Shown piece after piece: positions 1 to 64,000 of a stretch of DNA of 64,000 nucleotides. The stretch spans positions 372,001 through 436,000 of the forward strand of contig NZ_CP043178.1 in assembly GCF_014217545.1 (NCBI RefSeq). Direction: 5' to 3'. Every line of letters begins with the position of its first letter. Within the stretch, counting starts at the first letter, position 1. The translations under genes and the position numbers were made by a program. The DNA comes from Pseudarthrobacter sp. NBSH8 (GTDB taxonomy: Bacteria; Actinomycetota; Actinomycetes; Actinomycetales; Micrococcaceae). Below the pieces are notes generated by a model that worked only from the letters and a program-made list of their open reading frames with translations, was not told where the DNA came from and searched no databases.

Positions 1-591
1 GTGCACCAGCGCGGCCTGACGGAGTTCGCCGCTGAGACGCGGAACGTCCCGCATGGCGCCCGCTTGCCAGGTCCGAACCCGCAGCCAGCCAGCGAAGCCC
101 ACAAGGATTGAGAATGCAGCCGAGGCTGCACCGATCAGCACGGCCGTCAGGAACGGCACGTTCGTCGGAACCGAGGCGCAGGCGCCTAGTGCCAGGATGC
201 CGAAGAACGGTCCGTTCGGCTTGAGCTGCACCCTGTCGGAGAACAGGGACCCGACTCCGGCCAGCACAGCCTCTACCAGCACCAGCCACCAGGAGTGGAT
301 GTGGTTGAGGGAAAGGAATACGCCCACCGTGATGCCGCTGATCAGGACCACTGCCGCCTGGGCCTGGTGCTTGAGGCGCAGTTGATGGGATTCCGAGCGT
401 CCGTACATGCCGGTCAGGGCGCCGAACACTGCGTACATAGTCAGCTCTGGGCGGCCGATGGCCAGGAGTACCAAGGAGGGAAGTGCCACGCTGAGGGCAA
501 CCCGTACGGCCGAGAGCCGGTCGTTGTTGGCCGGGCCCAGCGCATGCAGCGAGCGGGCATGGGCCATGACTCTGCGCACAGCCAACACCAC
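1..591 (-). CDS. FUSC-family integral membrane protein, C-terminus cut by window edge
   Basis: The reverse strand is open from a GTG just after an in-frame TAG to the left edge (197 codons). The product is strongly hydrophobic, with segments such as ALPSLVLLAIGRPELTMYAV, AAVVLISGITVGVFL and ILALGACASVPTNVPFLTAV separated by short basic loops containing GMYGRSESHQLRLKHQ. This resembles actinobacterial FUSC (fusaric-acid-resistance-like) proteins, which are predicted efflux or envelope proteins of mostly unknown substrate. The start is uncertain: GTG, GTG and TTG are consecutive, no clear ribosome site precedes them, and a Met lies 8 codons in. The soluble C-terminal part lies outside the window. 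Confidence 0.6.
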   Translation of the reverse strand, partial: MVLAVRRVMAHARSLHALGPANNDRLSAVRVALSVALPSLVLLAIGRPELTMYAVFGALTGMYGRSESHQLRLKHQAQAAVVLISGITVGVFLSLNHIHSWWLVLVEAVLAGVGSLFSDRVQLKPNGPFFGILALGACASVPTNVPFLTAVLIGAASAAFSILVGFAGWLRVRTWQAGAMRDVPRLSGELRQAALVH

Positions 592-693
592 CTATCAATC
601 AGACCCGTGTTTGAAAATTAGCAGAAGGCCGGAATGGGGACCATTAGCCCGGTCACAGGGCGTCGCTTGGGGCTAGCCGGGCTGGCCCGGCTA

Positions 694-745
694 AAGGCCC
701 GTCCTGCGTGCTTCCACCCAGGGAAAACGTGCGGGGACGGGCCTT
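694..745 (-). terminator. hairpin downstream of the MHS transporter gene
   Basis: Arms AAGGCCCGTCC and GGACGGGCCTT form an 11-bp perfect stem around a 30-nt loop. It lies about 57 nt past the stop of the minus-strand transporter. On that strand the stem is followed by only a short T stretch, so this is a modest intrinsic terminator candidate. Confidence 0.5.
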
Positions 746-801
746 CAGGCGCGGGCTGCAGGACGGCCCGGGTAGGCCGGTTTGGTGTTTTGCTGTGTCT
801 C

Positions 802-2400
802 TTAGGCTCCGGCCGGAACCTTGGAAGTTGAGGCGTCCTTGATGTCCTGGGTTTCGAACGGCATCTCGTCCAGGTCGATCAGCAGGTTCTCGTCCTGGGT
901 TGCAACCAGTTCCCTGGCCTCTGCCTGCGTATCCACGCTGGGCATGGAGCCGGGCAGCGGCCTGTTAGCGGATTCTTTTAGGAAGTAGATCGCCACTGCC
1001 CCGATCGCAGACGTTCCCATCAGGTAGTACGCCGGCATCATGTCATCGCCGGTTGCCTTGATGAGCGCTGCAACAATGAAGGGCGTGGTTCCGCCGAAGA
1101 TGGCCACGGAGAAGTTGTAGGAGATGCCCATCGCGCCGTAGCGGCTCGAGGTGGGGAATTGGGCCGGCAGGGCCGACGCGAGGTTTGCCACGTAGAACGT
1201 CACGGGGAACGCGATCAGGGACAACCCTGCCAGCGTGGACCAGACTTCGCCGATTCCGATGAGCGTAAAGGCCGGGACCGAGAAGGCCACCGTGCTCAGG
1301 GCGCCGATCCAGAGCACTGGTCGGCGGCCGATGCGGTCGGACAGCTTGCCGGTCAGTGGGATGCACAAGGCCATGATCACCAGGACGGGGATTGTCAGCA
1401 GCGTTCCGTGAACTTCGTCGTAGCCCATGGACTGGGTGAGGTAAGTCGGCATATAGGAGGTCAACGCGTAACCGGCAGTGTTGGCTGCGGCCACCAGCAC
1501 CATGGCAACGATGATGGGCCGCCAGTACGCCTTGACGATCCCCACCGGACCCTTAACCGCAGCGGCGTCGCCGTTTGTTGCGTTCTTAGCCAGCTCTTCC
1601 TGGGCGTCCAGGGTTGCCTGGAACTGAGGCGATTCCTCGATCTTGCTGCGGAAGTAGATGGCGATAAGGCCCAGCGGGCCGGCGATGAGGAATGGAATCC
1701 GCCAGCCCCATTCCTCCATGGCTGACTGGCCAAGGGTCAGCTGGAGGACAGAAACCAGCGCCGCGCCGAGGGCAAAGCCCATGTAGCTGCCCAGGTCCAG
1801 GAAGCTTGCGAAGAATCCGCGGCGCTTATCCGGGGCGTATTCGCTCACAAAGGTGGTGGCACCGGCGTACTCACCGCCGGTGGAGAAGCCTTGCACCAGC
1901 TTCAGGATTACCAGCAGCGCAGCGGCCCAGAGACCGATTTGCGCGAAGCCCGGCAGCAGGCCGATGCCGAAAGTGCTGGCGGCCATGATCATCAGGGTGG
2001 TTGCCAGAATCTTCTGGCGGCCCACCTTGTCGCCCAGCCACCCGAAGATGACGCCGCCCAGCGGGCGGGCAATGAAGGTGGCAGCGAAGGTGCCAAGCAG
2101 GAACAGCGTCTGGGTTGATGGATCTGACTCCGGCAGGAACACAGGTCCCATGGTGGTGATCAGGTAGCCGAATACACCGACGTCGTACCACTCCATGGTG
2201 TTTCCAACGATGGTTCCGCCGAGCGCTTTTTTCAGCATGGGCCGGTTTACAACATTCACGTCGGACTCTTTGAGTCGGCGACGCGCAAGGATGTTCGGTT
2301 TAGGCACGCTTGGTAGTGCGCCCTTGGCTGGTTCATTGTTGGTTCTGCTGGCGTTGTTCATGCCTGCTGAAGAGTCGGTCGTGCTTCGGTCTGTGGGCAT
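802..2400 (-). CDS. MFS transporter, metabolite:H+ symporter (MHS/ProP-like) family
   Basis: About 532 residues, 12 predicted membrane helices. N-terminal signatures NTMEWYDVGVFGYL, RPLGGVIFGWLGDKVGRQK (loop 2-3 MFS motif) and QGFSTGGEYAGA are typical of the MHS family, which imports osmolytes or carboxylates such as proline/betaine, citrate, ketoglutarate or shikimate with protons. The substrate cannot be read from sequence. A cytoplasmic N-terminal extension of about 60 residues precedes helix 1 and an acidic tail follows helix 12. An ATG 8 codons upstream is also open, but the chosen ATG has AGGAG 8 nt before it and the upstream one has none. Monocistronic; hairpin downstream. Confidence 0.85.
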   Translation of the reverse strand: MPTDRSTTDSSAGMNNASRTNNEPAKGALPSVPKPNILARRRLKESDVNVVNRPMLKKALGGTIVGNTMEWYDVGVFGYLITTMGPVFLPESDPSTQTLFLLGTFAATFIARPLGGVIFGWLGDKVGRQKILATTLMIMAASTFGIGLLPGFAQIGLWAAALLVILKLVQGFSTGGEYAGATTFVSEYAPDKRRGFFASFLDLGSYMGFALGAALVSVLQLTLGQSAMEEWGWRIPFLIAGPLGLIAIYFRSKIEESPQFQATLDAQEELAKNATNGDAAAVKGPVGIVKAYWRPIIVAMVLVAAANTAGYALTSYMPTYLTQSMGYDEVHGTLLTIPVLVIMALCIPLTGKLSDRIGRRPVLWIGALSTVAFSVPAFTLIGIGEVWSTLAGLSLIAFPVTFYVANLASALPAQFPTSSRYGAMGISYNFSVAIFGGTTPFIVAALIKATGDDMMPAYYLMGTSAIGAVAIYFLKESANRPLPGSMPSVDTQAEARELVATQDENLLIDLDEMPFETQDIKDASTSKVPAGA

Positions 2401-2901
2401 TTGGGCGGCTCCTGTGGAGGTCATTTGCTTGCGACTGGTAGCTGCCCCGCTCCGGGCAGGCCTTCAATTTTACGCGAATTCCATGGCAAATGAGAGTTTT
2501 GTACCGTAAAGTGCCCTCCTTAGAGAGCGTTTCCACCGGTTTCCAGGGATTTTTTTGGCGGGTCTCGCCCCGTCATCATTGGGATTCGGGCGGTTCGGGG
2601 CCACCGTTATGGAATCTTTTTGTTCACGACGCATTTTTTAGGCCATTTTTCCCCTGATTCGCGCCGGAAAGTGACAGCCGCCACGGCCATCCGGACCGCT
2701 GCCCCGGCTGCCCTGCGGACCACCATCCCGCCCCATGTACGGGCCGGAAACCGGGGGTTCACAACCGAGCCTGAAACTGCCTATTGTTGAGCCATGGGAA
2801 CACTGATTTTTGAGTAGGCGGACGCCTGCGGCCTGGTACCACAGGCCCCGTCCAGCTGATCTCGTCAGACACACTGATTCTCCTCAGAAAGGGTCCACCA
2901 A
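2401..2901. other. 500-bp intergenic region without a recognisable gene
   Basis: Separates the MHS transporter (leftwards) from two small rightward genes. It contains short T-runs and a GGCCTG/CAGGCC mini-hairpin, but no open frame with convincing coding character and no clear -35/-10 pair. It should hold both promoters. Confidence 0.5.
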
Positions 2902-3114
2902 ATGACTGAAAACAACACTCCCAGCCAGCCCGACTCCGCACTGGACGACGCCGACGCCAAGGGCATCCGGGCCGGGCTCACCGAAGCGCAGCGGGCCATG
3001 CTCGCCAGCAAATCCCGGGGCGGCGACGCCGGACTGCAGAGCGTCGGCAAGAGCCACAAGCCCACCCACGCCAGCGGCAAGCAGGGCCCGGCGGAAAAGA
3101 AGGTCCGCTGGTAA
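2902..3114 (+). CDS. small hydrophilic protein of unknown function
   Basis: 70 residues, no membrane segment. The N-terminal half is acidic (many D/E/S) and the C-terminal half basic (KSRGGDAGLQSVGKSHKPTH, ending EKKVRW). The ATG has AAAGGG 8 nt upstream. The charge split and Gly/Lys-rich tail suggest a disordered nucleic-acid- or protein-associated peptide, but this is inference and I do not recognise a family. It is followed 70 nt later by another small gene on the same strand. Confidence 0.55.
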   Translation: MTENNTPSQPDSALDDADAKGIRAGLTEAQRAMLASKSRGGDAGLQSVGKSHKPTHASGKQGPAEKKVRW

Positions 3115-3184
3115 TTCCAGCGCCGGGACAGCACGCCAGACCTACTATTGGTAACCACTTCATTTCATTGCGAAGGGAAGAAAA

Positions 3185-3445
3185 ATGGCTGAAAATCATG
3201 CTGGATCAAAGATCGAACCGGAGGTCGCGGGTCATCTCGCGGCAGCCATGGACACCCCGTCCACGCCGGACCCGGCCACCATTGCGGTGACTACCGCGAT
3301 GGCCGGCGAACGCCAGTGGCCGGACGGCAACGGCAAGCGGCGGCACCCCAAAGAGCGGGGTACAGGCCACGGCCGCATGGGCCAGGAAGCTGCAGTCACG
3401 GCCGTGCACCGCACTGGCCGCCCGCAGATGCCGCACTCGTCCTAG
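3185..3445 (+). CDS. small hydrophilic protein of unknown function
   Basis: 86 residues, soluble, with a His/Arg/Gly-rich second half (KRRHPKERGTGHGRMGQEA) and no cysteines. GAAGGGAAG precedes the ATG by about 5 nt, a good ribosome site. It follows the preceding small gene on the same strand with no terminator between, so the two may be co-transcribed; a very long palindrome closes the unit. No family recognised. Confidence 0.5.
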   Translation: MAENHAGSKIEPEVAGHLAAAMDTPSTPDPATIAVTTAMAGERQWPDGNGKRRHPKERGTGHGRMGQEAAVTAVHRTGRPQMPHSS

Positions 3446-3480
3446 GAACACCTGCGGAGCCGACGCGCATCTGACCTGAC

Positions 3481-3538
3481 GACACACAAAAGGTCTGGCG
3501 ACACCCGAATTCGGGCGTCGCCAGACCTTTTGTGTGTC
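3481..3538. repeat. 58-bp near-perfect palindrome between convergent genes
   Basis: Two 29-nt arms meet with no spacer and differ at one position. The outer part is ACACAAAAGGTCTGGCGAC and its complement. In RNA of either strand it forms a very long hairpin, with a U-containing flank on each side, between the small + strand gene and the minus-strand ligD. It probably serves as a bidirectional terminator or repeated palindromic element. Confidence 0.75.
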
Positions 3539-3604
3539 CCGGGCGATTTTGCGAGTCCTGGACGAATTTTCGCGTCGCCAGGTCAGCAGCACCATGGCGC
3601 GTCG

Positions 3605-6040
3605 CTAGGCCTCCGGCACCACTTCGTCAGCTCTCTTGTCCAGCCGCCAGCCCCGCCACACCGGATGCCTGAGCTTTCCGCTGCCCGTCCATTCCCCGAA
3701 GGTCACCTCGCCGACCAGGCGCGGCGTGACCCAGTGAGCGTCCGAGGCATCCTCGCTGGGAACGTCGTCGAACGGTGACGTCTTGCGGGCCAGATCGTCC
3801 ACCTTCTGCCGGAGTCCTTCCAGTTCCCGGGTGCTGAACCCGCTGCCCACCCGGCCAACGTAGCGCAGCTTGTTGCCGTCGGGGATGCCCACGAGCAGCG
3901 ACCCTACCGAGCTCTGCCGCCCGCCCTTGCCCGCCCGCCAGCCACCCACCACAACTTCCTGGGTCTGGTGCAACTTGATCTTGATCCACGTCCGGGTCCG
4001 CCGCCCGCTGACGTAGCGGCTGTCGGTCCGCTTCGCCATGACACCCTCAAGCCCCAGCTCCTGCGCACTTTCCAGAATGTGCTCGATCCTTTCGTCCAGG
4101 ACCGGAGACAGCTCCACCGGGCAGTCCGAAGGCCGATAAAACTGCTCAAGGCGCTGCCGCCGCTTGACGAGCGGCAGCCGGCGAAGGTCCTCGCCACCGT
4201 CGTACAGCAGGTCAAAGAGCATCAGCCGGACCGGGATGGCTGCGCGGGCCTTGGCGACGTCGCCGGGCCGGGTCAGCTTCATGCGCCCCTGAAGCAGCCC
4301 GAAGTCGGGCTTCCCCGAAGGCCCGACGGCGATGATCTCACCATCGGCAACAAACGGCCCCGCCGGCCAGCAGGACCGGTCCGTCAGCTCCGGGTAGGTT
4401 GCGGTGACGTCGATGCCGTTGCGGCTGAAGATCCGGACCTTCTTTTCGTCCGCGACCAGCAGGGCCCGCACGCCGTCCCACTTCAGTTCAAACTGCCAAT
4501 CGCTGCCGTGAAGGTCGGCGGCGGTCCCGGACGTTGCCATCATGGGACTGAATTCCTCCGCCGGTTCATCCTCCACGTGGGCCAGCCGCGGATGGAATGT
4601 GTGGTGGTCCTTGTCCATCAGGTGGATGAGCCATTGCCCTTCAGTTTCCCTGCCCTGCCCGCGGCCGGTGTGGATGAGGGCGAACTTCCTGGTGCCGCCC
4701 AGGCCCCCGCCCTCTGCGCCGGTCAGGGTGGCGATGACCTCTCGGCCGTTGATCCATTTCTCCAGTTCGTACGTGCCATGGTCCCAGATAGTGACCTCCC
4801 CGGCGCCGTATTGGCCTTTGGGAATGGTGCCCTCAAACGTGGCGTAGTCCAGGGGGTGGTCTTCGGTCTGGACCGCCAGGTGGTTCTTCCCGCCGGATTC
4901 CGGAACTCCCTTCGGCAGGGCCCACGACACCAGCACACCCTCGTGCTCCAGCCGGAAATCGAAATGGAGCCTGCTCGCATGGTGCTCCTGGATCACGAAG
5001 GTGTCCCCGTTTCCGGAGGTGCCGGAGAACGGCTCAGGCGTCCCATCCGGGTCCCGCATCGACCGGTACCGCTCCAGCCGGGCGTGCGCGCCGCCGTCGT
5101 CCGTCTTCCCGTCCGGGGGGCCAGGGTTCCCGGCGTCCCCCGGGTGCCCGGCACCGCGGCCGACGGCGGCGAACGGGTCCTTGCCCGCCTCCACCCGGCG
5201 CAGCACGGCGTCGTAGTCCAGGTGCTGCAGCTTGGGGGAGCCGATCTCCTGCCAGGTCCGCGGGGCAGCCACGGTGGGGGTGAGCCGGCCGCGCAGGGAG
5301 TACGGCACGATGGTGGTTTTGGCGGCGCTGTTCTGGCTCCAGTCCACGAGTACTTTGCCTTTGCGCAGCGTCTTTTTCATGTCGCTGACGGCGAGATTCG
5401 GGTGGTCCGCTTCCAGTGCGCGGGCCAGTTCGTGGGCAAAGTCCGAGATCTGATCGGAGGTCTGCGTGCCGTCAAGGCCGGCATAGAGGTGGATGCCCTT
5501 GCTGCCGCTGGTCACCGGCACGGGTTCCAGGCCCACGTCCTGCAGGATGGCGCGGGCCAGCCTGGCAACCTCGGCGCATTCCTCAAGCCCTGCGCCGTCG
5601 CCGGGATCGAGGTCAAGGACCAGGCGGTCCGGATTGAGCTGCTTGCCGTGCGAGTCCACCTGCCACTGGGGGACGTGGATTTCCAGCGAATTGATCTGGC
5701 CGAACCAGGTGAGCGTGGCGGGATCGTTCACCATCGGGTAGTAGATGGTCCGGTCCTTATGTGTGATGGCGGCGCGGGGGAGCCAGCCGGGCGCTGAATC
5801 CTCCAGGTTCTTTTGGAAAAACACCTCGCCGGGCTGTCCAGCGGAGCCCACGCCGTTGACCCACCGCTTGCGGGTGGCGGGCCTGTTGGCCGCTGCCGGG
5901 ATCAGGACATGGGCCACAGCGGCGTAGTAGGCCAGGACGTCGGCCTTGGTGGTGCCGGTCTCCGGGTAGATGATTTTGTCCAAGTTGGTGAGGGTCAGCT
6001 CCCGGCCGGCCACCCTGACCCGCTCTTTAGGGCCGGCCAT
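3605..6040 (-). CDS. ligD: multifunctional NHEJ DNA ligase LigD (polymerase-phosphoesterase-ligase)
   Basis: 811 residues, the full three-domain form. Residues about 10-290 are the archaeo-eukaryotic-primase-like polymerase (LDLDPG carries the metal-binding aspartates; SGSKGIHLYAGLDG follows). Residues about 325-480 are the 3'-phosphoesterase (HHASRLHFDFRLEHEG, GTIPKGQYGAGEV). Residues about 510-811 are the ATP-dependent ligase, with the nucleotidyl-lysine at about residue 520 in ELKWDGVRALL and the C-terminal OB fold. The order Pol-PE-Lig is that of mycobacterial LigD. It repairs double-strand breaks with Ku by end filling, trimming and sealing. GGAGG about 9 nt before the ATG supports the start. 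Divergent from ku across 40 bp. Confidence 0.97.
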   Translation of the reverse strand: MAGPKERVRVAGRELTLTNLDKIIYPETGTTKADVLAYYAAVAHVLIPAAANRPATRKRWVNGVGSAGQPGEVFFQKNLEDSAPGWLPRAAITHKDRTIYYPMVNDPATLTWFGQINSLEIHVPQWQVDSHGKQLNPDRLVLDLDPGDGAGLEECAEVARLARAILQDVGLEPVPVTSGSKGIHLYAGLDGTQTSDQISDFAHELARALEADHPNLAVSDMKKTLRKGKVLVDWSQNSAAKTTIVPYSLRGRLTPTVAAPRTWQEIGSPKLQHLDYDAVLRRVEAGKDPFAAVGRGAGHPGDAGNPGPPDGKTDDGGAHARLERYRSMRDPDGTPEPFSGTSGNGDTFVIQEHHASRLHFDFRLEHEGVLVSWALPKGVPESGGKNHLAVQTEDHPLDYATFEGTIPKGQYGAGEVTIWDHGTYELEKWINGREVIATLTGAEGGGLGGTRKFALIHTGRGQGRETEGQWLIHLMDKDHHTFHPRLAHVEDEPAEEFSPMMATSGTAADLHGSDWQFELKWDGVRALLVADEKKVRIFSRNGIDVTATYPELTDRSCWPAGPFVADGEIIAVGPSGKPDFGLLQGRMKLTRPGDVAKARAAIPVRLMLFDLLYDGGEDLRRLPLVKRRQRLEQFYRPSDCPVELSPVLDERIEHILESAQELGLEGVMAKRTDSRYVSGRRTRTWIKIKLHQTQEVVVGGWRAGKGGRQSSVGSLLVGIPDGNKLRYVGRVGSGFSTRELEGLRQKVDDLARKTSPFDDVPSEDASDAHWVTPRLVGEVTFGEWTGSGKLRHPVWRGWRLDKRADEVVPEA

Positions 6041-6080
6041 GGGTCTTCACCTCCGGCCCCGCGTGATGTTCACTTGAGGG
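6041..6080. promoter_or_regulatory. 40-bp ligD/ku divergent gap
   Basis: The whole space between the two divergent start codons. It holds the ligD ribosome site (GGAGG on the minus strand), a GAGGG directly abutting the ku ATG, and a small palindrome GTGA-TGT-TCAC at 6063-6073. Two separate promoters do not fit here, so promoter elements must reach into the opposing coding regions or transcripts must start at or close to the start codons. Confidence 0.6.
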
Positions 6081-7115
6081 ATGAGAGCCATCTGGAAAGG
6101 TGCCATCGCGTTTGGCCTGGTCAACGTACCCGTGAAGGTCTACAGCGCCACCGAGGACCACGACATCAGCCTCCACCAGGTCCACAATGCCGACGGCGGC
6201 CGGATCCGGTACCAGCGCCGCTGCGAGGTGTGCAGCAAGATCATCGATTATTCGGACATTGACAAGGCGTTTGAGGACGATGGCCGGACGGTGGTCCTGT
6301 CCAAGGATGAACTCAAATCCATCCCGGCGGAGAACAGCCACGAGATCGAGGTGGTCCAGTTTGTCCCGTCGGAGCAGCTCGAACCCATGATGTTCGAGAA
6401 GAGCTATTACCTGGAGCCGGATTCCAAATCGCCCAAGGCCTACGTCCTGCTGCGCCGGGCGCTTGAGGATACGGACCGGGTGGCCATCGTCCAGTTCGCC
6501 CTGCGCGAGAAGACCCGGCTGGGGGCGCTGCGCATCAAGGACGACGTACTGGTCCTGCAGTCCCTGTTGTGGCCCGACGAGGTCCGGGAGGCCAGCTTCC
6601 CGGCCCTGGACACTTCCATCGGGATTTCGGCACAGGAACGCGAAATGTCCGCTGCCCTCGTGGAGTCCATGGCCGCCGATTTCGAGCCCGAGCACTTCAC
6701 CGATGACTACCAGGTGCAGCTCCGGAAGCTCATCGAGGCCAAGCTGGAGAAGGGGGATTCGCTCGATACTGACGAGACATTCGGTGCAGACGCGGGTGAG
6801 GGCGGCAACGGCGAGGTCATCGACCTGATGGAGGCGCTGAAGCGCAGCCTGGAGCGGAAACGCGGCGGCGGGAAGCCTGCCGCGTCTGCGGAGGCGGGCT
6901 CCGGGGATACGGCCTCCGGAGACGCGGACGACGACGACACGGAAGAGAGTGCCGACAGTTCCGGCGCGAAGGCTCCCGCCAAAGCCCGTGCCAGGACTGC
7001 AAGCACGAAGACTGCTGCCGCGAAGCCCTCCGGAACCAAGTCCTCCGGGACCAAAGCCACCGCCGCGAAGCCTGCGGCGAAAGCCACCACAACGCGGGCG
7101 CGAAAGGGTGCTTAA
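6081..7115 (+). CDS. ku: non-homologous end-joining protein Ku
   Basis: 344 residues. The core (1 to about 260) starts with the conserved MRAIWKGAIAFGLVNVPVKV and has the Ku beta-barrel features CEVCSKIIDYSDI and MFEKSYYLEPD. Residues about 270-344 form a low-complexity tail: an acidic stretch (GDADDDDTEESAD) followed by repeated Lys/Ala/Thr/Ser units (AAAKPSGTKSSGTKA) ending TTRARKGA. Lysine-rich Ku extensions are known in actinobacteria to add DNA binding. Ku binds broken ends and recruits LigD, encoded divergently. The ribosome site touches the ATG with no spacer, which is unusual, but the family N-terminus fixes this start. Confidence 0.97.
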   Translation: MRAIWKGAIAFGLVNVPVKVYSATEDHDISLHQVHNADGGRIRYQRRCEVCSKIIDYSDIDKAFEDDGRTVVLSKDELKSIPAENSHEIEVVQFVPSEQLEPMMFEKSYYLEPDSKSPKAYVLLRRALEDTDRVAIVQFALREKTRLGALRIKDDVLVLQSLLWPDEVREASFPALDTSIGISAQEREMSAALVESMAADFEPEHFTDDYQVQLRKLIEAKLEKGDSLDTDETFGADAGEGGNGEVIDLMEALKRSLERKRGGGKPAASAEAGSGDTASGDADDDDTEESADSSGAKAPAKARARTASTKTAAAKPSGTKSSGTKATAAKPAAKATTTRARKGA

Positions 7116-7157
7116 AGCGGGCCGCGAACAGTCTGTGGTGGTGGGGATGGCCGCCGC

Positions 7158-7424
7158 CTAGGAGTTCCGCAGGGCGGCGATAAGCTCGCTCTTCTTTTTG
7201 GCTGAGTAGCCAGTGAGGCCTATCTCCTTGGCTTTGGCCTTTAGCTGCGGGACGGTCCAATCGTCGTAATCGCCGGCTTTCCCACCCTTGCGTCCCACCG
7301 CTGAGCGGCCCTTGTTGGCGGCCGCGTTCGAGATGCGGGCGGCCTTCTGCTTGGACGCTCCGTCGTCCCGCAGTTCCTCGTACAGTTCAGGATCTTTCAG
7401 GCTCGGGTTCTTCTTGCCGGGCAT
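7158..7424 (-). CDS. small Rho-N/SAP-like DNA-binding-type protein (DUF7218-like)
   Basis: 88 residues. The N-terminal part is charged (PGKKNPSLKDPELYEELRDD, then SKQKAARISNAAAN). The C-terminal 35 residues, DDWTVPQLKAKAKEIGLTG then KKSELIAALRNS, match the helix-extended-loop-helix pattern of Rho N-terminal/SAP domains, which bind nucleic acid. AAGGAGG lies 5 nt before this ATG; an upstream in-frame ATG lacks a ribosome site. Its stop is close to the end of ku on the opposite strand, but nothing shows a functional link. Confidence 0.75.
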   Translation of the reverse strand: MPGKKNPSLKDPELYEELRDDGASKQKAARISNAAANKGRSAVGRKGGKAGDYDDWTVPQLKAKAKEIGLTGYSAKKKSELIAALRNS

Positions 7425-7671
7425 GTGGTCCTCCTTCGCCGGGTCCGGGATTAGCACCGTATTGGCTGGTCAGGCTTCCACGCTAATTCCGGGACTCGCG
7501 AAAAACAAGGAAGCAGTAAGGTTGCTTGCTTCCGTGGTGGGCCGTTAGCCCCAGACGCTTTACAGCCCGCCCTGCTGCGGCCACAATGGGTCGCATCACA
7601 GCGCTGTGGAACAGCGTGCTGTCACTCGAAGCCTGTCAAGGGAAAACCTGTCAAAGAAGAGGGGCGCCACC

Positions 7672-8517
7672 ATGAATGACCAAGCGGACGTAGACGAGGC
7701 AGACCGGGCACTGAAGCAAAAGCACCGGGCCATGTGGGCCTCGGGGGATTACCCGGCACTGGCCAGTGAACTGGTACAGGATCTCGGGGCCATTCTGGTT
7801 GATGCCTGCGGAATCAAGCCGAAGCAGCACGTTTTGGACGTGGCTGCCGGTGCCGGCAACGCGGCCATCCCTGCGGCCATGATGGGCGCCCATGTTGTGG
7901 CCAGCGACCTCACCCCGGAACTGTTCTACGCCGGGCGACGGCAGGCTGCCGATCGCGGCGTTGGGCTTGAATGGGTGGAAGCGGACGCCGAGTCCCTGCC
8001 GTTCGAGGACGATTCGTTTGACGTGGTCACGTCCTGCCTGGGCGTGATGTTCGCGCCGCACCATCAGGCCGGAGCGGACGAAATTGTCCGGGTATGCAAA
8101 CCCGGCGGCACCATAGGCCTGCTCAGTTGGACGCCCGAAGGCTTCATCGGAAGGATGTTTGCCACCATGAAGCCGCTCGCGCCGCCGCCTTCGCCCGGAG
8201 CCCAGCCGCCGCCGCTGTGGGGAAGCGAGGACCACGTGCGGGAACTCTTCGGTAGCAGGATCACCGATATCCAGGCGAAGAAGCGTTCGCTGGCCATCCG
8301 CAGTTTCCACCAGCCGGAGGACTTCCTGCGGTACTTCAAGTCCCACGACGGCCCCACCATCTCGGTCTATAAGTTCATTGGCGATGACAAGGATAAGGCG
8401 CAGGCCCTGGACAAAGCGCTCACCGAACTGGCCGATTCCTTTGGCGAGGCCCACGGTGATGCCGCGTGGCAAATGGATTGGGAATATCTGCTGTTGACCG
8501 CGAAGGAGGCCAGGTAG
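7672..8517 (+). CDS. class I SAM-dependent methyltransferase
   Basis: 281 residues. Motif I is VLDVAAGAGNAAIPAA at about residues 47-62, followed by HVVASDLTPELF (acidic SAM-ribose residue) and EADAESLPFEDDSFDVVTSCLG, the pattern of UbiE/Methyltransf_11 enzymes. The methyl acceptor is unknown. I prefer the ATG after GAGGGGCG over an open extension 22 codons upstream, because the methyltransferase homology begins downstream of it. Its TAG overlaps the GTG of the next gene, implying translational coupling. Confidence 0.85.
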   Translation: MNDQADVDEADRALKQKHRAMWASGDYPALASELVQDLGAILVDACGIKPKQHVLDVAAGAGNAAIPAAMMGAHVVASDLTPELFYAGRRQAADRGVGLEWVEADAESLPFEDDSFDVVTSCLGVMFAPHHQAGADEIVRVCKPGGTIGLLSWTPEGFIGRMFATMKPLAPPPSPGAQPPPLWGSEDHVRELFGSRITDIQAKKRSLAIRSFHQPEDFLRYFKSHDGPTISVYKFIGDDKDKAQALDKALTELADSFGEAHGDAAWQMDWEYLLLTAKEAR

Positions 8518-8948
8518 TGGCCGGGAATCTTGTGGCCACGTCCACCATCACCATCGAAGCTCCGGCGGACCGCGTCTGGACGGTCATCACCGATCCCGCC
8601 GCCGTCAAGGAGTTCATGTTCGGCGCGGATCTGGAAACCGACTGGACGGAAGGAAGCCCCATCGCCTGGCGCGGGGAGTGGGAAGGCAAACCCTACGAAG
8701 ATAAGGGCGAGATCCTCGAGGTAGACCCCGGCCGCAGGCTGGTCCATTCGCACTTCAGCCCGCTGGGCGGTCAGGAAGACAAGCCGGAAAATTACCACCC
8801 GCTCACCTGGACCCTCGAGGGCCAGGGCGGTGCAACAACGCTCACGCTCTCGCAGGACAACAACGCCAACGAAGACGCAGCGGAACACTCCAAGGGCATG
8901 TGGGACATGCTCGTGGCGGACGTCAAGAAGATCGCAGAACGCGGCTAA
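8517..8948 (+). CDS. SRPBCC (AHSA1/START-like) protein
   Basis: 143 residues, beginning with GTG that shares two bases with the stop of the methyltransferase gene; AAGGAGG lies about 8 nt upstream inside that gene. The N-terminus STITIEAPADRVWTVITDP and the C-terminal WDMLVADVKKIAE helix are hallmarks of the AHSA1/START helix-grip fold, which forms a hydrophobic ligand cavity. Coupling to a methyltransferase suggests the pair acts on, or senses, the same small molecule; that is inference. Confidence 0.85.
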   Translation: MAGNLVATSTITIEAPADRVWTVITDPAAVKEFMFGADLETDWTEGSPIAWRGEWEGKPYEDKGEILEVDPGRRLVHSHFSPLGGQEDKPENYHPLTWTLEGQGGATTLTLSQDNNANEDAAEHSKGMWDMLVADVKKIAERG

Positions 8949-8952
8949 GAAA

Positions 8953-9010
8953 CCAGCGGCCGCCGTCGTACCTTCCCAGGAGAGGGGCCAGGCGCGACGG
9001 CGGCCGCTGG
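8953..9010. terminator. bidirectional hairpin terminator
   Basis: A 16-bp perfect stem, CCAGCGGCCGCCGTCG with its complement, around a 26-nt loop. It lies directly after the SRPBCC stop and 12 nt from the ptsH stop of the convergent fructose operon. Confidence 0.75.
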
Positions 9011-9021
9011 CGTCAGGCTGT

Positions 9022-9300
9022 TTACTCGGCGTCGTGGTCCGTTTCCAGGATCTGCGCCAGACGCTCCAGGGCGTCATCCGCGCCGGTACCTTCTGCACGG
9101 AGCACCACAACATCGCCGTGGGCGGCACCCAGGCTCATGAGGGACAGGATGCTGGCGGCGTCCATTGCCTCATCGACCGGCTCGCCCTGGCGGGCGATGG
9201 TGATGTCCAGGTCGAACTCGCCGGCGGCCTCGGCAAAGATGGCGGCGGGGCGGGCGTGCAGGCCTACTCGGCTGGCGACGGTTGCGGTGCGTTCTGACAT
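9022..9300 (-). CDS. ptsH: phosphocarrier protein HPr
   Basis: 92 residues. The active-site histidine is His15 in VGLHARPAA. The AASILSLMSLGA segment carries the region equivalent to the regulatory Ser46 loop of low-GC Gram-positives; here the serine is present but the flanking sequence is actinobacterial. HPr takes phosphate from enzyme I and passes it to the EIIA domain of FruA, encoded 68 nt upstream on the same strand. AGGAG 7 nt before the ATG chooses this start over an extended frame. Enzyme I (ptsI) is not in the window. Confidence 0.95.
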   Translation of the reverse strand: MSERTATVASRVGLHARPAAIFAEAAGEFDLDITIARQGEPVDEAMDAASILSLMSLGAAHGDVVVLRAEGTGADDALERLAQILETDHDAE

Positions 9301-9368
9301 TCTTGCTCCTATTGTCTTTCGGCGCGTCCGTTGGTTCAGCGCCGTGGGTGGTGGTGCGGTGCGGCCGG

Positions 9369-11429
9369 TCAAACCGTTACTGGAACCGACTCAACGGTAG
9401 CAGCGGGCTGGCGGACGGCCCAGCGCTTGAGAGCGATCACTGACAGGGCGGTGACGATGGTTCCTGCCGCAATGGCGACGACGAACATCAGGAAGTTATC
9501 GATTGCGAAGAACACGAAGATACCGCCGTGAGGGGCCTTGGATCCTACGCCCGCCGCCATGGAGATGGCGCCGGTGACAGCTCCACCGAGCATGCTGGCG
9601 GGGATAACGCGGAGCGGGTCAGCGGCAGCGAACGGGATGGCACCTTCGGAGATGAAGGAAGCTCCCAGCAGCCATGCTGCCTTTCCGTTTTCGCGCTCAG
9701 CAAGGCTGAAGCGCTTCTTGTCCAGGACTGTCGATGCCAGGGCCATGGCCAGCGGCGGCACCATGCCAGCGGCCATGACAGCTGCCATGACCTGCCACGG
9801 GGCCTGGTTATCCAAGGAAGCGGCACCAAGTCCGGCGACGGCGAAGGCATAGGCGACCTTGTTCACCGGGCCGCCGAGATCGAAGCACATCATGAGGCCC
9901 AGGATGACGCCCAGAGCGATGGCGCTGGCGCCGGTAAGGCCGGACAGCCACCCGTTCAGTCCCGCAGTAAGCGCAACGATCGGGCCACCGAGGATCAGGA
10001 ACATCAGGCCCGACGCGACCAGGGAGGCGAGCAGCGGGATGATCACCACCGGCATCAGGCCGCGCAACCAACGCGGCACGGCCCAACTTCCGATCACATG
10101 GGCGGCGTAACCGGCGAGCAAGCCGCCGACGATTCCACCGAGGAAGCCTGCGCCCATAAAGCCGGCAACGGCGCCGGCAACGAAGCCCGGTGCGATGCCT
10201 GGCCGGTCGGCGATCGCATACGCGATATAACCGGCCAGGGCAGGCACCAGGAAGCCCATGGACAGTGCGCCGATCTTGAAGAGCACGGCACCAAGGTAGG
10301 CGCCGAGTGGTCCCCAGGCGTTGTCAGGGTATTCGGTGGGCAGGTTGAAGATGCTGTTTTCCACCACGATCGCGTTGGCGAAATCAGTGATCAGGTAGCC
10401 GCCCAGCAGGAAGCCCAGGGCGATCAGCAGGCCACCACCGGCGACGAACGGGATCATGTAGCTGACACCGGTGAGGAGTGCCTTCTTCAGCTTTTGGCCG
10501 ATGTGTTCGCCCTTTTCGGTGGCTTCGTTCTCAGCCTGTTCCTCGGCCCCGAAGTGGGGGACTCGGCGCGCATTCGGATTGGCAGCGGCAGCGAGCGCCT
10601 CCTGGACCATCTTGGCCGGCTCGTCGATGCCGCGCTTGACGGGGGCGTTGATGACGGGCTTGCCGGCGAAGCGCTCCTTGCCGCGGACATCCACATCCAC
10701 GGCGAAGATCACGGCTTCGGCGGCGGCAATGACGGCAGGGTCAAGCGGCTTGGCGCCGGAGGAACCCTGGGTCTCCACCTGCAGGTCCACGCCCATTTCC
10801 TGGGCTGCGGCCACGAGTGAATCGGCGGCCATGTAGGTGTGGGCGATGCCGGTGGGGCACGCGGTCACGGCCACCAGACGCCGGGGGCCAGCGGTGGTTG
10901 AACCAGTAGCAAAAGCACCGGCAACAGCAGCAGCGGGCGCAGCTTCGGCAACAGCAGCAGCTGCGTGGGCCGCCGGCTTATCCGCCAAAGCGCCGTCCAC
11001 CAGTGCCACGACCTCTTCCCGCGAAGATGCATTGCGGAGTGCCGCAGTGAAATCCTTTTTGATCAGGGACCGGGCCAGCTTGGACAGCAGCTGCAGGTGC
11101 TCCTGGTCCGCGCCGTCGGGCGCAGCGATAAAGAAGACCAGGTCCGCGGGCCCGTCCTTGGCGCCGAAGTCCACCTTGGGGTTGAGCCGGGCCATGGCCA
11201 GCGTGGGTTCGATGACCGCAGCAGAGCGGCAGTGCGGGATGGCGATGCCGCCGGGGATGCCGGTGGCGGTCTTCTGTTCGCGGGCGAAGGCATCGGCGAA
11301 GAGGCCTTCGACTTCTGACGCGCGGCCGGTGGCAGCTACTTTGCTGGCCAGGTGCCGGATCACGTCCTCGGGCGAGGTGCCCAGGTTCTGGTCGAGCACG
11401 ACCAGTTCGGTGGTGATGAGCTGAGTCAC
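9369..11429 (-). CDS. fruA: fructose-specific PTS transporter EIIABC
   Basis: About 686 residues. EIIA occupies residues 1 to about 150 (GIAIPHCRS holds the phosphorylated His). EIIB spans about 190-290, with the phosphocysteine in VTACPTGIAHTYMAA. EIIC, about 330-670, is a multi-helix channel (SYMIPFVAGGGLLIALGFLL, MCFDLGGPVNKVAYAFA). An Ala-rich linker joins A and B. It imports fructose as fructose-1-phosphate. The GTG start has GAAAGGA just upstream and lies 2 nt after the fruK stop; the frame is open much further, inside fruK, but that is not coding. Operon fruR-fruK-fruA-ptsH. Confidence 0.95.
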   Translation of the reverse strand: MTQLITTELVVLDQNLGTSPEDVIRHLASKVAATGRASEVEGLFADAFAREQKTATGIPGGIAIPHCRSAAVIEPTLAMARLNPKVDFGAKDGPADLVFFIAAPDGADQEHLQLLSKLARSLIKKDFTAALRNASSREEVVALVDGALADKPAAHAAAAVAEAAPAAAVAGAFATGSTTAGPRRLVAVTACPTGIAHTYMAADSLVAAAQEMGVDLQVETQGSSGAKPLDPAVIAAAEAVIFAVDVDVRGKERFAGKPVINAPVKRGIDEPAKMVQEALAAAANPNARRVPHFGAEEQAENEATEKGEHIGQKLKKALLTGVSYMIPFVAGGGLLIALGFLLGGYLITDFANAIVVENSIFNLPTEYPDNAWGPLGAYLGAVLFKIGALSMGFLVPALAGYIAYAIADRPGIAPGFVAGAVAGFMGAGFLGGIVGGLLAGYAAHVIGSWAVPRWLRGLMPVVIIPLLASLVASGLMFLILGGPIVALTAGLNGWLSGLTGASAIALGVILGLMMCFDLGGPVNKVAYAFAVAGLGAASLDNQAPWQVMAAVMAAGMVPPLAMALASTVLDKKRFSLAERENGKAAWLLGASFISEGAIPFAAADPLRVIPASMLGGAVTGAISMAAGVGSKAPHGGIFVFFAIDNFLMFVVAIAAGTIVTALSVIALKRWAVRQPAATVESVPVTV

Positions 11430-11431
11430 TG

Positions 11432-12457
11432 TCAATCCTTTCGAAGAGCCGTGATGGTTACGGCATCCGGGGTGGTTTGGTGGACTGCCGGGACAGTGGA
11501 ACCCGGCAGGGAGGCGGCGGCGGCACCATGTGCCACCGCCTGACGGAGGCAATCGGCCGGGGCGGCGCCCTGGCCGTGGGCGAGCAGATAGCCAGCCAGC
11601 GATGAATCGCCCGCACCGACCGTACTGACCGCGGCGACCGGCGGATGCGTGGCCAGCCACGCGCCGTCGGCCGTTACCAAGACAGCTCCCTTGGATCCGA
11701 GAGTTGCCAGCACAGCACCCACACCTGAACGCACGACGGCGGCGGCGGCTGCCGCGGCAGCCTCCGGATCCGCTTCCAGTTCGTCTGCGGTGGACGCCGT
11801 GGCGAAGCCGGCTGCAGCAGCCAGTTCCGCCAGTTCCTCGGCGTTGGGTTTGAGGAGGTCCGGTTTCCCGGACACACCGTCCTGTGAAGTACCATGCTGT
11901 GCCGTGCCGTCCGGCGAGATGCCGGAGACGGCGGCAACGAGCGGGCCGCCGGAGGAGTCGACGGCGATCAGCGGGGCGCCGCCGTCGGCCGCAGTCCGCA
12001 GCCGCCGGGTGACGGTCGCGTAGAAGTCGGCCGGGAAGCCGGGAGGCAGGGAACCTGCCAGGACTACCCAGCTGGCGCCGCGGGCGCGTTCCAGCAGCAG
12101 GCCGATCAGGGCTTCCTGCTGGTCTGCATCCATGATGGGTCCGGGCTCGTTGATCTTGGTGGTCACGCCACCCGGCTCGGTGAGTGCCACGTTGGTGCGC
12201 AGCGGCTCGTCGATGGGAAGGGCCGCGAACGGAACGCCATCGTGGAGCAGCCCCGCGAGGACGGGGTCACTTTCAGCGCCCGGAAGCACCGCGATGGTCT
12301 CCAGACCGGAGGCAACCAGGGCCCGTGATACGTTGACGCCCTTGCCGCCGGATTCCTGGCTGACCGAGACCGCGCGTTGGACTTCGCCGCGTTCCAGGGG
12401 GCCGGGCAGGGCCACCGTGCGGTCCAGGCTGGGGTTGGCCGTGAAGGTGACGATCAT
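11432..12457 (-). CDS. fruK: 1-phosphofructokinase
   Basis: 341 residues of the PfkB/ribokinase family. It starts IVTFTANPSLDRTV, has the glycine-rich GGKGVNVSRAL substrate motif near residue 38 and the C-terminal anion hole/catalytic base motif STVGAGDSSLAGYL. It phosphorylates fructose-1-phosphate, the product of FruA, to fructose-1,6-bisphosphate. Slightly longer than the roughly 310-residue norm because of a polar insert around GTAQHGTSQDGVSGKPD and an Ala-rich stretch near residue 230. The ATG overlaps the fruR stop by 4 nt. Confidence 0.93.
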   Translation of the reverse strand: MIVTFTANPSLDRTVALPGPLERGEVQRAVSVSQESGGKGVNVSRALVASGLETIAVLPGAESDPVLAGLLHDGVPFAALPIDEPLRTNVALTEPGGVTTKINEPGPIMDADQQEALIGLLLERARGASWVVLAGSLPPGFPADFYATVTRRLRTAADGGAPLIAVDSSGGPLVAAVSGISPDGTAQHGTSQDGVSGKPDLLKPNAEELAELAAAAGFATASTADELEADPEAAAAAAAAVVRSGVGAVLATLGSKGAVLVTADGAWLATHPPVAAVSTVGAGDSSLAGYLLAHGQGAAPADCLRQAVAHGAAAASLPGSTVPAVHQTTPDAVTITALRKD

Positions 12458-13257
12458 GCGATCACCACGTCAACGCCGGCCTCGGTCAGGGCTGCCGCGA
12501 GTTCGAGGCTGGGCTCGCTGTCTGTAATCAAGGTGTCCAGATCTTTCAGGGAGGCGAACTGGACCAGGGTTTCCACGTCCAGCTTGGAGGAATCGGCCAG
12601 CACCACGATGCGGTGCGCCGAATGGACGAAGGCCGCCTTGACGGCGGCTTCTTCAGGATCGGGAGTGCTAAGGCCAAAGCTGGCGTGGATGCCATTGGTG
12701 CCGATGAAAGCGACGTCGGGGCGCAAACGCTGCGCCGCTTCCACAGTTGCCTGCCCCACCGCGGCCTGGGTGAGCCCGCGCACCCGGCCGCCGAGGATTT
12801 GGAGGGCGATGCCGGGCGCGCTGGACAGTTTCGCTGCGATGGGGACGGCGTGGGTGATGACTACCAGTTCAGCGCCGGGTCCGGTAGCGGAAGGCTCGAC
12901 GGCGGTGCGCCGGGCGAGAAGGTCGGCCAACGCTTCAGTGGTGGAACCGGCATCGAGCAGGATGCTGCCGGACGTGGCCTGGGGGATCAGGGCGAGGGCC
13001 GCCTGTGCGATGCGCATTTTCTGGTCCGGGCGCTGGATGGTCCGTTCGTTGATGCTTTCCTCGGTGGTGCTGAAGCGGTCGGCGGAAACCGCTCCGCCGT
13101 GGACACGGCGCACAGTGCCGGTGCCTTCGAGGGTGGCTAGGTCGCGGCGGACAGTTTCGGTGGTGATGCGGAAACGCTCAGCCAGCAGGGTCACGCTCAC
13201 CCGGCCCGTGCGGGCCACAAGCTCGGCTATCTTCTGCTGGCGCTCCTCGGCGAACAC
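12454..13257 (-). CDS. fruR: DeoR-family regulator of the fructose operon
   Basis: 267 residues. The N-terminal DeoR winged helix (about residues 4-57) has ERQQKIAELVARTGRVSVTL and TTETVRRDLATLEGTG with RVHGGAV. The C-terminal part is the DeoRC sugar-phosphate sensor (LDAGSTTEALADLL, FIGTNGI). By family and position it represses the fru genes and probably responds to fructose-1-phosphate or fructose-1,6-bisphosphate. First gene of the operon, 4-nt overlap with fruK. Confidence 0.9.
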   Translation of the reverse strand: MFAEERQQKIAELVARTGRVSVTLLAERFRITTETVRRDLATLEGTGTVRRVHGGAVSADRFSTTEESINERTIQRPDQKMRIAQAALALIPQATSGSILLDAGSTTEALADLLARRTAVEPSATGPGAELVVITHAVPIAAKLSSAPGIALQILGGRVRGLTQAAVGQATVEAAQRLRPDVAFIGTNGIHASFGLSTPDPEEAAVKAAFVHSAHRIVVLADSSKLDVETLVQFASLKDLDTLITDSEPSLELAAALTEAGVDVVIA

Positions 13258-13339
13258 GGACCCTCCATTGCGTAAAGTGCTGAATCCCCAGTGCCCTGCA
13301 ATCCAGTGACTGGCATCACATGATGTTGAATTACTTGAC

Positions 13340-13367
13340 TTTATCTTTGTCTATGTTGGTTTGTCAA
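13340..13367 (-). promoter_or_regulatory. predicted fru operon promoter
   Basis: On the minus strand, TTGACA (13367-13362), a 16-nt spacer and GATAAA (13345-13340) lie about 80-110 nt ahead of fruR. The consensus -35 is the strongest in this gap. The AT-rich DNA around and below it (TCAAGTAATTCAACATCATG) would be the place for FruR operators, though no clean palindrome is visible. Confidence 0.55.
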
Positions 13368-13390
13368 TGAAAACCATAAAAACACAGAAT

Positions 13391-13465
13391 CCCCGGGAGT
13401 TTTTGTCCACGTATTGCGAGCCGAACGGCCCGAAAGTCCCGATAAGTGGACAAAAACTCGCGGGG
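13391..13465. repeat. long intergenic hairpin with GAGTTTTTGTCCA core
   Basis: 20-nt arms, CCCCGGGAGTTTTTGTCCAC and its complement with one mismatch, enclose a 35-nt centre. The same core, GAGTTTTTGTCCA / TGGACAAAAACTC, recurs in the hairpin at 40842-40904, so this is one copy of a dispersed palindromic element. Confidence 0.75.
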
Positions 13466-13507
13466 CGGGGCGAGTCGGGTTAGGCCTGGGTTAGGCCGGA
13501 AACGCAA

Positions 13508-13542
13508 AAGCCGGGCCCGACCTTTTCGGTCGGGCCCGGCTT
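13508..13542 (-). terminator. intrinsic terminator of the DUF6458-like gene
   Basis: A 15-bp perfect GC-rich stem (AAGCCGGGCCCGACC and complement) with a 5-nt loop, 17 nt past the stop. On the minus strand it is followed by TTTTGCGTTT. Confidence 0.85.
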
Positions 13543-13559
13543 CCGGGTGGTTTTGAAGC

Positions 13560-13817
13560 CTAGATGCCGCCGTCGCGGCTTTCGTTGCGGGTGATGCGCT
13601 CGCCGGTGTTGGGATCAACCACCGACCGGGTTTCGCTGACCCGGCGGCTGCGGCCCGGTGAGGCCAGGATCAGGGAGGCGATCAGGCCGATTACGCCAAC
13701 GGCCATCAGGATGTAGCCAATCAGGGCTTGGTCCACAAAGGGAATCAACCCCGGGGCTACGGCCCAGGCCAGGATGGCACCGAGTGCAATAAGGAAAATA
13801 GAGGAACCGATTCTCAT
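13560..13817 (-). CDS. small two-helix membrane protein, DUF6458-like
   Basis: 85 residues. It begins MRIGSSIFLIALGAILAWAV, then FVDQALIGYILMAVGVIGLIA, giving two membrane helices with a short extracytoplasmic turn, and ends in a basic, polar cytoplasmic tail (SPGRSRRVSETRS). This matches the actinobacterial DUF6458 pattern; function unknown. AAGGAG 7 nt before the ATG sets the start; an open extension upstream lacks one. Strong terminator downstream. Confidence 0.8.
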   Translation of the reverse strand: MRIGSSIFLIALGAILAWAVAPGLIPFVDQALIGYILMAVGVIGLIASLILASPGRSRRVSETRSVVDPNTGERITRNESRDGGI

Positions 13818-13980
13818 GACTTGCTCCTTAGTTGTTCGAATACGTGTGATGCCATGCTTGATAAGCATGCTGTCTTACGCTCACGCTACAGCCCGTCGGG
13901 GCGCGATTCAATGATTGGGCCGCCCGGGGCGCGCCAACGTCTTGGCTGTTCAGGAGCCTGGCGCTCGTTAGGCTGATCTG

Positions 13981-14598
13981 ATGGAGACTGTTGTTTGGTC
14001 CAAACCGGAGGCTGAACGGGGCGGCACGCCGCTGCTGGTCATGATGCATGGCTACGGCACGGACGAGTCCCGGATGGTTCGGCTGTTTGAATACCTCCCG
14101 GCCGAGTTCACTTGTGCCGCGCTGCGGGCGCCCATGGTGATCGGCGACCACTACGGCTGGTTCCTCCTGGACTACTTCCTGGCCAACGATTTCGCGGATG
14201 TCATCACCGCCACCAACACCGTCCAGACGTGGATCAACTCCGTCCGGGGCCAGCACAGCAGCGTCAGTCTGTTGGGCTATTCCCAGGGAATGGCCATGGC
14301 CAGCACGCTGCTGCGCCTGCATCCCGCGGATTACCAGGCAGCGGTGGGCCTCTCCGGTTTTGTGCTGGAAAGCGAACTGCTGTCGCTGACCGAATCCTTC
14401 ACGGCCCCGCCGCCCTTCTTCTGGGGTCGGGACAAGGCGGACCTGGTGATCAATGAGGACGCAACGGCCTACACCGGACAATGGCTGAACGAAAACACCC
14501 GGCTGACCGCCAGGACATATCCGGGCATGGGCCACGCCATGAGCAAGACGGAGATGGTGGACGTCAGCGCCTTCCTGCGCCACTACGTGCTCGGCTGA
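13981..14598 (+). CDS. alpha/beta-hydrolase, phospholipase/carboxylesterase type
   Basis: 205 residues with the fold landmarks of Abhydrolase_2 esterases: LLVMMHGYGTDESR (oxyanion region) near residue 18, the nucleophile elbow LLGYSQGMAMAS (Ser in GYSQG, about residue 102), an acidic residue in the FFWGRDKADLVI region and the catalytic His in YPGMGHAMS. No signal peptide, so cytoplasmic. Substrate unknown; acyl-protein thioesterase-like enzymes and small-ester hydrolases share this form. A good ribosome site is not visible, so the start is less certain than the family. Confidence 0.85.
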   Translation: METVVWSKPEAERGGTPLLVMMHGYGTDESRMVRLFEYLPAEFTCAALRAPMVIGDHYGWFLLDYFLANDFADVITATNTVQTWINSVRGQHSSVSLLGYSQGMAMASTLLRLHPADYQAAVGLSGFVLESELLSLTESFTAPPPFFWGRDKADLVINEDATAYTGQWLNENTRLTARTYPGMGHAMSKTEMVDVSAFLRHYVLG

Positions 14599-14684
14599 CT
14601 GCATTGCTCCACTCAACTGCATGCCGGGCTGAAATCCGTACCCCGCACGGCGTGTGCCCGGTATCGCAACATGAGAAAAAACAG

Positions 14685-14714
14685 TTGCACGCCCAATTTG
14701 TAAGCGCTTACACT
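14685..14714 (+). promoter_or_regulatory. promoter with overlapping LacI/CcpA-type operator
   Basis: TTGCAC (14685-14690) and TACACT (14709-14714) are separated by 18 nt. The perfect palindrome TGTAAGCGCTTACA (14699-14712) covers the end of the spacer and most of the -10. It has the central CG and half-site character of LacI-family operators, so a LacI-type repressor should block this promoter. It drives the phosphorylase operon. The cognate regulator gene is not in the window. Confidence 0.75.
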
Positions 14715-15102
14715 CGTCGGTGGCCCACCCTTGCGGGCCATTGAAACCATCGGAAAGGGAAGCCGGACACATGCCACGTGCCATGCCTCCTGCCTGCCTT
14801 GCGCCGCCGGCCCGCGTCCGCCAAGTTGTCAGGCCGTGCCAAGGCGCCCATGATGGAAGAAGACGTTCAACAGCAGCCCACCGGCCCGCCGAGGTTTTCA
14901 CCCTGGCCCTCAGCCGCCCCTGCTGACCCGGCGGCATCGTGGCCGCCCTCCCCGCTCCTGCTCGGCCCCTCCTTGCTGCCCCCGATTTTCGGGCCGCTCC
15001 ACTTTTCTGCCCGCTTTACTTTTCTGCCTGCTTACCTACCGCCCAGTGACAACCCGCCCGTGACAGCCCGCCTGTTGCCCGCCGTCTGAAAGGACACCGC
15101 GC
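14715..15102 (+). other. long leader of the pgmB/GH65 operon with a possible short ORF
   Basis: About 390 nt between the promoter and pgmB. An ATG at 14771, 11 nt after AAAGGGA, opens a 51-codon Arg/Pro/Ala-rich frame (MPRAMPPACLAPPARVRQVV) that ends at a TGA near 14926. The rest is pyrimidine-rich and has no clear gene. It may be an untranslated leader or the remnant of a lost gene; nothing in it is recognisable. Confidence 0.4.
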
Positions 15103-15891
15103 ATGACTGACGTTCTGAACACCCGAAGCACCAGCTGGACCACCGCCTCCGCCATCCTGTTCGACCTCGACGGCGTGCTGACCCCCACGGCCACTGTCCA
15201 CGAACAGGCGTGGAAGGAACTTTTCGAGGGCTTCCTGGCGTCCCGTCCGGATGTGCCCGGCTACCGCGAGGACGACTACTTCGATCACATCGACGGCAAG
15301 CCCAGGTTCGACGGCGTCCGGGACTTCCTGGCGTCCCGCGGCATCGCTCTGCCCGAAGGTGCGCCAAGTGACGGCACTGCCGGTCATGCGCCCACCGAGG
15401 GCGCCGAGCAGGATGCCACCCGGCAGGACCCCGCCGATGCCACCGTCCAGGGGCTGGGCAACCGCAAGAACAAGATCTTCAACGACATCGTCAGCGCCGG
15501 CGTCGAGCCGTTTGCAGGCTCGGTGCGCTTCCTGGAAGCCGCGGTGGACCGCGGACTCAAGGTCGCCGTCGTCTCCTCGTCCCGGAATGCTCCGGCAGTC
15601 CTGAAGGCCGCAGGCTTGAACGGGCACTTCGAAATAGTGGTCGACGGCGTCGTGGCTGCCGCCGAAGGCCTCCCCGGCAAGCCGAGCCCGGCCACGTACC
15701 AGTACGCCGCGGAACTGCTGGGCCTGCCCAGCGAAGAATGCGTGGTGGTTGAGGACGCCGTCTCGGGCGTCCAGGCCGGACACGCGGGGCACTTCCACTC
15801 GGTGATCGGCGTGGACCGCGGTGCCGGCCGGCAGACCCTGCTCGACGCCGGGGCCACGCGTGTGGTCAACGACCTCAACGAGCTCCTCTAA
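15103..15891 (+). CDS. pgmB: beta-phosphoglucomutase family HAD hydrolase
   Basis: 262 residues. HAD motif I is ILFDLDGVLTPT (nucleophile and general-acid aspartates at about 22 and 24). The cap follows, motif II is VAVVSSSRN, and motif III/IV is GKPSPATYQYAAELLG with VVVEDAVSGVQAG. Between cap and core there is a polar insert (about residues 88-118, rich in Gly/Ala/Asp/Thr). The following gene is a GH65 phosphorylase, which releases beta-glucose-1-phosphate; PgmB converts it to glucose-6-phosphate, so the pair is a complete disaccharide-to-glycolysis module. AAAGGA precedes the ATG. Confidence 0.92.
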   Translation: MTDVLNTRSTSWTTASAILFDLDGVLTPTATVHEQAWKELFEGFLASRPDVPGYREDDYFDHIDGKPRFDGVRDFLASRGIALPEGAPSDGTAGHAPTEGAEQDATRQDPADATVQGLGNRKNKIFNDIVSAGVEPFAGSVRFLEAAVDRGLKVAVVSSSRNAPAVLKAAGLNGHFEIVVDGVVAAAEGLPGKPSPATYQYAAELLGLPSEECVVVEDAVSGVQAGHAGHFHSVIGVDRGAGRQTLLDAGATRVVNDLNELL

Positions 15892-15972
15892 CGCCAATCG
15901 CCGCCTGACGCTCCCCGGCCTCAGGCACGAAGCACCTCCCCGCACCGCACAACGCCAAAGGACCCCAACACC

Positions 15973-18306
15973 ATGGCTCTTATCACCGCGGACCGTGAAC
16001 GGTTCCCCAACACCCCCTGGCAGCTTGTGGAAACACGCCACCAGCCGGGCAGCGCGGGCACGCTGGAAACGCTCTTTGCCCTTGGCAACGGGCATCTGGG
16101 TATCCGTGGCGCCCACTGGGCGGCCGCGGACGCCGATCTTCCGGGCAGCTTCATCAATGGCCTGCACGAGATCTGGGATATCAAGCACGCGGAGAACGCA
16201 TTCGGTTTCGCCCGGACCGGACAGCGGATCATCTACATCCCGGATGCGAACAACTTCACAGTGGTCATCGACGGTGAGAGCCTCATGCTCGCCGAATCGA
16301 CAGTCCTGGATTACCGCCGCTCCGTTGACTTCGCCACCGGCATCTACGAATGCCGCATCACCTGGCTGTGCCGGTCCGGCGCCACGGTGACCACCACCGA
16401 ACGTCGCGCCGTGGGCTTCGCCTCACGTGGCAGCCTGGGCATCTCGCTCGAAGTGGCTTCGGACCGCGAGGTTTCCGCCGACGTGACGTCGTCCGTCATC
16501 AACCGCCAGGACCAGCCTGTGGAGGACCACTCGGCGCATGACCCGCGCCGGGCAGGCCGGCACGCCGGCCGGGTCCTCCTGCCGGTAAGGACCGACGGCG
16601 GCGACGGCTCGCTCCGACTTTCCTGGGAAGCGGCGGAATCCGGGCAGCGCGTAGGAATCGCCGTGGACCACTGGACCTCGGCCGGGCACCAGCCTTTCGA
16701 GACTGTGGCGGGCGAGGATGAAAGCAGCGTCCGCTATGTCCTGGCAGTAGGTGCCCAGGAGCCGTTCCGGCTGGAAAAGAGCGTCAGTTACGCAGCGGGC
16801 CGCGGCGTCCAGGACTCGGCTCGGGACGCCGCGGAGGCCGCCGAAGCCGGGCTCCGGACTGTGGAGGACATCTTCACCGAGAGCAGCGAGCACTACCGCG
16901 CGTACTGGGCCACCTCGGACATCATGGTGGGCGGCCAGCCCGAACTCCAGCAGGCCATCCGCTGGAACTTGTTCCAGCTTGCCCAGGCCACCGCTCGGGC
17001 CGACATCGCAGGCATCCCCGCAAAAGGTGTCACAGGCTCAGGTTATGAGGGGCACTATTTCTGGGACCAGGAGGTCTACCTCCTGCCCTACCTCACGTAC
17101 ACCAACCCCGACGGCGCCCGCCAGGTCCTCGAGTTCCGGCATGACATGCTGCCGGCCGCCAAGATCAGGGCCAAGGAGCTCAGCGTGGACGGCGCGCTGT
17201 TCCCGTGGCGCACCATCAACGGCCTTGAAGCCAGCGCCTATTACGCCGCCGGCACCGCGCAGTTCCACATCGCAGCCGCCATCGCCTTCGCCACCAACCG
17301 CTACCTGTGGGCCAGCGGCGACGAAACCTTCCGCGGAGGCATGGGCGCCGAACTGCTGATCGAAACCGCCCGCATGTGGAGCTCCCTGGGCTTCTTCGGC
17401 AAGGACGGGCAATTCCACATCCACGGTGTTACCGGTCCGGACGAATACACGGCCGTTGTCAATGACAACCTCTACACCAACGTGATGGCCCGGTTTAACC
17501 TCCGCGCCGCCGCAGCGTTGGACCACCCGGAGATCGACGACGCGGAACGCGAGCTGTGGGAGCAGGCAGCGAACCGCATGCAACTGCCGTTCGACGATGA
17601 CCTGCAGGTCTACTCGCAGGACAACGACTTCATGACCCTGGAATCGTGGGACTGGACTACTCCCCGGTCCAAGTACCCGCTGCTGCTGAACTTCCACCCG
17701 CTGGTGATCTACCGGCACCAGGTGCTCAAGCAGGCAGACACGGTGCTGGCTATGTTCCTGCAGTGGCAGGATTTCTCCGCCGACGAGAAGCGCCGCGCAT
17801 TCGATTTCTACGACCCCATCACCACTGGCGATTCCACCCTGTCCGCCTGCGTGCAGGGAATCATGGCTGCCGAGGTGGGGCACCCCGAAGCTGCCCTGGA
17901 GCACTTCACGAACGCCGTTTTCATCGACCTGGACGACACCCACGGAAACACCATCGACGGCGTGCACATCGCCTCCGCCGGGGGAGTCTGGAGCTCGCTT
18001 GTCTCCGGCTTTGCCGGGCTCCGGGACCAGGGCCACCTGCCGTTCTTCGATCCGAGGCTTCCGGCGGAGTGGGAGGCATTGTCCTTCCACCTGAAGATCC
18101 AAGGACGGCTGCTGCTGGTGGAGCTCGACGCCGGTGCACTCACCCTCAGCATCCGCAGCGGCGGACCGCTCGACGTGGATGTCCGCGGCCAGGTGCACAC
18201 CATTGGTGAAGATGCAGTCCGGGTTGCCCTGGATCCCTTTGAGGTTCCGGAACGCACTGTCTTCCCCAGCGGGCCTCCGACGGCGAGCCTCCCCATTGTG
18301 AGGTGA
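15973..18306 (+). CDS. glycoside hydrolase family 65 disaccharide phosphorylase (maltose/trehalose/kojibiose type)
   Basis: 777 residues, full length. The N-terminal beta-sandwich (to about 290) includes LFALGNGHLGIRGAHWAAA. The (alpha/alpha)6 barrel contains GYEGHYFWDQEVYLLPYLTY, the phosphate-site region and the catalytic acid Glu at about residue 490 in VTGPDEYTAVVNDN; HIASAGGVWSSLV closes the barrel. GH65 phosphorylases split an alpha-glucoside with phosphate to beta-glucose-1-phosphate plus a sugar. Which disaccharide is used cannot be told from sequence. It is 81 nt downstream of pgmB in the same operon, under the LacI-type operator. No dedicated transporter lies beside it. Confidence 0.92.
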   Translation: MALITADRERFPNTPWQLVETRHQPGSAGTLETLFALGNGHLGIRGAHWAAADADLPGSFINGLHEIWDIKHAENAFGFARTGQRIIYIPDANNFTVVIDGESLMLAESTVLDYRRSVDFATGIYECRITWLCRSGATVTTTERRAVGFASRGSLGISLEVASDREVSADVTSSVINRQDQPVEDHSAHDPRRAGRHAGRVLLPVRTDGGDGSLRLSWEAAESGQRVGIAVDHWTSAGHQPFETVAGEDESSVRYVLAVGAQEPFRLEKSVSYAAGRGVQDSARDAAEAAEAGLRTVEDIFTESSEHYRAYWATSDIMVGGQPELQQAIRWNLFQLAQATARADIAGIPAKGVTGSGYEGHYFWDQEVYLLPYLTYTNPDGARQVLEFRHDMLPAAKIRAKELSVDGALFPWRTINGLEASAYYAAGTAQFHIAAAIAFATNRYLWASGDETFRGGMGAELLIETARMWSSLGFFGKDGQFHIHGVTGPDEYTAVVNDNLYTNVMARFNLRAAAALDHPEIDDAERELWEQAANRMQLPFDDDLQVYSQDNDFMTLESWDWTTPRSKYPLLLNFHPLVIYRHQVLKQADTVLAMFLQWQDFSADEKRRAFDFYDPITTGDSTLSACVQGIMAAEVGHPEAALEHFTNAVFIDLDDTHGNTIDGVHIASAGGVWSSLVSGFAGLRDQGHLPFFDPRLPAEWEALSFHLKIQGRLLLVELDAGALTLSIRSGGPLDVDVRGQVHTIGEDAVRVALDPFEVPERTVFPSGPPTASLPIVR

Positions 18307-18369
18307 GGCTCCCGCCTGAGGTGATTCCGCGCCTCAGGTGATTGCGCGCCTGAGGTTAAGCAGGCAGCG

Positions 18370-19707
18370 TCAGTCTCCTGCCGCCGTCGCGCGTTCCACT
18401 TCTGCTGGCCTCTCCAGCGGGTGGGCCAGTTCGTCGGCGGGCATCCGGGCAGCGATCATGGCGATCACCGCCAGGACGGGACAGACGCCGCCGGCGAAGA
18501 GGAAGATCGCCCAAATCGGGAACACCTCGGCTGCCGGTCCGGCCAGCGCCATGGAGACCGGCATCAGCGCGAGGGACACAAAAAAGTCGAGGCTGGATAC
18601 CCGTCCCAGCAGGTGGCTGGGCACGCGTCGTTGCAGCAGCGTTCCCCAGATGACCATGCCCACGCTGCCGGTTGCCCCGAACACAAACATCGCGGCGGCC
18701 ATGGTCCAGAAGTTGTCCAGAATACCGACGGCGGCCAGTGGCAGGCTGCCTGCACCCCAGGACACCATCATGACCGAGAGGTAGCGGCGCGGCAGTTTCA
18801 GGGACGCGGTCACCAGCGAACCGGCGGCCCCGCCCACGCCCATCACTGCAAGCAGGAAGCCGAACATGCGCGAGTCGCCGCCGAGTTGGTCACGGACCAC
18901 AAACGGCATCAGCACTTCGATGGGGCCAATCAGGAAGAGCACGGAAACGCAGGCCCACAGCAGGGTCCACAGCAGCCACGGGGTGCGGATGGTGTAGCTG
19001 ACGCCCTCGCGGAGGTCGTGGAAGACGGACGTCTTCGCGGCACCCGTTGTCCCGGCCTCGGCCTCGGCGCTCCGGCCGTGAGCCCTGCCGTCGGCCCCGT
19101 TGTGGGGCGCCCCCAGCGCATGGCGCCCCAGGAAGTTCAGGATGATGAACGCCAGTAGATGGCAGGTGGCCACTCCGGTCACGGCGTGCGACGGCGAAAG
19201 CGCCGCCACCACCACGCCCGCCACGGCGGGTCCGGCAGCCTGCTGCAGGATGGGCCGCATGGTCCCCTCCATGCCGTTCGCGGCCAGCAGGTCTTCGGGC
19301 GGCAGTATGCGCGGCAGGATCGCGGAGTAGGCGGGGAAGAAGAACGCGGCGCCCACGCCCAGGACAAAGCTTCCCACGGCAAGGTGCCACAGCTGCAGCC
19401 AGCCAGCCATGGCGAGCCCGCTGATCGCCGCGATAATCGCCAGGTTGGCGCCTTCGACGGCAATGATGAGGAGCCGCTGCGGCACACGGTCAGCGGCGAT
19501 CCCGCCGGCGAGGACAAAAGCCACCAGGCCGATGCTGCCGGCGGTGGCCACCAGGGACAGTTCCAGCGGTCCGCCGCCGAGGTGGATCACCTGGTAGACC
19601 ATGGCGACAGCCCACATTCCCGATCCGAAAATGGAGATGGCCAGTGCGGAGATGAGGACCCGGTACTCACGGTGCGCAAAGGGCCGCAGGGCTTGAAGCA
19701 CGGGCAT
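18370..19707 (-). CDS. MFS exporter, EntS/MFS_3-like
   Basis: 445 residues, about 12 helices, with a Gly/Ala/Glu-rich cytoplasmic loop around residue 200 (ADGRAHGRSAEAEAG). The start PFAHREYRVLISALAISIFGSG and the segment AGGIAADRVPQRLLIIAVEG are typical of MFS_3 proteins such as enterobactin exporter relatives and macrolide efflux permeases. Role probably efflux of a small molecule; substrate not deducible. It is convergent with the GH65 gene; short CCTGAGG/CCTCAGG repeats lie between the two. Confidence 0.8.
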   Translation of the reverse strand: MPVLQALRPFAHREYRVLISALAISIFGSGMWAVAMVYQVIHLGGGPLELSLVATAGSIGLVAFVLAGGIAADRVPQRLLIIAVEGANLAIIAAISGLAMAGWLQLWHLAVGSFVLGVGAAFFFPAYSAILPRILPPEDLLAANGMEGTMRPILQQAAGPAVAGVVVAALSPSHAVTGVATCHLLAFIILNFLGRHALGAPHNGADGRAHGRSAEAEAGTTGAAKTSVFHDLREGVSYTIRTPWLLWTLLWACVSVLFLIGPIEVLMPFVVRDQLGGDSRMFGFLLAVMGVGGAAGSLVTASLKLPRRYLSVMMVSWGAGSLPLAAVGILDNFWTMAAAMFVFGATGSVGMVIWGTLLQRRVPSHLLGRVSSLDFFVSLALMPVSMALAGPAAEVFPIWAIFLFAGGVCPVLAVIAMIAARMPADELAHPLERPAEVERATAAGD

Positions 19708-19861
19708 AGGGCAAGTCTAGGCTCGGCCGGTTCTTGGCGTAACTCAGAGGCATGGTTCGGTTGGGGCCGGAACCGCATTAGTCTTAAGCACCCTTAGTGT
19801 TAAGGCAGGTCCGCAGCCAAAACTGCCGGCGGACACAAGCAGTACCGAAGCAGAGGTGACC

Positions 19862-20665
19862 ATGGCCAGGCGCAGAAATCCCGCAGTACGTATCGCACAG
19901 GAGACCGCCCATAACGCGGTGTTCGACTCCGACGGCAAACCGAAACCCGGCGTCCACAACGTGCTCCTCCGGGCAGTCGAAATCCAGCGGCCCCTGGTGC
20001 TCGCCTACGTCCGGCGGCTGCAACGAAAACACCCGCGCGCCAGTGCCGCCAAGCTCGCGGAGATCCTCGAACGCGACTACCTTCGGGCGGTGGCTGGCGG
20101 CGGTGCAATCGTTGGCGCAACTGCCGTTGTGCCCGGCGTCGGAACCGTGGCTTCCCTGGGCCTCTCCGCTGCGGCTACCGTTGGCTTCCTGGAAGCCACA
20201 GCCCTCTATGCCACGTCGCTGGCGGAACTCCATGGCATCCGGCTGACCAACCCGGAAAAGGCCAGCACCATGGTCATGGCCATCATGCTGGGCGAAGAAG
20301 GCACGGCACTGCTGGGAACGCTGAGCGGCCAGGCCATGGGCAAGGGAGCCAGCCCCACGCAGGCGTGGGGCAACGTGCTGACCAAGTCCATGCCATCGGG
20401 CTTCGGTGCCATTCGGAACAAGATCCAGAAGGCCTTCCTCAAGAACCTGCTCAAACGCCAGGGCACTGCGCTGCTTGGCCGGGCGCTTCCGTTCGGTATC
20501 GGTGCGGTGGTGGGCGGTGCCGGTAACCTCATAATGGGCCGCGCCGTGGTGGCGAACGCCAAGGAGGCCTTTGGCCCCGTGCCGGACACCATCCCGGGGG
20601 AGCTCAAGGCCGTGGCGGCGGAACCGGAAAAACTTACTCTGGAGGGCAACAACCTTGGATCTTAA
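19862..20665 (+). CDS. membrane-associated protein of unknown function, possibly EcsC-like
   Basis: 267 residues. A basic N-terminus (MARRRNPAVRIAQETAHNAV) leads to a helical region (KHPRASAAKLAEILERDYL), then a Gly/Ala-rich hydrophobic segment (GGGAIVGATAVVPGVGTVAS, about 80-115) and a second near 210-235. The arrangement recalls actinobacterial EcsC-like proteins, but I am not certain of the family. The ATG after AGAGG is preferred to a GTG two codons upstream. The gene ends inside the start of pxpA. Confidence 0.6.
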   Translation: MARRRNPAVRIAQETAHNAVFDSDGKPKPGVHNVLLRAVEIQRPLVLAYVRRLQRKHPRASAAKLAEILERDYLRAVAGGGAIVGATAVVPGVGTVASLGLSAAATVGFLEATALYATSLAELHGIRLTNPEKASTMVMAIMLGEEGTALLGTLSGQAMGKGASPTQAWGNVLTKSMPSGFGAIRNKIQKAFLKNLLKRQGTALLGRALPFGIGAVVGGAGNLIMGRAVVANAKEAFGPVPDTIPGELKAVAAEPEKLTLEGNNLGS

Positions 20666-21404
20666 CGCTGACCTCGGCGAATCGTTCGGCTCGTGGAACA
20701 TGGGGAACGACGCCGCGATGTTCCGGCTCGTGACGAGCGCCAACGTGGCCTGCGGCTTCCACGCCGGTGATCCCATCACCATGCTGGACAGCTGCCGCGC
20801 CGCCTTCGAACTTGATGTGACCGTCGGTGCGCACGTGGGGTATCGGGACCTGGCCGGGTTCGGCCGCCGGTCCCTGGACATGTCCTTCGACGAGCTCTTC
20901 GGCGACGTGCTCTATCAGCTGGGCGCGCTCGACGGCGTGGCGCACGCCGTCGGTGCCTCCGTTGACTACGTCAAGCCGCATGGCGCCCTGTACAACCGCC
21001 TGGTTCACGACGCCGAGCAGGCCTCTGCCATGGTCGCCGCCATCCAGGCCTACGACCCCGGGCTGCCGATCCTCGGGCTGCCCGGCTCGCAGCTGCTGAT
21101 CCAGGCCAAGGAAGCCGGCCACCCGGTGTTTGTTGAGGCCTTTGTGGACCGCGCCTACCAGGCGGACGGGACCTTGGTGCCGCGCTCCCAGACTGGTGCT
21201 GTCCTGCACGACGTCGACTCGATCGTTGAGCGGGCCGTGCGGCTCGCGACGAAGGGCGAAGTTGTCGCAGTCGACGGCACGGTGGTTCAGGTCAGGCCCG
21301 ACTCCCTGTGCATCCACGGCGACACCCCCGGGGCCGTGGAGATGGCCGCCGGTGTTCGTGCCGGACTCGAAGCGGCCGGCGTTCAGCTGGAGTCCTTCGC
21401 GTAG
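20655..21404 (+). CDS. pxpA: 5-oxoprolinase subunit PxpA (LamB/YcsF family)
   Basis: 249 residues starting LDLNADLGESFGSWNMGND, the invariant LamB/YcsF N-terminus, with NVACGFHAGDP, VGAHVGYRDLAGFGRR, VKPHGALYN and LCIHGDTP. PxpA works with PxpB and PxpC in ATP-dependent opening of 5-oxoproline (pyroglutamate) to glutamate. No pxpB/pxpC lies beside it here, so partners must be elsewhere. The best start is TTG, 8 nt after GGAGGG, overlapping the upstream gene by 11 nt; the frame continues upstream but without homology. Confidence 0.88.
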   Translation: MDLNADLGESFGSWNMGNDAAMFRLVTSANVACGFHAGDPITMLDSCRAAFELDVTVGAHVGYRDLAGFGRRSLDMSFDELFGDVLYQLGALDGVAHAVGASVDYVKPHGALYNRLVHDAEQASAMVAAIQAYDPGLPILGLPGSQLLIQAKEAGHPVFVEAFVDRAYQADGTLVPRSQTGAVLHDVDSIVERAVRLATKGEVVAVDGTVVQVRPDSLCIHGDTPGAVEMAAGVRAGLEAAGVQLESFA

Positions 21405-21414
21405 TCAGCCCACT

Positions 21415-21479
21415 GCAACGCGGGGTCACTTACGGCCCATGCCTCGCGCCAACATGGGCCGTAAGTGACCCCGCGTTGC
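21415..21479. repeat. 26-bp perfect hairpin between convergent genes
   Basis: Arms of 26 nt (outer GCAACGCGGGGTCACTTACG, continuing to CAT) are perfectly complementary around a 13-nt loop at 21441-21453. It sits 10 nt after the pxpA stop and 16 nt before the DUF445 stop, followed by TTTT on the + strand. It probably acts as a bidirectional terminator and belongs to the group of long intergenic palindromes in this window. Confidence 0.8.
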
Positions 21480-21495
21480 TTTTGGAAGGGCCAGG

Positions 21496-22845
21496 TCAGC
21501 CGAAGACCAGGTGCGCCGCGCTGAAGATGACCAGCCCGGCCAGTGAGCCCACCACTGTGCCGTTGATCCGGATGAACTGCAGGTCCTTGCCCACCTGGAG
21601 TTCGATTTTCTGCGACGTTTCCTCGGCATCCCAGCGGGCCACGGTATCGGTGATCACGCCTGCGATGTCGGAGCGGTAGGTCCGCACCAGGTAGCCGGCG
21701 GCGTCGCCGATCCAGGCGTTGACCTTGCCGGCAAGTTCGGCGTCGTTCACCAGCCGTGAGCCGAAATCGCGTACTGCCGCCCTGAACCGCACCGTCAGCT
21801 CGCTGTCCGGATCGTCCACCGCAGACAGCAGGGCGCTCTTCACGGTTCCCCAGGTGCGGGAGGCCAGCTCGCGGACCTCGGGGTCTCCCAGAACCTGTGC
21901 CTTGATGTCCTCGGCCCGGGCGATCATGACGGGATCATGCTGAAGATCCTGCGCGAGGTCGTTCAGGTACTTGTCGATCTGCTGCCGCACCTGGTGGTTC
22001 GGATCGGACTGCACGGCGCGCGCGAACTTGAGGATCTCCACGTAAACCTTGTCGCCCACCAGCCCGTCCACAAACTGCGGGACCCAGGTCGGGGAGCGGT
22101 CCGAGACCAGCCGGCTGACGGTTTCGTGGTTGTCGTCCACCCAGTCCGCGGCGCGGTCCACCAGCAGGTCCACCAGCTTGTGGTGGTGCCCGTCGGCAAA
22201 AATCCGTTCCGCCATCCTGCCTACGGGCGGTCCCCACGGCGGAGCCAGCAGGTGCTTACGCACCATTCCCTCGATGACCGCCTGGACGTCGTCGTCGTTC
22301 AACACCTTGAACGCACCGCGGATGACGGCGGCACCCTCCTTCGCCACCCGCTCGGCGCCACCCGGCCCGGCAAGCCATTGGCCGGCCTTTCCGGCGACGT
22401 TTACGCTGGCCAGCTTGTCCTGGACCACCTGTTCCGACAGGAAGTTGGTCTCCACAAATTCACCCAGCGACGCCCCGATCTGGTCCTTGCGGCGCGGGAT
22501 AATGGCGGTGTGCGGGATCTTGATGCCCATGGGGTACTTGAAGAGCGCGGTGACGGCGAACCAGTCGGCCAGCGCGCCCACCATGCCGCCCTCAGCAGCG
22601 GCGCGGACGTACTGCAGCCACGGATATTCCTTCTGCAGCGCGAACGCGAAGACAAAGATGACCGCCATGGAAATGAGGAGTCCCAGCGCCAGAAGCTTCA
22701 TTTTCCGCAGCGCTGCCGCCTTTTCGGCGTCCCCGGCGCTGAGCTGATGACCGGCGACGGCGGCACTGGCCTTGGGGGACCGCGACGCGGGATCTGGGGG
22801 CCCGGGCGGGGGCTGGCGGGTAGTTGGCTCAGAGTTCACCTGCAT
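21496..22845 (-). CDS. DUF445-family membrane protein
   Basis: 449 residues. A Pro-rich N-terminus of about 45 residues precedes helix LLALGLLISMAVIFVFAFAL. The DUF445 signature EGGMVGALADWFAVTALFKYPMG (given here in part as GGMVGALADWFAVTALF) and IPHTAIIPRRKDQIGASLG follows. A long helical domain runs to a C-terminal hydrophobic segment (VVGSLAGLVIFSAAHLVFG), so both ends are membrane-anchored. The family (YheB/YjiN relatives) has no settled function. Short gap to the divergent GDPD gene, so the promoters lie back to back. Confidence 0.85.
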   Translation of the reverse strand: MQVNSEPTTRQPPPGPPDPASRSPKASAAVAGHQLSAGDAEKAAALRKMKLLALGLLISMAVIFVFAFALQKEYPWLQYVRAAAEGGMVGALADWFAVTALFKYPMGIKIPHTAIIPRRKDQIGASLGEFVETNFLSEQVVQDKLASVNVAGKAGQWLAGPGGAERVAKEGAAVIRGAFKVLNDDDVQAVIEGMVRKHLLAPPWGPPVGRMAERIFADGHHHKLVDLLVDRAADWVDDNHETVSRLVSDRSPTWVPQFVDGLVGDKVYVEILKFARAVQSDPNHQVRQQIDKYLNDLAQDLQHDPVMIARAEDIKAQVLGDPEVRELASRTWGTVKSALLSAVDDPDSELTVRFRAAVRDFGSRLVNDAELAGKVNAWIGDAAGYLVRTYRSDIAGVITDTVARWDAEETSQKIELQVGKDLQFIRINGTVVGSLAGLVIFSAAHLVFG

Positions 22846-22895
22846 GTGCCCAGCCTAGCCCCGCGCCGCCGGGCAGCGTCCGCTAGCGTGTCCTC

Positions 22896-23804
22896 ATGAC
22901 ATTCGAGGAGTCTGAGCCGGAAAGGCCACTGGTTTTTGCTCACCGGGGCGCCAGCGCGGCATTTGCCGAGCACACACGCGCCGCTTACCTCCAGGCGATA
23001 GCCGATGGCGCAGACGGGGTTGAGTGCGACGTCCACCTCACCCGGGACCAGCACGCCGTACTGCTGCATGACGCCAACCTGGACCGGACCTCGGACGGGA
23101 CCGGGCCCGTTGCGGACCGAACCCTGGCGGAGTTGCGGCTGCTGGACTTTTCGTCCTGGAAGGGCGCCCGGATCCCGGAGGAATACGGTGCCCGGTCTGA
23201 GCAGCTCCTGACCCTGCCGGAACTCCTAAACATCCTGCGCGGCGTTGGCCGGCCCATCGGACTGGCCATCGAGCTCAAGCACCCCAGTCCCTATCAGCTG
23301 AAACTGGAAGACCGTGTGCTGGACGTACTCCGGGCAGAAGGCTGGGACGCCGGAACTTCGAGGGTGGACAACGTCCGGGTGACGTTCATGAGCTTCAGCC
23401 CCGATTCGGTGAAGCATCTGCTCCGGAGTGTGCCGGCCGAATTCATCTGCCAGCTGGTGGACGACATCGACGTCGACGAACTCCGCGACGAACTGAGCCT
23501 GGGCCCCGTGACGGGCGGCGCAATCGCCAATTTGATGAAGGCGGCGCAGCTGGAAGGCGAACGCATCCTGGATGACTGCGAGGTGGGACTCGCGGGGCCG
23601 GGCATCATGTACGTCCGCACGCACGCACGGACGGTGCAGCGCTGGCTGGAATCCGGCCGCCGCTTCCGCGTGTGGACCGTGGATTCCGAGCGGGACGTGG
23701 CGCTCTGCCAGGGACTGGGGATTCACGAAATCACCACGAACAAACCTGCCAGTGTACTGGCGCAGCTCCAACCGAGCGGGCAACAGGTCCAGCTGCCCTC
23801 CTGA
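22896..23804 (+). CDS. glycerophosphodiester phosphodiesterase
   Basis: 302 residues, GDPD TIM barrel. LVFAHRGASAAFAEHTRAAY holds the first catalytic His and Arg; GVECDVHLTRDQHAVLLHDA holds the metal-binding Glu and Asp and the second His; GLAIELKHPS and the C-terminal VWTVDSERD segment complete the barrel. Without a signal peptide it should act in the cytoplasm, as UgpQ does, hydrolysing deacylated phospholipids to glycerol-3-phosphate and an alcohol. No glycerol-phosphate transporter is adjacent. Confidence 0.92.
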   Translation: MTFEESEPERPLVFAHRGASAAFAEHTRAAYLQAIADGADGVECDVHLTRDQHAVLLHDANLDRTSDGTGPVADRTLAELRLLDFSSWKGARIPEEYGARSEQLLTLPELLNILRGVGRPIGLAIELKHPSPYQLKLEDRVLDVLRAEGWDAGTSRVDNVRVTFMSFSPDSVKHLLRSVPAEFICQLVDDIDVDELRDELSLGPVTGGAIANLMKAAQLEGERILDDCEVGLAGPGIMYVRTHARTVQRWLESGRRFRVWTVDSERDVALCQGLGIHEITTNKPASVLAQLQPSGQQVQLPS

Positions 23805-23879
23805 GCCTGTGCTGTCTGCCTGTGTTATTTAGGCCTCTGCTGTTTAGCCGCCGGAGCGGCGCTGTGATTGAGTGGACCC

Positions 23880-24368
23880 ATGCCTTTTCGCTGGTCCGCC
23901 CGGGCCACCCAAACAGTCTCCGCGGCGGCCATGAGCGCGCTGCTGATGACCAGCGCCATGAAGCACTTCCGCGAGCCAAGGTTCTTCGAACAGGTGGTCC
24001 CTGACTACCTCTGCCGCGAGATTCCGGGTGCTCTTGGCGCGTCGCCGCGGGGGAGCGAAGCACCGGCGCCCGACGGCGGCAAGCGGCCCTTGGCCGTCAT
24101 GTCACGGGAGGAATGGATTGCGGTGAGCGGACTGCTGGAGGCGGGCGCCGCCGTCGGCCTCCTGATCCCGGTGACGCGGCAGGCTGCTGCCACCGCCGTT
24201 ACGGCTATGTTCGCGGTCTTCCTGGCCGGGCACGTGGACGCCCTTCGGCGCGCGTATGGCCCTGCCGGTTCGCCGGCGCAGCGCAACGTGCATACTGTCA
24301 GGCTGCCGCTTCAGGTGCCGCTGATCCTGTGGGCCTGGAGCCTGCGGAAACCGGGACGACGGCGATGA
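23880..24368 (+). CDS. DoxX-like small membrane protein
   Basis: 162 residues. The first helix is near residues 10-25 (VSAAAMSALLMTSAMKHF). A soluble loop follows, then VSGLLEAGAAVGLLIPVTRQ, TAVTAMFAVFLAGHVDALRR and a C-terminal helix LQVPLILWAWSLRK, giving the four-helix DoxX/DoxD plan. Function unknown. Its TGA overlaps the ATG of the azlC-like gene by 3 nt, so the three genes to azlD are translationally coupled. A TTG four codons upstream is an alternative start. Confidence 0.65.
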   Translation: MPFRWSARATQTVSAAAMSALLMTSAMKHFREPRFFEQVVPDYLCREIPGALGASPRGSEAPAPDGGKRPLAVMSREEWIAVSGLLEAGAAVGLLIPVTRQAAATAVTAMFAVFLAGHVDALRRAYGPAGSPAQRNVHTVRLPLQVPLILWAWSLRKPGRRR

Positions 24369-25180
24369 AGCTGCTCGCCTCGCCCGCCGTGCGGGTGGGA
24401 ATCTCGATCAGCATTGCAACGGGGCTTTACGGGATTTCCTTCGGCGCACTGTCTGTCACCTCCGGACTTGATTTCTGGCAAACCATGGCGCTCAGCCTGC
24501 TGCTCTTCAGCGGCGGCTCCCAGTTCGCGTTCATCGGTGTGGTGGCGGGCGGAGGATCCGGTATTGCCGCCATGAGCGCGGCCACGCTGTTGGGCATGCG
24601 GAACGGCATCTACGGCATGCAGCTCAACGCCCTCCTGCATCCGACAGGCTGGCGGCGGTATGTCGCGGCGCAGGTCACCATCGACGAGTCGACCGCCACC
24701 AGCAGCGGGCAGACTGATCCTGGTGAGCAACTCCGGGGTTTCTGGACGGCCGGCATTGGCATCTACATTCTCTGGAACCTGTTCACCGCAGTGGGTGCCC
24801 TCGCCGGCAGCGGGTTGGGCGATCCCAAGCAGTGGGGCCTGGACGGTGCAGCGGTGGCCGCATTCCTGGCCCTGCTGTGGCCTCGGCTCAAGGGCCGGGA
24901 ACCGGCGGCGATTGCTGTGGTGTGCGCCCTGGCCACGGTGGTGGCCGTGCCGTTCGTTCCCGCGGGCGTGCCCATCCTGATTGCCGCCGTCGTGGCTGCG
25001 CTGATCGGCTGGTTCAGCCACGGACGCAGTGATGAAGGCCTGGAACCGGACGTGGATCCCTACCACCCGCACCACGGGCGCCGGGACCGGATCAGCAACA
25101 CGCGCCGGGACAAAGAACCGGACACGCGTCGGGACAAGCACGGGGACGGCCACGGGCAGGCAGGGCAGGCGGGCACATGA
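24365..25180 (+). CDS. azlC: AzlC-family amino-acid exporter large subunit
   Basis: 271 residues. Helices include GISISIATGLYGISFGALSV, FWQTMALSLLLFSGGSQFAF and AATLLGMRNGIYGMQLNALL, the AzlC core of branched-chain amino acid exporters (BrnF in corynebacteria). A hydrophilic C-terminal tail of about 50 residues (DPYHPHHGRRDRI, then repeats of the RRDKEPD/RRDKHGD kind) is unusual and probably cytoplasmic. The coupled azlD follows, and AzlC with AzlD forms the transporter. Confidence 0.88.
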   Translation: MKLLASPAVRVGISISIATGLYGISFGALSVTSGLDFWQTMALSLLLFSGGSQFAFIGVVAGGGSGIAAMSAATLLGMRNGIYGMQLNALLHPTGWRRYVAAQVTIDESTATSSGQTDPGEQLRGFWTAGIGIYILWNLFTAVGALAGSGLGDPKQWGLDGAAVAAFLALLWPRLKGREPAAIAVVCALATVVAVPFVPAGVPILIAAVVAALIGWFSHGRSDEGLEPDVDPYHPHHGRRDRISNTRRDKEPDTRRDKHGDGHGQAGQAGT

Positions 25181-25488
25181 ATCTCTGGATCTGGTTGTTG
25201 CTGGCCTGCGTCCTTGCCTACGCCTGGAAACTGGTGGGCTATCTCGTCCCGGCAAAGCTGCTGAAGGACCCCCGGATGTCGCGTATTGCCGGCACCATGA
25301 CCATCGGACTGCTGGCATCGCTGACCATCGTCAACACTGTGGCGTCCGGCCAGACGCTGGCCGCCGACGCGCGGCTGGGAGCCCTCGCCGTCGCGGCCGT
25401 CGCACTGGCCTTTCGGGCGCCCTTCCTCGTGGTGGTTGTGGTGGGTGCCGGTGCTGCAGCCCTGCTGCGGCTGATCGGTTGGAACTGA
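25177..25488 (+). CDS. azlD: AzlD-family amino-acid exporter small subunit
   Basis: 103 residues, four predicted helices (LWIWLLLACVLAYAWKLVGY, IAGTMTIGLLASLTIVNTV, LAVAAVALAFRAPFLVVVVV, ending LLRLIGWN). This is the size and plan of AzlD/BrnE, obligate partner of AzlC. Start ATG overlaps the azlC stop by 4 nt. Confidence 0.87.
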   Translation: MNLWIWLLLACVLAYAWKLVGYLVPAKLLKDPRMSRIAGTMTIGLLASLTIVNTVASGQTLAADARLGALAVAAVALAFRAPFLVVVVVGAGAAALLRLIGWN

Positions 25489-25597
25489 CCGTCCAACTTG
25501 TGAAACCGGCATCAAACTACTGGTGGTGCGGTTCACATGCGTTGTAGCATGGGCCTGGCTATGCAGTTGGCCGTGGACTCTCGTGAGAGCGCTGGCC

Positions 25598-25858
25598 ATG
25601 GAGATAGGACTGCACCCAGCCGGTTCAAGACCCATCAAAGCCCGCCGTCAGGCATCTGGTGGTAGGCGAGCAGGGCTGCCGGTCAAGCGCTTCTTTACCC
25701 GGTTCCGGTCCTTGGCCGACCTGCCGCCTGAGGACCTGGATTTACTTTCCGAGCGCATACGACGGGCCCTGGACCTCGGCCAGGGAGCGAATATGGCCGT
25801 CCTGCACGCGGCGGTTCGGGCCGAAGTCCGAAACCGGGAAACGGAACCGGACGGCTGA
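25598..25858 (+). CDS. small protein of unknown function
   Basis: Up to 86 residues from this ATG. The credible part is the C-terminal half, FRSLADLPPEDLDLLSERIR then LDLGQGANMAVLHAAVRAEV, two amphipathic helices; the Arg-rich first 30 codons may be non-coding. The frame opens further upstream to 25523 with little coding character. No ribosome site is obvious, so both the start and the gene itself are weakly supported. Confidence 0.35.
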   Translation: MEIGLHPAGSRPIKARRQASGGRRAGLPVKRFFTRFRSLADLPPEDLDLLSERIRRALDLGQGANMAVLHAAVRAEVRNRETEPDG

Positions 25859-25913
25859 AGGCCGGAAAAATGTCGGCGTGACGCAGTTTGCAACGCCCAA
25901 AGGAGCCCCTTAG

Positions 25914-26222
25914 ATGAATGATCAGCCCGATCCCAACGCGCCCGATCCGGGCAGCGGAACCGACGACCCCAAGGGTTCGGACCCGAAGCCGCGGCCGGTG
26001 TACGACACCAGTGTCTCCGAATCGACGCGGGAACTGCGGGATACTTCCCGTCGCCGTCGCGACGCAGAGGAGAAGCTGCAGCAGCATCTGGTGGAGGCCA
26101 AGGAGCATGTGCCCCACGACTACGATCATGACCCGCACAAGCATGGCAAGGAACACACCGGGGCGGAGGGGAAAGACAGCGCCGGGCGCCAGGAAACCCC
26201 GCCCGCAGAACCCCAGCCGTAG
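25914..26222 (+). CDS. hydrophilic, probably disordered small protein
   Basis: 102 residues, no hydrophobic segment. Asp/Pro-rich N-terminus (DQPDPNAPDPGSGTDDPKGS), a charged helix in the middle (RRRRDAEEKLQQHLVEAKEH) and a His/Asp/Glu-rich tail (PHDYDHDPHKHGKEHTG). AAAGGAG 8 nt before the ATG is a strong ribosome site. The His/Asp pattern could bind metal, but that is speculation. Lies 55 nt after the preceding small frame. Confidence 0.55.
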   Translation: MNDQPDPNAPDPGSGTDDPKGSDPKPRPVYDTSVSESTRELRDTSRRRRDAEEKLQQHLVEAKEHVPHDYDHDPHKHGKEHTGAEGKDSAGRQETPPAEPQP

Positions 26223-26227
26223 GCCGG

Positions 26228-26446
26228 TCAGGCCGTTTGTTCATCCTCTGGCGACCCGATCCGGCGGGCGCTTTCTTCAACTCCCAGCTCGTACCAAACC
26301 TGCGCACCGAACACTGGGGTGGGAGTGTCGAGGTTTTGGAAGAGGGTGTCCAGCAGATTGGCCAGGTCTTCCGCTGCCAACGAAGGAAGGATCTTCTCCG
26401 GGCCGAGGGGGTCGTGGATGAGCCGGGACAGGTCAGCCTGGTTCAT
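26228..26446 (-). CDS. small soluble protein of unknown function
   Basis: 72 residues with a plausible compact helical make-up (LSRLIHDPLGPEKILPSLAA, EDLANLLDTLFQNL) and an acidic end. Convergent with the hydrophilic small gene, 5 nt apart. No clear ribosome site; supported mainly by codon character and lack of competing frames. Confidence 0.45.
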   Translation of the reverse strand: MNQADLSRLIHDPLGPEKILPSLAAEDLANLLDTLFQNLDTPTPVFGAQVWYELGVEESARRIGSPEDEQTA

Positions 26447-26632
26447 CGGCGGACGATGGCGTTGGATTGGTTGCGCCGCGGTTGTTTCACTATTGCTCCC
26501 TCTGAAGATTCAGAGGCTGGCTGCGTAACCCTACCCGAGTCTAATCCAACCTTGGGACACCAACAATGGGGCGACGGGGGCTCTGTGCAAGCGAGTGCTT
26601 ACCCGGCCCGGCGGTTGGTCAGGCGTAGGGTG

Positions 26633-27268
26633 TCAGGTGAACTGTGGACCCTGTAGCTGCGGAGCGGGCAGCGGTACATGCGCGGGCAACGGGCGGTGGG
26701 GCCGTTCCGCGCGGATGGCGTCCTCGATCAGTGCCAGCGGGCGGCGCCAGGCATCGGAACCGGGCTCCATGGTGTCCACGACGCCGATCAGCATGGCGAG
26801 CAGGCGGAACATGTCAGTCATGGAAATATCGGAACGCAGGGTGCCCTGACCTTGGCCGCGGCCAAGCAGGACGCTCATGGAATCCATCAGTGAGCCGGTG
26901 ATGCCGGTGAGGAGTTCGCGGCGGCCCGCAACGGCGCCCAGCAGGTTGGCATCAGCGCTGGCCGCGGCCATGAGGGCTTCGAGGACGCGCAGCAGCCCCG
27001 CGGTTGCGTCGATGTCAGCCAATGCGCCCGCCATGACGGGGTCCACGGTCTCGCGAAGCTGCCGGTTGAGGGCGGCCAGGACCAGCTCCTCCTTGTCGGC
27101 GAAGTTCCGGAACAGGGTGGCCGGGCCAACGCCCGCCGTCAACGCGATGGTCTGGAGTGGAACCTCGGGACCATGCTCCCGGAAGCACTGGCGCGCGGCC
27201 AGGATGATCTTGTCCACGTTCCGGGCAGCGTCTGCGCGTAGTGGCTTGCGGACGACAGCAATGCTCAT
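26633..27268 (-). CDS. TetR-family transcriptional regulator
   Basis: 211 residues. The N-terminal HTH spans about 12-58: NVDKIILAARQCFREHGPEV, then LQTIALTAGVGPATLFRNFA with DKEELVLAAL. The C-terminal ligand domain is of the TetR_C type seen in actinobacterial multidrug or redox regulators. No target gene adjoins in an obvious divergent arrangement; the gene to the right is a thiamine-binding protein on the opposite strand, 120 nt away. Confidence 0.87.
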   Translation of the reverse strand: MSIAVVRKPLRADAARNVDKIILAARQCFREHGPEVPLQTIALTAGVGPATLFRNFADKEELVLAALNRQLRETVDPVMAGALADIDATAGLLRVLEALMAAASADANLLGAVAGRRELLTGITGSLMDSMSVLLGRGQGQGTLRSDISMTDMFRLLAMLIGVVDTMEPGSDAWRRPLALIEDAIRAERPHRPLPAHVPLPAPQLQGPQFT

Positions 27269-27388
27269 TCGTTCAGGTTAGCAATGCGGCAGGCAGCCAC
27301 CATGGTTACCGGAGGGTAGCCGGCTATGTGACGCTTTGCCGGCCTCGCCAAACCCGTTCCGGGTTGGGCTGCATGACAGACTTGCCCT

Positions 27389-27712
27389 ATGTTGCTTGCA
27401 TTTTCAGTCGCCCCGTCCGGTACGCCCGCCGGGGGATCGCGTCCCACCGACGCTTCAGTGCACGACGCCGTTGCGGCCGCCGTGCGGATCGTCCGGGAGT
27501 CGGGCCTGCCCAACCAGACGGACTCAATGTTCACCACCATCGAGGGCGAATGGGACGAGGTGTTTGACGTCGTCAAGCGCGCCACCGAAGCCGTGGGAGA
27601 GTTTGGCAGCCGTGTCTCACTGGTCATCAAGGCGGACATCCGGCCTGGCTACAAGGGCGAGCTCAGCGCCAAGGTTGACCGCCTCGAAGAGGCACTCTCA
27701 GAGGGTTCCTAA
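27389..27712 (+). CDS. thiamine-binding protein, MTH1187/YqgV (DUF77) family
   Basis: 107 residues of the ferredoxin-like DUF77 fold. LLAFSVAPSGTP, SVHDAVAAAVRIVRESGLPN, MFTTIEGEWDEVFDVVKRAT and VSLVIKADIRPGYKGELSAK are the family landmarks. Members bind thiamine or hydroxymethylpyrimidine with unclear cellular role. Monocistronic; a long imperfect hairpin follows. Confidence 0.88.
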   Translation: MLLAFSVAPSGTPAGGSRPTDASVHDAVAAAVRIVRESGLPNQTDSMFTTIEGEWDEVFDVVKRATEAVGEFGSRVSLVIKADIRPGYKGELSAKVDRLEEALSEGS

Positions 27713-27718
27713 TTCCTG

Positions 27719-27817
27719 TCACGCCAAGCATGCTTTTGGCGCCGCCGGGTCGCCGTGCCCGCGTCAGTTCAAGGATATGACGCCCGGGTTGCGCCAAAAG
27801 CCTGCTCCACGTGACGC
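27719..27817. repeat. long imperfect intergenic hairpin
   Basis: Outer arms, GTCACGCCAAGCATGCTTTTGGCGC-like (25 nt, about 21 paired), close around an inner GC-rich section with a partial second stem. It lies directly after the thiamine-binding gene stop. TGCTTTTGGCGC / GCGCCAAAAGC pairs without mismatch. Probable terminator and member of the dispersed palindromes. Confidence 0.55.
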
Positions 27818-27891
27818 TGCCCTGCAGTAACTGGACGGGTTTCCTGCGCCGAGTTCTGGACCGGCGCATGCCTGCGTGCCAGACTGTGGCC

Positions 27892-28569
27892 ATGTTTGAG
27901 CACAAGACCCAGCCGGGGTGGGCGGCCGTTGAAGACTTCCTCACAACTACAGTGGTGCATCCGGACGCTGCGCTCCAGCAGGCGGTGCGCTCCGCCGTCG
28001 ATGCGGGGATGCCGCCCATTGAAGTCACGCCCAACGCCGGCAAGCTGCTTAAGCTCCTGGTTCAGCTGTCCGGCGCCCGGAGGGTTCTGGAGATCGGCAC
28101 CCTGGCCGGGTTCAGTAGCATCTGGATGGCGCAGGGACTGCCCGACGACGGCCGGCTGGTGACGTGCGAATATCTCGCCAAGCACGCGGACATCGCCAAG
28201 GCGAATGTGGAGGCGGCCGGGTTGAGGGACAAGGTAGAGGTCCGCGTGGGCGCTGCCCTGGACACTTTGGCCGCGCTGCAGGCGGAGGGCCAGGAGCCGT
28301 TCGATTTTGTGTTCATCGATGCGGACAAGGAAAACGACGTCGCGTACCTCGAATGGGCCGTGCGCCTGGGCAGGCCGGGAACCACAGTGGTCCTGGACAA
28401 CGCCGTCTGGGAGGGCGCCGTGCTGGATCCTTCCATGGACCAGGTCAACGCCCCGGGGATCATCAGCGCCCTGGAGTTGCTGGGCCAGCACCCGCAGCTC
28501 GACGCCACCGTGATCCAGACTGTCGGCTCCAAAGGCTGGGACGGGTTTGCCCTGGCACGCGTCCGCTGA
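27892..28569 (+). CDS. O-methyltransferase family 3 (catechol-O-methyltransferase-like)
   Basis: 225 residues. VLEIGTLAGFSSIWMAQGLP is SAM motif I, TCEYLAKHADIAKANVEAAG the helix after it, FDFVFIDADKENDVAYLEWA the metal-binding Asp region (IDADK) and VVLDNAVWEGAV the third metal ligand region. Methyltransf_3 enzymes methylate catechols or similar with Mg2+. The ATG after GTGGCC lacks a strong ribosome site, but the conserved N-terminal part begins here; an open frame 27 codons upstream overlaps a hairpin. Confidence 0.88.
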   Translation: MFEHKTQPGWAAVEDFLTTTVVHPDAALQQAVRSAVDAGMPPIEVTPNAGKLLKLLVQLSGARRVLEIGTLAGFSSIWMAQGLPDDGRLVTCEYLAKHADIAKANVEAAGLRDKVEVRVGAALDTLAALQAEGQEPFDFVFIDADKENDVAYLEWAVRLGRPGTTVVLDNAVWEGAVLDPSMDQVNAPGIISALELLGQHPQLDATVIQTVGSKGWDGFALARVR

Positions 28570-28601
28570 GCGCACAGCGCCACCGGGACATTCGTCAATT
28601 G

Positions 28602-28618
28602 CTAAGTATGCTTAGAAT
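28602..28618 (+). promoter_or_regulatory. CTAAG-N4-CTTAG palindrome and -10 ahead of dps
   Basis: The palindrome CTAAGTATGCTTAG (28602-28615) overlaps TAGAAT (28613-28618), about 50 nt before the Dps ATG. A similar sequence, GTAAGCATGATTAG, lies at 35875-35888 among stress-type genes. Read as an operator or alternative-sigma signal; no good -35 is seen. Confidence 0.4.
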
Positions 28619-28668
28619 GACTGTCCGGCCAATGCTCCGTCCGGAGCCGCCTGCACTGGAGGAACACG

Positions 28669-29148
28669 ATGAAAGCGTCACCCACCCTTGCCAGCAACCT
28701 TCAGATGGTCCTCACGGACCTGATTGAGCTCCATCTCCAGGCCAAACAGGCCCACTGGAACATCGTGGGCACCAACTTCCGAGACCTTCACCTGCAACTG
28801 GACGAAATCATCGCCAGTGTCCGGCTGTTTGCCGACCAGACGGCAGAGCGGATGCGGGCACTGCACGCCTTGCCCGACGGGCGGAGCCGGACCGTAGCCG
28901 CAGACACACGCCTTGATGAGCTCACCGGCGGGCTGATTTCCACGAAGGAGGCCGTCAAGCTGGTCACGGCCAGGCTGGAGCGGACGGTGAAGACCATGCG
29001 GGATGTCCACGATGAGGTGGACGAAGAGGATCCCACCAGCGCCGACTTGCTGCATGCCGGCATCGAACGCCTGGAACAGCTGGCGTGGATGGTCAACGCC
29101 GAAACCATGACGCCGTCCACCGCCGTCACGGACCCGGCGGCAAAGTAG
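28669..29148 (+). CDS. dps: Dps-family DNA-binding ferritin-like protein
   Basis: 159 residues. The Dps ferroxidase signature is present: HLQAKQAHWNIVGTNFRDLH (His and Asp/His iron ligands) followed by LDEIIASVRLFADQTAERMR with the second-subunit ligands. Dps dodecamers oxidise and store iron and shield DNA during starvation and oxidative stress. No lysine-rich N-terminal tail, so DNA binding may be weak. GGAGG 8 nt before the ATG. Followed 22 nt later by the acyl-CoA-dehydrogenase-like gene with no terminator, so dps may share a transcript with the cassette. Confidence 0.92.
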   Translation: MKASPTLASNLQMVLTDLIELHLQAKQAHWNIVGTNFRDLHLQLDEIIASVRLFADQTAERMRALHALPDGRSRTVAADTRLDELTGGLISTKEAVKLVTARLERTVKTMRDVHDEVDEEDPTSADLLHAGIERLEQLAWMVNAETMTPSTAVTDPAAK

Positions 29149-29170
29149 GTCAGGCCGGAGAAACGCCAGA

Positions 29171-30328
29171 ATGTCTGCATCGCCCCAGCGGCCTGTCCGC
29201 ATAATCTCAACTCAATCCGAACTGGCTTGGACAGTTCCCCTGCTCGACTCCGTGGCCTCCGCGGCAGGCGACGTTCCCGCGTTGCTGTCGTTGGCCCGGG
29301 AGGCAGGAGGCAACTGGCCGCAGCCAGGGGGCGGGCATACTGCCCATCTCTGGGAGCTGCTCGCTTCCGTCTCCGCCGTGGACGTTGCCGCCGGGCGTGT
29401 CTTCGAACCGCATGTGGATGCCCAAGCGATCCTTGCCCAGGCAGGGAACTATCGGGCGGGCCACGATCCGGCCGATCGCGCGGGGGCATGGGGAGTGTTT
29501 GCCGCCGAAGGCCCGGGGCTTCGCCTCGAAGCCAAGACCGGCGACGCCGGAATTCTCTTAAGCGGGTCCAAGCCGTGGTGTTCACTGGCCACGCTCCTGG
29601 ACCGGGCCGTTATCACTGCCCACACAGAAACCGGCGGACGAGCCGCCTTTGCTGTGGACCTCCGGCATCCGGGCGTGACCTGTGACGAGCCGGCATGGGT
29701 GGCCCGCGGGCTGCGGGAGATTCCCAGCGGTACGGTCCATTTCAGCCAAGTGCCCGCACAACAGCTGGGCAGCGACGGCTGGTATTTCAGCCGGCCCGGA
29801 TTTGCCTGGGGTGGCATGGGGGTAGCTGCCTGTTGGCTCGGGGGCGCCGTGGGCGTGGCACGGGATTACAAAGAGGCCTTGACTGCCGCAGCCCGGTCCG
29901 GCCGCGAACCTGACCAGATTGCCCTGGCTGCACTCGGCGAAACAGACAGGATCCTCACCGCCGCGCTCCAGTACCTGGCCCGAACGGCAACAGTTATTGA
30001 CGACGGCGGCCTGTCCACCGGGGAAGAAGCACCGGAGACTGGAGGCCGCAGCCCGGAAGCCAGGGAAAACCCCCGGAAGTCAGGGGCGCACACGGGGACG
30101 GACCGGAGCGTATGGAGCGATGCGTTACGCGTACGCGGAACCGTAGCGGCCGCCGTCGAACGCGTCCTCTCCCTGGTCAGCCAGAACCGGGGACCGGCGC
30201 CGCTGGCGTTCGACGAACCGTATGCCAAACGCATGGCGGACCTGGCGCTGTACGTGCGCCAGCACCATGCCATGCGGGACGACGCGCAGCTGGGAAAACT
30301 GACGCTGAAGGGGGAACATCTGTGGTGA
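29171..30328 (+). CDS. acyl-CoA-dehydrogenase-like flavoprotein
   Basis: 385 residues, similar in length to acyl-CoA dehydrogenases. The middle beta domain is suggested by DAGILLSGSKPWCSLATLLD and AAFAVDLRHPGVTC, with VPAQQLGSDGWYFSRPGFAW in the substrate/FAD region. The C-terminal helical bundle is interrupted by a polar insert (GGLSTGEEAPETGGRSPEAR and beyond). The N-terminal domain is poorly conserved and the usual catalytic glutamate cannot be assigned. First gene of a cassette with the PIG-L-methyltransferase and GT2 genes, overlapping the next by 7 nt. It probably oxidises or binds a product of those enzymes rather than serving fatty-acid degradation. Confidence 0.75.
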   Translation: MSASPQRPVRIISTQSELAWTVPLLDSVASAAGDVPALLSLAREAGGNWPQPGGGHTAHLWELLASVSAVDVAAGRVFEPHVDAQAILAQAGNYRAGHDPADRAGAWGVFAAEGPGLRLEAKTGDAGILLSGSKPWCSLATLLDRAVITAHTETGGRAAFAVDLRHPGVTCDEPAWVARGLREIPSGTVHFSQVPAQQLGSDGWYFSRPGFAWGGMGVAACWLGGAVGVARDYKEALTAAARSGREPDQIALAALGETDRILTAALQYLARTATVIDDGGLSTGEEAPETGGRSPEARENPRKSGAHTGTDRSVWSDALRVRGTVAAAVERVLSLVSQNRGPAPLAFDEPYAKRMADLALYVRQHHAMRDDAQLGKLTLKGEHLW

Positions 30329-31722
30329 CTTTTTCGCACACGGACCAGGGGACTGCCGAGGCCCGTTGGGCGGCGAGCGGGCTCGCCGCGATAGCGGAGT
30401 TGCCGTTGGGGCAAAATGAACTGGCTGCCATGCGGTTCGTGGTGTTGGCTGCACACCCCGACGACGAGACCCTGGGCGCAGGGGGCCTGCTGGCTCTGCT
30501 GCACTCGCTGGGCGCCGACGTCGAGGTGCTGCTGTGCACGGCGGGGGAGGGCTCGCACCCGGGCTCGGCGACAACCACGCCTGAACAGCTCGCCGCCGTC
30601 CGGCTTGAGGAGTTTGCGGCGGCGATGCGAGTCCTGGGGATGGCCGGACGCTGGCGCTTCCTCGGGTTGCCGGACAGGGGCCTGCAGGAACTGGCGCCGG
30701 AAATCGCCGGCCGGCTGCGCGAGGCCATTGGCCGATTCGCCGGCCCACCGCAGCAGCTGGCAATTGTGGCCCCTTATCGGGATGACGGGCACGCGGACCA
30801 CAACGCCCTCGGCGCGGTGGCCGCGGACGTCGCCGGCGAAGATGGGCACGGCCTGCTGGAGTATCCCATCTGGTACTGGCTGTGGGCCTCCCCGGAGGAC
30901 CCTGCGTGGCGGTCCTGGTCGCGCGTTCCGCTAAGTACTGAACAGCAGGCGGCGAAGAGATCCGCCATGGACTCACACACGAGCCAGATACGTCCGCTGT
31001 CGGGGCTGGCGGGAGACGAAGTGCTCCTCGGCGAGGGGCTGCTGCAACATTTCAGGCGCGCTTTTGAGACATTCGCCTGGACGCCGCCCGGGGCCCAACT
31101 GGTCCACTCCCCTCCCCATTCCAGCGCGGACGCGCAACGGATCTTCGACGCCGTGCACGCGAAGTCCGATGACCCCTGGGCGTACACCACCAGCTGGTAC
31201 GAGCGGCGCAAGCGCACCCTCACCCTCGCCGCACTGCCCCAGGAGACCTACCTTTCTGGCCTGGAAATCGGCTGCTCCATCGGAACATTGACCGCCGAAC
31301 TGGCCCCCAGATGCACCAGCCTGCTTGCCGTGGATGCCAGCGGTACCGCGCTTGAGCTTGCGGCCCGCCGTCTCGCGCCGTTTCCCGGCGTCAGCACGCG
31401 GCAGTTGACGCTCCCTGCCGACTGGCCTGGGGGCCGCTTTGACCTCGTGGTGGTCTCCGAGGTGGGCTACTACCTGTCGGCGGCAGAGCTGGAGCTGCTG
31501 CTGCAGCGGATCCAGGAATCGATGGCGCCGGGCGGCACGCTGCTGCTGTGCCACTGGCGGCACCCGGTTTCCGGATGGGAGCTCGACGGCGACTCGGTCC
31601 ACGCGCTGGCCCGGAACCGGCTGCGGTGGCCCACCGCCGGTCTGTACCAGGAACGCGATTTTGTGCTGGAAACGCTCGTGGCTCCCGCCGATGCCGCCGA
31701 TCCCGGACCTCCGGTGTCCTGA
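30322..31722 (+). CDS. PIG-L deacetylase fused to a class I SAM methyltransferase
   Basis: 466 residues, two enzymes in one chain. Residues about 35-230 are PIG-L/LmbE: FVVLAAHPDDETLGAGGLLA (zinc ligands in HPDDE) and APYRDDGHADHNALGAVA (HADH), as in MshB and GlcNAc-PI deacetylases. Residues about 285-450 are a NodS-like methyltransferase: YEQ-like WYERRKRTLTLAAL, motif I GLEIGCSIGTLTAELAPRCT near 313, acidic motif LLAVDASGTALELA, FDLVVVSEVGYYLSAAELEL and GGTLLLCHWRHPV. The joined activities suggest N-deacetylation of an acetamido sugar followed by methylation. GTG start after AAGGGGG, inside the end of the previous gene; a second GTG follows at once. The next gene starts 1 nt after its stop. 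Confidence 0.88.
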   Translation: MVTFSHTDQGTAEARWAASGLAAIAELPLGQNELAAMRFVVLAAHPDDETLGAGGLLALLHSLGADVEVLLCTAGEGSHPGSATTTPEQLAAVRLEEFAAAMRVLGMAGRWRFLGLPDRGLQELAPEIAGRLREAIGRFAGPPQQLAIVAPYRDDGHADHNALGAVAADVAGEDGHGLLEYPIWYWLWASPEDPAWRSWSRVPLSTEQQAAKRSAMDSHTSQIRPLSGLAGDEVLLGEGLLQHFRRAFETFAWTPPGAQLVHSPPHSSADAQRIFDAVHAKSDDPWAYTTSWYERRKRTLTLAALPQETYLSGLEIGCSIGTLTAELAPRCTSLLAVDASGTALELAARRLAPFPGVSTRQLTLPADWPGGRFDLVVVSEVGYYLSAAELELLLQRIQESMAPGGTLLLCHWRHPVSGWELDGDSVHALARNRLRWPTAGLYQERDFVLETLVAPADAADPGPPVS

Positions 31723-31723
31723 G

Positions 31724-32482
31724 ATGGGCGGGATCGAGCAGGTTGCCGCGGTTATTCCGGTCCATAACGAGGAACCGCACCTGGCACGTGCGCTGGCAGC
31801 GCTCAGTAGCGCAGCTGATGCGCTGCAGCAAAGCCAACCGGACATCGACGTCTCCATAGTGGTGGTTTTGGACGCCTGCACGGACGGCTCGGGCTCCGTG
31901 GCAGCGCGGTTTGCAGCGGCGGATGGCCGCATCGCCCTGCTGCCGGTCGCGTTCCGCAGCGTGGGGAGGAGCCGGCGGGCAGGGATCAACCTGCTTCTCG
32001 CAGGACGCTGGCCGGACCGTTCGCGGGCGGGCCGTGTGCTGGCCACCGAACGGGTGTGGCTGGCCAATACAGACGCCGATTCCTGCGTTCCGGAAAACTG
32101 GCTCCTGCGCCAGGTGGAACTGGCTGACCGCGGCGCCGATGCAGTCTTGGGAACGGTGGAACCGGATCCGGCGGGGATGGACGGCGAACTCCTGCGGCGC
32201 TGGCACGTCCGGCATAAGCTGGGGGAGGACCATCCCCACGTGTACGGTGCGAATTTCGGGGTACGGGCCTCGGCCTACATTGGTGCTGGTGGCTTTCCCC
32301 GCCAGCGCTCGCATGAGGACCGGGCACTGGCAGCACAGCTACGCCGCAACGGGTACCGGATTACTTCCACGGACACGGTCCGGGTTGTGACCTCCGGGCG
32401 GACCGAGGCCCGGGCGCCGCAGGGATTCGGCGCATATCTGCTGTCCCTTGGCATGGAATCCGCGGTGGCGTTCGAACGCTGA
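31724..32482 (+). CDS. family 2 glycosyltransferase
   Basis: 252 residues, GT-A fold. AAVIPVHNEEPHLARALAAL starts the nucleotide-sugar fold, VVLDACTDGSGSVAARFAA follows, VWLANTDADSCVPENWLL carries the metal-binding DxD, and YIGAGGFPRQRSHEDRALAA supplies the acceptor-site ED motif. No membrane helices, so it acts in the cytoplasm. It would transfer the sugar that the PIG-L part later deacetylates. Last gene of the cassette; no terminator hairpin is clear in the 200 nt before the convergent YihY gene. Confidence 0.88.
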   Translation: MGGIEQVAAVIPVHNEEPHLARALAALSSAADALQQSQPDIDVSIVVVLDACTDGSGSVAARFAAADGRIALLPVAFRSVGRSRRAGINLLLAGRWPDRSRAGRVLATERVWLANTDADSCVPENWLLRQVELADRGADAVLGTVEPDPAGMDGELLRRWHVRHKLGEDHPHVYGANFGVRASAYIGAGGFPRQRSHEDRALAAQLRRNGYRITSTDTVRVVTSGRTEARAPQGFGAYLLSLGMESAVAFER

Positions 32483-32679
32483 GGAAGCGTAAACGGTGGA
32501 ACCACATGGTCGCTGCGCAGCGGACACATTGAGGGGGCCGACGACGACTGGGGGGACTGGCCTCGGTCTCAGGAGAGGCCACCTCGCCGCCGACCCCGCC
32601 TGACACCCGGGACGCCATGGCCCCGGGAAACCTGAGGGAATCTGCTGGTATTGATCTTCCTCCAAGTGGGGTGCCCTGC

Positions 32680-33780
32680 CTAGTCCTGCGTGGTGGTGTC
32701 CCGTTCCGACTGCTCCGCGCCGTTCCGATGGTGCTCACGCAGCTCGCGCCCGCGCCGGATATCGTCTTCTTCCTGCTCTTGTATCTTCTCGCTCCTCTTG
32801 GTGTCCCGGGGCGGCAGTTGGATGGTCTCCTCGGCCTCGATTCCGGCCTGGAGTTGCCGTCCCCGCTCCATCTCGGCGTCGAACTCTGCCCCGAACAGCA
32901 GTGACATGTTCAGGATCCACAGCCAGAGCAGCATCACGATCACACCGCCGAGCGCGCCGTACGTTTTGTTGTAGTTGCCGAAGTTGGCCACGTAGAAGGC
33001 GAAACCCAGCGAGGCCAGCAGGAACACCAGCAAGGCGATAAACGAGCCGATGCTCATCCACCGGAACCTGGGTTGCCTCACGTTGGGCGTGGCGTAGTAG
33101 AGCATGGCGATGATAGCCGTGACCAGGGCCACGATCACGGGCCATTTCGCGATGTTCCAGACGGTGAGGAACGCGTCGCTGAGCCCGATGGCCCCGCCGA
33201 CTGCCTCCGAGACCGGTCCACTGAGCACCAGCAAGCCGGCGAGGACGGCCACCGTGACCACTGCCAGCAACGTCACGGCCAGCATGGTCCCGCGCAGCTT
33301 CAGGAACGGGCGGCCCTCATCCACTTCGTAAACGCGGTTCATGGCCCGGCCGAACGCTCCGACATATCCGGAGGCTGACCACAGCGCAGCTGCGAGGCCG
33401 ACGAACAGGGTCAGTCCGGCGGCAGGCGCGGCGGCGAGCTCCTGCACGGGCCCGCTGACGGTGTTCACGGTGTCTGCGGGCGCAACGCCCCGGACGATTT
33501 CGAGCAAGGCCGTGCTGGTTCTTTCCGCATCGCCGAAAAGGCCTACCAGTGAAACCAGCGCCAGTAACGCCGGGAACAGTGAAAGCACGGCGTAATAGGT
33601 CAGGGCTGCCGCCAGATCGGGGCACTGGTCCTTGCTGAACTCCCTGATCGTCTTTTTGGCGATGTACTGCCAGGACGGTTTGGTGACGTCGGTGGGGCTA
33701 TCCGGTTTCCGGGAATCGTCGGGCGCCGGAGCGCTGCCCGCCTTGGCGGTGCTGGTTTCGGGTGCGTCGTGAGTGGCCAT
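32680..33780 (-). CDS. YihY/BrkB-family inner membrane protein
   Basis: 366 residues, six predicted helices. Family landmarks: FSKDQCPDLAAALTYYAVLS, LFPALLALVSLVGLFGDAE, ALWSASGYVGAFGRAMNRVY, FVANFGNYNKTYGALGGVI (here FYVANFGNYNKTYGALGG) and LLWLWILNMSLLFGAEFDAE. A disordered N-terminus of about 35 residues and a highly charged C-terminal tail (RSEKIQEQEEDDIRRGRELR) flank the core. Once called ribonuclease BN in error; actual role unknown, probably transport or envelope. Confidence 0.9.
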   Translation of the reverse strand: MATHDAPETSTAKAGSAPAPDDSRKPDSPTDVTKPSWQYIAKKTIREFSKDQCPDLAAALTYYAVLSLFPALLALVSLVGLFGDAERTSTALLEIVRGVAPADTVNTVSGPVQELAAAPAAGLTLFVGLAAALWSASGYVGAFGRAMNRVYEVDEGRPFLKLRGTMLAVTLLAVVTVAVLAGLLVLSGPVSEAVGGAIGLSDAFLTVWNIAKWPVIVALVTAIIAMLYYATPNVRQPRFRWMSIGSFIALLVFLLASLGFAFYVANFGNYNKTYGALGGVIVMLLWLWILNMSLLFGAEFDAEMERGRQLQAGIEAEETIQLPPRDTKRSEKIQEQEEDDIRRGRELREHHRNGAEQSERDTTTQD

Positions 33781-33809
33781 GGGGTGTCCTCCCGGTGTTG
33801 GAAAAGGAG

Positions 33810-33845
33810 CGGGCCGGTTCCGCCGGGGGAGGCGGAACCGGCCCG
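33810..33845 (-). terminator. strong hairpin after the DUF3618 operon
   Basis: A 15-bp perfect stem, CGGGCCGGTTCCGCC and complement, with a 6-nt loop. It lies 48 nt past the DUF3618 stop and just upstream of the YihY gene, separating the two minus-strand units. Confidence 0.8.
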
Positions 33846-33893
33846 TCTGTGCGCTGTAGTCGTAAGGTTAGGGCGCCCTCAGGGCTGTCGCCG

Positions 33894-34445
33894 TTACGTG
33901 TTCTGCACGTTCTCCCTCGCGTCCGCGGCACGGTCTTTGACGTCCGCTGCCGCAACCTGGCCTTCTGTCTTGACGTGTTCGGCCGCGTCGGCTGCTGTGG
34001 CCTTGACGTTCTCCATGGCTTCCCGCGCCGGTTCTTTCAAGCCCTCAGCGATCTCCTTAGCGGCCTCGGTCAGCTCGGCGGTCAACGGTTCGGCAGCGGA
34101 TTTGAGGGCATCAGCTGCTTCGCGCTCTTTCTCGCTCGCCGGGATCAGCGATGACAAAAGCAGGCCGGCGCCGAAAGCGATGAGCCCAGCAGCAAGCGGG
34201 TTGCCCTGCGTCTTGGCCTTCACCTGGTGCGGAGCGTCACCAATACCGTGCACGCGGCCGGTGGCGTCGTCGGCTGTTCCCATGACTTTCTCCTTCACTC
34301 CGAACACGGCGTCCTTGACCTTGTCTGTCTGTCGATGGACGATGTTCGACGGCGTCACTTTGTCTGCCACCGCGTCCACGTTCGTGCCCAGGCGGGCACG
34401 GGTTGCCTCAATATCTGAACGGATAACGTCCGGGTTGTCGCTCAT
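33894..34445 (-). CDS. DUF3618 membrane-anchored stress-type protein
   Basis: 183 residues. The N-terminal DUF3618 block DVIRSDIEATRARLGTNVDA then ADKVTPSNIVHRQTDKVK is followed by a hydrophobic segment NPLAAGLIAFGAGLLLSSLI (about 80-100) and a long charged alanine-rich helix with LEA-like repeats (TAELTEAAKEIAEGLKEPAR, AADAAEHVKTEGQVAAADVK). Last of three coupled genes; its ATG overlaps the holin-like stop by 4 nt. Function of the family is unknown; the domain mix suggests envelope protection in stress. Confidence 0.85.
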   Translation of the reverse strand: MSDNPDVIRSDIEATRARLGTNVDAVADKVTPSNIVHRQTDKVKDAVFGVKEKVMGTADDATGRVHGIGDAPHQVKAKTQGNPLAAGLIAFGAGLLLSSLIPASEKEREAADALKSAAEPLTAELTEAAKEIAEGLKEPAREAMENVKATAADAAEHVKTEGQVAAADVKDRAADARENVQNT

Positions 34446-34873
34446 GGTTTTACCTCACCGGGTTTTAGGGTTGGGGGAATTTCCTGGAGTGTTTCAGCGG
34501 TTTGGGGCATGCCCTTTACAGTTTTGAGCTCCCTGCGGCCCACTGACGCCAGCACTGCGGCGATGACGCCCCAGATGACAGCGACGACGACGGCGGACCA
34601 GCCGAGTCCCATCAGCCCGCTCAACGCGATCCAGAGGGCGATCGACAGGAACAGGAGCACGAAGTGGCCGGCGACGCCGGCGCCGGCCAGCATGCCACCT
34701 CCCCTTCCTGCCTTGCTGGCGGATTCCTTGAGTTCGGCCTTGGCAAGCTCCACTTCCTGGCGCATCAGCGTGGACAGGTCGCGTGTCACCTCGCCGAGCA
34801 GGTCACCCAACGACGTGTTGTCCGCCTTAGCGTGCGCCGCAGATGGGGGAGGCGCAGGTATCTGGCTGCTCAT
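34442..34873 (-). CDS. phage-holin-superfamily (Phage_holin_3_6) membrane protein
   Basis: 143 residues. An N-terminal amphipathic helix (SLGDLLGEVTRDLSTLMRQE, VELAKAELKESASKA) is followed by two helices (GVAGHFVLLFLSIALWIALS, WSAVVVAVIWGVIAAVLASV). This is the common chromosomal actinobacterial form of the family and does not indicate a prophage. It starts in a TGATG overlap with the preceding gene and ends in a 4-nt overlap with the DUF3618 gene. Confidence 0.85.
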   Translation of the reverse strand: MSSQIPAPPPSAAHAKADNTSLGDLLGEVTRDLSTLMRQEVELAKAELKESASKAGRGGGMLAGAGVAGHFVLLFLSIALWIALSGLMGLGWSAVVVAVIWGVIAAVLASVGRRELKTVKGMPQTAETLQEIPPTLKPGEVKP

Positions 34874-35808
34874 CAGAGCCTGCCAGCCTGGCCGTCTGCG
34901 GAGCGGCCCCGGGTCAAAGGGTCGTTGGCCATAGGATCGTCGGCGAAAGCGCCATCCCGCAAGGGATCGTCGTCGCGGCGCTCATCAGACCACTCCTCCG
35001 CGAGCTGCGGGCTGTCCAACGGACTGGCGGGACGCGTAGGGTCACCGTAGCTGCTCCCCGGTGCGCCGCCGTCGAACCCTGCCGTGTTGGTGGCCGGGCC
35101 CGGCAACTGCACCGGAGGGGGCGGGACAGTGCCACCAGCCGACGGCGTGTACCCGTCAGGACCCGCGCCGCGCTGGCCGCCCGTGCCAGGGTAATTCGAC
35201 GCGGACTCTGGTGCGCCGGCGCTCAGGCTGCGGCTGAGCCGGCCAGCAAGGACTCCTGCGCCGGCCGCGAGCAGCAGGAAAGTCCCAGGGCGCTGCCGGG
35301 CGAAACTCTTGACCTCGTCCAGGAGCGACCCCGGGTCCCGTCCGTCCAGCCAGGCGGCGACGGACGAGGAACGTTCCGCTGCCTGGCGGACCATGTCGGT
35401 GGCCACCCCGGGCTGGTCGGACGCCTGGGCCATGGCGTGCAGTTCGTCCGAGACTGACCGGAGGCCGCTGGCTACCTTCTGCTGCTGCGTGCTGGCCTGC
35501 TGGGTGAGGTCATAGCGGGCCTGCTGCAGGAGCTCCTTGGTGTTCGCCTTGGCCTCCGATGCGACGTTGGCCGCTTCCGACTTGGCGGTTTCAGCCACAC
35601 TCTGTGCGGAATCCGCCGCCGTCCGCGCCACATCTCCGGCTTCTTCTTTGGCTGCATCGGTGCGGGAGGTCCCATACGTATCACCCGTATGCGGCGCTGC
35701 TGTGGGTAACGTGCTGGGGAACGTACTTGGCTCACGTTCTCCTGTGGTTCCGCGTGTGGCCTGTGGAGCCGCGTAAGCCGGATCCTCGGACCATTGGTTC
35801 TCTGTCAT
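34873..35808 (-). CDS. LEA-like, single-helix protein of unknown function
   Basis: 311 residues. Residues about 50-130 are Ala/Lys/Glu/Thr-rich 11-mer-like helix (DVARTAADSAQSVAETAKSE, AANVASEAKANTKELLQQA) typical of late-embryogenesis-abundant and apolipophorin-like proteins. A short hydrophobic stretch (FLLLAAGAGVLAGRLSRSL, about 187-206) follows, then a Pro/Gly-rich disordered tail with DPLRDGAFADDPMANDPLTR. First gene of the three-gene operon with the holin-like and DUF3618 genes. GAGAG precedes the ATG. No precise family known to me. Confidence 0.75.
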   Translation of the reverse strand: MTENQWSEDPAYAAPQATRGTTGEREPSTFPSTLPTAAPHTGDTYGTSRTDAAKEEAGDVARTAADSAQSVAETAKSEAANVASEAKANTKELLQQARYDLTQQASTQQQKVASGLRSVSDELHAMAQASDQPGVATDMVRQAAERSSSVAAWLDGRDPGSLLDEVKSFARQRPGTFLLLAAGAGVLAGRLSRSLSAGAPESASNYPGTGGQRGAGPDGYTPSAGGTVPPPPVQLPGPATNTAGFDGGAPGSSYGDPTRPASPLDSPQLAEEWSDERRDDDPLRDGAFADDPMANDPLTRGRSADGQAGRL

Positions 35809-35874
35809 CTTCGCTCTCTCTTTCCAAAGAAGGCCTGTTATTGATTAAGAACCAGCGATACTGGCCGTAAAATA

Positions 35875-35888
35875 GTAAGCATGATTAG
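35875..35888. promoter_or_regulatory. degenerate copy of the CTAAG-N4-CTTAG element
   Basis: GTAAGCATGATTAG matches the palindrome ahead of dps (complementary strand CTAAGCATACTTAG) at 11 of 14 positions. It lies in the 190-bp gap between the divergent LEA-like operon and the coiled-coil gene, where both promoters must be. Confidence 0.3.
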
Positions 35889-35996
35889 TAACGGAAGGTA
35901 AGCACCCTTCCTACCTGAATTTCAAAGGGGTTCGTATCGCCTGCCGCCCGGCATCGCAGGGACCCCGTCACAACGAAGTGGAAAGGGTGGGTAGTC

Positions 35997-36479
35997 GTGG
36001 ATACAACATCGTGGGTTTGGGTGATTGTTGCCATCGTTGTGCTGGTCCTGATTGTGCTGTGGCTGGTGACCGGGCGTCGCCGTCAGGCCATGCAGCAGAA
36101 GCGGGACGAATCGCACCGCGAAAAGGCCGCCGAAATGCGCAGGAAAGCCGAGAACATCGAGCTCGATGCGCGTGAGAACGAAGCCCGGGCCAACCGCGCC
36201 CGTGCCGACGCGGAAAAGGCACAGGTGGACGCTGCGAGGCTGAAGCAGGAGGCTGAGCAGAAGAACGATGCGGCCAGGTCACTCCGCGAAGATGTGGCCG
36301 AGCGCACGCAGAAAGCCGACGCCTTGGACCCCGACATAAATCAGGACGGGGACGCGCGACCCGACGCCATGGAGGCCGAATCCATGCCGGCTGACGCTGA
36401 CGTGCATCCGGACGAGGCCAGCCGCGCCGAGGAACTTCGGCGTGACCGGACAGACCGGGACCGACCGCTTTCAACCTGA
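35997..36479 (+). CDS. single-helix membrane protein with cytoplasmic coiled coil
   Basis: 160 residues. One N-terminal helix (WVWVIVAIVVLVLIVLWLVT, residues about 5-25) is followed at once by RRRQ, so the rest is cytoplasmic. Residues 30-110 are a continuous charged heptad region (KRDESHREKAAEMRRKAENI, ANRARADAEKAQVDAARLKQ). The last 50 residues are acidic and include DPDINQDGDARPDA, an EF-hand-like run. GTG start with AAAGGG upstream. Divergent from the LEA-like operon; family unknown. Confidence 0.7.
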   Translation: MDTTSWVWVIVAIVVLVLIVLWLVTGRRRQAMQQKRDESHREKAAEMRRKAENIELDARENEARANRARADAEKAQVDAARLKQEAEQKNDAARSLREDVAERTQKADALDPDINQDGDARPDAMEAESMPADADVHPDEASRAEELRRDRTDRDRPLST

Positions 36480-36613
36480 CCCTGATCCCGCAACCTGGGC
36501 GTGGTCCCGGGGCCGGAACCATTGCTGGTTCCGTCGCCGGACCAAGACTGCGCGGACCGCCGACGCTGGGTGGTCAATTATGGTTGATCCATGACTGAAG
36601 TGGCACACGGGTA

Positions 36614-37564
36614 ATGGCAAAGCGCGCCAAGTCAGGCGGGCGGAACAGCCAGCGCTCGACGGCGGGTGTCATTGAGGTGCCCAAGGGGACCCGTCCTGAG
36701 GGCCCGGTTGAGGGCGTCTACTACGTTGATACCGGAGACTGCGAGCTCATTGCGGACCAGGACAACTCCAACGGGTGGCTCCTGAAGATCAACGGCGTTA
36801 TGAGCTCCCATATCGACCTTGCCGATCCGTTGTTCCTCGATTTTGAGTACATGCGCTGGATGGCGGCGCTGATTGAGTCCCGTTGGCCGCCGAAGTCCGG
36901 CAAGGGCGGAGCCAAGGCTGTCGCGCCCACCGCGGGCGGGACAGAGAAGCTGCGCGGACTGCATCTGGGTGGCGGGGCCTGTTCGCTGGCCCGGTACTTC
37001 CACACCGCCTATCCGGACGCCCGGCAGGTGGTGGTGGAGCTCGACGGCAAACTGGCCGAGTATGTCCGCGGCTGGTTCGACCTGCCCAAGGCACCGCTCC
37101 TTCGGCTCCGCGTGGGGGAGGCCCGCGAGGTCACCGAGACGCTGACACCGGACAGCCGCGACTTCATCATCCGAGACGTGTTTGCCGGTTCACTCACACC
37201 GCGGCCGCTCACCACCGCCGAGTTCAATGACCACATCCAGCGGGTCCTGGCGCCGGGCGGCATCTATGTGGTCAATTCCGGCGACGCGCCGGACCTGAAG
37301 AATGCGCGTGAAGATGCCGCCACCATCGCGGCCGCATTCAAATACACCGTCATCATCGCCGACCCCGCCATGCTGAAGGGCCGCCGCTACGGCAACATGG
37401 TCATGGCCGGCAGCGACAGCCCGCTCGACGGAGACCCGCAGCTGGCCCGCCGGCTGCTGGGCGGCGCCGTCCCGGCCCACATCTGGAACGACGCCCAGGT
37501 GCGCGCCTTCGCCGCGAACTCCCCGGTTCGTCACGACCCGGCCGTGAACGCCTCCGGTGATTGA
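36614..37564 (+). CDS. spermidine-synthase-like methyltransferase-fold protein
   Basis: 316 residues with a Rossmann fold of the polyamine synthase type. LADPLFLDFEYMRWMAALIE starts the core, LRGLHLGGGACSLARYFHTA is the nucleotide motif, QVVVELDGKLAEYVRGWFDL the acidic strand, and DFIIRDVFAGSLTPRPLTTA the gate region where spermidine synthases have a catalytic Asp. The N-terminal beta domain is short, as in actinobacterial orphan members without a SAM decarboxylase partner; actual product unknown. Its TGA lies within a repeated hairpin shared with the convergent LysR gene. Confidence 0.82.
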   Translation: MAKRAKSGGRNSQRSTAGVIEVPKGTRPEGPVEGVYYVDTGDCELIADQDNSNGWLLKINGVMSSHIDLADPLFLDFEYMRWMAALIESRWPPKSGKGGAKAVAPTAGGTEKLRGLHLGGGACSLARYFHTAYPDARQVVVELDGKLAEYVRGWFDLPKAPLLRLRVGEAREVTETLTPDSRDFIIRDVFAGSLTPRPLTTAEFNDHIQRVLAPGGIYVVNSGDAPDLKNAREDAATIAAAFKYTVIIADPAMLKGRRYGNMVMAGSDSPLDGDPQLARRLLGGAVPAHIWNDAQVRAFAANSPVRHDPAVNASGD

Positions 37565-37596
37565 GCTCGTCGAAATCCAGGTTTCGACAAGCTCAA
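37561..37596. repeat. TTGAGC...GTCGAAA palindromic repeat at a convergent junction
   Basis: Arms TTGAGCTCGTCGAAA and TTTCGACAAGCTCAA pair with one mismatch around a 6-nt loop. The TGA stop codons of both flanking genes lie inside the TTGAGC ends. Sequences of the GGTTTCGACA-GCTCAA kind are frequent palindromes in Micrococcineae genomes as far as I recall. Likely bidirectional terminator. Confidence 0.7.
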
Positions 37597-38504
37597 CCCC
37601 CGGAGTTCCCGCCCCGGCCCAGCAGGGCATCCCGGTGCGCCGCCGTTTGGTCGCGCAAGGCCTGTACAACGGCGGCCACGGCGGGGCGGCGCATCGAATC
37701 GGGCCGCAGCACCATCCAATACGGGAGCAACTCGGCGAAGTCGTCGGGGAGCAGCCGGACCAGGTCAGTGTGCAGATTGCCCATAAAGCACGGCAGGAAG
37801 CCGATGCCCGCGCCGGCACGGGTGGCCTCCACATGGACAAACACGTTGGTGGACGTGAGCCCTTCGCGCATGGCGGGCACCAGCCGCCGGGGTGCGTCCA
37901 GATCGTCCACCTGCAGCATGGAATCCACAAAGTAGACCAGCGGGTGTTCTGTCAGTTCGGCCACGCTCGCCGGCGTCCCGTTCTCGGCGAGGTAGGCACG
38001 CGAGGCGTACATCCCCAGCATGTACTCGCCCAATTGCACAGCCTCGGCCCGGTGGACCTGCGGTTCGCCCACCACCACTTCGATGTCCAGGCCCGACCGC
38101 TGCTGCAGGGCCCGCCGGGTCATAGTCACCACTTCCACGCTCAGCCCCGGGTGTTTCCGGCGCAGCTGCGCCACCGCGGGTGCGGCGATGTAGGCGCTGA
38201 AGCCATCGGTCGCGGTCATGCGTACGACGCCGGTAATCGGGTCAGGTGCCTGGCCTGCCGGTCCCAGCGCACTCACCGCTGCCTCAACCTGTTCGGCAAC
38301 CCGGACAGCGTCCGTGCCCAGCTCCGTCAGTTCCCAGCCGCCGGCCGCCCGGGCCAGGACGCGGCCGCTGAGCGCCTTCTCGAGGGCGGCTATCCGACGC
38401 GAAACGGTGGTGTGGTTCAGCCCCAACACTTGCGCCGCCGTCGTAAATTTTGCGGAGCGGGATACCGCGAGCAGGATCAGGAGGTCATCGGGATTTGCCT
38501 TCAT
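37593..38504 (-). CDS. LysR-family transcriptional regulator
   Basis: 303 residues from this ATG (an in-frame ATG 13 codons upstream is possible). HTH at about 4-60: DDLLILLAVSRSAKFTTAAQ, VLGLNHTTVSRRIAALEKAL. The C-terminal effector domain starts near 95 (GVVRMTATDGFSAYIAAPAV). It is divergent from the MHS transporter and SDR genes, and LysR regulators usually control the divergent neighbour, so it probably governs uptake and oxidation of that substrate. Confidence 0.88.
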   Translation of the reverse strand: MKANPDDLLILLAVSRSAKFTTAAQVLGLNHTTVSRRIAALEKALSGRVLARAAGGWELTELGTDAVRVAEQVEAAVSALGPAGQAPDPITGVVRMTATDGFSAYIAAPAVAQLRRKHPGLSVEVVTMTRRALQQRSGLDIEVVVGEPQVHRAEAVQLGEYMLGMYASRAYLAENGTPASVAELTEHPLVYFVDSMLQVDDLDAPRRLVPAMREGLTSTNVFVHVEATRAGAGIGFLPCFMGNLHTDLVRLLPDDFAELLPYWMVLRPDSMRRPAVAAVVQALRDQTAAHRDALLGRGGNSGG

Positions 38505-38587
38505 ATCTGCAATTGTGCACACAGTTGGTGCTGGTTTGGCCATTGAATGCGCATGTTTGTGCAGTAATACTCAGTGGAGCCATTAGT

Positions 38588-38602
38588 GCTGTGGATCACA
38601 GC
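38588..38602 (+). promoter_or_regulatory. GCTGTG-GAT-CACAGC palindrome upstream of the MHS transporter
   Basis: Perfect 6-bp arms, 31 nt before the transporter ATG and within the LysR/transporter gap. A second, TGTGCACA, overlaps the region just before the LysR start (38512-38520). Either could bind the LysR protein or a catabolite regulator. Confidence 0.35.
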
Positions 38603-38633
38603 GCGTGTCAAAGTGGACACTAAGGAGAAACTC

Positions 38634-40016
38634 ATGAGCGTAGAGCAGCGCTCGGCAGACAATGCCGCCGGATCCGCACCCAAGGGATCCGGACTGAAGA
38701 AGATTGTGGCCGCCTCGATGGTGGGCACGGTGGTGGAATGGTACGAATTCTTCCTCTACGCAACCGCCGCCACCCTGGTCTTCGGGAAGTACTTCTTCCC
38801 TGCCACCGGCAACGAGCTGGACGGCATCATCCAGGCATTCCTGACCTATGCGGTGGGTTTCGTGGCGCGCCCCCTCGGCGGGATCGTCTTCGGCCAGATC
38901 GGCGACAAGCTGGGCCGCAAACCCACGCTGCAGCTGACCATCGTGATCGTTGGCGTGGCCACCTTCCTGATGGGCTGCCTCCCGGGCTTCGCCGACATCG
39001 GCTACCTGGCTCCGGCGCTGCTGGTGGCCCTCCGCTTCATCCAAGGCTTCGCGCTCGGCGGTGAATGGGGCGGCGCGGTGCTGCTGGTTGCCGAACACAG
39101 CCCCAACAAATCCCGCGGATTCTGGTCCAGCTGGCCGCAGGCCGCAGTGCCGGTGGGCAACCTGCTGGCAACACTGGTTCTGTTCATCATGTCCACCGCT
39201 CTGAGCCCCGAGGCATTCCTCGGCTGGGGCTGGCGCGTGGCCTTCTGGCTTTCCGCCGTGATCGTCTTCGTTGGCTACTACATCCGCACCCACGTCACCG
39301 AGGCGCCCATCTTCCTGGAAGCCAAGGCCCTTGTGGAGAAGGAGCAGGCCGTCAGCTACGGCGTCTTCGAGGTGGTGCGCAAGTACCCCAAGGGCATCCT
39401 GCAGGCCATGGGGCTGCGCTTCGCGGAGAACATCATGTACTACCTGGTGGTCAGCTTCGCGATCGTCTACCTCAAGAGCGTGCACAAGTACGACACGTCC
39501 TCGCTCCTGCTCGCACTCCTGATCGCCCACGTCATCCACTTCCTGGTGATCCCGCAGGTGGGACGGCTCGTGGACAAGCTGGGACGCAAGCCCGTCTACC
39601 TGATCGGGTCCATCTCCGGTGCGGCCTGGCCGTTCTTCGCCTTCCCCATGTTTGATACCCGCAACGCCGTGGTGATTGTCCTGGCCGTGACCATCGGCCT
39701 GTGCCTGCACGCGTTTATGTATGCCGGCCAGCCTGCCATCATGGCCGAGCTCTTCCCCACCCGGATGCGGTACTCGGGCGTTTCGCTGGGCTCGCAGGTC
39801 ACCTCGATCTTCGCCGGTTCGCTGGCCCCGCTGCTGGCTACCCAGTGGCTCAAGGACACTGGTTCCTGGCTGCCCACGGCCATCTACCTGGTGGTTGCCT
39901 GCGCCATCACTACGGTGGCGGTGCTGAGCCTGAAGGAAACCAAGGGCATTGCCCTGGAGGAAGTGGACAAGGCCGACGCCGCCCGCGAGGGACTGCTCCC
40001 GGCCGGCTCACGCTGA
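38634..40016 (+). CDS. MFS transporter, metabolite:H+ symporter (MHS) family
   Basis: 460 residues, 12 helices. VGTVVEWYEFFLYATAATLV, RPLGGIVFGQIGDKLGRKPT, QGFALGGEWGGAVLLVAEHS and FPTRMRYSGVSLGSQVTSIF are the MHS signatures. The family imports carboxylates, betaines or aromatic acids. AAGGAG 7 nt before this ATG sets the start; an upstream GTG is open but unsupported. It lies 40-50 nt upstream of a 3-hydroxybutyrate-dehydrogenase-like gene, suggesting import of a hydroxy acid or similar. Confidence 0.9.
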   Translation: MSVEQRSADNAAGSAPKGSGLKKIVAASMVGTVVEWYEFFLYATAATLVFGKYFFPATGNELDGIIQAFLTYAVGFVARPLGGIVFGQIGDKLGRKPTLQLTIVIVGVATFLMGCLPGFADIGYLAPALLVALRFIQGFALGGEWGGAVLLVAEHSPNKSRGFWSSWPQAAVPVGNLLATLVLFIMSTALSPEAFLGWGWRVAFWLSAVIVFVGYYIRTHVTEAPIFLEAKALVEKEQAVSYGVFEVVRKYPKGILQAMGLRFAENIMYYLVVSFAIVYLKSVHKYDTSSLLLALLIAHVIHFLVIPQVGRLVDKLGRKPVYLIGSISGAAWPFFAFPMFDTRNAVVIVLAVTIGLCLHAFMYAGQPAIMAELFPTRMRYSGVSLGSQVTSIFAGSLAPLLATQWLKDTGSWLPTAIYLVVACAITTVAVLSLKETKGIALEEVDKADAAREGLLPAGSR

Positions 40017-40056
40017 GCTGCTTGAGCCGCCGAGCTACTGAGGACTGGGTAAAACG

Positions 40057-40818
40057 ATGGGAAGTGCAATGGATAACACCCTGAACGGCCGCAAGGCCGT
40101 GGTGACCGGCGGCGCCAGCGGGATCGGCGCTGCCTGCGTCAGGGAACTCGCCGCCCGCGGGGCGAAAGTGGTGGTGGCCGACGTCGACTCCGCCGGCGCT
40201 GCCGCCCTCGCCGATGAAGTGGGCGGCACGGCCTGGTCCGTGGACCTGCTGGACGTGGACGGACTCGCCACCCTGAGCCTGGACTGCGACATCCTGGTGA
40301 ACAACGCCGGGATTCAGAGCATCAGCCCCATCGAAGCGTTCGATCCGGCGGACTTCCGCCGGATCATCGCGCTTATGCTCGAAGCCCCGTTCCTGCTGAT
40401 CCGGGCCGCACTGCCGCACATGTACGCCAACGGATTCGGACGGATCATCAACGTGTCATCCGTGCACGGAATCCGGGCCTCCCCGTTCAAAAGCGCGTAT
40501 GTTTCCGCCAAGCACGGCCTCGAAGGGCTGAGCAAGGTGACGGCGCTTGAGGGCGGGGAGCACGGAGTCACATCCAACTGCATCAACCCCGGCTACGTCC
40601 GGACTCCGCTCGTCGAAAAGCAGATCGTGGACCAGGCCAAAGTGCACGGCATCCCCGAGGCTGAGGTCCTGGCCAAGGTGATGCTCACCGAGTCCGCCGT
40701 GAAACGCCTGGTGGAACCGGAGGAAGTTGCTTCGCTGGTGGCCTGGATGGCGTCCGATCATGCCGGCATGGTCACCGGGTCCAGTTACGTGATGGACGGC
40801 GGCTGGTCGGCGCGGTAA
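40057..40818 (+). CDS. short-chain dehydrogenase, 3-hydroxybutyrate-dehydrogenase-like
   Basis: 253 residues (249 if the second ATG at 40069, which has GGAAG just upstream, is the start). Cofactor motif AVVTGGASGIGAACVRELAA, Asp-containing VVVADVDSAG (prefers NAD), DILVNNAGIQSISPIEAF, catalytic Ser and Tyr-Lys in IINVSSVHGIRASPFKSAYV and SAKHG, then VTSNCINPGYVRTPLVEKQI. The VHG and the PLVEKQI segment are typical of D-3-hydroxybutyrate dehydrogenase, which makes acetoacetate. Substrate assignment is likely but not certain. Same operon as the MHS transporter. Confidence 0.85.
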   Translation: MGSAMDNTLNGRKAVVTGGASGIGAACVRELAARGAKVVVADVDSAGAAALADEVGGTAWSVDLLDVDGLATLSLDCDILVNNAGIQSISPIEAFDPADFRRIIALMLEAPFLLIRAALPHMYANGFGRIINVSSVHGIRASPFKSAYVSAKHGLEGLSKVTALEGGEHGVTSNCINPGYVRTPLVEKQIVDQAKVHGIPEAEVLAKVMLTESAVKRLVEPEEVASLVAWMASDHAGMVTGSSYVMDGGWSAR

Positions 40819-40841
40819 GCCCCTAGTCCTTCCGGGGCTTG

Positions 40842-40904
40842 GAGTTTTTGTCCAGATAACGCGGGTTCAAGGGCCTGATGGGTGCGTTATCTGGACAAAA
40901 ACTC
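40842..40904. repeat. long intergenic hairpin with GAGTTTTTGTCCA core (second copy)
   Basis: 21-nt perfect arms (GAGTTTTTGTCCAGATAACG plus C, and complement) around a 21-nt loop. The outer 13 nt are identical to those of the hairpin at 13391-13465. A smaller hairpin, GCCCC-TAGTCCTTCC-GGGGC, lies just before it after the SDR stop. The stop codon of the minus-strand gene to the right starts in its outer arm. Confidence 0.8.
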
Positions 40905-41166
40905 AGTCCTGGCGCCTCAGGTGGCGGTGATCGTAGAAGAAGACCCCGGCCTCGGCGCCGAGTTCCACGGACGGACCGCGGTGGGACATGATGATTCCCG
41001 CGTGCCGGCCGTTGAACGGATCGTCGCCCACCACGGCTTCGCCCACGCGATAGGGGCACCGCGGGCGGAACGCCGCGAGGACCCGGCCGCAGGCGCGGTG
41101 GACGAGGGTAGAGAGTCTGACGGGCCGCCCCATGCTGGCCAGGTCCTGGACGTGTGCTTTCACCAT
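40903..41166 (-). CDS. small protein of unknown function
   Basis: 87 residues from an ATG with AAGGAG 8 nt upstream. The N-terminal helix is VKAHVQDLASMGRPVRLSTL; the C-terminal half, PYRVGEAVVGDDPFNGRHAG then IIMSHRGPSVELGAEAGVFF, is beta-rich and could be a small SH3/KOW-like barrel. No family recognised. Its TGA overlaps the hairpin on its 3' side. Confidence 0.5.
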   Translation of the reverse strand: MVKAHVQDLASMGRPVRLSTLVHRACGRVLAAFRPRCPYRVGEAVVGDDPFNGRHAGIIMSHRGPSVELGAEAGVFFYDHRHLRRQD

Positions 41167-41346
41167 GCGAACCACTCCTTGAAGCGGCGTGGAGCCGCTC
41201 AGTCTGGTGCGGTAGCCGGAAAGCTCCCAGCAGAGGATGGTCCTCCTATTCCTGGCTGGCACCTTACAAGTACGGTAGGCCCTATTCACACCAGTCACAC
41301 CAGTAACATGTACCTGTCTTTGCGGACCAGTCCTACTTAGGCGATT

Positions 41347-41535
41347 TCAGGGTTGGAGCGGGCTCTTGAGGATGTCGTCGGCGTTGTTGTAGGCCCAGGT
41401 GACCAGGGGAACCAGCAGGCCGGACAGTTCATAGCCGCGCTCGGTCAGGCTGTAGTCCACGCGGGGCGGGATGACCGGCTGGGCCTTCCGCAGCACCGGG
41501 CCGTCGCGCTCCAGGGTCTTGAGGGTCTGCGCCAC
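41347..41535 (-). pseudogene. 3' remnant of an HxlR-family regulator gene
   Basis: The 62-residue frame LKTLERDGPVLRKAQPVIPP then RVDYSLTERGYELSGLLVPL matches the wing and C-terminal helix of HxlR regulators, which are usually 110-130 residues. The N-terminal recognition helix is missing: immediately upstream the sequence runs into the 3' end of the amino-acid permease gene. A deletion probably joined the two. Not expected to bind DNA. Confidence 0.65.
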
Positions 41536-41559
41536 ACCTGCACCAGTTGCCCGGCACCG

Positions 41560-43034
41560 TCAGCTGACCACCGGCAGCGGCGAAGTTTCGTCCACGAGTT
41601 CGGCCCGGCGTCGTCCGTTCCCCTTGACCCACAGCCGGTAGGCGAGGACCAAAAGCCCCAGCCACACCGCGCTCACATAGAGAGCCACGCGGGTGTCCTC
41701 GAAGGCGCCCAGGACGGCAATGACCAGTGCCATAAACGCGATGGTCAGGATGGAGGCAGCCGGCCACCACGGGGACGGGAATTCCGACGCCGGCAGGCCC
41801 TTCCGCGCGATCTCGCGTTTCATCGCGACATGGGAAGCCAGGATCATGACCCACACCCAGACGGTGGCGAACGTGGCAATCGAGGCGATCAGGATAAAGA
41901 CGTCCTCGGGAATGACCGCATTCAGAACCACGCCCACCAGGAGGATGCCGGCCATCATCACTACAGTCATCCATGGCACGCCATGGCGCGAGACCTTGCC
42001 GAAAAGTGCCGGTGCGTGGCCTTGGCCGGACAGCCCGAACAGGATGCGCCCGGCGCCGAAGATGTCGCTGTTGACGGCGGAGAGTGCAGCGGTGATCACC
42101 ACGGCATTGAGAATGTGCGGTGCGGCCGGGATGCCCAGGCCGCTGAAGATCTGGACGAACGGGCTACCGTTGGTCCCGATCTCGTTCCACGGGAACAGGC
42201 TCATCAGCACGCCGAGAGTCAGGACGTAGAACAGCAGGACGCGGACGGGAACCGTATTCACGGCCTTCGGAATGACCTTCTTGGGGTCTGCGGCCTCCCC
42301 GGCGGTGATGCCGAGCGTCTCGATCCCGCTGAATGCGAACATCACGACGGCGAACGATGCCAGCAGTCCCTCGAAGCCGTTGGGGAACAGCCCGCCGTGC
42401 TCCACGAGCTTGCCGAGTCCCGGAGTTACTGTGGAACCGCCGGCCTGGAAACCGAAGGCGATGATGGCGGCTCCGCCGACGATCATGGCGATGATGGCCA
42501 CCACCTTGATCAGCGAGAACCAGAACTCGAGCTCGCCGAAGACCTTCACGCTGAGCAGGTTCATTGCGGCCAGGAAACAGATGATGGCCAGGATCCAGAT
42601 CCAGCGGTCCACCTGCGGAAACCAGAAGCCCATGTAAATGCTGAATGCGGTGACATCGGCGATGGCCACAATCGCCATCTCAAAGACATAGGTCCAGCCG
42701 GTCACAAACCCTGCCAGCGGCCCGAGGTAGCGGCTGGCGAACTGGCCGAACGAGCCCGAGACGGGGTGCCGGACAGCCATCTCGCCGAGGGCCCGCATGA
42801 CCATAAACACTGCCGCGCCGCCGATAACGTAGGCGAGCAGGACCGCCGGGCCCGCCTTCGGGATGGCCGAGGCTGAGCCGTAGAACAGGCCTGTGCCGAT
42901 CGCTGACCCAGTGCCATGAAGCGGATATGGCGGACGTTCAGTCCCCGGTTCAGGACGTGCGCGACGGCGGCTCCCGGCCTGGGCTTTTCGGCCGGGCTTG
43001 CGTCTTGGGTGGCGGCGCCTGGTGCTTGCTGCAT
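41560..43034 (-). pseudogene. APC-family amino-acid permease with a one-base frameshift
   Basis: ATG with AGAAGG upstream starts [20 protein letters not shown] and reads [17 protein letters not shown]; the next frame resumes with [20 protein letters not shown] and continues through about 12 helices to a normal end. The join is at a CCC run (42907-42909), where GGG on the coding strand should be GGGG. One inserted base would restore the usual [14 protein letters not shown] motif of AnsP/GabP/ProY-like amino-acid:H+ symporters, and the length (1475 nt) is one short of 492 codons. Either a real inactivating mutation or a homopolymer sequencing error. A restart at an internal codon would lose helix 1. 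Confidence 0.85.
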
Positions 43035-43182
43035 ACGAATACCTTCTCGTCGTTGGGAGGGGGATCGCCAACCAGCAGACCACTTTGGCGCCCGAGGTGA
43101 TGAGACCCACGGGCGGTTGGTGTCTTCCATCTCAGGCTGGGGGCGGTGTGTGGTCTTTCCTTTCCTGCGGAGTCCAAAACTA

Positions 43183-43211
43183 TTGACATAATGTCTGGTT
43201 TTCTTTACTTT
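43183..43211 (+). promoter_or_regulatory. promoter with overlapping GACAT-A-ATGTC palindrome
   Basis: TTGACA (43183-43188), 17-nt spacer, TACTTT (43206-43211), about 50 nt before the membrane-protein gene. GACATAATGTC (43185-43195) overlaps the -35, and an imperfect second pair, GATGTC...ACATC, lies downstream of the -10. The second gene of the operon encodes an XRE-type DNA-binding protein, a natural candidate to bind here. Confidence 0.6.
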
Positions 43212-43259
43212 TGAGATGTCAGCTTTGTTTTACATCTGATGGGAATGGCAGGAGCGGAA

Positions 43260-43688
43260 ATGTCCTTCGAAGAGAAGAGCGCCTGGATCATGGGAGTGGT
43301 GGCAGTGGGCTCCTATGGCGTGTACCTGGCCATCGTCCTGGGGCTGGCCGGCACTATGCCAGTTGCCGAGCTTCCGTACGTTGCTCCACTGCTGTGGACC
43401 GTCGGGGCATCCATTGCTGCGTCGATCGCCCTGCACATTCTTCTGGGCATCTTTTCGCCCAAGGAGGCAGGGAAGAAGGACCAGCGCGACAGGGAGATCT
43501 ACCGTTTCGGTGAGTACATCGGACAGTCGTTTGTGGTCATCGGCGGCGTCGCGGCGCTGCTGCTGGCGATGGCCGAGGTGGACCACTTCTGGATTGCGAA
43601 CGTCATCTACCTGACGTTCGTCCTGTCCGCCATACTGGGCTCCGTGGCCAAAATCGTGGCCTACCGCCGGGGGTTCCAGCCGTGGTGA
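43260..43688 (+). CDS. four-helix membrane protein of unknown function
   Basis: 142 residues. Helices: [60 protein letters not shown] and [20 protein letters not shown], with a charged loop ([20 protein letters not shown]) after helix 2. Small membrane proteins of this plan are often encoded with a YozG-like XRE regulator, as here. CAGGAG before the ATG chooses the start over an ATG 7 codons upstream. Its TGA overlaps the next start. Confidence 0.7.
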
Positions 43689-43915
43689 AGCCAACGCGGG
43701 TAACCAACTCCATCCGGCGCCTGCGGTTCGAACGGGGCGAGATGACGCAGGCCGAACTCGCCGAGCGTGTGGGCGTGACCCGCCAGACCGTCATCGCCAT
43801 CGAGCAGGGCCGGTACTCGCCGTCTTTGGAGATGGCGTTCCAGATCGCGCATGTGCTAGGTGTCCCGTTAGAGGGCGTGTTCCAGTACCCGAACAACGAA
43901 GGAGAAGCATTATGA
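43682..43915 (+). CDS. XRE-family (YozG-like) helix-turn-helix regulator
   Basis: 77 residues, essentially one HTH_3 domain: [60 protein letters not shown]. Starts at GTG overlapping the previous stop (a second GTG follows), and its stop overlaps the ATG of the oxidoreductase gene by 4 nt. All three genes are therefore one coupled operon, probably autoregulated at the palindrome over the promoter. Confidence 0.85.
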
Positions 43916-44883
43916 AAGCTATCGTGCAGGACATTTACGGGAATTCCGATGTGCTCCAGCTACGGGATATTCCGCAGCCGCTGCCCGGCGTTGGGGAAGT
44001 GCTGATCAGGGTCCGTGCCGCCGGTGTCGACCAGGGCGTGTGGCACCTCATGACCGGGCGGCCGTACTTGGTCCGGCTTTTCGGGTTCGGGCTAAAGAAG
44101 CCCAAGGTACCCGTCCGCGGACGCGAGGTGGCCGGGGTTGTGGAAGCTGTGGGGGCCGGCGTGACACGCTTCCAGCCCGGCGATGAAGTGTTCGGCACCT
44201 GCGAGGGGTCTTTTGCCGGATTCGTCTGCGCCCAGGAGAAGCGTGTGGCCGCGAAGCCCGCAAACCTCACGTTCGAGGAGGCCGCGGGGGCACCAATTTC
44301 TGGTGTTACCGCGTTGCAGGCTGTCCGTGATGCCGGGCAGGTCAGCGCCGGCCAGAAGGTGCTGGTCATCGGCGCTGGCGGCGGAGTCGGGTCCTTTGCT
44401 GTGCAGGTGGCGAAGGCATTCGGGGCGGAGGTCACAGGAGTCTGCAGCGCCGGAAAGGTGGAGCTGGTCCGGTCCCTCGGCGCTGATCACGTCATCGACT
44501 ACACTCAGGACGACTTTGCGCTCGCCGGGCTGCAGTACGACGTCATTCTGGATACCGCCGGCAACCGGCCGCTCTCAGTCCTGCGGAAGGCGCTAACGCC
44601 GCGCGGGATCCTGGTGATTATCGGCGGTGAGGGCGGAGGGAACCTGACCGGCGGGTTTGAGCGTTCGATGGGTGCGCCGCTGGTGTCGCTGTTCTCCGGG
44701 CAGAAATTCAAAGGGCTTGTTTCGACGGAGAACTACCGCGATCTCGAGGCGCTGACCACGCTTATTGAAGCTGGCAGTGTGTGGCCTGCAGTGGACAAGG
44801 TCTACGCGCTCGCTGAAGCGCCAGCCGCCGTTGAATACATGCACGAGGGCCGCGCCCGCGGCAAAGTAGTAGTCAGCATCTGA
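43912..44883 (+). CDS. MDR-superfamily NAD(P)H:quinone oxidoreductase-like enzyme
   Basis: 323 residues. GroES-like domain ([55 protein letters not shown]), then Rossmann domain with [20 protein letters not shown] and [10 protein letters not shown]. The zinc-binding cysteines of alcohol dehydrogenases are absent, which places it with zinc-free quinone-reductase/reticulon-4-interacting-protein-like members. Substrate unknown. Coupled to the XRE regulator by a 4-nt overlap. Confidence 0.87.
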
Positions 44884-45029
44884 GGCTCTTCAACCTCCCA
44901 CACTTGGCGCGAACGGACATTTGGGCCTGGCCCGCTCCGCCGGCACTTCAAACAATGACGTCAGTGGAGTTGTCCACATAGCCATTGAGCCTCGCGGATA
45001 TTGTCATACCCTCCGGGGATGATTTGAGT

Positions 45030-46643
45030 ATGGATAGCAGAGCAGCTGTGGCGACGGCGGAGGCCCTTTCGGTGTCCTTCGCTGAGCTTGCTGCAGTGCT
45101 CCGTGAAGCTTCCGAAGGCTCCGCTCCGTGTGCTGATCCGCTTCGCCGTAGAGCTGATGTTGCCCTGAAGACCTTGACTGCCGTCGCCTGCGGGGAGGCG
45201 AAACTGGCTGCCCTGAAGGTGCATGCGGCCGCCGTGTACGCCGCCGCTGCCGAGGCTCTGGCGGGCCCGGCTGAGTCGCCGCAGGACCACAGGGGCCAGG
45301 AGATGGCGGTGGTCGCGGAGGTCGCGTGTGTGCTGACGGTCAGCGAACGCTCCGCCAGTGCTCTGCTTTCTGAGGCGCACGCGCTGACCACGGCCCTGCC
45401 GTTGACGTTCTCGGCGTTGCAGGCCGGGCAGATTTCATGGCAGCACGCGAGGATCATGGTCGACGAAACCATGAACCTAAACCCCGCGGGCGCGCAGGCG
45501 TTGGAGGCACATTTTCTGGACCCCCACGTGGTGCATCCGGCACGTGGCCCGGCCGGTGAGCTCATCCCCGGCCGGTTCCGGCACAAGGCCCGCACCTGGC
45601 GGGAACGCCACCACCCGGTCAGCATCGAAAAACGCCACCTACGTGGGGTCCAGGACCGGCGGGTGGAGTACGCCCCGGACCGCGACGGCATGGCCTGGCT
45701 CTCCGCCTACCTCCCCGCAGACCAGGCTGCCGGGATCTGGGACCGTACCACCACCGCAGCCCGGGCCCTCCAAAGCCCCCATGAAGACCGCACCCTCAGC
45801 CAACTCCGCGCAGACACCGTCGCGACCTGGCTCCTCGGCGCCAACACCACCGCCGGCGCCGGAACCGGTGATGAGGGTCGGGAAAACAGCGGCGACGCGA
45901 CCGGCGAAACGAGCGGTATCGGCGACACGGGCCTGGTCGTGAGCGGCGGTGTTCCATCCCCGCGGGCGCAGGTCCTCATCACGGTCCCGGTCCTCGCGCT
46001 GCTGGGCCTCACGGATGAACCGGCCATGCTCGACGGATACGGCCCCATCCCGCCGTCCATGGCCCGGCAACTGATCGCCGACGGCGCGGAGTCCTTCCAC
46101 CGCGTCCTGACCGATCCCCGGGACGGTGCACCGCTGGAGATCGGGCGGACCAGCTACCGGCTCACAAAAGCCCAACGCCAATGGCTCAGACTTCGGGACG
46201 GGAAGTGCCCGTTTCCCGGCTGCAGCAACCACTCCCTCGACAACGAAGCCGACCACATCCTCGCCTGGGCCCACGGCGGCACCACCGGTATCTCAAATCT
46301 CGGCCAGCCCTGCCACAAACACCACAGACTCCGCCACACCACAGCCTGGACACCCACCGCGGCTACCAAAAATAACCCGCCCGGCTGGATCTCACCCGCC
46401 GGACGGCACTACACCAGCGAACGGCAGGACTGGGAGCCACCCAACTGGCCACACCAGAGCCTCGAACGCCTGCGACATGAAAATTTTGGCGAAAGGCTAA
46501 GACTTCAAGATCTTGGCCCGGATCCCCATAGCCCGCCCGGCGACCCATCCCTGCCCGAGGACCACCAGCTAGACCAGCCCCTGACAGAAGACGCGTCCCC
46601 GGATAGGCCGCTTTCGCCGTCCTCAGTGAACGTCAGCGGCTAG
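45030..46643 (+). CDS. DUF222 and HNH-nuclease domain protein
   Basis: About 537 residues. Residues about 30-330 are DUF222 (SERSASALLSEAHALTTALP, LTFSALQAGQISWQHARIMV, DGMAWLSAYLPADQAAGIWD). A Gly/Thr-rich linker follows, then the HNH domain: WLRLRDGKCPFPGCSNHSLD, EADHILAWAHGGTTGISNLG, CHKHHRLRHTTAW with the zinc Cys and catalytic His. Such proteins are multicopy in actinobacteria, often called 13E12-repeat proteins; their role is unknown. A TTG 15 codons upstream is an alternative start. The last 60 residues are Pro/Asp-rich and disordered. Confidence 0.88.
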   Translation: MDSRAAVATAEALSVSFAELAAVLREASEGSAPCADPLRRRADVALKTLTAVACGEAKLAALKVHAAAVYAAAAEALAGPAESPQDHRGQEMAVVAEVACVLTVSERSASALLSEAHALTTALPLTFSALQAGQISWQHARIMVDETMNLNPAGAQALEAHFLDPHVVHPARGPAGELIPGRFRHKARTWRERHHPVSIEKRHLRGVQDRRVEYAPDRDGMAWLSAYLPADQAAGIWDRTTTAARALQSPHEDRTLSQLRADTVATWLLGANTTAGAGTGDEGRENSGDATGETSGIGDTGLVVSGGVPSPRAQVLITVPVLALLGLTDEPAMLDGYGPIPPSMARQLIADGAESFHRVLTDPRDGAPLEIGRTSYRLTKAQRQWLRLRDGKCPFPGCSNHSLDNEADHILAWAHGGTTGISNLGQPCHKHHRLRHTTAWTPTAATKNNPPGWISPAGRHYTSERQDWEPPNWPHQSLERLRHENFGERLRLQDLGPDPHSPPGDPSLPEDHQLDQPLTEDASPDRPLSPSSVNVSG

Positions 46644-46750
46644 GAACCCCGTCCACCACGGTTCAACACCATCGGCGTCCAGTGCCAAGGCCTCGATAGT
46701 TGCGTCACTGCGCAGCGGCCAACCGGTGGAGCTCAACGATGTCGGGGACT

Positions 46751-47260
46751 CTACGCAAGTGAGCCAGGGCTATCGCCCGTCACTGGAGGAGTTGACACAA
46801 ACGGCGTTGTCTTGGTGATTGCCGTGAATCCCAACCTTCGCAGGATCGGCTCGCTGTCAGCGGACGCGTCCACCTTCAGGTACTTCACTCCACGGGCGGC
46901 TGCCACCCGAGCGCGGGCGGACACCAAGGCCTTGTAGATTCCTCGCCCCCTCCATGCAGGCAACGTTGAGCCGCCCCATAGGCCGGCGAAGTCTGTGCCC
47001 GGATAGATCTCCAGCCAGGCGGCCGACACCACTTCGCCCGAGGCCTCGGCCATGAAAACCACCAGGTTTTCCGGGTCCGAGGCCAGCCGTTGATGCAGGT
47101 CAGCGGCCAGAAGACGGGACTCAATATCAACCGGGAGGTCATGCGCCCGTGTCTTCCACTCGACGGCTTCCCCGCGGCCGGCAAAGTAGTCACGCCGCCG
47201 GGCCCGGGCGGGCCGGGAGGGCAGCCCGTCCCAGCCAACTTCGGACCAAACCCCGTCCAA
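46751..47260 (-). CDS. GNAT acetyltransferase, shortened and probably defective
   Basis: About 170 residues from a TTG; the frame is open to 47368, across the iclR operators. The C-terminal GNAT core is good: DPENLVVFMAEASGEVVSAA, LWGGSTLPAWRGRGIYKALV (acetyl-CoA loop), YLKVDASADSEPILRRLGF. In the related actinobacterial enzymes I recall, RRRDYFAGRGEAVEWKTRAH and a LPADLPERLLAAGF-like segment are followed by some 60-70 residues before the DLHGRLASDPENL-like block. Here RLLAADLHQRLASDPENL joins the two directly, suggesting an in-frame internal deletion as well as a lost N-terminus. Function is therefore doubtful. Confidence 0.5.
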   Translation of the reverse strand: MDGVWSEVGWDGLPSRPARARRRDYFAGRGEAVEWKTRAHDLPVDIESRLLAADLHQRLASDPENLVVFMAEASGEVVSAAWLEIYPGTDFAGLWGGSTLPAWRGRGIYKALVSARARVAAARGVKYLKVDASADSEPILRRLGFTAITKTTPFVSTPPVTGDSPGSLA

Positions 47261-47265
47261 GGCAA

Positions 47266-47285
47266 GTGTCTGGTATTCCGGACAC
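47266..47285. promoter_or_regulatory. hut operator 1 (upstream of iclR)
   Basis: GTGTCTGG-TATT-CCGGACAC, half-sites complementary at 7 of 8 positions. Nearly the same sequence occurs before hutU (48304-48323) and hutG (56634-56653). Lies 104 nt before the iclR start. Predicted binding site of the IclR protein, hence autoregulation. Confidence 0.75.
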
Positions 47286-47333
47286 GCTTTGTGTTTTGAT
47301 GGCCGAAAGAGGACTGCCCATGGGCGCAAGGTT

Positions 47334-47353
47334 AAGTACGGGATCCCGGACAT
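47334..47353. promoter_or_regulatory. weak second operator-like site before iclR
   Basis: AAGTACGG-GATC-CCGGACAT keeps the right half-site (7 of 8) but only half of the left. Spaced 68 nt from operator 1. It may be a secondary site. Confidence 0.35.
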
Positions 47354-47389
47354 GGCCGGGCGCTCCACGAAAAAATGACGGAGGGCACA

Positions 47390-48214
47390 ATGGTGTCGAG
47401 CACGGAAGCCAGGCCTGAGGTGGGCAGCGAACCAAGGGCGACGTCCAAAGTCCCCGCTGCCGAGAACACCCTTCGTATCCTCAAACTACTGGCCTCGAAG
47501 CGGGGGCCGATGGCTGCGTCGAGCATTGCGACGTCCTTGGGATTGCCGCGCTCAAGCGTTTACCACCTGCTCGGGGTAATGGAGGCGAACGGTTTTGTCC
47601 TCCACTTGCACGAGGAGCAGCGCTACGGGCTGGGGATCAGTGCCTTCGAGCTGAGCTCGGCGTTTTCGCGGCAGGAACCGCTGTCCCGCCTGGGCCGGCC
47701 GCTGCTGGCATCGCTGGTGGATGTGATCGGCGAGAGCGCGCACCTGGCGGTGCTCCATGGGCGCGACGTGCTGTACATCGTGGAGGAGCGGGCCAAGAAT
47801 CGCCCGTCCCTGGTCACCGATGTCGGCGTCCGGCTCCCCAGCCACCTCACGGCCAGCGGTCGCGCCATCCTCGCGGCATTGCCCAAGTCCCAGGTCCGTG
47901 CGCTTTACCCGAATGCCGAGGCTTTCACTGCCCGGCACGAGGTGGAGGGCGCCATCATGAAGTACTCCGCGCTGTCCTCGCACCTCGACCGGGTCAGGCA
48001 GCGCGGCTACGCCACCGAACACGGCGAGGTGACGCCCGGCTTCGGCTCGATCGCCGCCGCTGTTACGGACCACGTGGGATGGCCGACGGCGGCTGTCGCC
48101 GTCACGTTCCTCGAAGACAGACTGCCGGCGGACCAATGGCCGGCGCTCGCCGCGCGGGTCCAGAAAGTAGCGGACGAGCTGTCGGTGCGCATCCACGGCC
48201 GCGCGGCCAAGTAG
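47390..48214 (+). CDS. IclR-family regulator, probable repressor of histidine utilisation
   Basis: 274 residues. Winged helix at about 20-80 (AENTLRILKLLASKRGPMAA, SSIATSLGLPRSSVYHLLGV) and effector domain (GESAHLAVLHGRDVLYIVEE, SHLTASGRAILAALPKSQVR, GYATEHGEVTPGFGSIAAAV). It stands directly before hutU-hutH and shares its upstream palindrome with hutU and hutG, so it is the likely hut regulator, sensing histidine or urocanate. GGAGGG 5 nt before this ATG; an ATG 5 codons upstream is possible. A hairpin separates it from hutU. Confidence 0.88.
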   Translation: MVSSTEARPEVGSEPRATSKVPAAENTLRILKLLASKRGPMAASSIATSLGLPRSSVYHLLGVMEANGFVLHLHEEQRYGLGISAFELSSAFSRQEPLSRLGRPLLASLVDVIGESAHLAVLHGRDVLYIVEERAKNRPSLVTDVGVRLPSHLTASGRAILAALPKSQVRALYPNAEAFTARHEVEGAIMKYSALSSHLDRVRQRGYATEHGEVTPGFGSIAAAVTDHVGWPTAAVAVTFLEDRLPADQWPALAARVQKVADELSVRIHGRAAK

Positions 48215-48231
48215 CGCCGCCCCCGGAACGA

Positions 48232-48288
48232 TGCTCTATCACTTTCGGTTCCGATTCGCCCGGTTTGGCGACCGGATCTGATAGAGCA
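48232..48288. repeat. hairpin with TGCTCTATCA ends between iclR and hutU
   Basis: TGCTCTATCA and TGATAGAGCA pair perfectly, followed inward by mismatched positions and CGGT/ACCG. Starts 17 nt after the iclR stop; likely terminates iclR and insulates hutU. Related in layout to the other long palindromes of the window. Confidence 0.55.
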
Positions 48289-48303
48289 ACAGGGAAACCG
48301 CAG

Positions 48304-48323
48304 CGGTCTGGAATCCCGGACAC
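48304..48323. promoter_or_regulatory. hut operator 2 (upstream of hutU)
   Basis: CGGTCTGG-AATC-CCGGACAC. The right half is identical to operator 1 and the left differs at two outer bases. Its distance to the hutU ATG, 104 nt, equals that of operator 1 to iclR. Confidence 0.75.
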
Positions 48324-48427
48324 TACCCCTCTGAAAGCTCTGTTTGCTCCGCCAGGAAGGGGCTTTAGTAGAGACAGAACCTCTTCCCATCACCGCGAAC
48401 CACTCGCCAGAACATGAAGGAGCCCTC

Positions 48428-50182
48428 ATGGCACCCGCCGATTTCACCACCGGTGCCCGCCCGGTCAAAGCAGCCCGCGGCACCGAGCTCACCGCCAAGA
48501 GCTGGCAGACCGAAGCCCCGCTGCGCATGCTGATGAACAATCTGGACCCCGAGGTAGCCGAACGCCCCGATGACCTGGTGGTCTACGGCGGCACCGGCCG
48601 CGCCGTCCGGTCCTGGGCTGCGTTCGACGCGATCACCCGCACCCTGGAAACCATGGAAAACGACGAGACGCTCCTGGTCCAGTCCGGCAAACCGGTTGGC
48701 GTCTTCCGCACCAATGAATGGGCACCCCGTGTGCTGCTGGCCAACTCCAACCTGGTGGGCGACTGGGCCAACTGGCCCGAGTTCCGCCGGCTGGAAGCCG
48801 AGGGCCTGATGATGTACGGCCAGATGACCGCCGGGTCCTGGATCTACATTGGCACCCAGGGCATCCTGCAGGGCACCTTCGAGACCTTCGCGGCAATCGC
48901 CCGCAAGCTCACCGGTGACGAGGACGGCACCCTCGCCGGCACCTTGACCCTCACCGGCGGCTGCGGCGGCATGGGCGGCGCCCAGCCGCTCGCCGTCACC
49001 ATGAACGAGGGCGCCTGCCTGATTGTCGACGTCGACGAAAGCCACCTGCGCCGCCGCGCCGGCAAACGCTACCTCGACGAGGTGGAAACGGACCTCGACG
49101 CCGCGATCGCCAAGGTGCTGAAGGCCAAGGAAGAGCGCCGCGGCTGGTCCGTGGGCTACGTCGGCAACGCCGCCGAGGTCTTCCCCGAGATCCTGCGCCG
49201 CCACAACGCCGGCGAACTCACGGTGGACATCGTCACGGACCAGACCAGTGCCCACGACCCGCTGAGCTACCTCCCTGAAGGCATCGCGGTCGAGGAGTGG
49301 CACACCGAGGCCGCCGCCGACCCGGAAGGCTTCACCAAAAAGGCCCAGGCCTCGATGGCCAGACACGTCCAGGCCATGGTCGAGTTCCAGGACGCCGGCG
49401 CCGAGGTCTTCGACTACGGCAACTCCATCCGCGACGAGGCCCGCACGGGCGGCTACAACCGCGCGTTCGAATTCCCCGGCTTCGTCCCGGCCTACATCCG
49501 CCCGCTGTTCTGCGAGGGCCTCGGCCCGTTCCGCTGGGTGGCGCTCTCCGGCGACCCGGAGGACATCGCCGTCACGGACAAAGCCATCAAGGAACTCTTC
49601 CCCGAGAACAAGCACCTGCACCGCTGGATCGACGCCGCACAGGAACGGGTGGAGTTCGAAGGGCTGCCGGCCCGGATCTGCTGGCTCGGTTACGGCGACC
49701 GCGCCAAGGCCGGCCTGCTGTTCAACCAGCTCGTCAAAGACGGCAAGGTCAAGGCGCCCATCGTGATCGGCCGCGACCACCTCGACTCCGGCTCCGTCGC
49801 CTCCCCATACCGCGAAACCGAGGCCATGGCAGATGGCTCGGACGCCATCGCGGACTGGCCGCTCCTCAATGCCCTGCTCAACACCGCCTCAGGCGCCACC
49901 TGGGTCTCGATCCACCACGGCGGCGGCGTCGGCATCGGCCGCTCCATCCACGCCGGCCAGGTCTCCGTCGCCGACGGCACCGACCTCGCCGCCCAGAAAC
50001 TCGAACGCCTCCTCACCAACGACCCCGGCATGGGCGTCATCCGCCACGCCGACGCAGGCTACGACCGCGCCCTCGACGTCGCCAAAGAACGCGGCGTCCG
50101 CATCCCCATGCTCCCCACTGACCCCCTAACCTCGCAAGCCCGGCCAGGCAATCCTGTCCGCGTGGCCCCAGAAAGCAAGTAA
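48428..50182 (+). CDS. hutU: urocanate hydratase
   Basis: 584 residues, full length. NAD-binding segment [21 protein letters not shown]-terminal [15 protein letters not shown], and the catalytic cysteine in [20 protein letters not shown]. The enzyme hydrates urocanate to 4-imidazolone-5-propionate, step 2 of histidine degradation, with tightly bound NAD+. GAAGGAG 5 nt before the ATG; the frame is open upstream without support. hutH starts 5 nt after its stop, so the two are an operon behind operator 2. Imidazolonepropionase (hutI) is not in the window. Confidence 0.97.
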
Positions 50183-50187
50183 CTCCA

Positions 50188-51780
50188 ATGACCATCACCA
50201 CGAACGAAGCGCTCACCGTCACCCTCGGCTCCAGCGGAGTCACACCTGAGGACGTTGTCGCCGTCGCGCGCCACAACGCCCGGGTGACCATCGCCCAGGA
50301 AGCGCTGGACACGGTGGCTAAGGTCCGCGCGCACATCAACGAGCTGGCGCACAGCGAGACCCCCGCCTACGGGATCTCCACCGGCTTCGGTGCGCTGGCC
50401 AACCGGCATATCCCCAGCGAGCTGCGCACCCAGCTGCAGAAATCGCTGATCCGCAGCCACGCCGCGGGCATGGGCCCGGCCGTGGAACGCGAGGTGGTCC
50501 GCGGCATCATGTTCCTGCGCGCCAAGACTCTCGCGTCCGGCCGAACCGGCGTCCGTCCGGTCGTCCTGCAGACCATGGTGGACGTGCTCAACGCCGGCAT
50601 CACGCCGGTGGTCCGCGAGTTCGGCTCGCTCGGCTGCTCCGGCGACCTCGCCCCGCTGTCCCACTGCGCGCTGGTGCTGATGGGCGAGGGCCAGGCGGAA
50701 GGGCCCGACGGCGTGACGTACGGCGGGCGGGGTGAGGCGCCTGTCGCTGAGCTGCTCGCCGGCCACGGCATCGAACCGGTCACCCTCGCCGAGAAGGAAG
50801 GCCTCGCGCTGGTCAACGGCACCGAGGGCATGCTGGGCATGCTCCTGATGGCCATCGCTGACATCCGCCAGCTGCTCACGACGGCGGACATCACCGCCGC
50901 GCTCAGTGTCGAGGCGCTGCTCGGTACAGACCAGGTTTTCGTACCGGAGCTGCATGCGGCGCTGCGTCCGCACCCCGGCCAGGCCGCCAGCGCGGACAAC
51001 ATGCTGCGAGTGCTGTCCAACTCCCCGATCGTGGCCTCGCACCGGGTGGGGGATTCCAAGGTCCAGGACGCCTACTCGCTGCGCTGCGCACCCCAGGTGG
51101 CAGGCGCCGCACGCGATACCGTGGACTACGCCGCCCTTGTGGCATCCCGTGAGCTTGCCGCGGCCATCGACAACCCAGTAGTCCTGCCGGACGGGCGCGT
51201 CAGTTCCAACGGCAACTTCCACGGCGCCCCCGTGGCGTACGTCCTGGACTTCCTGGCCATCGCCGTGGCGGACCTCAGCTCCATCGCCGAGCGCCGGACG
51301 GACCGGATGCTGGACCCTGCGCGTTCGCACGGGCTGCCGGCGTTCCTCGCCGCGGATCCGGGCGTGGATTCGGGCCTGATGATCGCCCAGTACACACAGG
51401 CAGGGCTCGTCTCGGACAACAAGCGACTGGCCGTCCCGGCGTCGGTGGATTCCATCCCCAGCTCCGCCATGCAGGAGGACCACGTGTCCATGGGCTGGCA
51501 CGCGGCCCGGAAGCTGCGCAAGGCCGTGGAGAACCTCCGCCGTGTCCTGGCCATCGAACTGGTGACGAGCGCCCGCGCCATCGACATGCGGACGCAGCTG
51601 TCCGACGGCGAGCTCACTCCGGGCCCGGCAGGCACTGCCGTGATCGGGGTGCTGAGGTCCGTCGTCGAAGGCCCCGGAACCGACCGGTTCCTGTCGCCGG
51701 AGCTGGAGGCGGCTGACCGTCTGGTTGCCTCCGGAAAGGTCCGGGCAGCCGCCGAATCCGCCGTCGGAATTCTTTCCTGA
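50188..51780 (+). CDS. hutH: histidine ammonia-lyase
   Basis: 530 residues. YGISTGFGALANRHI carries the catalytic Tyr. The MIO prosthetic group should form from the triad in GSLGCSGDLAPLSHCAL, which is Cys-Ser-Gly instead of the commoner Ala-Ser-Gly; the Ser and Gly needed for cyclisation are present. RYSLRC-like DAYSLRCAPQVAGAARDT and SIPSSAMQEDHVSMG follow. It removes ammonia from histidine to give urocanate for HutU. Start at ATG 5 nt after hutU; ribosome site AGTAACTCC region is weak, so translation may be coupled. Confidence 0.97.
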   Translation: MTITTNEALTVTLGSSGVTPEDVVAVARHNARVTIAQEALDTVAKVRAHINELAHSETPAYGISTGFGALANRHIPSELRTQLQKSLIRSHAAGMGPAVEREVVRGIMFLRAKTLASGRTGVRPVVLQTMVDVLNAGITPVVREFGSLGCSGDLAPLSHCALVLMGEGQAEGPDGVTYGGRGEAPVAELLAGHGIEPVTLAEKEGLALVNGTEGMLGMLLMAIADIRQLLTTADITAALSVEALLGTDQVFVPELHAALRPHPGQAASADNMLRVLSNSPIVASHRVGDSKVQDAYSLRCAPQVAGAARDTVDYAALVASRELAAAIDNPVVLPDGRVSSNGNFHGAPVAYVLDFLAIAVADLSSIAERRTDRMLDPARSHGLPAFLAADPGVDSGLMIAQYTQAGLVSDNKRLAVPASVDSIPSSAMQEDHVSMGWHAARKLRKAVENLRRVLAIELVTSARAIDMRTQLSDGELTPGPAGTAVIGVLRSVVEGPGTDRFLSPELEAADRLVASGKVRAAAESAVGILS

Positions 51781-51940
51781 GCGGGAACATTCTTCGGTCC
51801 TGCTACTAAATTCAACCAATGTCGAAATATGGTGCGACACGTACATTTCGGCGCCGGGAGTGTAGTAGAAATGAAGGTGTAGTGAAAGTCACATCAAAGA
51901 GGCTGTGGCGCAGAACGTATACAAAGGGGTAGTAGTTCAA

Positions 51941-52177
51941 ATGAAAGCACGCGGGGCTGTCCTGTCGAGGCGCAATATCCATTCGGCCACCATCTCGGAG
52001 TGGGGAACGCTCAAAGCTGGCGACCGGGTGGAAATCATTAAACACGCGCACGTCATTGCGGCGGGCGAAGTGGAAGAAGTATCGCAGAGCGGGAACGTGC
52101 TGTGGCTCGTGCCGGCCACCCCGTCAGAGAAGGAACTTTTCCTTAAGTCTGACGGTGTAGAAGTCCGCAGGAGCTAG
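51941..52177 (+). CDS. small basic protein of unknown function
   Basis: 78 residues (90 from a GTG 12 codons upstream). MKARGAVLSRRNIHSATISE, GTLKAGDRVEIIKHAHVIAA and GEVEEVSQSGNVLWLVPATP alternate polar and hydrophobic residues as in a small SH3-like barrel; the DRVEI-turn-AGEVEEV section is KOW-like. AAAGGGG lies 12 nt before the ATG. AT-rich upstream DNA with CGAAAT...ATTTCG dyads (51831-51856) suggests its own promoter. Terminator downstream. Confidence 0.6.
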   Translation: MKARGAVLSRRNIHSATISEWGTLKAGDRVEIIKHAHVIAAGEVEEVSQSGNVLWLVPATPSEKELFLKSDGVEVRRS

Positions 52178-52199
52178 GAACGCAACTTCAAAACGCAAA

Positions 52200-52239
52200 A
52201 AGAGTCCCTGCCTTCCGTTGCCGGAGGGCAGGGACTCTT
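52200..52239 (+). terminator. hairpin terminator
   Basis: An 18-bp stem (AAGAGTCCCTGCCTTCCG and complement, one mismatch) with a 4-nt loop, extended by ACGCA/TGCGT. An A-run before and a short T-run at the end make it usable in both directions. It closes the small basic protein gene. Confidence 0.85.
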
Positions 52240-52309
52240 GCGTAGATCGCGTTGGATCGCGGGCTGGATCCCAGCAGGGATCGTAGCCCGGATTCGGGGC
52301 CGAATCAGC

Positions 52310-52567
52310 TCAGGCCGCAATGCTTTCGTACGTTTCACCGAAGGGGACCGACTCGTTCAGGGCCACGGTGAAGCGTCCCGGGCGCAACCGCGTCACAAGG
52401 ATGCCACAGGCCGCGTCTTTTGCCGGCGCGATCAAGGTGGCAACAGCCTTGTCCAGGCCTTCGTGCATCTCGTGCGCTGTGGAAAACTGCAGGTCGATGG
52501 ACAGGGAAGCCGGGGCTTCGACGGCCGCAACTGCGGCCAGGGGGCGTTCCAAAAATGCTGTAGTCAT
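52310..52567 (-). CDS. small soluble protein of unknown function
   Basis: 85 residues. TTAFLERPLAAVAAVEAPAS, LSIDLQFSTAHEMHEGLDKA, VATLIAPAKDAACGILVTRL, RPGRFTVALNESVPFGETYE suggest an alternating beta/alpha fold. GAAAG lies 7 nt before the ATG; the open extension upstream lacks coding character. Family not recognised. Confidence 0.55.
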   Translation of the reverse strand: MTTAFLERPLAAVAAVEAPASLSIDLQFSTAHEMHEGLDKAVATLIAPAKDAACGILVTRLRPGRFTVALNESVPFGETYESIAA

Positions 52568-52669
52568 GTGCCGAACTTTCTGTGTCTCGTGCCAAAGGGC
52601 TCGATCCATTGTACCGGTTGCAGGACTTAGGATGTCATATGACTGATAGCTCGCGCCCAGGCGCCAAAA

Positions 52670-52730
52670 ATCCGAAGCTTGTTCGCCGAACCCCGCCTTC
52701 AAGGCGCGGTCCTGCGAACAAACTTCGGAT
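52670..52730. repeat. long intergenic hairpin
   Basis: 17-nt arms (ATCCGAAGCTTGTTCGC and complement, one mismatch) plus an inner CGCCTT/AAGGCG stem. Lies 17 nt past the stop of the universal stress gene on the minus strand and may terminate it. Confidence 0.7.
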
Positions 52731-52747
52731 AGGCGGTGACGCCCGGA

Positions 52748-53149
52748 TCAGCCCGCCGTGCCCGCTTTGACGGCCAGAACAGGGCAATCAGCCTCGAGCA
52801 GGATCCGCTGCGATGTGCTTCCCATGATCAGTTTGCCCACCGGGATTCGGCGGCGCAGCCCGATTACGATGAGCTCGGCGTTGTGCTCCTCCGCGGCATC
52901 AAGAACCTCTGCTGCCGCGTCATGGCCCCGGACCGGCTGTTTGATCACGTGGTCGATCCCGTCGGCGGCAAGACGCGCCTTGATGCCCTGGATTTCAGGT
53001 TCCTGCGCGTACCGGTTGTCCACCAGGGCATCGCCCTTGGAGGAGTTGATCACCATCAGTTTACTGTTGCTCTTCCGGGCCTCGGCGATGGCCTGGGTCA
53101 GCGCCGCTTCGCCCTCGGGTGAAGGGACGTATCCCACCACAATCGTCAT
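52748..53149 (-). CDS. universal stress protein (UspA family)
   Basis: 133 residues. TIVVGYVPSPEGEAALTQAI, the ligand-site GLRRRIPVGKLIMGSTSQRI (GX2GX9GS-like nucleotide motif) and ADCPVLAVK at the end. ATP-binding type Usp fold. AGAGGAG 5 nt before the ATG; longer open frame upstream is not coding. It stands just downstream of the tctA gene on the same strand, 59 nt apart, and may be co-transcribed. Confidence 0.9.
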   Translation of the reverse strand: MTIVVGYVPSPEGEAALTQAIAEARKSNSKLMVINSSKGDALVDNRYAQEPEIQGIKARLAADGIDHVIKQPVRGHDAAAEVLDAAEEHNAELIVIGLRRRIPVGKLIMGSTSQRILLEADCPVLAVKAGTAG

Positions 53150-53208
53150 GGTTGCTCCTCTGCTTCTGTCGTTTAATATTTTGTTGCGGGGCGGATGTCC
53201 AGGTCTGG

Positions 53209-54822
53209 CTAGCCGTTGCCGTCCCCGTCGCCACCAGCGGTGGCGTCGGCCCGGCAGCTGCCATGACTGCCGCCGTCTCCGAGATCCGTCGGCTCGGCGG
53301 AACCGGACTTTGCGGGCATCGCCGCGAGTCCCGCTGCCGGACGGTTCCGACGCCACAGCTTGAGCAGCAGCGGAAAGGCGAGAATAATCGCCAGAATGAC
53401 ATAGATGCCGACGGCGATCGGCTCGCTCAAGAGACCGGCGGGGTCACCCGCGCTGAGCTGCAGGCTCTTGCGAAGCTGTCCTTCGATCCTCGGCCCCAGG
53501 ATGACGCCCAGGATAAGCGGCAGCACGGGAAGTCCGAAACGCCGCATCATGAATCCCAACACGCCGAGCACCAGCAGGAGTATCAGATCGAATGCCTGCA
53601 GGTTGACCGAATAGGCGCCCAGCGTGGCGAAGAACAGGATCCCGGCGTACAGGTACGGCCGCGGGAGCTGCAGGATTTTTGCCCACATCGGTGCCAAGGG
53701 CAAGCTGATGAGCAGGAGCAGGAAGTTGCCGATGAAGAGGCTCGCGATCAGCGCCCAAACCAGCGGTCCCTCGTTGGCGAACAGGAGGGGTCCCGGCTGA
53801 ATGCCGAACTGGACAAACGCTGCGAGCATCACGGCGGCAGTGGCATTGGTGGGCAGGCCCAGGGCCAGGAGGGGCGTCATGGTGCCGGCGGCGGCCGCGT
53901 TGTTGGCTGCTTCCGGTCCGGCAACTCCTTCGATGGCTCCCTTGCCGAACTCCTCGGGATGCTTGCTTAGGCGCTTCTCCGTCACGTAGGAGAGGAACGT
54001 GGGGATCTCGGCTCCACCGGCAGGAAGTGCGCCGAAAGGGAAACCGAACGCCGTTCCGCGGAGCCAGGGCTTCCATGACCGTTTCCAGTCCTGTTTTCCC
54101 ATCCAGGGTCGGCCTACCGGTATGACGTGCAAAGGAGTGCGGCGCATATGAGCGGCAACCCACAATGCTTCGCCCACCGCAAAGATGGCGACTGCCACCA
54201 CCACGATGTCCAGGCCATCGGCGAGCAGGGGCTGGCCGAAGGTGAGACGGCGCTGGCCGGTGACGGAATCCATGCCTACCAGGCCTATGGCCAGCCCAAG
54301 GCCGAGCGAGGCAAAGCCCCGGAGCCGCGAAGATCCAAGGACGGCGGTCACTGCCAGGAGTGCAAGCACCATAATGGCGAAGTAGCTCGGCGAGCCCAGG
54401 CTGACTGCGAACTCAACCACGATCGGTGCGAAGACAGCCAGTAGTGCGGTGCCGATGGTGCCGGCCACGAAGGAACCGATGGCTGCCGTCGCCAGAGCCT
54501 GGGCGGCCCTGCCGGCTTTAGCCATCTTGTTGCCTTCAATGGCGGTGACAACAGAAGACGATTCCCCTGGGGTGTTTAGGAGGATGGAAGTGGTGGAGCC
54601 GCCGTACATTCCGCCGTAGTAGATGCCAGCGAACATAATGAAGGCGCTGGTGGGTTCCAGGACGTAGGTGACCGGGAGCAGCAGGGCAATGGTCATGGCC
54701 GGGCCAAGGCCCGGAAGCACGCCGACGGCGGAACCCAGGATCACGCCAATAACGGCGTAGAGGAGATTCATCGGGGTCAGTGCGGTGGCAAAGCCGTCCA
54801 TGAGGGACGAGAAGACATCCAT
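53209..54822 (-). CDS. tctA: tripartite tricarboxylate transporter large permease TctA
   Basis: 537 residues, about 12 helices. [60 protein letters not shown] and [20 protein letters not shown] are the TctA signatures. TctA with TctB forms the membrane complex that takes citrate or other (tri)carboxylates delivered by binding protein TctC. The Gly/Asp-rich tail (last 40 residues) is unusual. Start ATG shares one base with the stop of the tctB remnant; AAGGA upstream. TctC is missing and TctB truncated, so the system is probably dead even though this gene is intact. Confidence 0.92.
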
Positions 54823-55150
54823 TAAAGAATTCCTTCCAGGAGACCGGCGGGCAGCGGGATGCCGAGGCCTAGGTAGAAGCCGTAAAAAGTCAGTACGGAC
54901 ACAGCCAGGGCAATGAGGCCATCGCGGGCGTAATGCCGGCTCCCCAGTGCCCACGCGCCGCCCCAGAACAGGACGGTTCCCGAGATCACCCATCCGGCCC
55001 AGTCGATCAGCAGGATGTTGGCCACGAAGGCTCCCACCAGTGGCAGGACCGTCTTCCAGTCGGCGGGGTGCGAGAGATCCACGTCCTCACCGCCTTCGGC
55101 TTCTCCCTGTCCGCCCCGCAGCACGTTGACTGCCAGCAGGACGGCGCAGT
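54822..55150 (-). pseudogene. 3' fragment of tctB
   Basis: The C-terminal part of TctB is clear: [80 protein letters not shown]. The first helix and a half, normally about 60-70 residues, are absent; upstream the frame turns into Arg/Pro-rich sequence antisense to a response-regulator fragment. The junction is near 55145-55200. Confidence 0.7.
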
Positions 55151-55194
55151 CGCCGGGCTTCCGGAGGCGTCCACCACGCCGGTCCACGAACGGC

Positions 55195-55552
55195 CTTCCA
55201 GCACGCGGCTGGCGACCTGCAGGAACGGCTGGAGCAGTACCGCAGCGCCTACCAGGGCCTTGACTCGGCCAAGGATGTGGCGGAGCAGTCGGATGTGAAC
55301 CGGGTGTTCGGGCTGGACCGGACCCAGCGGCCGTTGCCGAAGGGTTGCAGCATCGAAACACTGAAGCTCGTGGAAACTGCCCTGAATGAGGCCGACGGAA
55401 CCCTGTCCGCCGCCGAAGTGGCCGCCGAGCTGGGCACGTCCCGGGTCAGTGCGCGCCGCTATTTGGAGTACCTCCATGACGAAGGCGCCCTGGAGGTCCG
55501 GCTCAAGTACGGCGTGGGCAGGCCCGAGCGGCGATACATGCTCAAGGCTTAG
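55195..55552 (+). pseudogene. 3' fragment of a citrate/C4-dicarboxylate response regulator (CitT/DctR/DcuR type)
   Basis: The frame reads LQERLEQYRSAYQGLDSAKD, then DVNRVFGLDRTQRPLPKGCS and IETLKLVETALNEADGTLSA, SAAEVAAELGTSRVSARRYL, EYLHDEGALEVRLKYGVGRP: the linker and winged HTH of these regulators. The receiver domain with its phosphorylated Asp is lost, as is the sensor kinase gene that would normally precede it. It faces the tctB fragment, so one deletion explains both. A GTG at 55277 could still start a lone HTH of 91 residues. Confidence 0.7.
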
Positions 55553-55585
55553 CCGCACCGGCCGCCAGCATTCGGGCCGGGGGAC

Positions 55586-56581
55586 TTAGCGCAGCAGCGT
55601 GTTTACCAGCCGCGCGGCAACCTTGGCGGTCCGCCCGTCGACGTCGAACCCGGGGTTCAGCTCGGCCACGTCCACGTGCAGGAGCTTCCCGCTTTCCGCA
55701 GCCTGCCTGCACACTGCGCTGATCACCGGCAGGGGCACTCCGTACGCCGCGGGCGCGCTTACGCCGGGAGCTACCGACGCCGGCAGCACGTCCAGGTCAA
55801 TGGTCAGGTAGAGCAGGTCCACGCCGTCCAGGAACTGAGCAACGAAAGACTCTACCCGCCCGGCGGCGCAGTCCTCATCCAGCACATACTTCACGCCCAG
55901 CCGCTCGGCGGTGGCGAACAGCGCCGGTGTGTTGTTCGGCTCGGAAATCCCGACGACGGCGTACCTGAATTCGCGTCCCGCGGCAGCTTCCGCCTGCGCC
56001 ATTTGAAGAAACGGTGTGCCGGAGCTTGGCAGCTGTTCATCGCGGAGGTCAAAGTGGGCGTCCAGGTTCAGGACGCCCAGCCGCTGCCCGCCACTCACCG
56101 CTTCGGAGCCTGCAACTCCCAGATAGCTCGCGTAGGCGGTCTCGTGCCCGCCGCCCAGCAAAAAGGTGAGCATGCCTGCGTCAATCATGGCCGCAACGGC
56201 GTTCCCGGCGCGGGCCTGCCCGGCCTCCAGGGCGCCGTCCGAAACCACAACGTCTCCGGCATCGGACACAGAGCGGCCCAGATGGAAAGCCAGCGGGCCA
56301 AGCGCGGCGCGGATCGCTGCCGGGGCAAGAGCTGCACCCGTCCGGCCTTTGTTGCGGCGCACTCCTTCGTCGCTGGCGAATCCGAGGATGACGGCAGGGC
56401 GCTGCGGGGCGCCGGTAGGGGAGCCGGCGTGCGCGACTGGGGCAGGGGAAGAGGAGGATGCGCTGAGCGATGCGTAGGGCGAAACAGCCTGCCACCAGCG
56501 CCGGTGCCCGCCGCCGTCGCCGTCGAACCGCCCAGTCCAGGGCTGAGGGGGGACATCGGCGGTCAATGCGGAGGGGGCCAT
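55586..56581 (-). CDS. hutG: formimidoylglutamase (arginase/ureohydrolase family)
   Basis: 331 residues. Manganese-site motifs GGGHETAYASYLG, LNLDAHFDLRDEQ and LTIDLDVLPASVAPGVSAPA, with the family C-terminus DVAELNPGFDVDGRTAKVAA. HutG splits N-formimidoyl-glutamate to glutamate and formamide, the last step of the pathway started by HutH and HutU. It is on the opposite strand 4 kb from hutUH, but a third copy of the hut palindrome precedes it. ATG start; weak ribosome site. Confidence 0.92.
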   Translation of the reverse strand: MAPSALTADVPPQPWTGRFDGDGGGHRRWWQAVSPYASLSASSSSPAPVAHAGSPTGAPQRPAVILGFASDEGVRRNKGRTGAALAPAAIRAALGPLAFHLGRSVSDAGDVVVSDGALEAGQARAGNAVAAMIDAGMLTFLLGGGHETAYASYLGVAGSEAVSGGQRLGVLNLDAHFDLRDEQLPSSGTPFLQMAQAEAAAGREFRYAVVGISEPNNTPALFATAERLGVKYVLDEDCAAGRVESFVAQFLDGVDLLYLTIDLDVLPASVAPGVSAPAAYGVPLPVISAVCRQAAESGKLLHVDVAELNPGFDVDGRTAKVAARLVNTLLR

Positions 56582-56633
56582 GTTCCAAGCTCACCGCATG
56601 CGGACCGCCAAAGCCAGCGGGGCCGCCGTCGTC

Positions 56634-56653
56634 GTGTCTGTAATTCCGGAACC
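56634..56653. promoter_or_regulatory. hut operator 3 (upstream of hutG)
   Basis: GTGTCTGT-AATT-CCGGAACC. The left half matches operator 1 at 7 of 8 positions, the right at 5-6. It lies 52 nt before the hutG ATG. Confidence 0.65.
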
Positions 56654-56783
56654 ACAGGCCCGGGGTGAAAGATTGGCCGCAGGTGTGGTCCCGGCAGCCG
56701 CACGCTAAGGTGGAGCAATCCCTCCGCGGGGTGGGCCCGTCCGCAGGGCAGGCGCCTCAGGGCAAGTCGCAGGTCGGAGCACC

Positions 56784-58088
56784 ATGTTCGAATCCACCAG
56801 CATCCTCTTCGCCGTGGCGGGCGTTGCGGTTTTTGTCGCCGCGATTCTCCCCAAGGTCCTGCGCCACGTACCGTTCTCCATGCCAATGGTGTTCCTGGGC
56901 GCCGGGATCGCAGCTTTCTCGCTGATCCCCAGCCTGCCGGATCCCAATCCGATAGTGCACAGCGACATTGCCGTCCACCTCTCGGAGGTCTGCGTCATTA
57001 TTTCCCTGATGGGCGCGGGTCTGGCCCTGGACAGGCCCCTGGGGCGCCGGAGCTGGGCCACAACCTGGCGGCTCCTGGGAATAGCCATGCCGCTGTGCAT
57101 CATAGCCCTGACACTGATGGGTTTGTGGTTCCTGGGGCTGGGGCTGGGGGCGGCCTTGCTGGTTGCCGCCAGCCTCGCCCCTACGGACCCGGTGCTGGCC
57201 GCTGAGGTCCAGGTGGGCGAACCGGCCGATGATGACGACGAAACGGACAAAGAGGACGAGGTCCGCTTCGGCCTGACGTCGGAAGCCGGCCTGAACGACG
57301 GACTCGCCTTCCCGTTTGTGTACCTGGCCATCGCCATTAGTGTGGTGGGCGCGTCGCCGTCGGAGTGGTTCCCCCAGTGGTTCGGTGTAGACGTGGTCTG
57401 GCGCCTGGCAATTGGGGTCCTCGGCGGCTTCGCCACGGGCAAGCTGCTGGCCAGGCTGTTTTTCTCCGCGAGGAAGGAAAGCCTGCGGCTCGCCAACCAC
57501 TCCGAAGGGTTTGTGGCCTTGGCGGCAACTTTCCTGGCGTACGGCCTCACCGAGATGATCGAAGGCTACGGTTTCATCGCGGTGTTTGTCTGCGCGGTCA
57601 CCATCCGGTCCGCCGAGCATACCCACGGCTACCACCGTGTGCTGCACTCCTACGTGGAACAGCTGGAACGGCTGGTGACCGTGGTGATCCTCGTCCTGCT
57701 GGGCGGCGCGATCGGCCGCGGACTCCTGGCCGAGGTCGGCTGGGCGGAACTCCTGGTTGCGTTGGCGTTCCTGCTCCTGGTGCGGCCCGCGGCCGGCTGG
57801 ATCGGACTGCTTGGCGGAAAGACGGGCCCCTACGAACGCGTTGCCCTTTCTTTCTTCGGGATCCGCGGCATCGGTTCCTTGTACTACCTGGCGTATGCGC
57901 TGGGAAAGGGCCGGTTTTCCGAGCAGGCTGAGTGGCTGTGGTCCTTCGTGGGCCTGGTAGTGGCCCTTTCCATCGTGATCCATGGGGCCACTACTTCGCC
58001 GTTGATGAACCGGCTCGACCGCATGCGGGAGCGGAAGGCCCTGGCAGAATCCGGCGATGAGGGCAAGGCCCCCACCACTGCCGTGTAA
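56784..58088 (+). CDS. CPA1-family Na+(K+)/H+ antiporter
   Basis: 434 residues, about 12 helices. ASLAPTDPVLAAEVQVG holds the ion-binding TDP motif; EVRFGLTSEAGLNDGLAFPF carries the conserved END/LND motif; FFGIRGIGSLYYLAYALG is the C-terminal pore motif. An acidic loop (DDDDETDKEDE) between the two is distinctive. CPA1/NhaP antiporters export Na+ or K+ for protons. GGAG 5 nt before the ATG. Convergent with the purine permease gene, 1 nt apart. Confidence 0.9.
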   Translation: MFESTSILFAVAGVAVFVAAILPKVLRHVPFSMPMVFLGAGIAAFSLIPSLPDPNPIVHSDIAVHLSEVCVIISLMGAGLALDRPLGRRSWATTWRLLGIAMPLCIIALTLMGLWFLGLGLGAALLVAASLAPTDPVLAAEVQVGEPADDDDETDKEDEVRFGLTSEAGLNDGLAFPFVYLAIAISVVGASPSEWFPQWFGVDVVWRLAIGVLGGFATGKLLARLFFSARKESLRLANHSEGFVALAATFLAYGLTEMIEGYGFIAVFVCAVTIRSAEHTHGYHRVLHSYVEQLERLVTVVILVLLGGAIGRGLLAEVGWAELLVALAFLLLVRPAAGWIGLLGGKTGPYERVALSFFGIRGIGSLYYLAYALGKGRFSEQAEWLWSFVGLVVALSIVIHGATTSPLMNRLDRMRERKALAESGDEGKAPTTAV

Positions 58089-58089
58089 G

Positions 58090-59529
58090 TCACATGCCCA
58101 GCGCGGCCTCGATCGGACCGACAGCGAAGAACAGCAGGAATGCGCCGGCCACCGCCCACATCAGCGGGTGGACGTCCTTGGCGCGGCCCGTGAACGTCCG
58201 GATCAGGACAAAGGCGATGAAGCCTGCGCCGAGACCGTTGGCGATCGAGTACGTAAACGGCATCAGCGTGAAGGTCAGGAAAGCAGGGATGGCGATGCCC
58301 CAGTCCTGCCAGTCGATCTTGCCCACCTGGGAGACCATCATGAAGCCCACCACCACCAGGGCAGGGGCCACCGCCTCGAACGGGACCAGGTTGATCAGGG
58401 GCGTGAAGAACATGGCCACCAGGAACAGCAGGCCGGTGACGATGGACGCCACGCCCGTCCGCGCACCCTCGCCGATTCCGGCGCCGGCCTCAACGTAGAT
58501 CTGGTTCGAGGAGACGGACGCGCCGCCACCCACGATAGCGCCCAGCGCGTCCACCTGGAGCACACGGTCCACGTCGGGGATGTTGCCGTCCTTGTCCACC
58601 GTGCCCGCCTCGTTTGCCAGGCCCACCATGGTGCCCATGGCGTCGAAGAAGATGCTGAGCAGGATCACGAAGGCCAGCAGCGTGGCGGCCACAAAGCCCA
58701 GGTGTTCAAAAGCGCCGAACGGGTTGGCCTTGCCGATCAGCGACAGGTCCGGGGCGCTCCACCCCGTAAGGGACGGCGCCACCAGGGACCAGCCCTGCGG
58801 GTTGGCGGTGGTGCCGTCAAAGCTGGGACCGATGTGCAGGGTCATTTCCAGGATCACGGAAATGATGGTGGAGGCGATGATGCCGATCAGGATGGCACCC
58901 CTGACCTTGCGGACCACGAAAGCGATGGTGAGGATCAGGCCGAAAACAAAGACGGCCGTGGGCCAGCCCAGCAGCTTGCCGTCGAAGCCCAGGCCCACGG
59001 GAACAGTGGTGCCGGCAGCGTCGGGGATCCGGCGCACAAAACCGGCATTCACCAACCCGATCAGGGCGATGAACAGTCCGATGCCCACCACGATGGCGGT
59101 CTTGAGCCCGTCCGGGACGGCCTTGAAGACGGCGGTCCGGAAGCCGGTGAGGACCAGGATCAGCATGGTCACGCCGGACAGGACCACCAGGCCCATCATG
59201 TCCGGCCACGTCAGGCCGGGGTTCGTAGCGACCGTGACGGCAACAAACGCGTTCACGCCCAGCCCGGCGGCCAGCGCGAAGGGGTGCCTGCCCCAGGCGC
59301 CCATCAGGATAGTAAGGATACCCGCCACAAACGCCGTCACAGCAGCCACTGCGGCAAAGCCCAGTGTGGTGCCGGTGGAATCCGGGCCGGAGAGGATCAG
59401 GGGGTTAAGCACCACGATGTAGCTCATGGCGAAGAATGTGGCAAAGCCGCCGCGGATCTCGCGGGAGAGGTTGGACCCCCGCTCGGAGATCTTGAAGTAC
59501 CGGTCCAAGGCAGAGCCCTGCTTAAGCAT
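58090..59529 (-). CDS. NCS2-family purine permease (AzgA-like)
   Basis: 479 residues. EIRGGFATFFAMSYIVVLNP, MGAWGRHPFALAAGLGVNAF, DAMGTMVGLANEAGTVDKDG and YVEAGAGIGEGARTGVASIV are the landmarks of AzgA/PbuG hypoxanthine/guanine/adenine permeases. Proton-driven nucleobase import is expected; no purine riboswitch structure is evident in the short leader. Divergent from the UvrA-like gene (108 bp gap containing TAGAAT near 59588). Confidence 0.9.
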   Translation of the reverse strand: MLKQGSALDRYFKISERGSNLSREIRGGFATFFAMSYIVVLNPLILSGPDSTGTTLGFAAVAAVTAFVAGILTILMGAWGRHPFALAAGLGVNAFVAVTVATNPGLTWPDMMGLVVLSGVTMLILVLTGFRTAVFKAVPDGLKTAIVVGIGLFIALIGLVNAGFVRRIPDAAGTTVPVGLGFDGKLLGWPTAVFVFGLILTIAFVVRKVRGAILIGIIASTIISVILEMTLHIGPSFDGTTANPQGWSLVAPSLTGWSAPDLSLIGKANPFGAFEHLGFVAATLLAFVILLSIFFDAMGTMVGLANEAGTVDKDGNIPDVDRVLQVDALGAIVGGGASVSSNQIYVEAGAGIGEGARTGVASIVTGLLFLVAMFFTPLINLVPFEAVAPALVVVGFMMVSQVGKIDWQDWGIAIPAFLTFTLMPFTYSIANGLGAGFIAFVLIRTFTGRAKDVHPLMWAVAGAFLLFFAVGPIEAALGM

Positions 59530-59637
59530 TAGTCCTCCGGATGTGTTGTTGGGGGTTACTCGATCCTAGAGGGCGGGGGCGCGCGCCTAGAATATCTGTC
59601 AGGAACCTCACAATGCCGAGCAAATGTTGGAGACACC

Positions 59638-62031
<2,394 letters not shown>

Positions 62032-62145
62032 ACGCCGGTGCCCGGACAGCGTGGGCGGGCGCTGCCCGCGAAGCTCGCTACGGAAGTTCACCCACGGAAG
62101 TTCGCCTAGGCTGGAAGGACGCCAACTAAAGGGAGCAGTACACCC

Positions 62146-62775
62146 ATGCGATCCATACGCCGCCAGTTGCTGAGCGTTGTGCTCGGGACCTTCGTTTTCG
62201 TAGCCGCGGTCCTGGGATTCGCGGCTCCGGCCTCGGCACACGATGCCGCCGAGTCCAGCAGTCCCGCGCAGGGCGCCACGGTGGCCACGGCCCCGGAGCA
62301 GGTGTCCGTCACCTTCAATAAGAACCCGCTGGGCATCGGCGCACAGTTCTCCGTCAAGGATTCGGCCGGTGCCGAGTGGGCGGATGGCGCTCTTGAGATC
62401 GTGGACAGCACGGCCACCCAAAAGCTCAAAGCCGGCGCTCCGGCGGGTGCATACACGGTGGTCTGGCGCGTCGTCAGCTCGGATTCCCATCCGATCGAGG
62501 GGACGTTCGGCTTTACGGCGACAGCAGCTGCGGCGGGAGCCGCGCCTTCGGGAACATCGGCGGGCGCATCGCCGTCGGCCGCTATTCCCACGATGGGAAG
62601 TGCGGAGCCGGGAACCGTGGCGGCTCCGGCGCCGGCTGAAAACGCGTCGCAGCCGTTCCCTTGGAGCCTGGTGATCTTTGCTGCAGTGGCCGTGGGCCTG
62701 CTAGTGGCCATCGGTATCCTCGCGAAGCGCCGCCTCACCACACGCAGTGACGACGACGAAACCGAACAGGCTTAG
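62146..62775 (+). CDS. CopC-domain copper-binding protein, secreted and membrane-anchored
   Basis: 209 residues. Signal peptide about 1-31 (LLSVVLGTFVFVAAVLGFAA, cleaved after PASA), leaving an N-terminal His (HDAAESSSPAQG), the copper ligand of CopC. The CopC fold continues to about 130 (VSVTFNKNPLGIGAQFSV, VVWRVVSSDSHPIEGTFGF with the second His). An Ala/Pro/Ser linker and a C-terminal helix (WSLVIFAAVAVGLLVAIGIL) followed by KRRLTTR anchor it outside the cell. No CopD/YcnJ is fused or adjacent. GGGAG precedes the ATG. Confidence 0.9.
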   Translation: MRSIRRQLLSVVLGTFVFVAAVLGFAAPASAHDAAESSSPAQGATVATAPEQVSVTFNKNPLGIGAQFSVKDSAGAEWADGALEIVDSTATQKLKAGAPAGAYTVVWRVVSSDSHPIEGTFGFTATAAAAGAAPSGTSAGASPSAAIPTMGSAEPGTVAAPAPAENASQPFPWSLVIFAAVAVGLLVAIGILAKRRLTTRSDDDETEQA

Positions 62776-63401
62776 ACGGCGGCGGCGCTTTCCGGGTGGA
62801 CCGTGGCCGAGATGGCCTGGCCCACGGTCTTGGCCTGACGCAGGACTTCCTTGGGTGAGGGCGTGATGAGCTCGCCCACGCCCACGAGGTAGATGCCGAT
62901 CTGGCGCATCGCGGCCACCAGGTTGCGGCCAACAGTGATGCCGAAGTCGCTGAGCATACGCCGCAGCTGGCTGTGCGCACACCGGGTCAGCACAATGTTG
63001 TCTGCCAGCAGGATGCCGTTGGGCGTATGGACTTCCCACTGGCCGGACGGGGACCCCGCGGCCGTTCCCGTGCTGGTTCCGCCGGCTTCGCCGCCCACCA
63101 TGGTCAGCTGAACCGCCCGGGTGGTGGTGCGGACATCCATGTGGTGGCTGGCGGCGTAGTTGCGCAGGTGGCGGAGGATCTCGTTGCGTTCCCGGAGGGA
63201 TTCGGAGTCTGCTGCGTCGCAGCGCTGCAGTGAAGCAGTGTTGGCCGGTTGTGCGGCGCCGAGGATGTCGAGCCCGTCCACTACGATGGCGTGCACGCCA
63301 CGGCGGCGCAGTTCCGCGCCAACCGCCAGGCCTGACAGCCCCGTGCCGATGATCACCGTGGTGGTCCGTTCGGTCCCGCCATTCACAGGCATGCTTGACA
63401 C
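62772..63401 (-). CDS. short FAD/NAD(P)-binding-domain protein
   Basis: 209 residues. The N-terminal dinucleotide motif TTTVIIGTGLSGLAVGAELR and acidic VVDGLDILG are those of flavin monooxygenases, and LADNIVLTRCAHSQLRRMLS is a second strand; but the protein is less than half the length of such enzymes and lacks the later domains. It may be a stand-alone FAD-binding protein or a reduced monooxygenase. GTG start 9 nt after AAGGAGG. Overlaps the CopC stop tail to tail by 4 nt. Confidence 0.65.
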   Translation of the reverse strand: MSSMPVNGGTERTTTVIIGTGLSGLAVGAELRRRGVHAIVVDGLDILGAAQPANTASLQRCDAADSESLRERNEILRHLRNYAASHHMDVRTTTRAVQLTMVGGEAGGTSTGTAAGSPSGQWEVHTPNGILLADNIVLTRCAHSQLRRMLSDFGITVGRNLVAAMRQIGIYLVGVGELITPSPKEVLRQAKTVGQAISATVHPESAAAV

Positions 63402-63811
63402 TACAGTTTTCCTCCTTGAAAGGCTTTCGGATGCAGGCAGCGTCGCCCCGCATGCGTTCCGTTACCCCCAAAGTCCGGCCGCAGCACCGGCCCGGGACGC
63501 ACCTTGAATTGGGCGTCGGCGGACCGGCAGTGCCTCGAAGACTACAGAACATTCAGGACCGTGGATAGCCCAAACACAAACATTCTTCTCCGCGATGAAT
63601 ACGCTTTCCGCTCCGTTCGCCGTGGGCTGTGGATAACCGGCCAGCCAGCGGCGCTGGGCCGCTTGCTAAGTGTCCGTGGACCGAGAATAGTGAGAAGCGG
63701 AAGCAGGGCTCTCCAGCCCATCGGGGCACACATCGCGGCCGGTGCGGGCGGAGGGCGCCGCGTCTGGCAGAATAGCCGCAACATAAGGCAGTATCGCGAG
63801 GAGGCGGCCCC
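63402..63811. other. 410-bp intergenic region
   Basis: Lies between two divergently read genes. I see ribosome sites at each end but no convincing promoter pair, repeat or extra gene. One 130-codon frame crossing it on the + strand has no coding character. Confidence 0.4.
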
Positions 63812-64000
63812 ATGGGCGCACATGAGTTGCATCCGGATCCGGAAGAGGACAGGGCCGGAAATTCGGCGGCTCCGGTGGGGATTGTTGTCGGCGTAGACGG
63901 GTCCGACCACGGTCAGTGCGCCTTGGTGTGGGCAGCCCGGGAAGCCGAGCGCCGCCGTCGGCCTTTGCACATTGTCACCGCCTATTCAGTGCCGATCTTT
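63812..64000 (+). CDS. universal stress protein, N-terminal part (cut by window edge)
   Basis: 63 residues visible. A polar extension (MGAHELHPDPEEDRAGNSAA) precedes the Usp start GIVVGVDGSDHGQCALVWAA, REAERRRRPLHIVTAYSVP: the nucleotide-site VDGSDHG and first helix of a UspA domain. AGGAGG 8 nt before the ATG. This is the commoner actinobacterial Usp form, different from the shorter one at 52.7 kb. Confidence 0.85.
   Translation, partial: MGAHELHPDPEEDRAGNSAAPVGIVVGVDGSDHGQCALVWAAREAERRRRPLHIVTAYSVPIF

What the first reader, a model, noticed from the sequence alone, without database searches (positions are those of the whole stretch)
29171..32482. Three-gene cassette: acyl-CoA-dehydrogenase-like, PIG-L deacetylase fused to methyltransferase, GT2 glycosyltransferase
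The three genes overlap or abut (7-nt overlap, then 1-nt gap), so they act as one unit. Together they could transfer an acetamido sugar, deacetylate it, methylate it and oxidise or dehydrogenate the product. GT plus PIG-L recalls mycothiol synthesis (MshA/MshB), but the GT is family 2, the deacetylase carries its own methyltransferase and there is no Cys ligase. No pathway known to me uses this set. Position after dps and before envelope-stress genes hints at a stress-linked glycoconjugate. I believe similar neighbourhoods exist in other bacteria but could not verify it.
Basis: partly seen in the sequence, partly recalled or inferred. Interest (0 to 1): 0.75.

Follow-up and report, generated by a model that had tools for sequence, protein, structure and literature searches.

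The report
Conserved stress-linked amino-sugar modification cassette
Three overlapping genes next to a stress-protection gene form a cassette that recurs in at least six bacterial phyla and probably builds a modified amino sugar (acetyl group removed, then methylated, perhaps oxidised); I found no report of what it makes.

Summary
In detail: a flavoprotein of acyl-CoA-dehydrogenase (ACAD) fold, a PIG-L/NodS-like methyltransferase fusion and a small GT2 abut at 29171-32482, 22 bp after dps. It is not strain-specific. The same functions sit together in Actinomycetota, Pseudomonadota, Bacteroidota, Cyanobacteriota, Deinococcota and (one MAG) Acidobacteriota. Of 80 loci found through the methyltransferase alone, 74 have the flavoprotein nearby, 64 PIG-L, 59 a GT; only 1 of the 80 has PIG-L and methyltransferase in one frame. 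Two things sharpen the reading. In one actinobacterial family PIG-L is replaced by a NodB-fold deacetylase, with a ferredoxin-reductase-type flavoenzyme added (8 of 8 loci fetched), so deacetylation seems to be the step that is kept. The 'dehydrogenase' lacks the ACAD catalytic Glu in 58 of 58 aligned sequences; by profile its best PDB matches are DszC-type monooxygenases, though the window protein alone matches ACADs best. Best reading: deacetylate, then N-methylate an amino sugar (as NodB/NodS do), with flavin-dependent oxidation. In published A. baumannii data a four-gene version falls together with trehalose genes. Substrate, order and product are inferred.

The parts
28669..29148 (+). dps (ferritin-like stress protein), directly upstream, 22 bp before the cassette; perhaps the first gene of the same transcript (inferred)
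   Evidence: Pfam Ferritin 71.7 bits; NCBIfam Dps 79.9 bits, below its cut-off of 114; dps just upstream in 9 of 25 same-genus loci, own included, plus one partial match, where only about 0.3 kb upstream was held
29171..30328 (+). flavoprotein of acyl-CoA-dehydrogenase fold, probably a flavin-dependent monooxygenase-like enzyme
   Evidence: against:
30322..31722 (+). fusion protein: PIG-L-type deacetylase plus NodS-like SAM methyltransferase
30439..30828 (+). PIG-L domain with the conserved HPDDE and H-x-D-H motifs (zinc ligands by analogy, recalled)
   Evidence: residues 40-169; H45, D47, D48, E49, H157, D159, H160 invariant in 9 of 9 aligned
31162..31626 (+). NodS-like methyltransferase domain
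   Evidence: residues 281-435; PDB 4isc E 1.6e-42, NodS 3ofj E 9.3e-15
31724..32482 (+). small GT2 glycosyltransferase with TDAD and late E-D motifs
   Evidence: Pfam GT2; D117, D119, E198, D199 invariant in 7 of 7 aligned

Best explanation
A stress-linked biosynthetic cassette that makes and modifies an amino-sugar conjugate. Proposed sequence: the GT2 attaches an N-acetylated sugar to a small acceptor; PIG-L (a NodB-fold enzyme in one lineage) removes the acetyl group; the NodS-like methyltransferase N-methylates the freed amine; and the flavoprotein oxidises the same centre or a neighbour using reduced flavin and O2, as its DszC/nitrososynthase-like relatives do. SHOWN: gene content, order, breadth, deacetylase replacement, fold, and absence of the ACAD catalytic Glu. 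INFERRED: substrate, acceptor, order, N-methylation, monooxygenation, and that the product protects against oxidative or drying stress.
For: Conserved unit: of the 80 genome-contig loci kept (best of 566 confirmed) and found through the methyltransferase, 61 have both flavoprotein and PIG-L nearby and 51 also a GT; 7 of 7 annotated plasmid loci have flavoprotein, PIG-L and MT adjacent in that order. Of 30 Actinomycetota loci found through the flavoprotein (own included), 28 have the MT within the 1.5-kb flank. Deacetylation is kept: 8 of 8 f34 loci fetched (of 16 f34 genomes with a match) have a NodB-fold enzyme in place of PIG-L; the two scanned match NodB best in NCBIfam. NodS-type methylation follows NodB deacetylation in rhizobia (PMC5080398, passages). 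Flavoprotein: the family profile's best PDB hits are DszC (E 8e-34), methanesulfinate monooxygenase (1e-28) and TdsC, then two chains named 'acyl-CoA dehydrogenase type 2 domain protein', two 'FAD-dependent oxidoreductases' and a nitrososynthase; the other ACADs and DnmZ come after. The catalytic Glu column is P 41, H 16, A 1 of 58, with no Glu within 6 columns in any of the 58. 8 of 8 f34 loci fetched add a ferredoxin-reductase-type flavoenzyme. A review calls AlnG a putative flavin-dependent ACAD proposed for N-hydroxylation (PMC7347517, passages). Stress: 22 bp after dps; A. baumannii ACICU_02432-02435 (GT, MT, LmbE, ACAD-related) fall 31- to 62-fold in colistin-dependent mutants, as trehalose synthesis genes also fall (PMC5660220, passages); catalase genes in 5 of 32 loci (one cut by the locus end) against 0.17 expected from the same 32 genomes.
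Confidence: 0.5

Rival explanations
1. The flavoprotein is a true dehydrogenase or oxidase that desaturates or oxidatively demethylates a sugar or acyl group; the cassette makes a glycolipid or acyl-sugar.
Against: The Glu base of ACADs is absent in 58 of 58 aligned sequences; DszC-type monooxygenases lead the family-profile search; no acyl-CoA ligase is among the features annotated in 7 plasmid loci.
Confidence: 0.2
2. The cassette tailors a surface polysaccharide or exopolysaccharide rather than a soluble small molecule.
For: Extra glycosyltransferases lie beside the cassette in Novosphingobium, Deinococcus with a UDP-galactopyranose mutase and Pedobacter.
Against: No polymerase, flippase or polysaccharide export gene recurs among the features annotated in 7 plasmid loci; the GT is small and matched only as a generic GT2.
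Confidence: 0.2
3. The PIG-L supplies the missing MshB step of mycothiol synthesis.
For: The genome has MshC over cut-off and Mca but no MshB over cut-off.
Against: 0 of 37 same-genus genomes have MshB over cut-off, including the 9 without the fusion; the cassette occurs in phyla not known to make mycothiol (recalled).
Confidence: 0.03

Closest known systems
Nod-factor modification enzymes NodB and NodS (with NodC as GT2, recalled)
   Same: GT2, N-deacetylase and NodS-family methyltransferase; in one lineage the deacetylase is NodB-fold too. NodS acts only after deacetylation (PMC5080398, passages).
   Different: No NodA-type acyltransferase among the features annotated in 7 plasmid loci; the MT is far below the NodS equivalog cut-off (64.4 of 300 bits); a flavoprotein is added; many hosts do not nodulate; the GT is small.
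Mycothiol and bacillithiol synthesis (MshA/MshB, BshA/BshB)
   Same: Glycosyl transfer then PIG-L deacetylation.
   Different: GT2 not GT4 (family of MshA recalled), no Cys ligase in the cassette, extra methyltransferase and flavoprotein; PIG-L domain below MshB, Mca and BshB cut-offs.
DszC/TdsC, SfnB and amino-sugar nitrososynthases (flavin-dependent monooxygenases of ACAD fold)
   Same: Fold, best family-profile matches, Ser equivalent to DszC S163 kept in 53 of 58, Thr in 5.
   Different: Own invariant set R76, E79, H81, R363, Q364; DszC H92 and H391 positions are R and Q; the window protein reaches no curated cut-off.
A. baumannii stress operon ACICU_02432-02435 and the katE/dtpABC desiccation cluster
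   Same: Same four functions listed in reverse order (PMC5660220, passages). On an A. johnsonii plasmid the cassette lies near catalase, an iron-containing redox enzyme and trehalose genes.
   Different: Four separate genes; no function assigned. That the ACICU genes are the cassette rests on names and order, plus adjacent matches to flavoprotein (28.4%) and fusion (33.6%) in A. baumannii records.

Membership tests
Acyl-CoA dehydrogenases | three-part ACAD fold | tested here: met
Acyl-CoA dehydrogenases | catalytic Glu of the EGT motif | tested here: not met
   column aligned with the EGT Glu of three ACAD-type proteins of the same genome (L172, L175, L176) is P 41, H 16, A 1 of 58; no Glu within 6 columns in any of 58, though 42 have an Asp 3 columns on
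Acyl-CoA dehydrogenases | alternative Glu of isovaleryl-CoA-type enzymes | tested here: inconclusive
   no Glu in the matching stretch of the rows printed, but no isovaleryl-CoA dehydrogenase was in the alignment
DszC/SfnB-type flavin monooxygenases | score over the curated cut-off | tested here: not met
   SfnB 20.5 of 430.9 bits for the window protein; 55 of 58 aligned sequences match SfnB and 41 of 58 DszC at E up to 1e-3
DszC/SfnB-type flavin monooxygenases | active-site His pair (H92, H391; roles recalled) | tested here: not met
   aligned residues are invariant R76 and Q364 (alignment, counts)
DszC/SfnB-type flavin monooxygenases | oxygenation with reduced flavin | not testable with these tools
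   needs an enzyme assay
PIG-L deacetylases | Pfam cut-off and zinc motifs | tested here: met
   88.2 bits; motif residues invariant in 9 of 9
MshB/Mca/BshB | equivalog cut-offs | tested here: not met
   MshB 40.3/224.35, Mca 33.5/277.15, BshB1 50.2/182.5, BshB2 34.6/195.25 bits
NodS | Pfam NodS family | tested here: met
   52.4 bits, cut-off 24
NodS | NCBIfam NodS equivalog | tested here: not met
   64.4 of 300 bits
GT2 | Pfam cut-off and acidic motifs | tested here: met
   48.9 bits; D117, D119, E198, D199 invariant in 7 of 7
Mycothiol pathway | PIG-L is the genome's MshB | tested here: not met
   9 same-genus genomes lack both the fusion and an MshB over cut-off; indirect, no enzyme test

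The most novel reading that the evidence does not exclude
The cassette makes an N-methyl-N-oxidised amino-sugar conjugate (hydroxylamine or nitrone type) that acts as a radical-scavenging or metal-binding protectant in dried, starved or oxidatively stressed cells: a second, unrecognised class of low-mass protectant beside the bacterial thiols, present in at least six phyla and carried on plasmids.
Probability: 0.12. Interest if true: 0.88.

Novelty: new variant of a known kind. Interest (0 to 1): 0.62.

Why it matters
A biosynthetic unit kept together across at least six phyla, and falling together with trehalose genes in a hospital bacterium known for surviving drying, has no product that I could find in print. 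The parts point to a testable chemistry, and the natural swap of PIG-L for a NodB-fold enzyme tells the chemist which step to look for. If the product is a protectant it would bear on a long-standing question: what, besides thiols, trehalose and hydrophilins, keeps dry or starved bacteria alive.

Tried and rejected
Mycothiol: the genome lacks MshB over cut-off, which looked promising, but 9 same-genus genomes lack both the fusion and MshB.

A sigma-F-type promoter (GTTT-N14-18-GGGTA, motif recalled) was sought in the window: 0 matches, 0.63 expected, so the stress link of this copy rests on its neighbour dps and on relatives.

The Acinetobacter iron-containing redox enzyme as a constant partner: no match in the other loci compared.

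Fold comparison could not tell dehydrogenase from monooxygenase: the best of each lie within 2 Z units. The plain Foldseek search never ran. Amino-sugar nitrososynthases were not among the 50 entries that one search shows; that says nothing against them.

The first alignment against the genome's own ACADs used 43 of the 58 rows and held one wrong frame (L174, not an ACAD). It was redone with all 58 rows and three ACAD-type proteins; the Glu column came out the same.

Careful tree: not finished; the tree used is the quick one. It puts the 8 f34 loci on one branch (support 100) and the Pedobacter fusion inside Bacteroidota with Spirosoma (support 99), away from the fusions of the window's order. 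Its count of changes leaves out 57 rows in no group, so I do not use that number.

Literature: nine searches (open-licence PMC only). Searches list 20 of 158 and 20 of 120 papers, so the rest were not seen. I found no paper on the cassette's function. PMC5660220 (passages) tabulates the A. baumannii operon; I did not see the table's footnotes. In PMC12742793 (passages) the locus ABUW_2433-2443 falls in a relA mutant; whether it includes the cassette was not shown. PMC13232832 (abstract, introduction, passages) covers dtpC/katE only. PMC6181384 and PMC10325922 gave no passage for my terms. PMC7347517 (passages) does not name KijD3 or ORF36.
Full report
OBSERVATION. The first is 22 bp downstream of dps, so the unit may be four genes long (inferred; no transcript data). 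The genome is a single 4.06-Mb contig; the best named protein hits are Pseudarthrobacter and Arthrobacter.

BREADTH. In the same genus the fusion is present at E < 1e-100 in 27 of 36 other genomes; the 9 without it include one that is 68% complete. All 25 loci fetched by that search, the window's own included, carry flavoprotein, PIG-L, MT and GT. One of them, L027, has PIG-L and MT in separate frames with in-frame stops, so it may be broken. In G002 the flavoprotein and dps remain but the fusion is gone and only residues 223-250 of the GT match, the look of an internal deletion. tblastn against plasmids found 139 records with a match, 26 of them with one place covering at least 80% of the fusion. 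I fetched 8 of the 40 listed; the 7 with annotation (Pandoraea, Acinetobacter, Kitasatospora, Deinococcus, Sulfitobacter, Bradyrhizobium, Novosphingobium) all show flavoprotein, PIG-L and MT as three adjacent genes in the same order, with a GT annotated next on the same strand in 4 and on the other strand in 2; in Kitasatospora a GT is seen only by profile. The eighth, Nostoc, has no annotation; profiles find all four there.

The neighbours were not part of that query. With profiles built from the plasmid loci and the window, 74 of 80 have the flavoprotein and 64 PIG-L within 3.5 kb, 61 both, 59 a GT within 4.5 kb and 51 all. Fifteen of the 80 loci are under 12 kb, so some misses may be contig ends. 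Only 1 of 80, Pedobacter L064, has PIG-L and MT in one reading frame. The named loci are mostly Alphaproteobacteria, with Bacteroidota, Cyanobacteriota and one Acidobacteriota MAG (L069; no GT in the DNA held); with Actinomycetota, Deinococcota and other Pseudomonadota from the plasmids that makes six phyla. In 296 Actinomycetota genomes the flavoprotein profile matched 34, own included, at E up to 1e-30; of the 30 loci given, 28 have the MT within the 1.5-kb flank. So flavoprotein plus MT is the most constant pair.

WHAT VARIES. (a) PIG-L and MT are fused in the window's genus and in some other genomes of its order, and in Pedobacter, which the quick tree places inside Bacteroidota. (b) In 16 of the 30 Actinomycetota loci no PIG-L and no GT was seen in the short flank. 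I fetched 8 of these 16 at 17-18 kb, all of family f34 (16 f34 genomes have a match): 8 of 8 contain a NodB-fold deacetylase upstream of the flavoprotein and a pyridine-nucleotide FAD enzyme between MT and GT. One of the deacetylases and two of the FAD enzymes were scanned with Pfam, two of each with NCBIfam, the rest matched by blastp. NCBIfam's best match for the first is NodB (124.9 and 112.1 bits, cut-off 240) and for the second ferredoxin-NAD reductases (208 of 450 and 198.3 of 650 bits); PDB hits of the second include rubredoxin and ferredoxin reductases. The replacement of one deacetylase fold by another in an otherwise similar cassette is, to me, the strongest functional hint. (c) In six cyanobacterial loci the MT carries an N-terminal HAD hydrolase, which hints at a phosphorylated intermediate. 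(d) In 13 of 80 loci, all Methylobacterium, flavoprotein and MT have no PIG-L or NodB-like gene in the DNA held; this is unexplained. In 3 further loci neither flavoprotein nor PIG-L was found, and in 3 PIG-L without the flavoprotein within the set distance.

MECHANISM. In rhizobia, chitooligomers are never N-methylated unless deacetylated first (PMC5080398, passages). The cassette has that pair of activities by family, in either deacetylase fold, plus a GT and a redox flavoprotein. N-oxidation is the natural guess because amino-sugar N-oxygenases share the fold (recalled; nitrososynthase), but S- or C-oxidation are not excluded.

STRESS. dps here; catalase, CsbD, DUF883, trehalose genes, Ku/LigD, a ferritin-like protein or spore photoproduct lyase in one or more plasmid loci. 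Catalase genes lie in 5 of 32 loci (4 in the stricter comparison) where 0.17 are expected from 66 catalase matches in 202 Mb of the same genomes (Poisson 1e-6 for 5, 3e-5 for 4); one of the five is cut by the locus end, the loci are not independent, the genomes of 32 of the 80 loci were examined, and the test was chosen after the plasmid loci had been seen. In A. baumannii, ACICU_02432-02435 fall 31- to 62-fold in colistin-dependent mutants, among 33 down-regulated genes that include trehalose synthesis genes (PMC5660220 table passages).

VERDICT. Real, widespread, apparently uncharacterised, and more interesting as a cassette than as a fusion. New variant of a known kind.

Noticed in passing
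L166 (G002) 7432-9425: A same-genus genome keeps dps and the flavoprotein but has lost the fusion and nearly all of the GT, as by one internal deletion.
   Followed up: partly
L091, L094, L099, L102, L107, L112: Cyanobacterial versions fuse a HAD hydrolase to the methyltransferase.
   Followed up: partly
L032 5525-7885: The Deinococcus gobiensis flavoprotein carries roughly 400 extra N-terminal residues with no Pfam match.
   Followed up: no
L053, L060, L066, L072, L077, L079, L088, L092: In Methylobacterium loci without PIG-L, a short ORF that clusters with LigD lies just before the flavoprotein.
   Followed up: no
own genome, 1170942-1171802 and 2097168-2098439: Mca and MshC are present but no MshB over cut-off, here or in 36 same-genus genomes; Mca may do the MshB step.
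   Followed up: partly
L030 4846-6252: On an A. johnsonii plasmid an 'iron-containing redox enzyme' gene, catalase and trehalose genes flank the cassette; likeness to DtpC of PMC13232832 is inferred from annotation, not compared.
   Followed up: partly
L027: One same-genus copy has PIG-L and MT in separate frames with two in-frame TAG.
   Followed up: no
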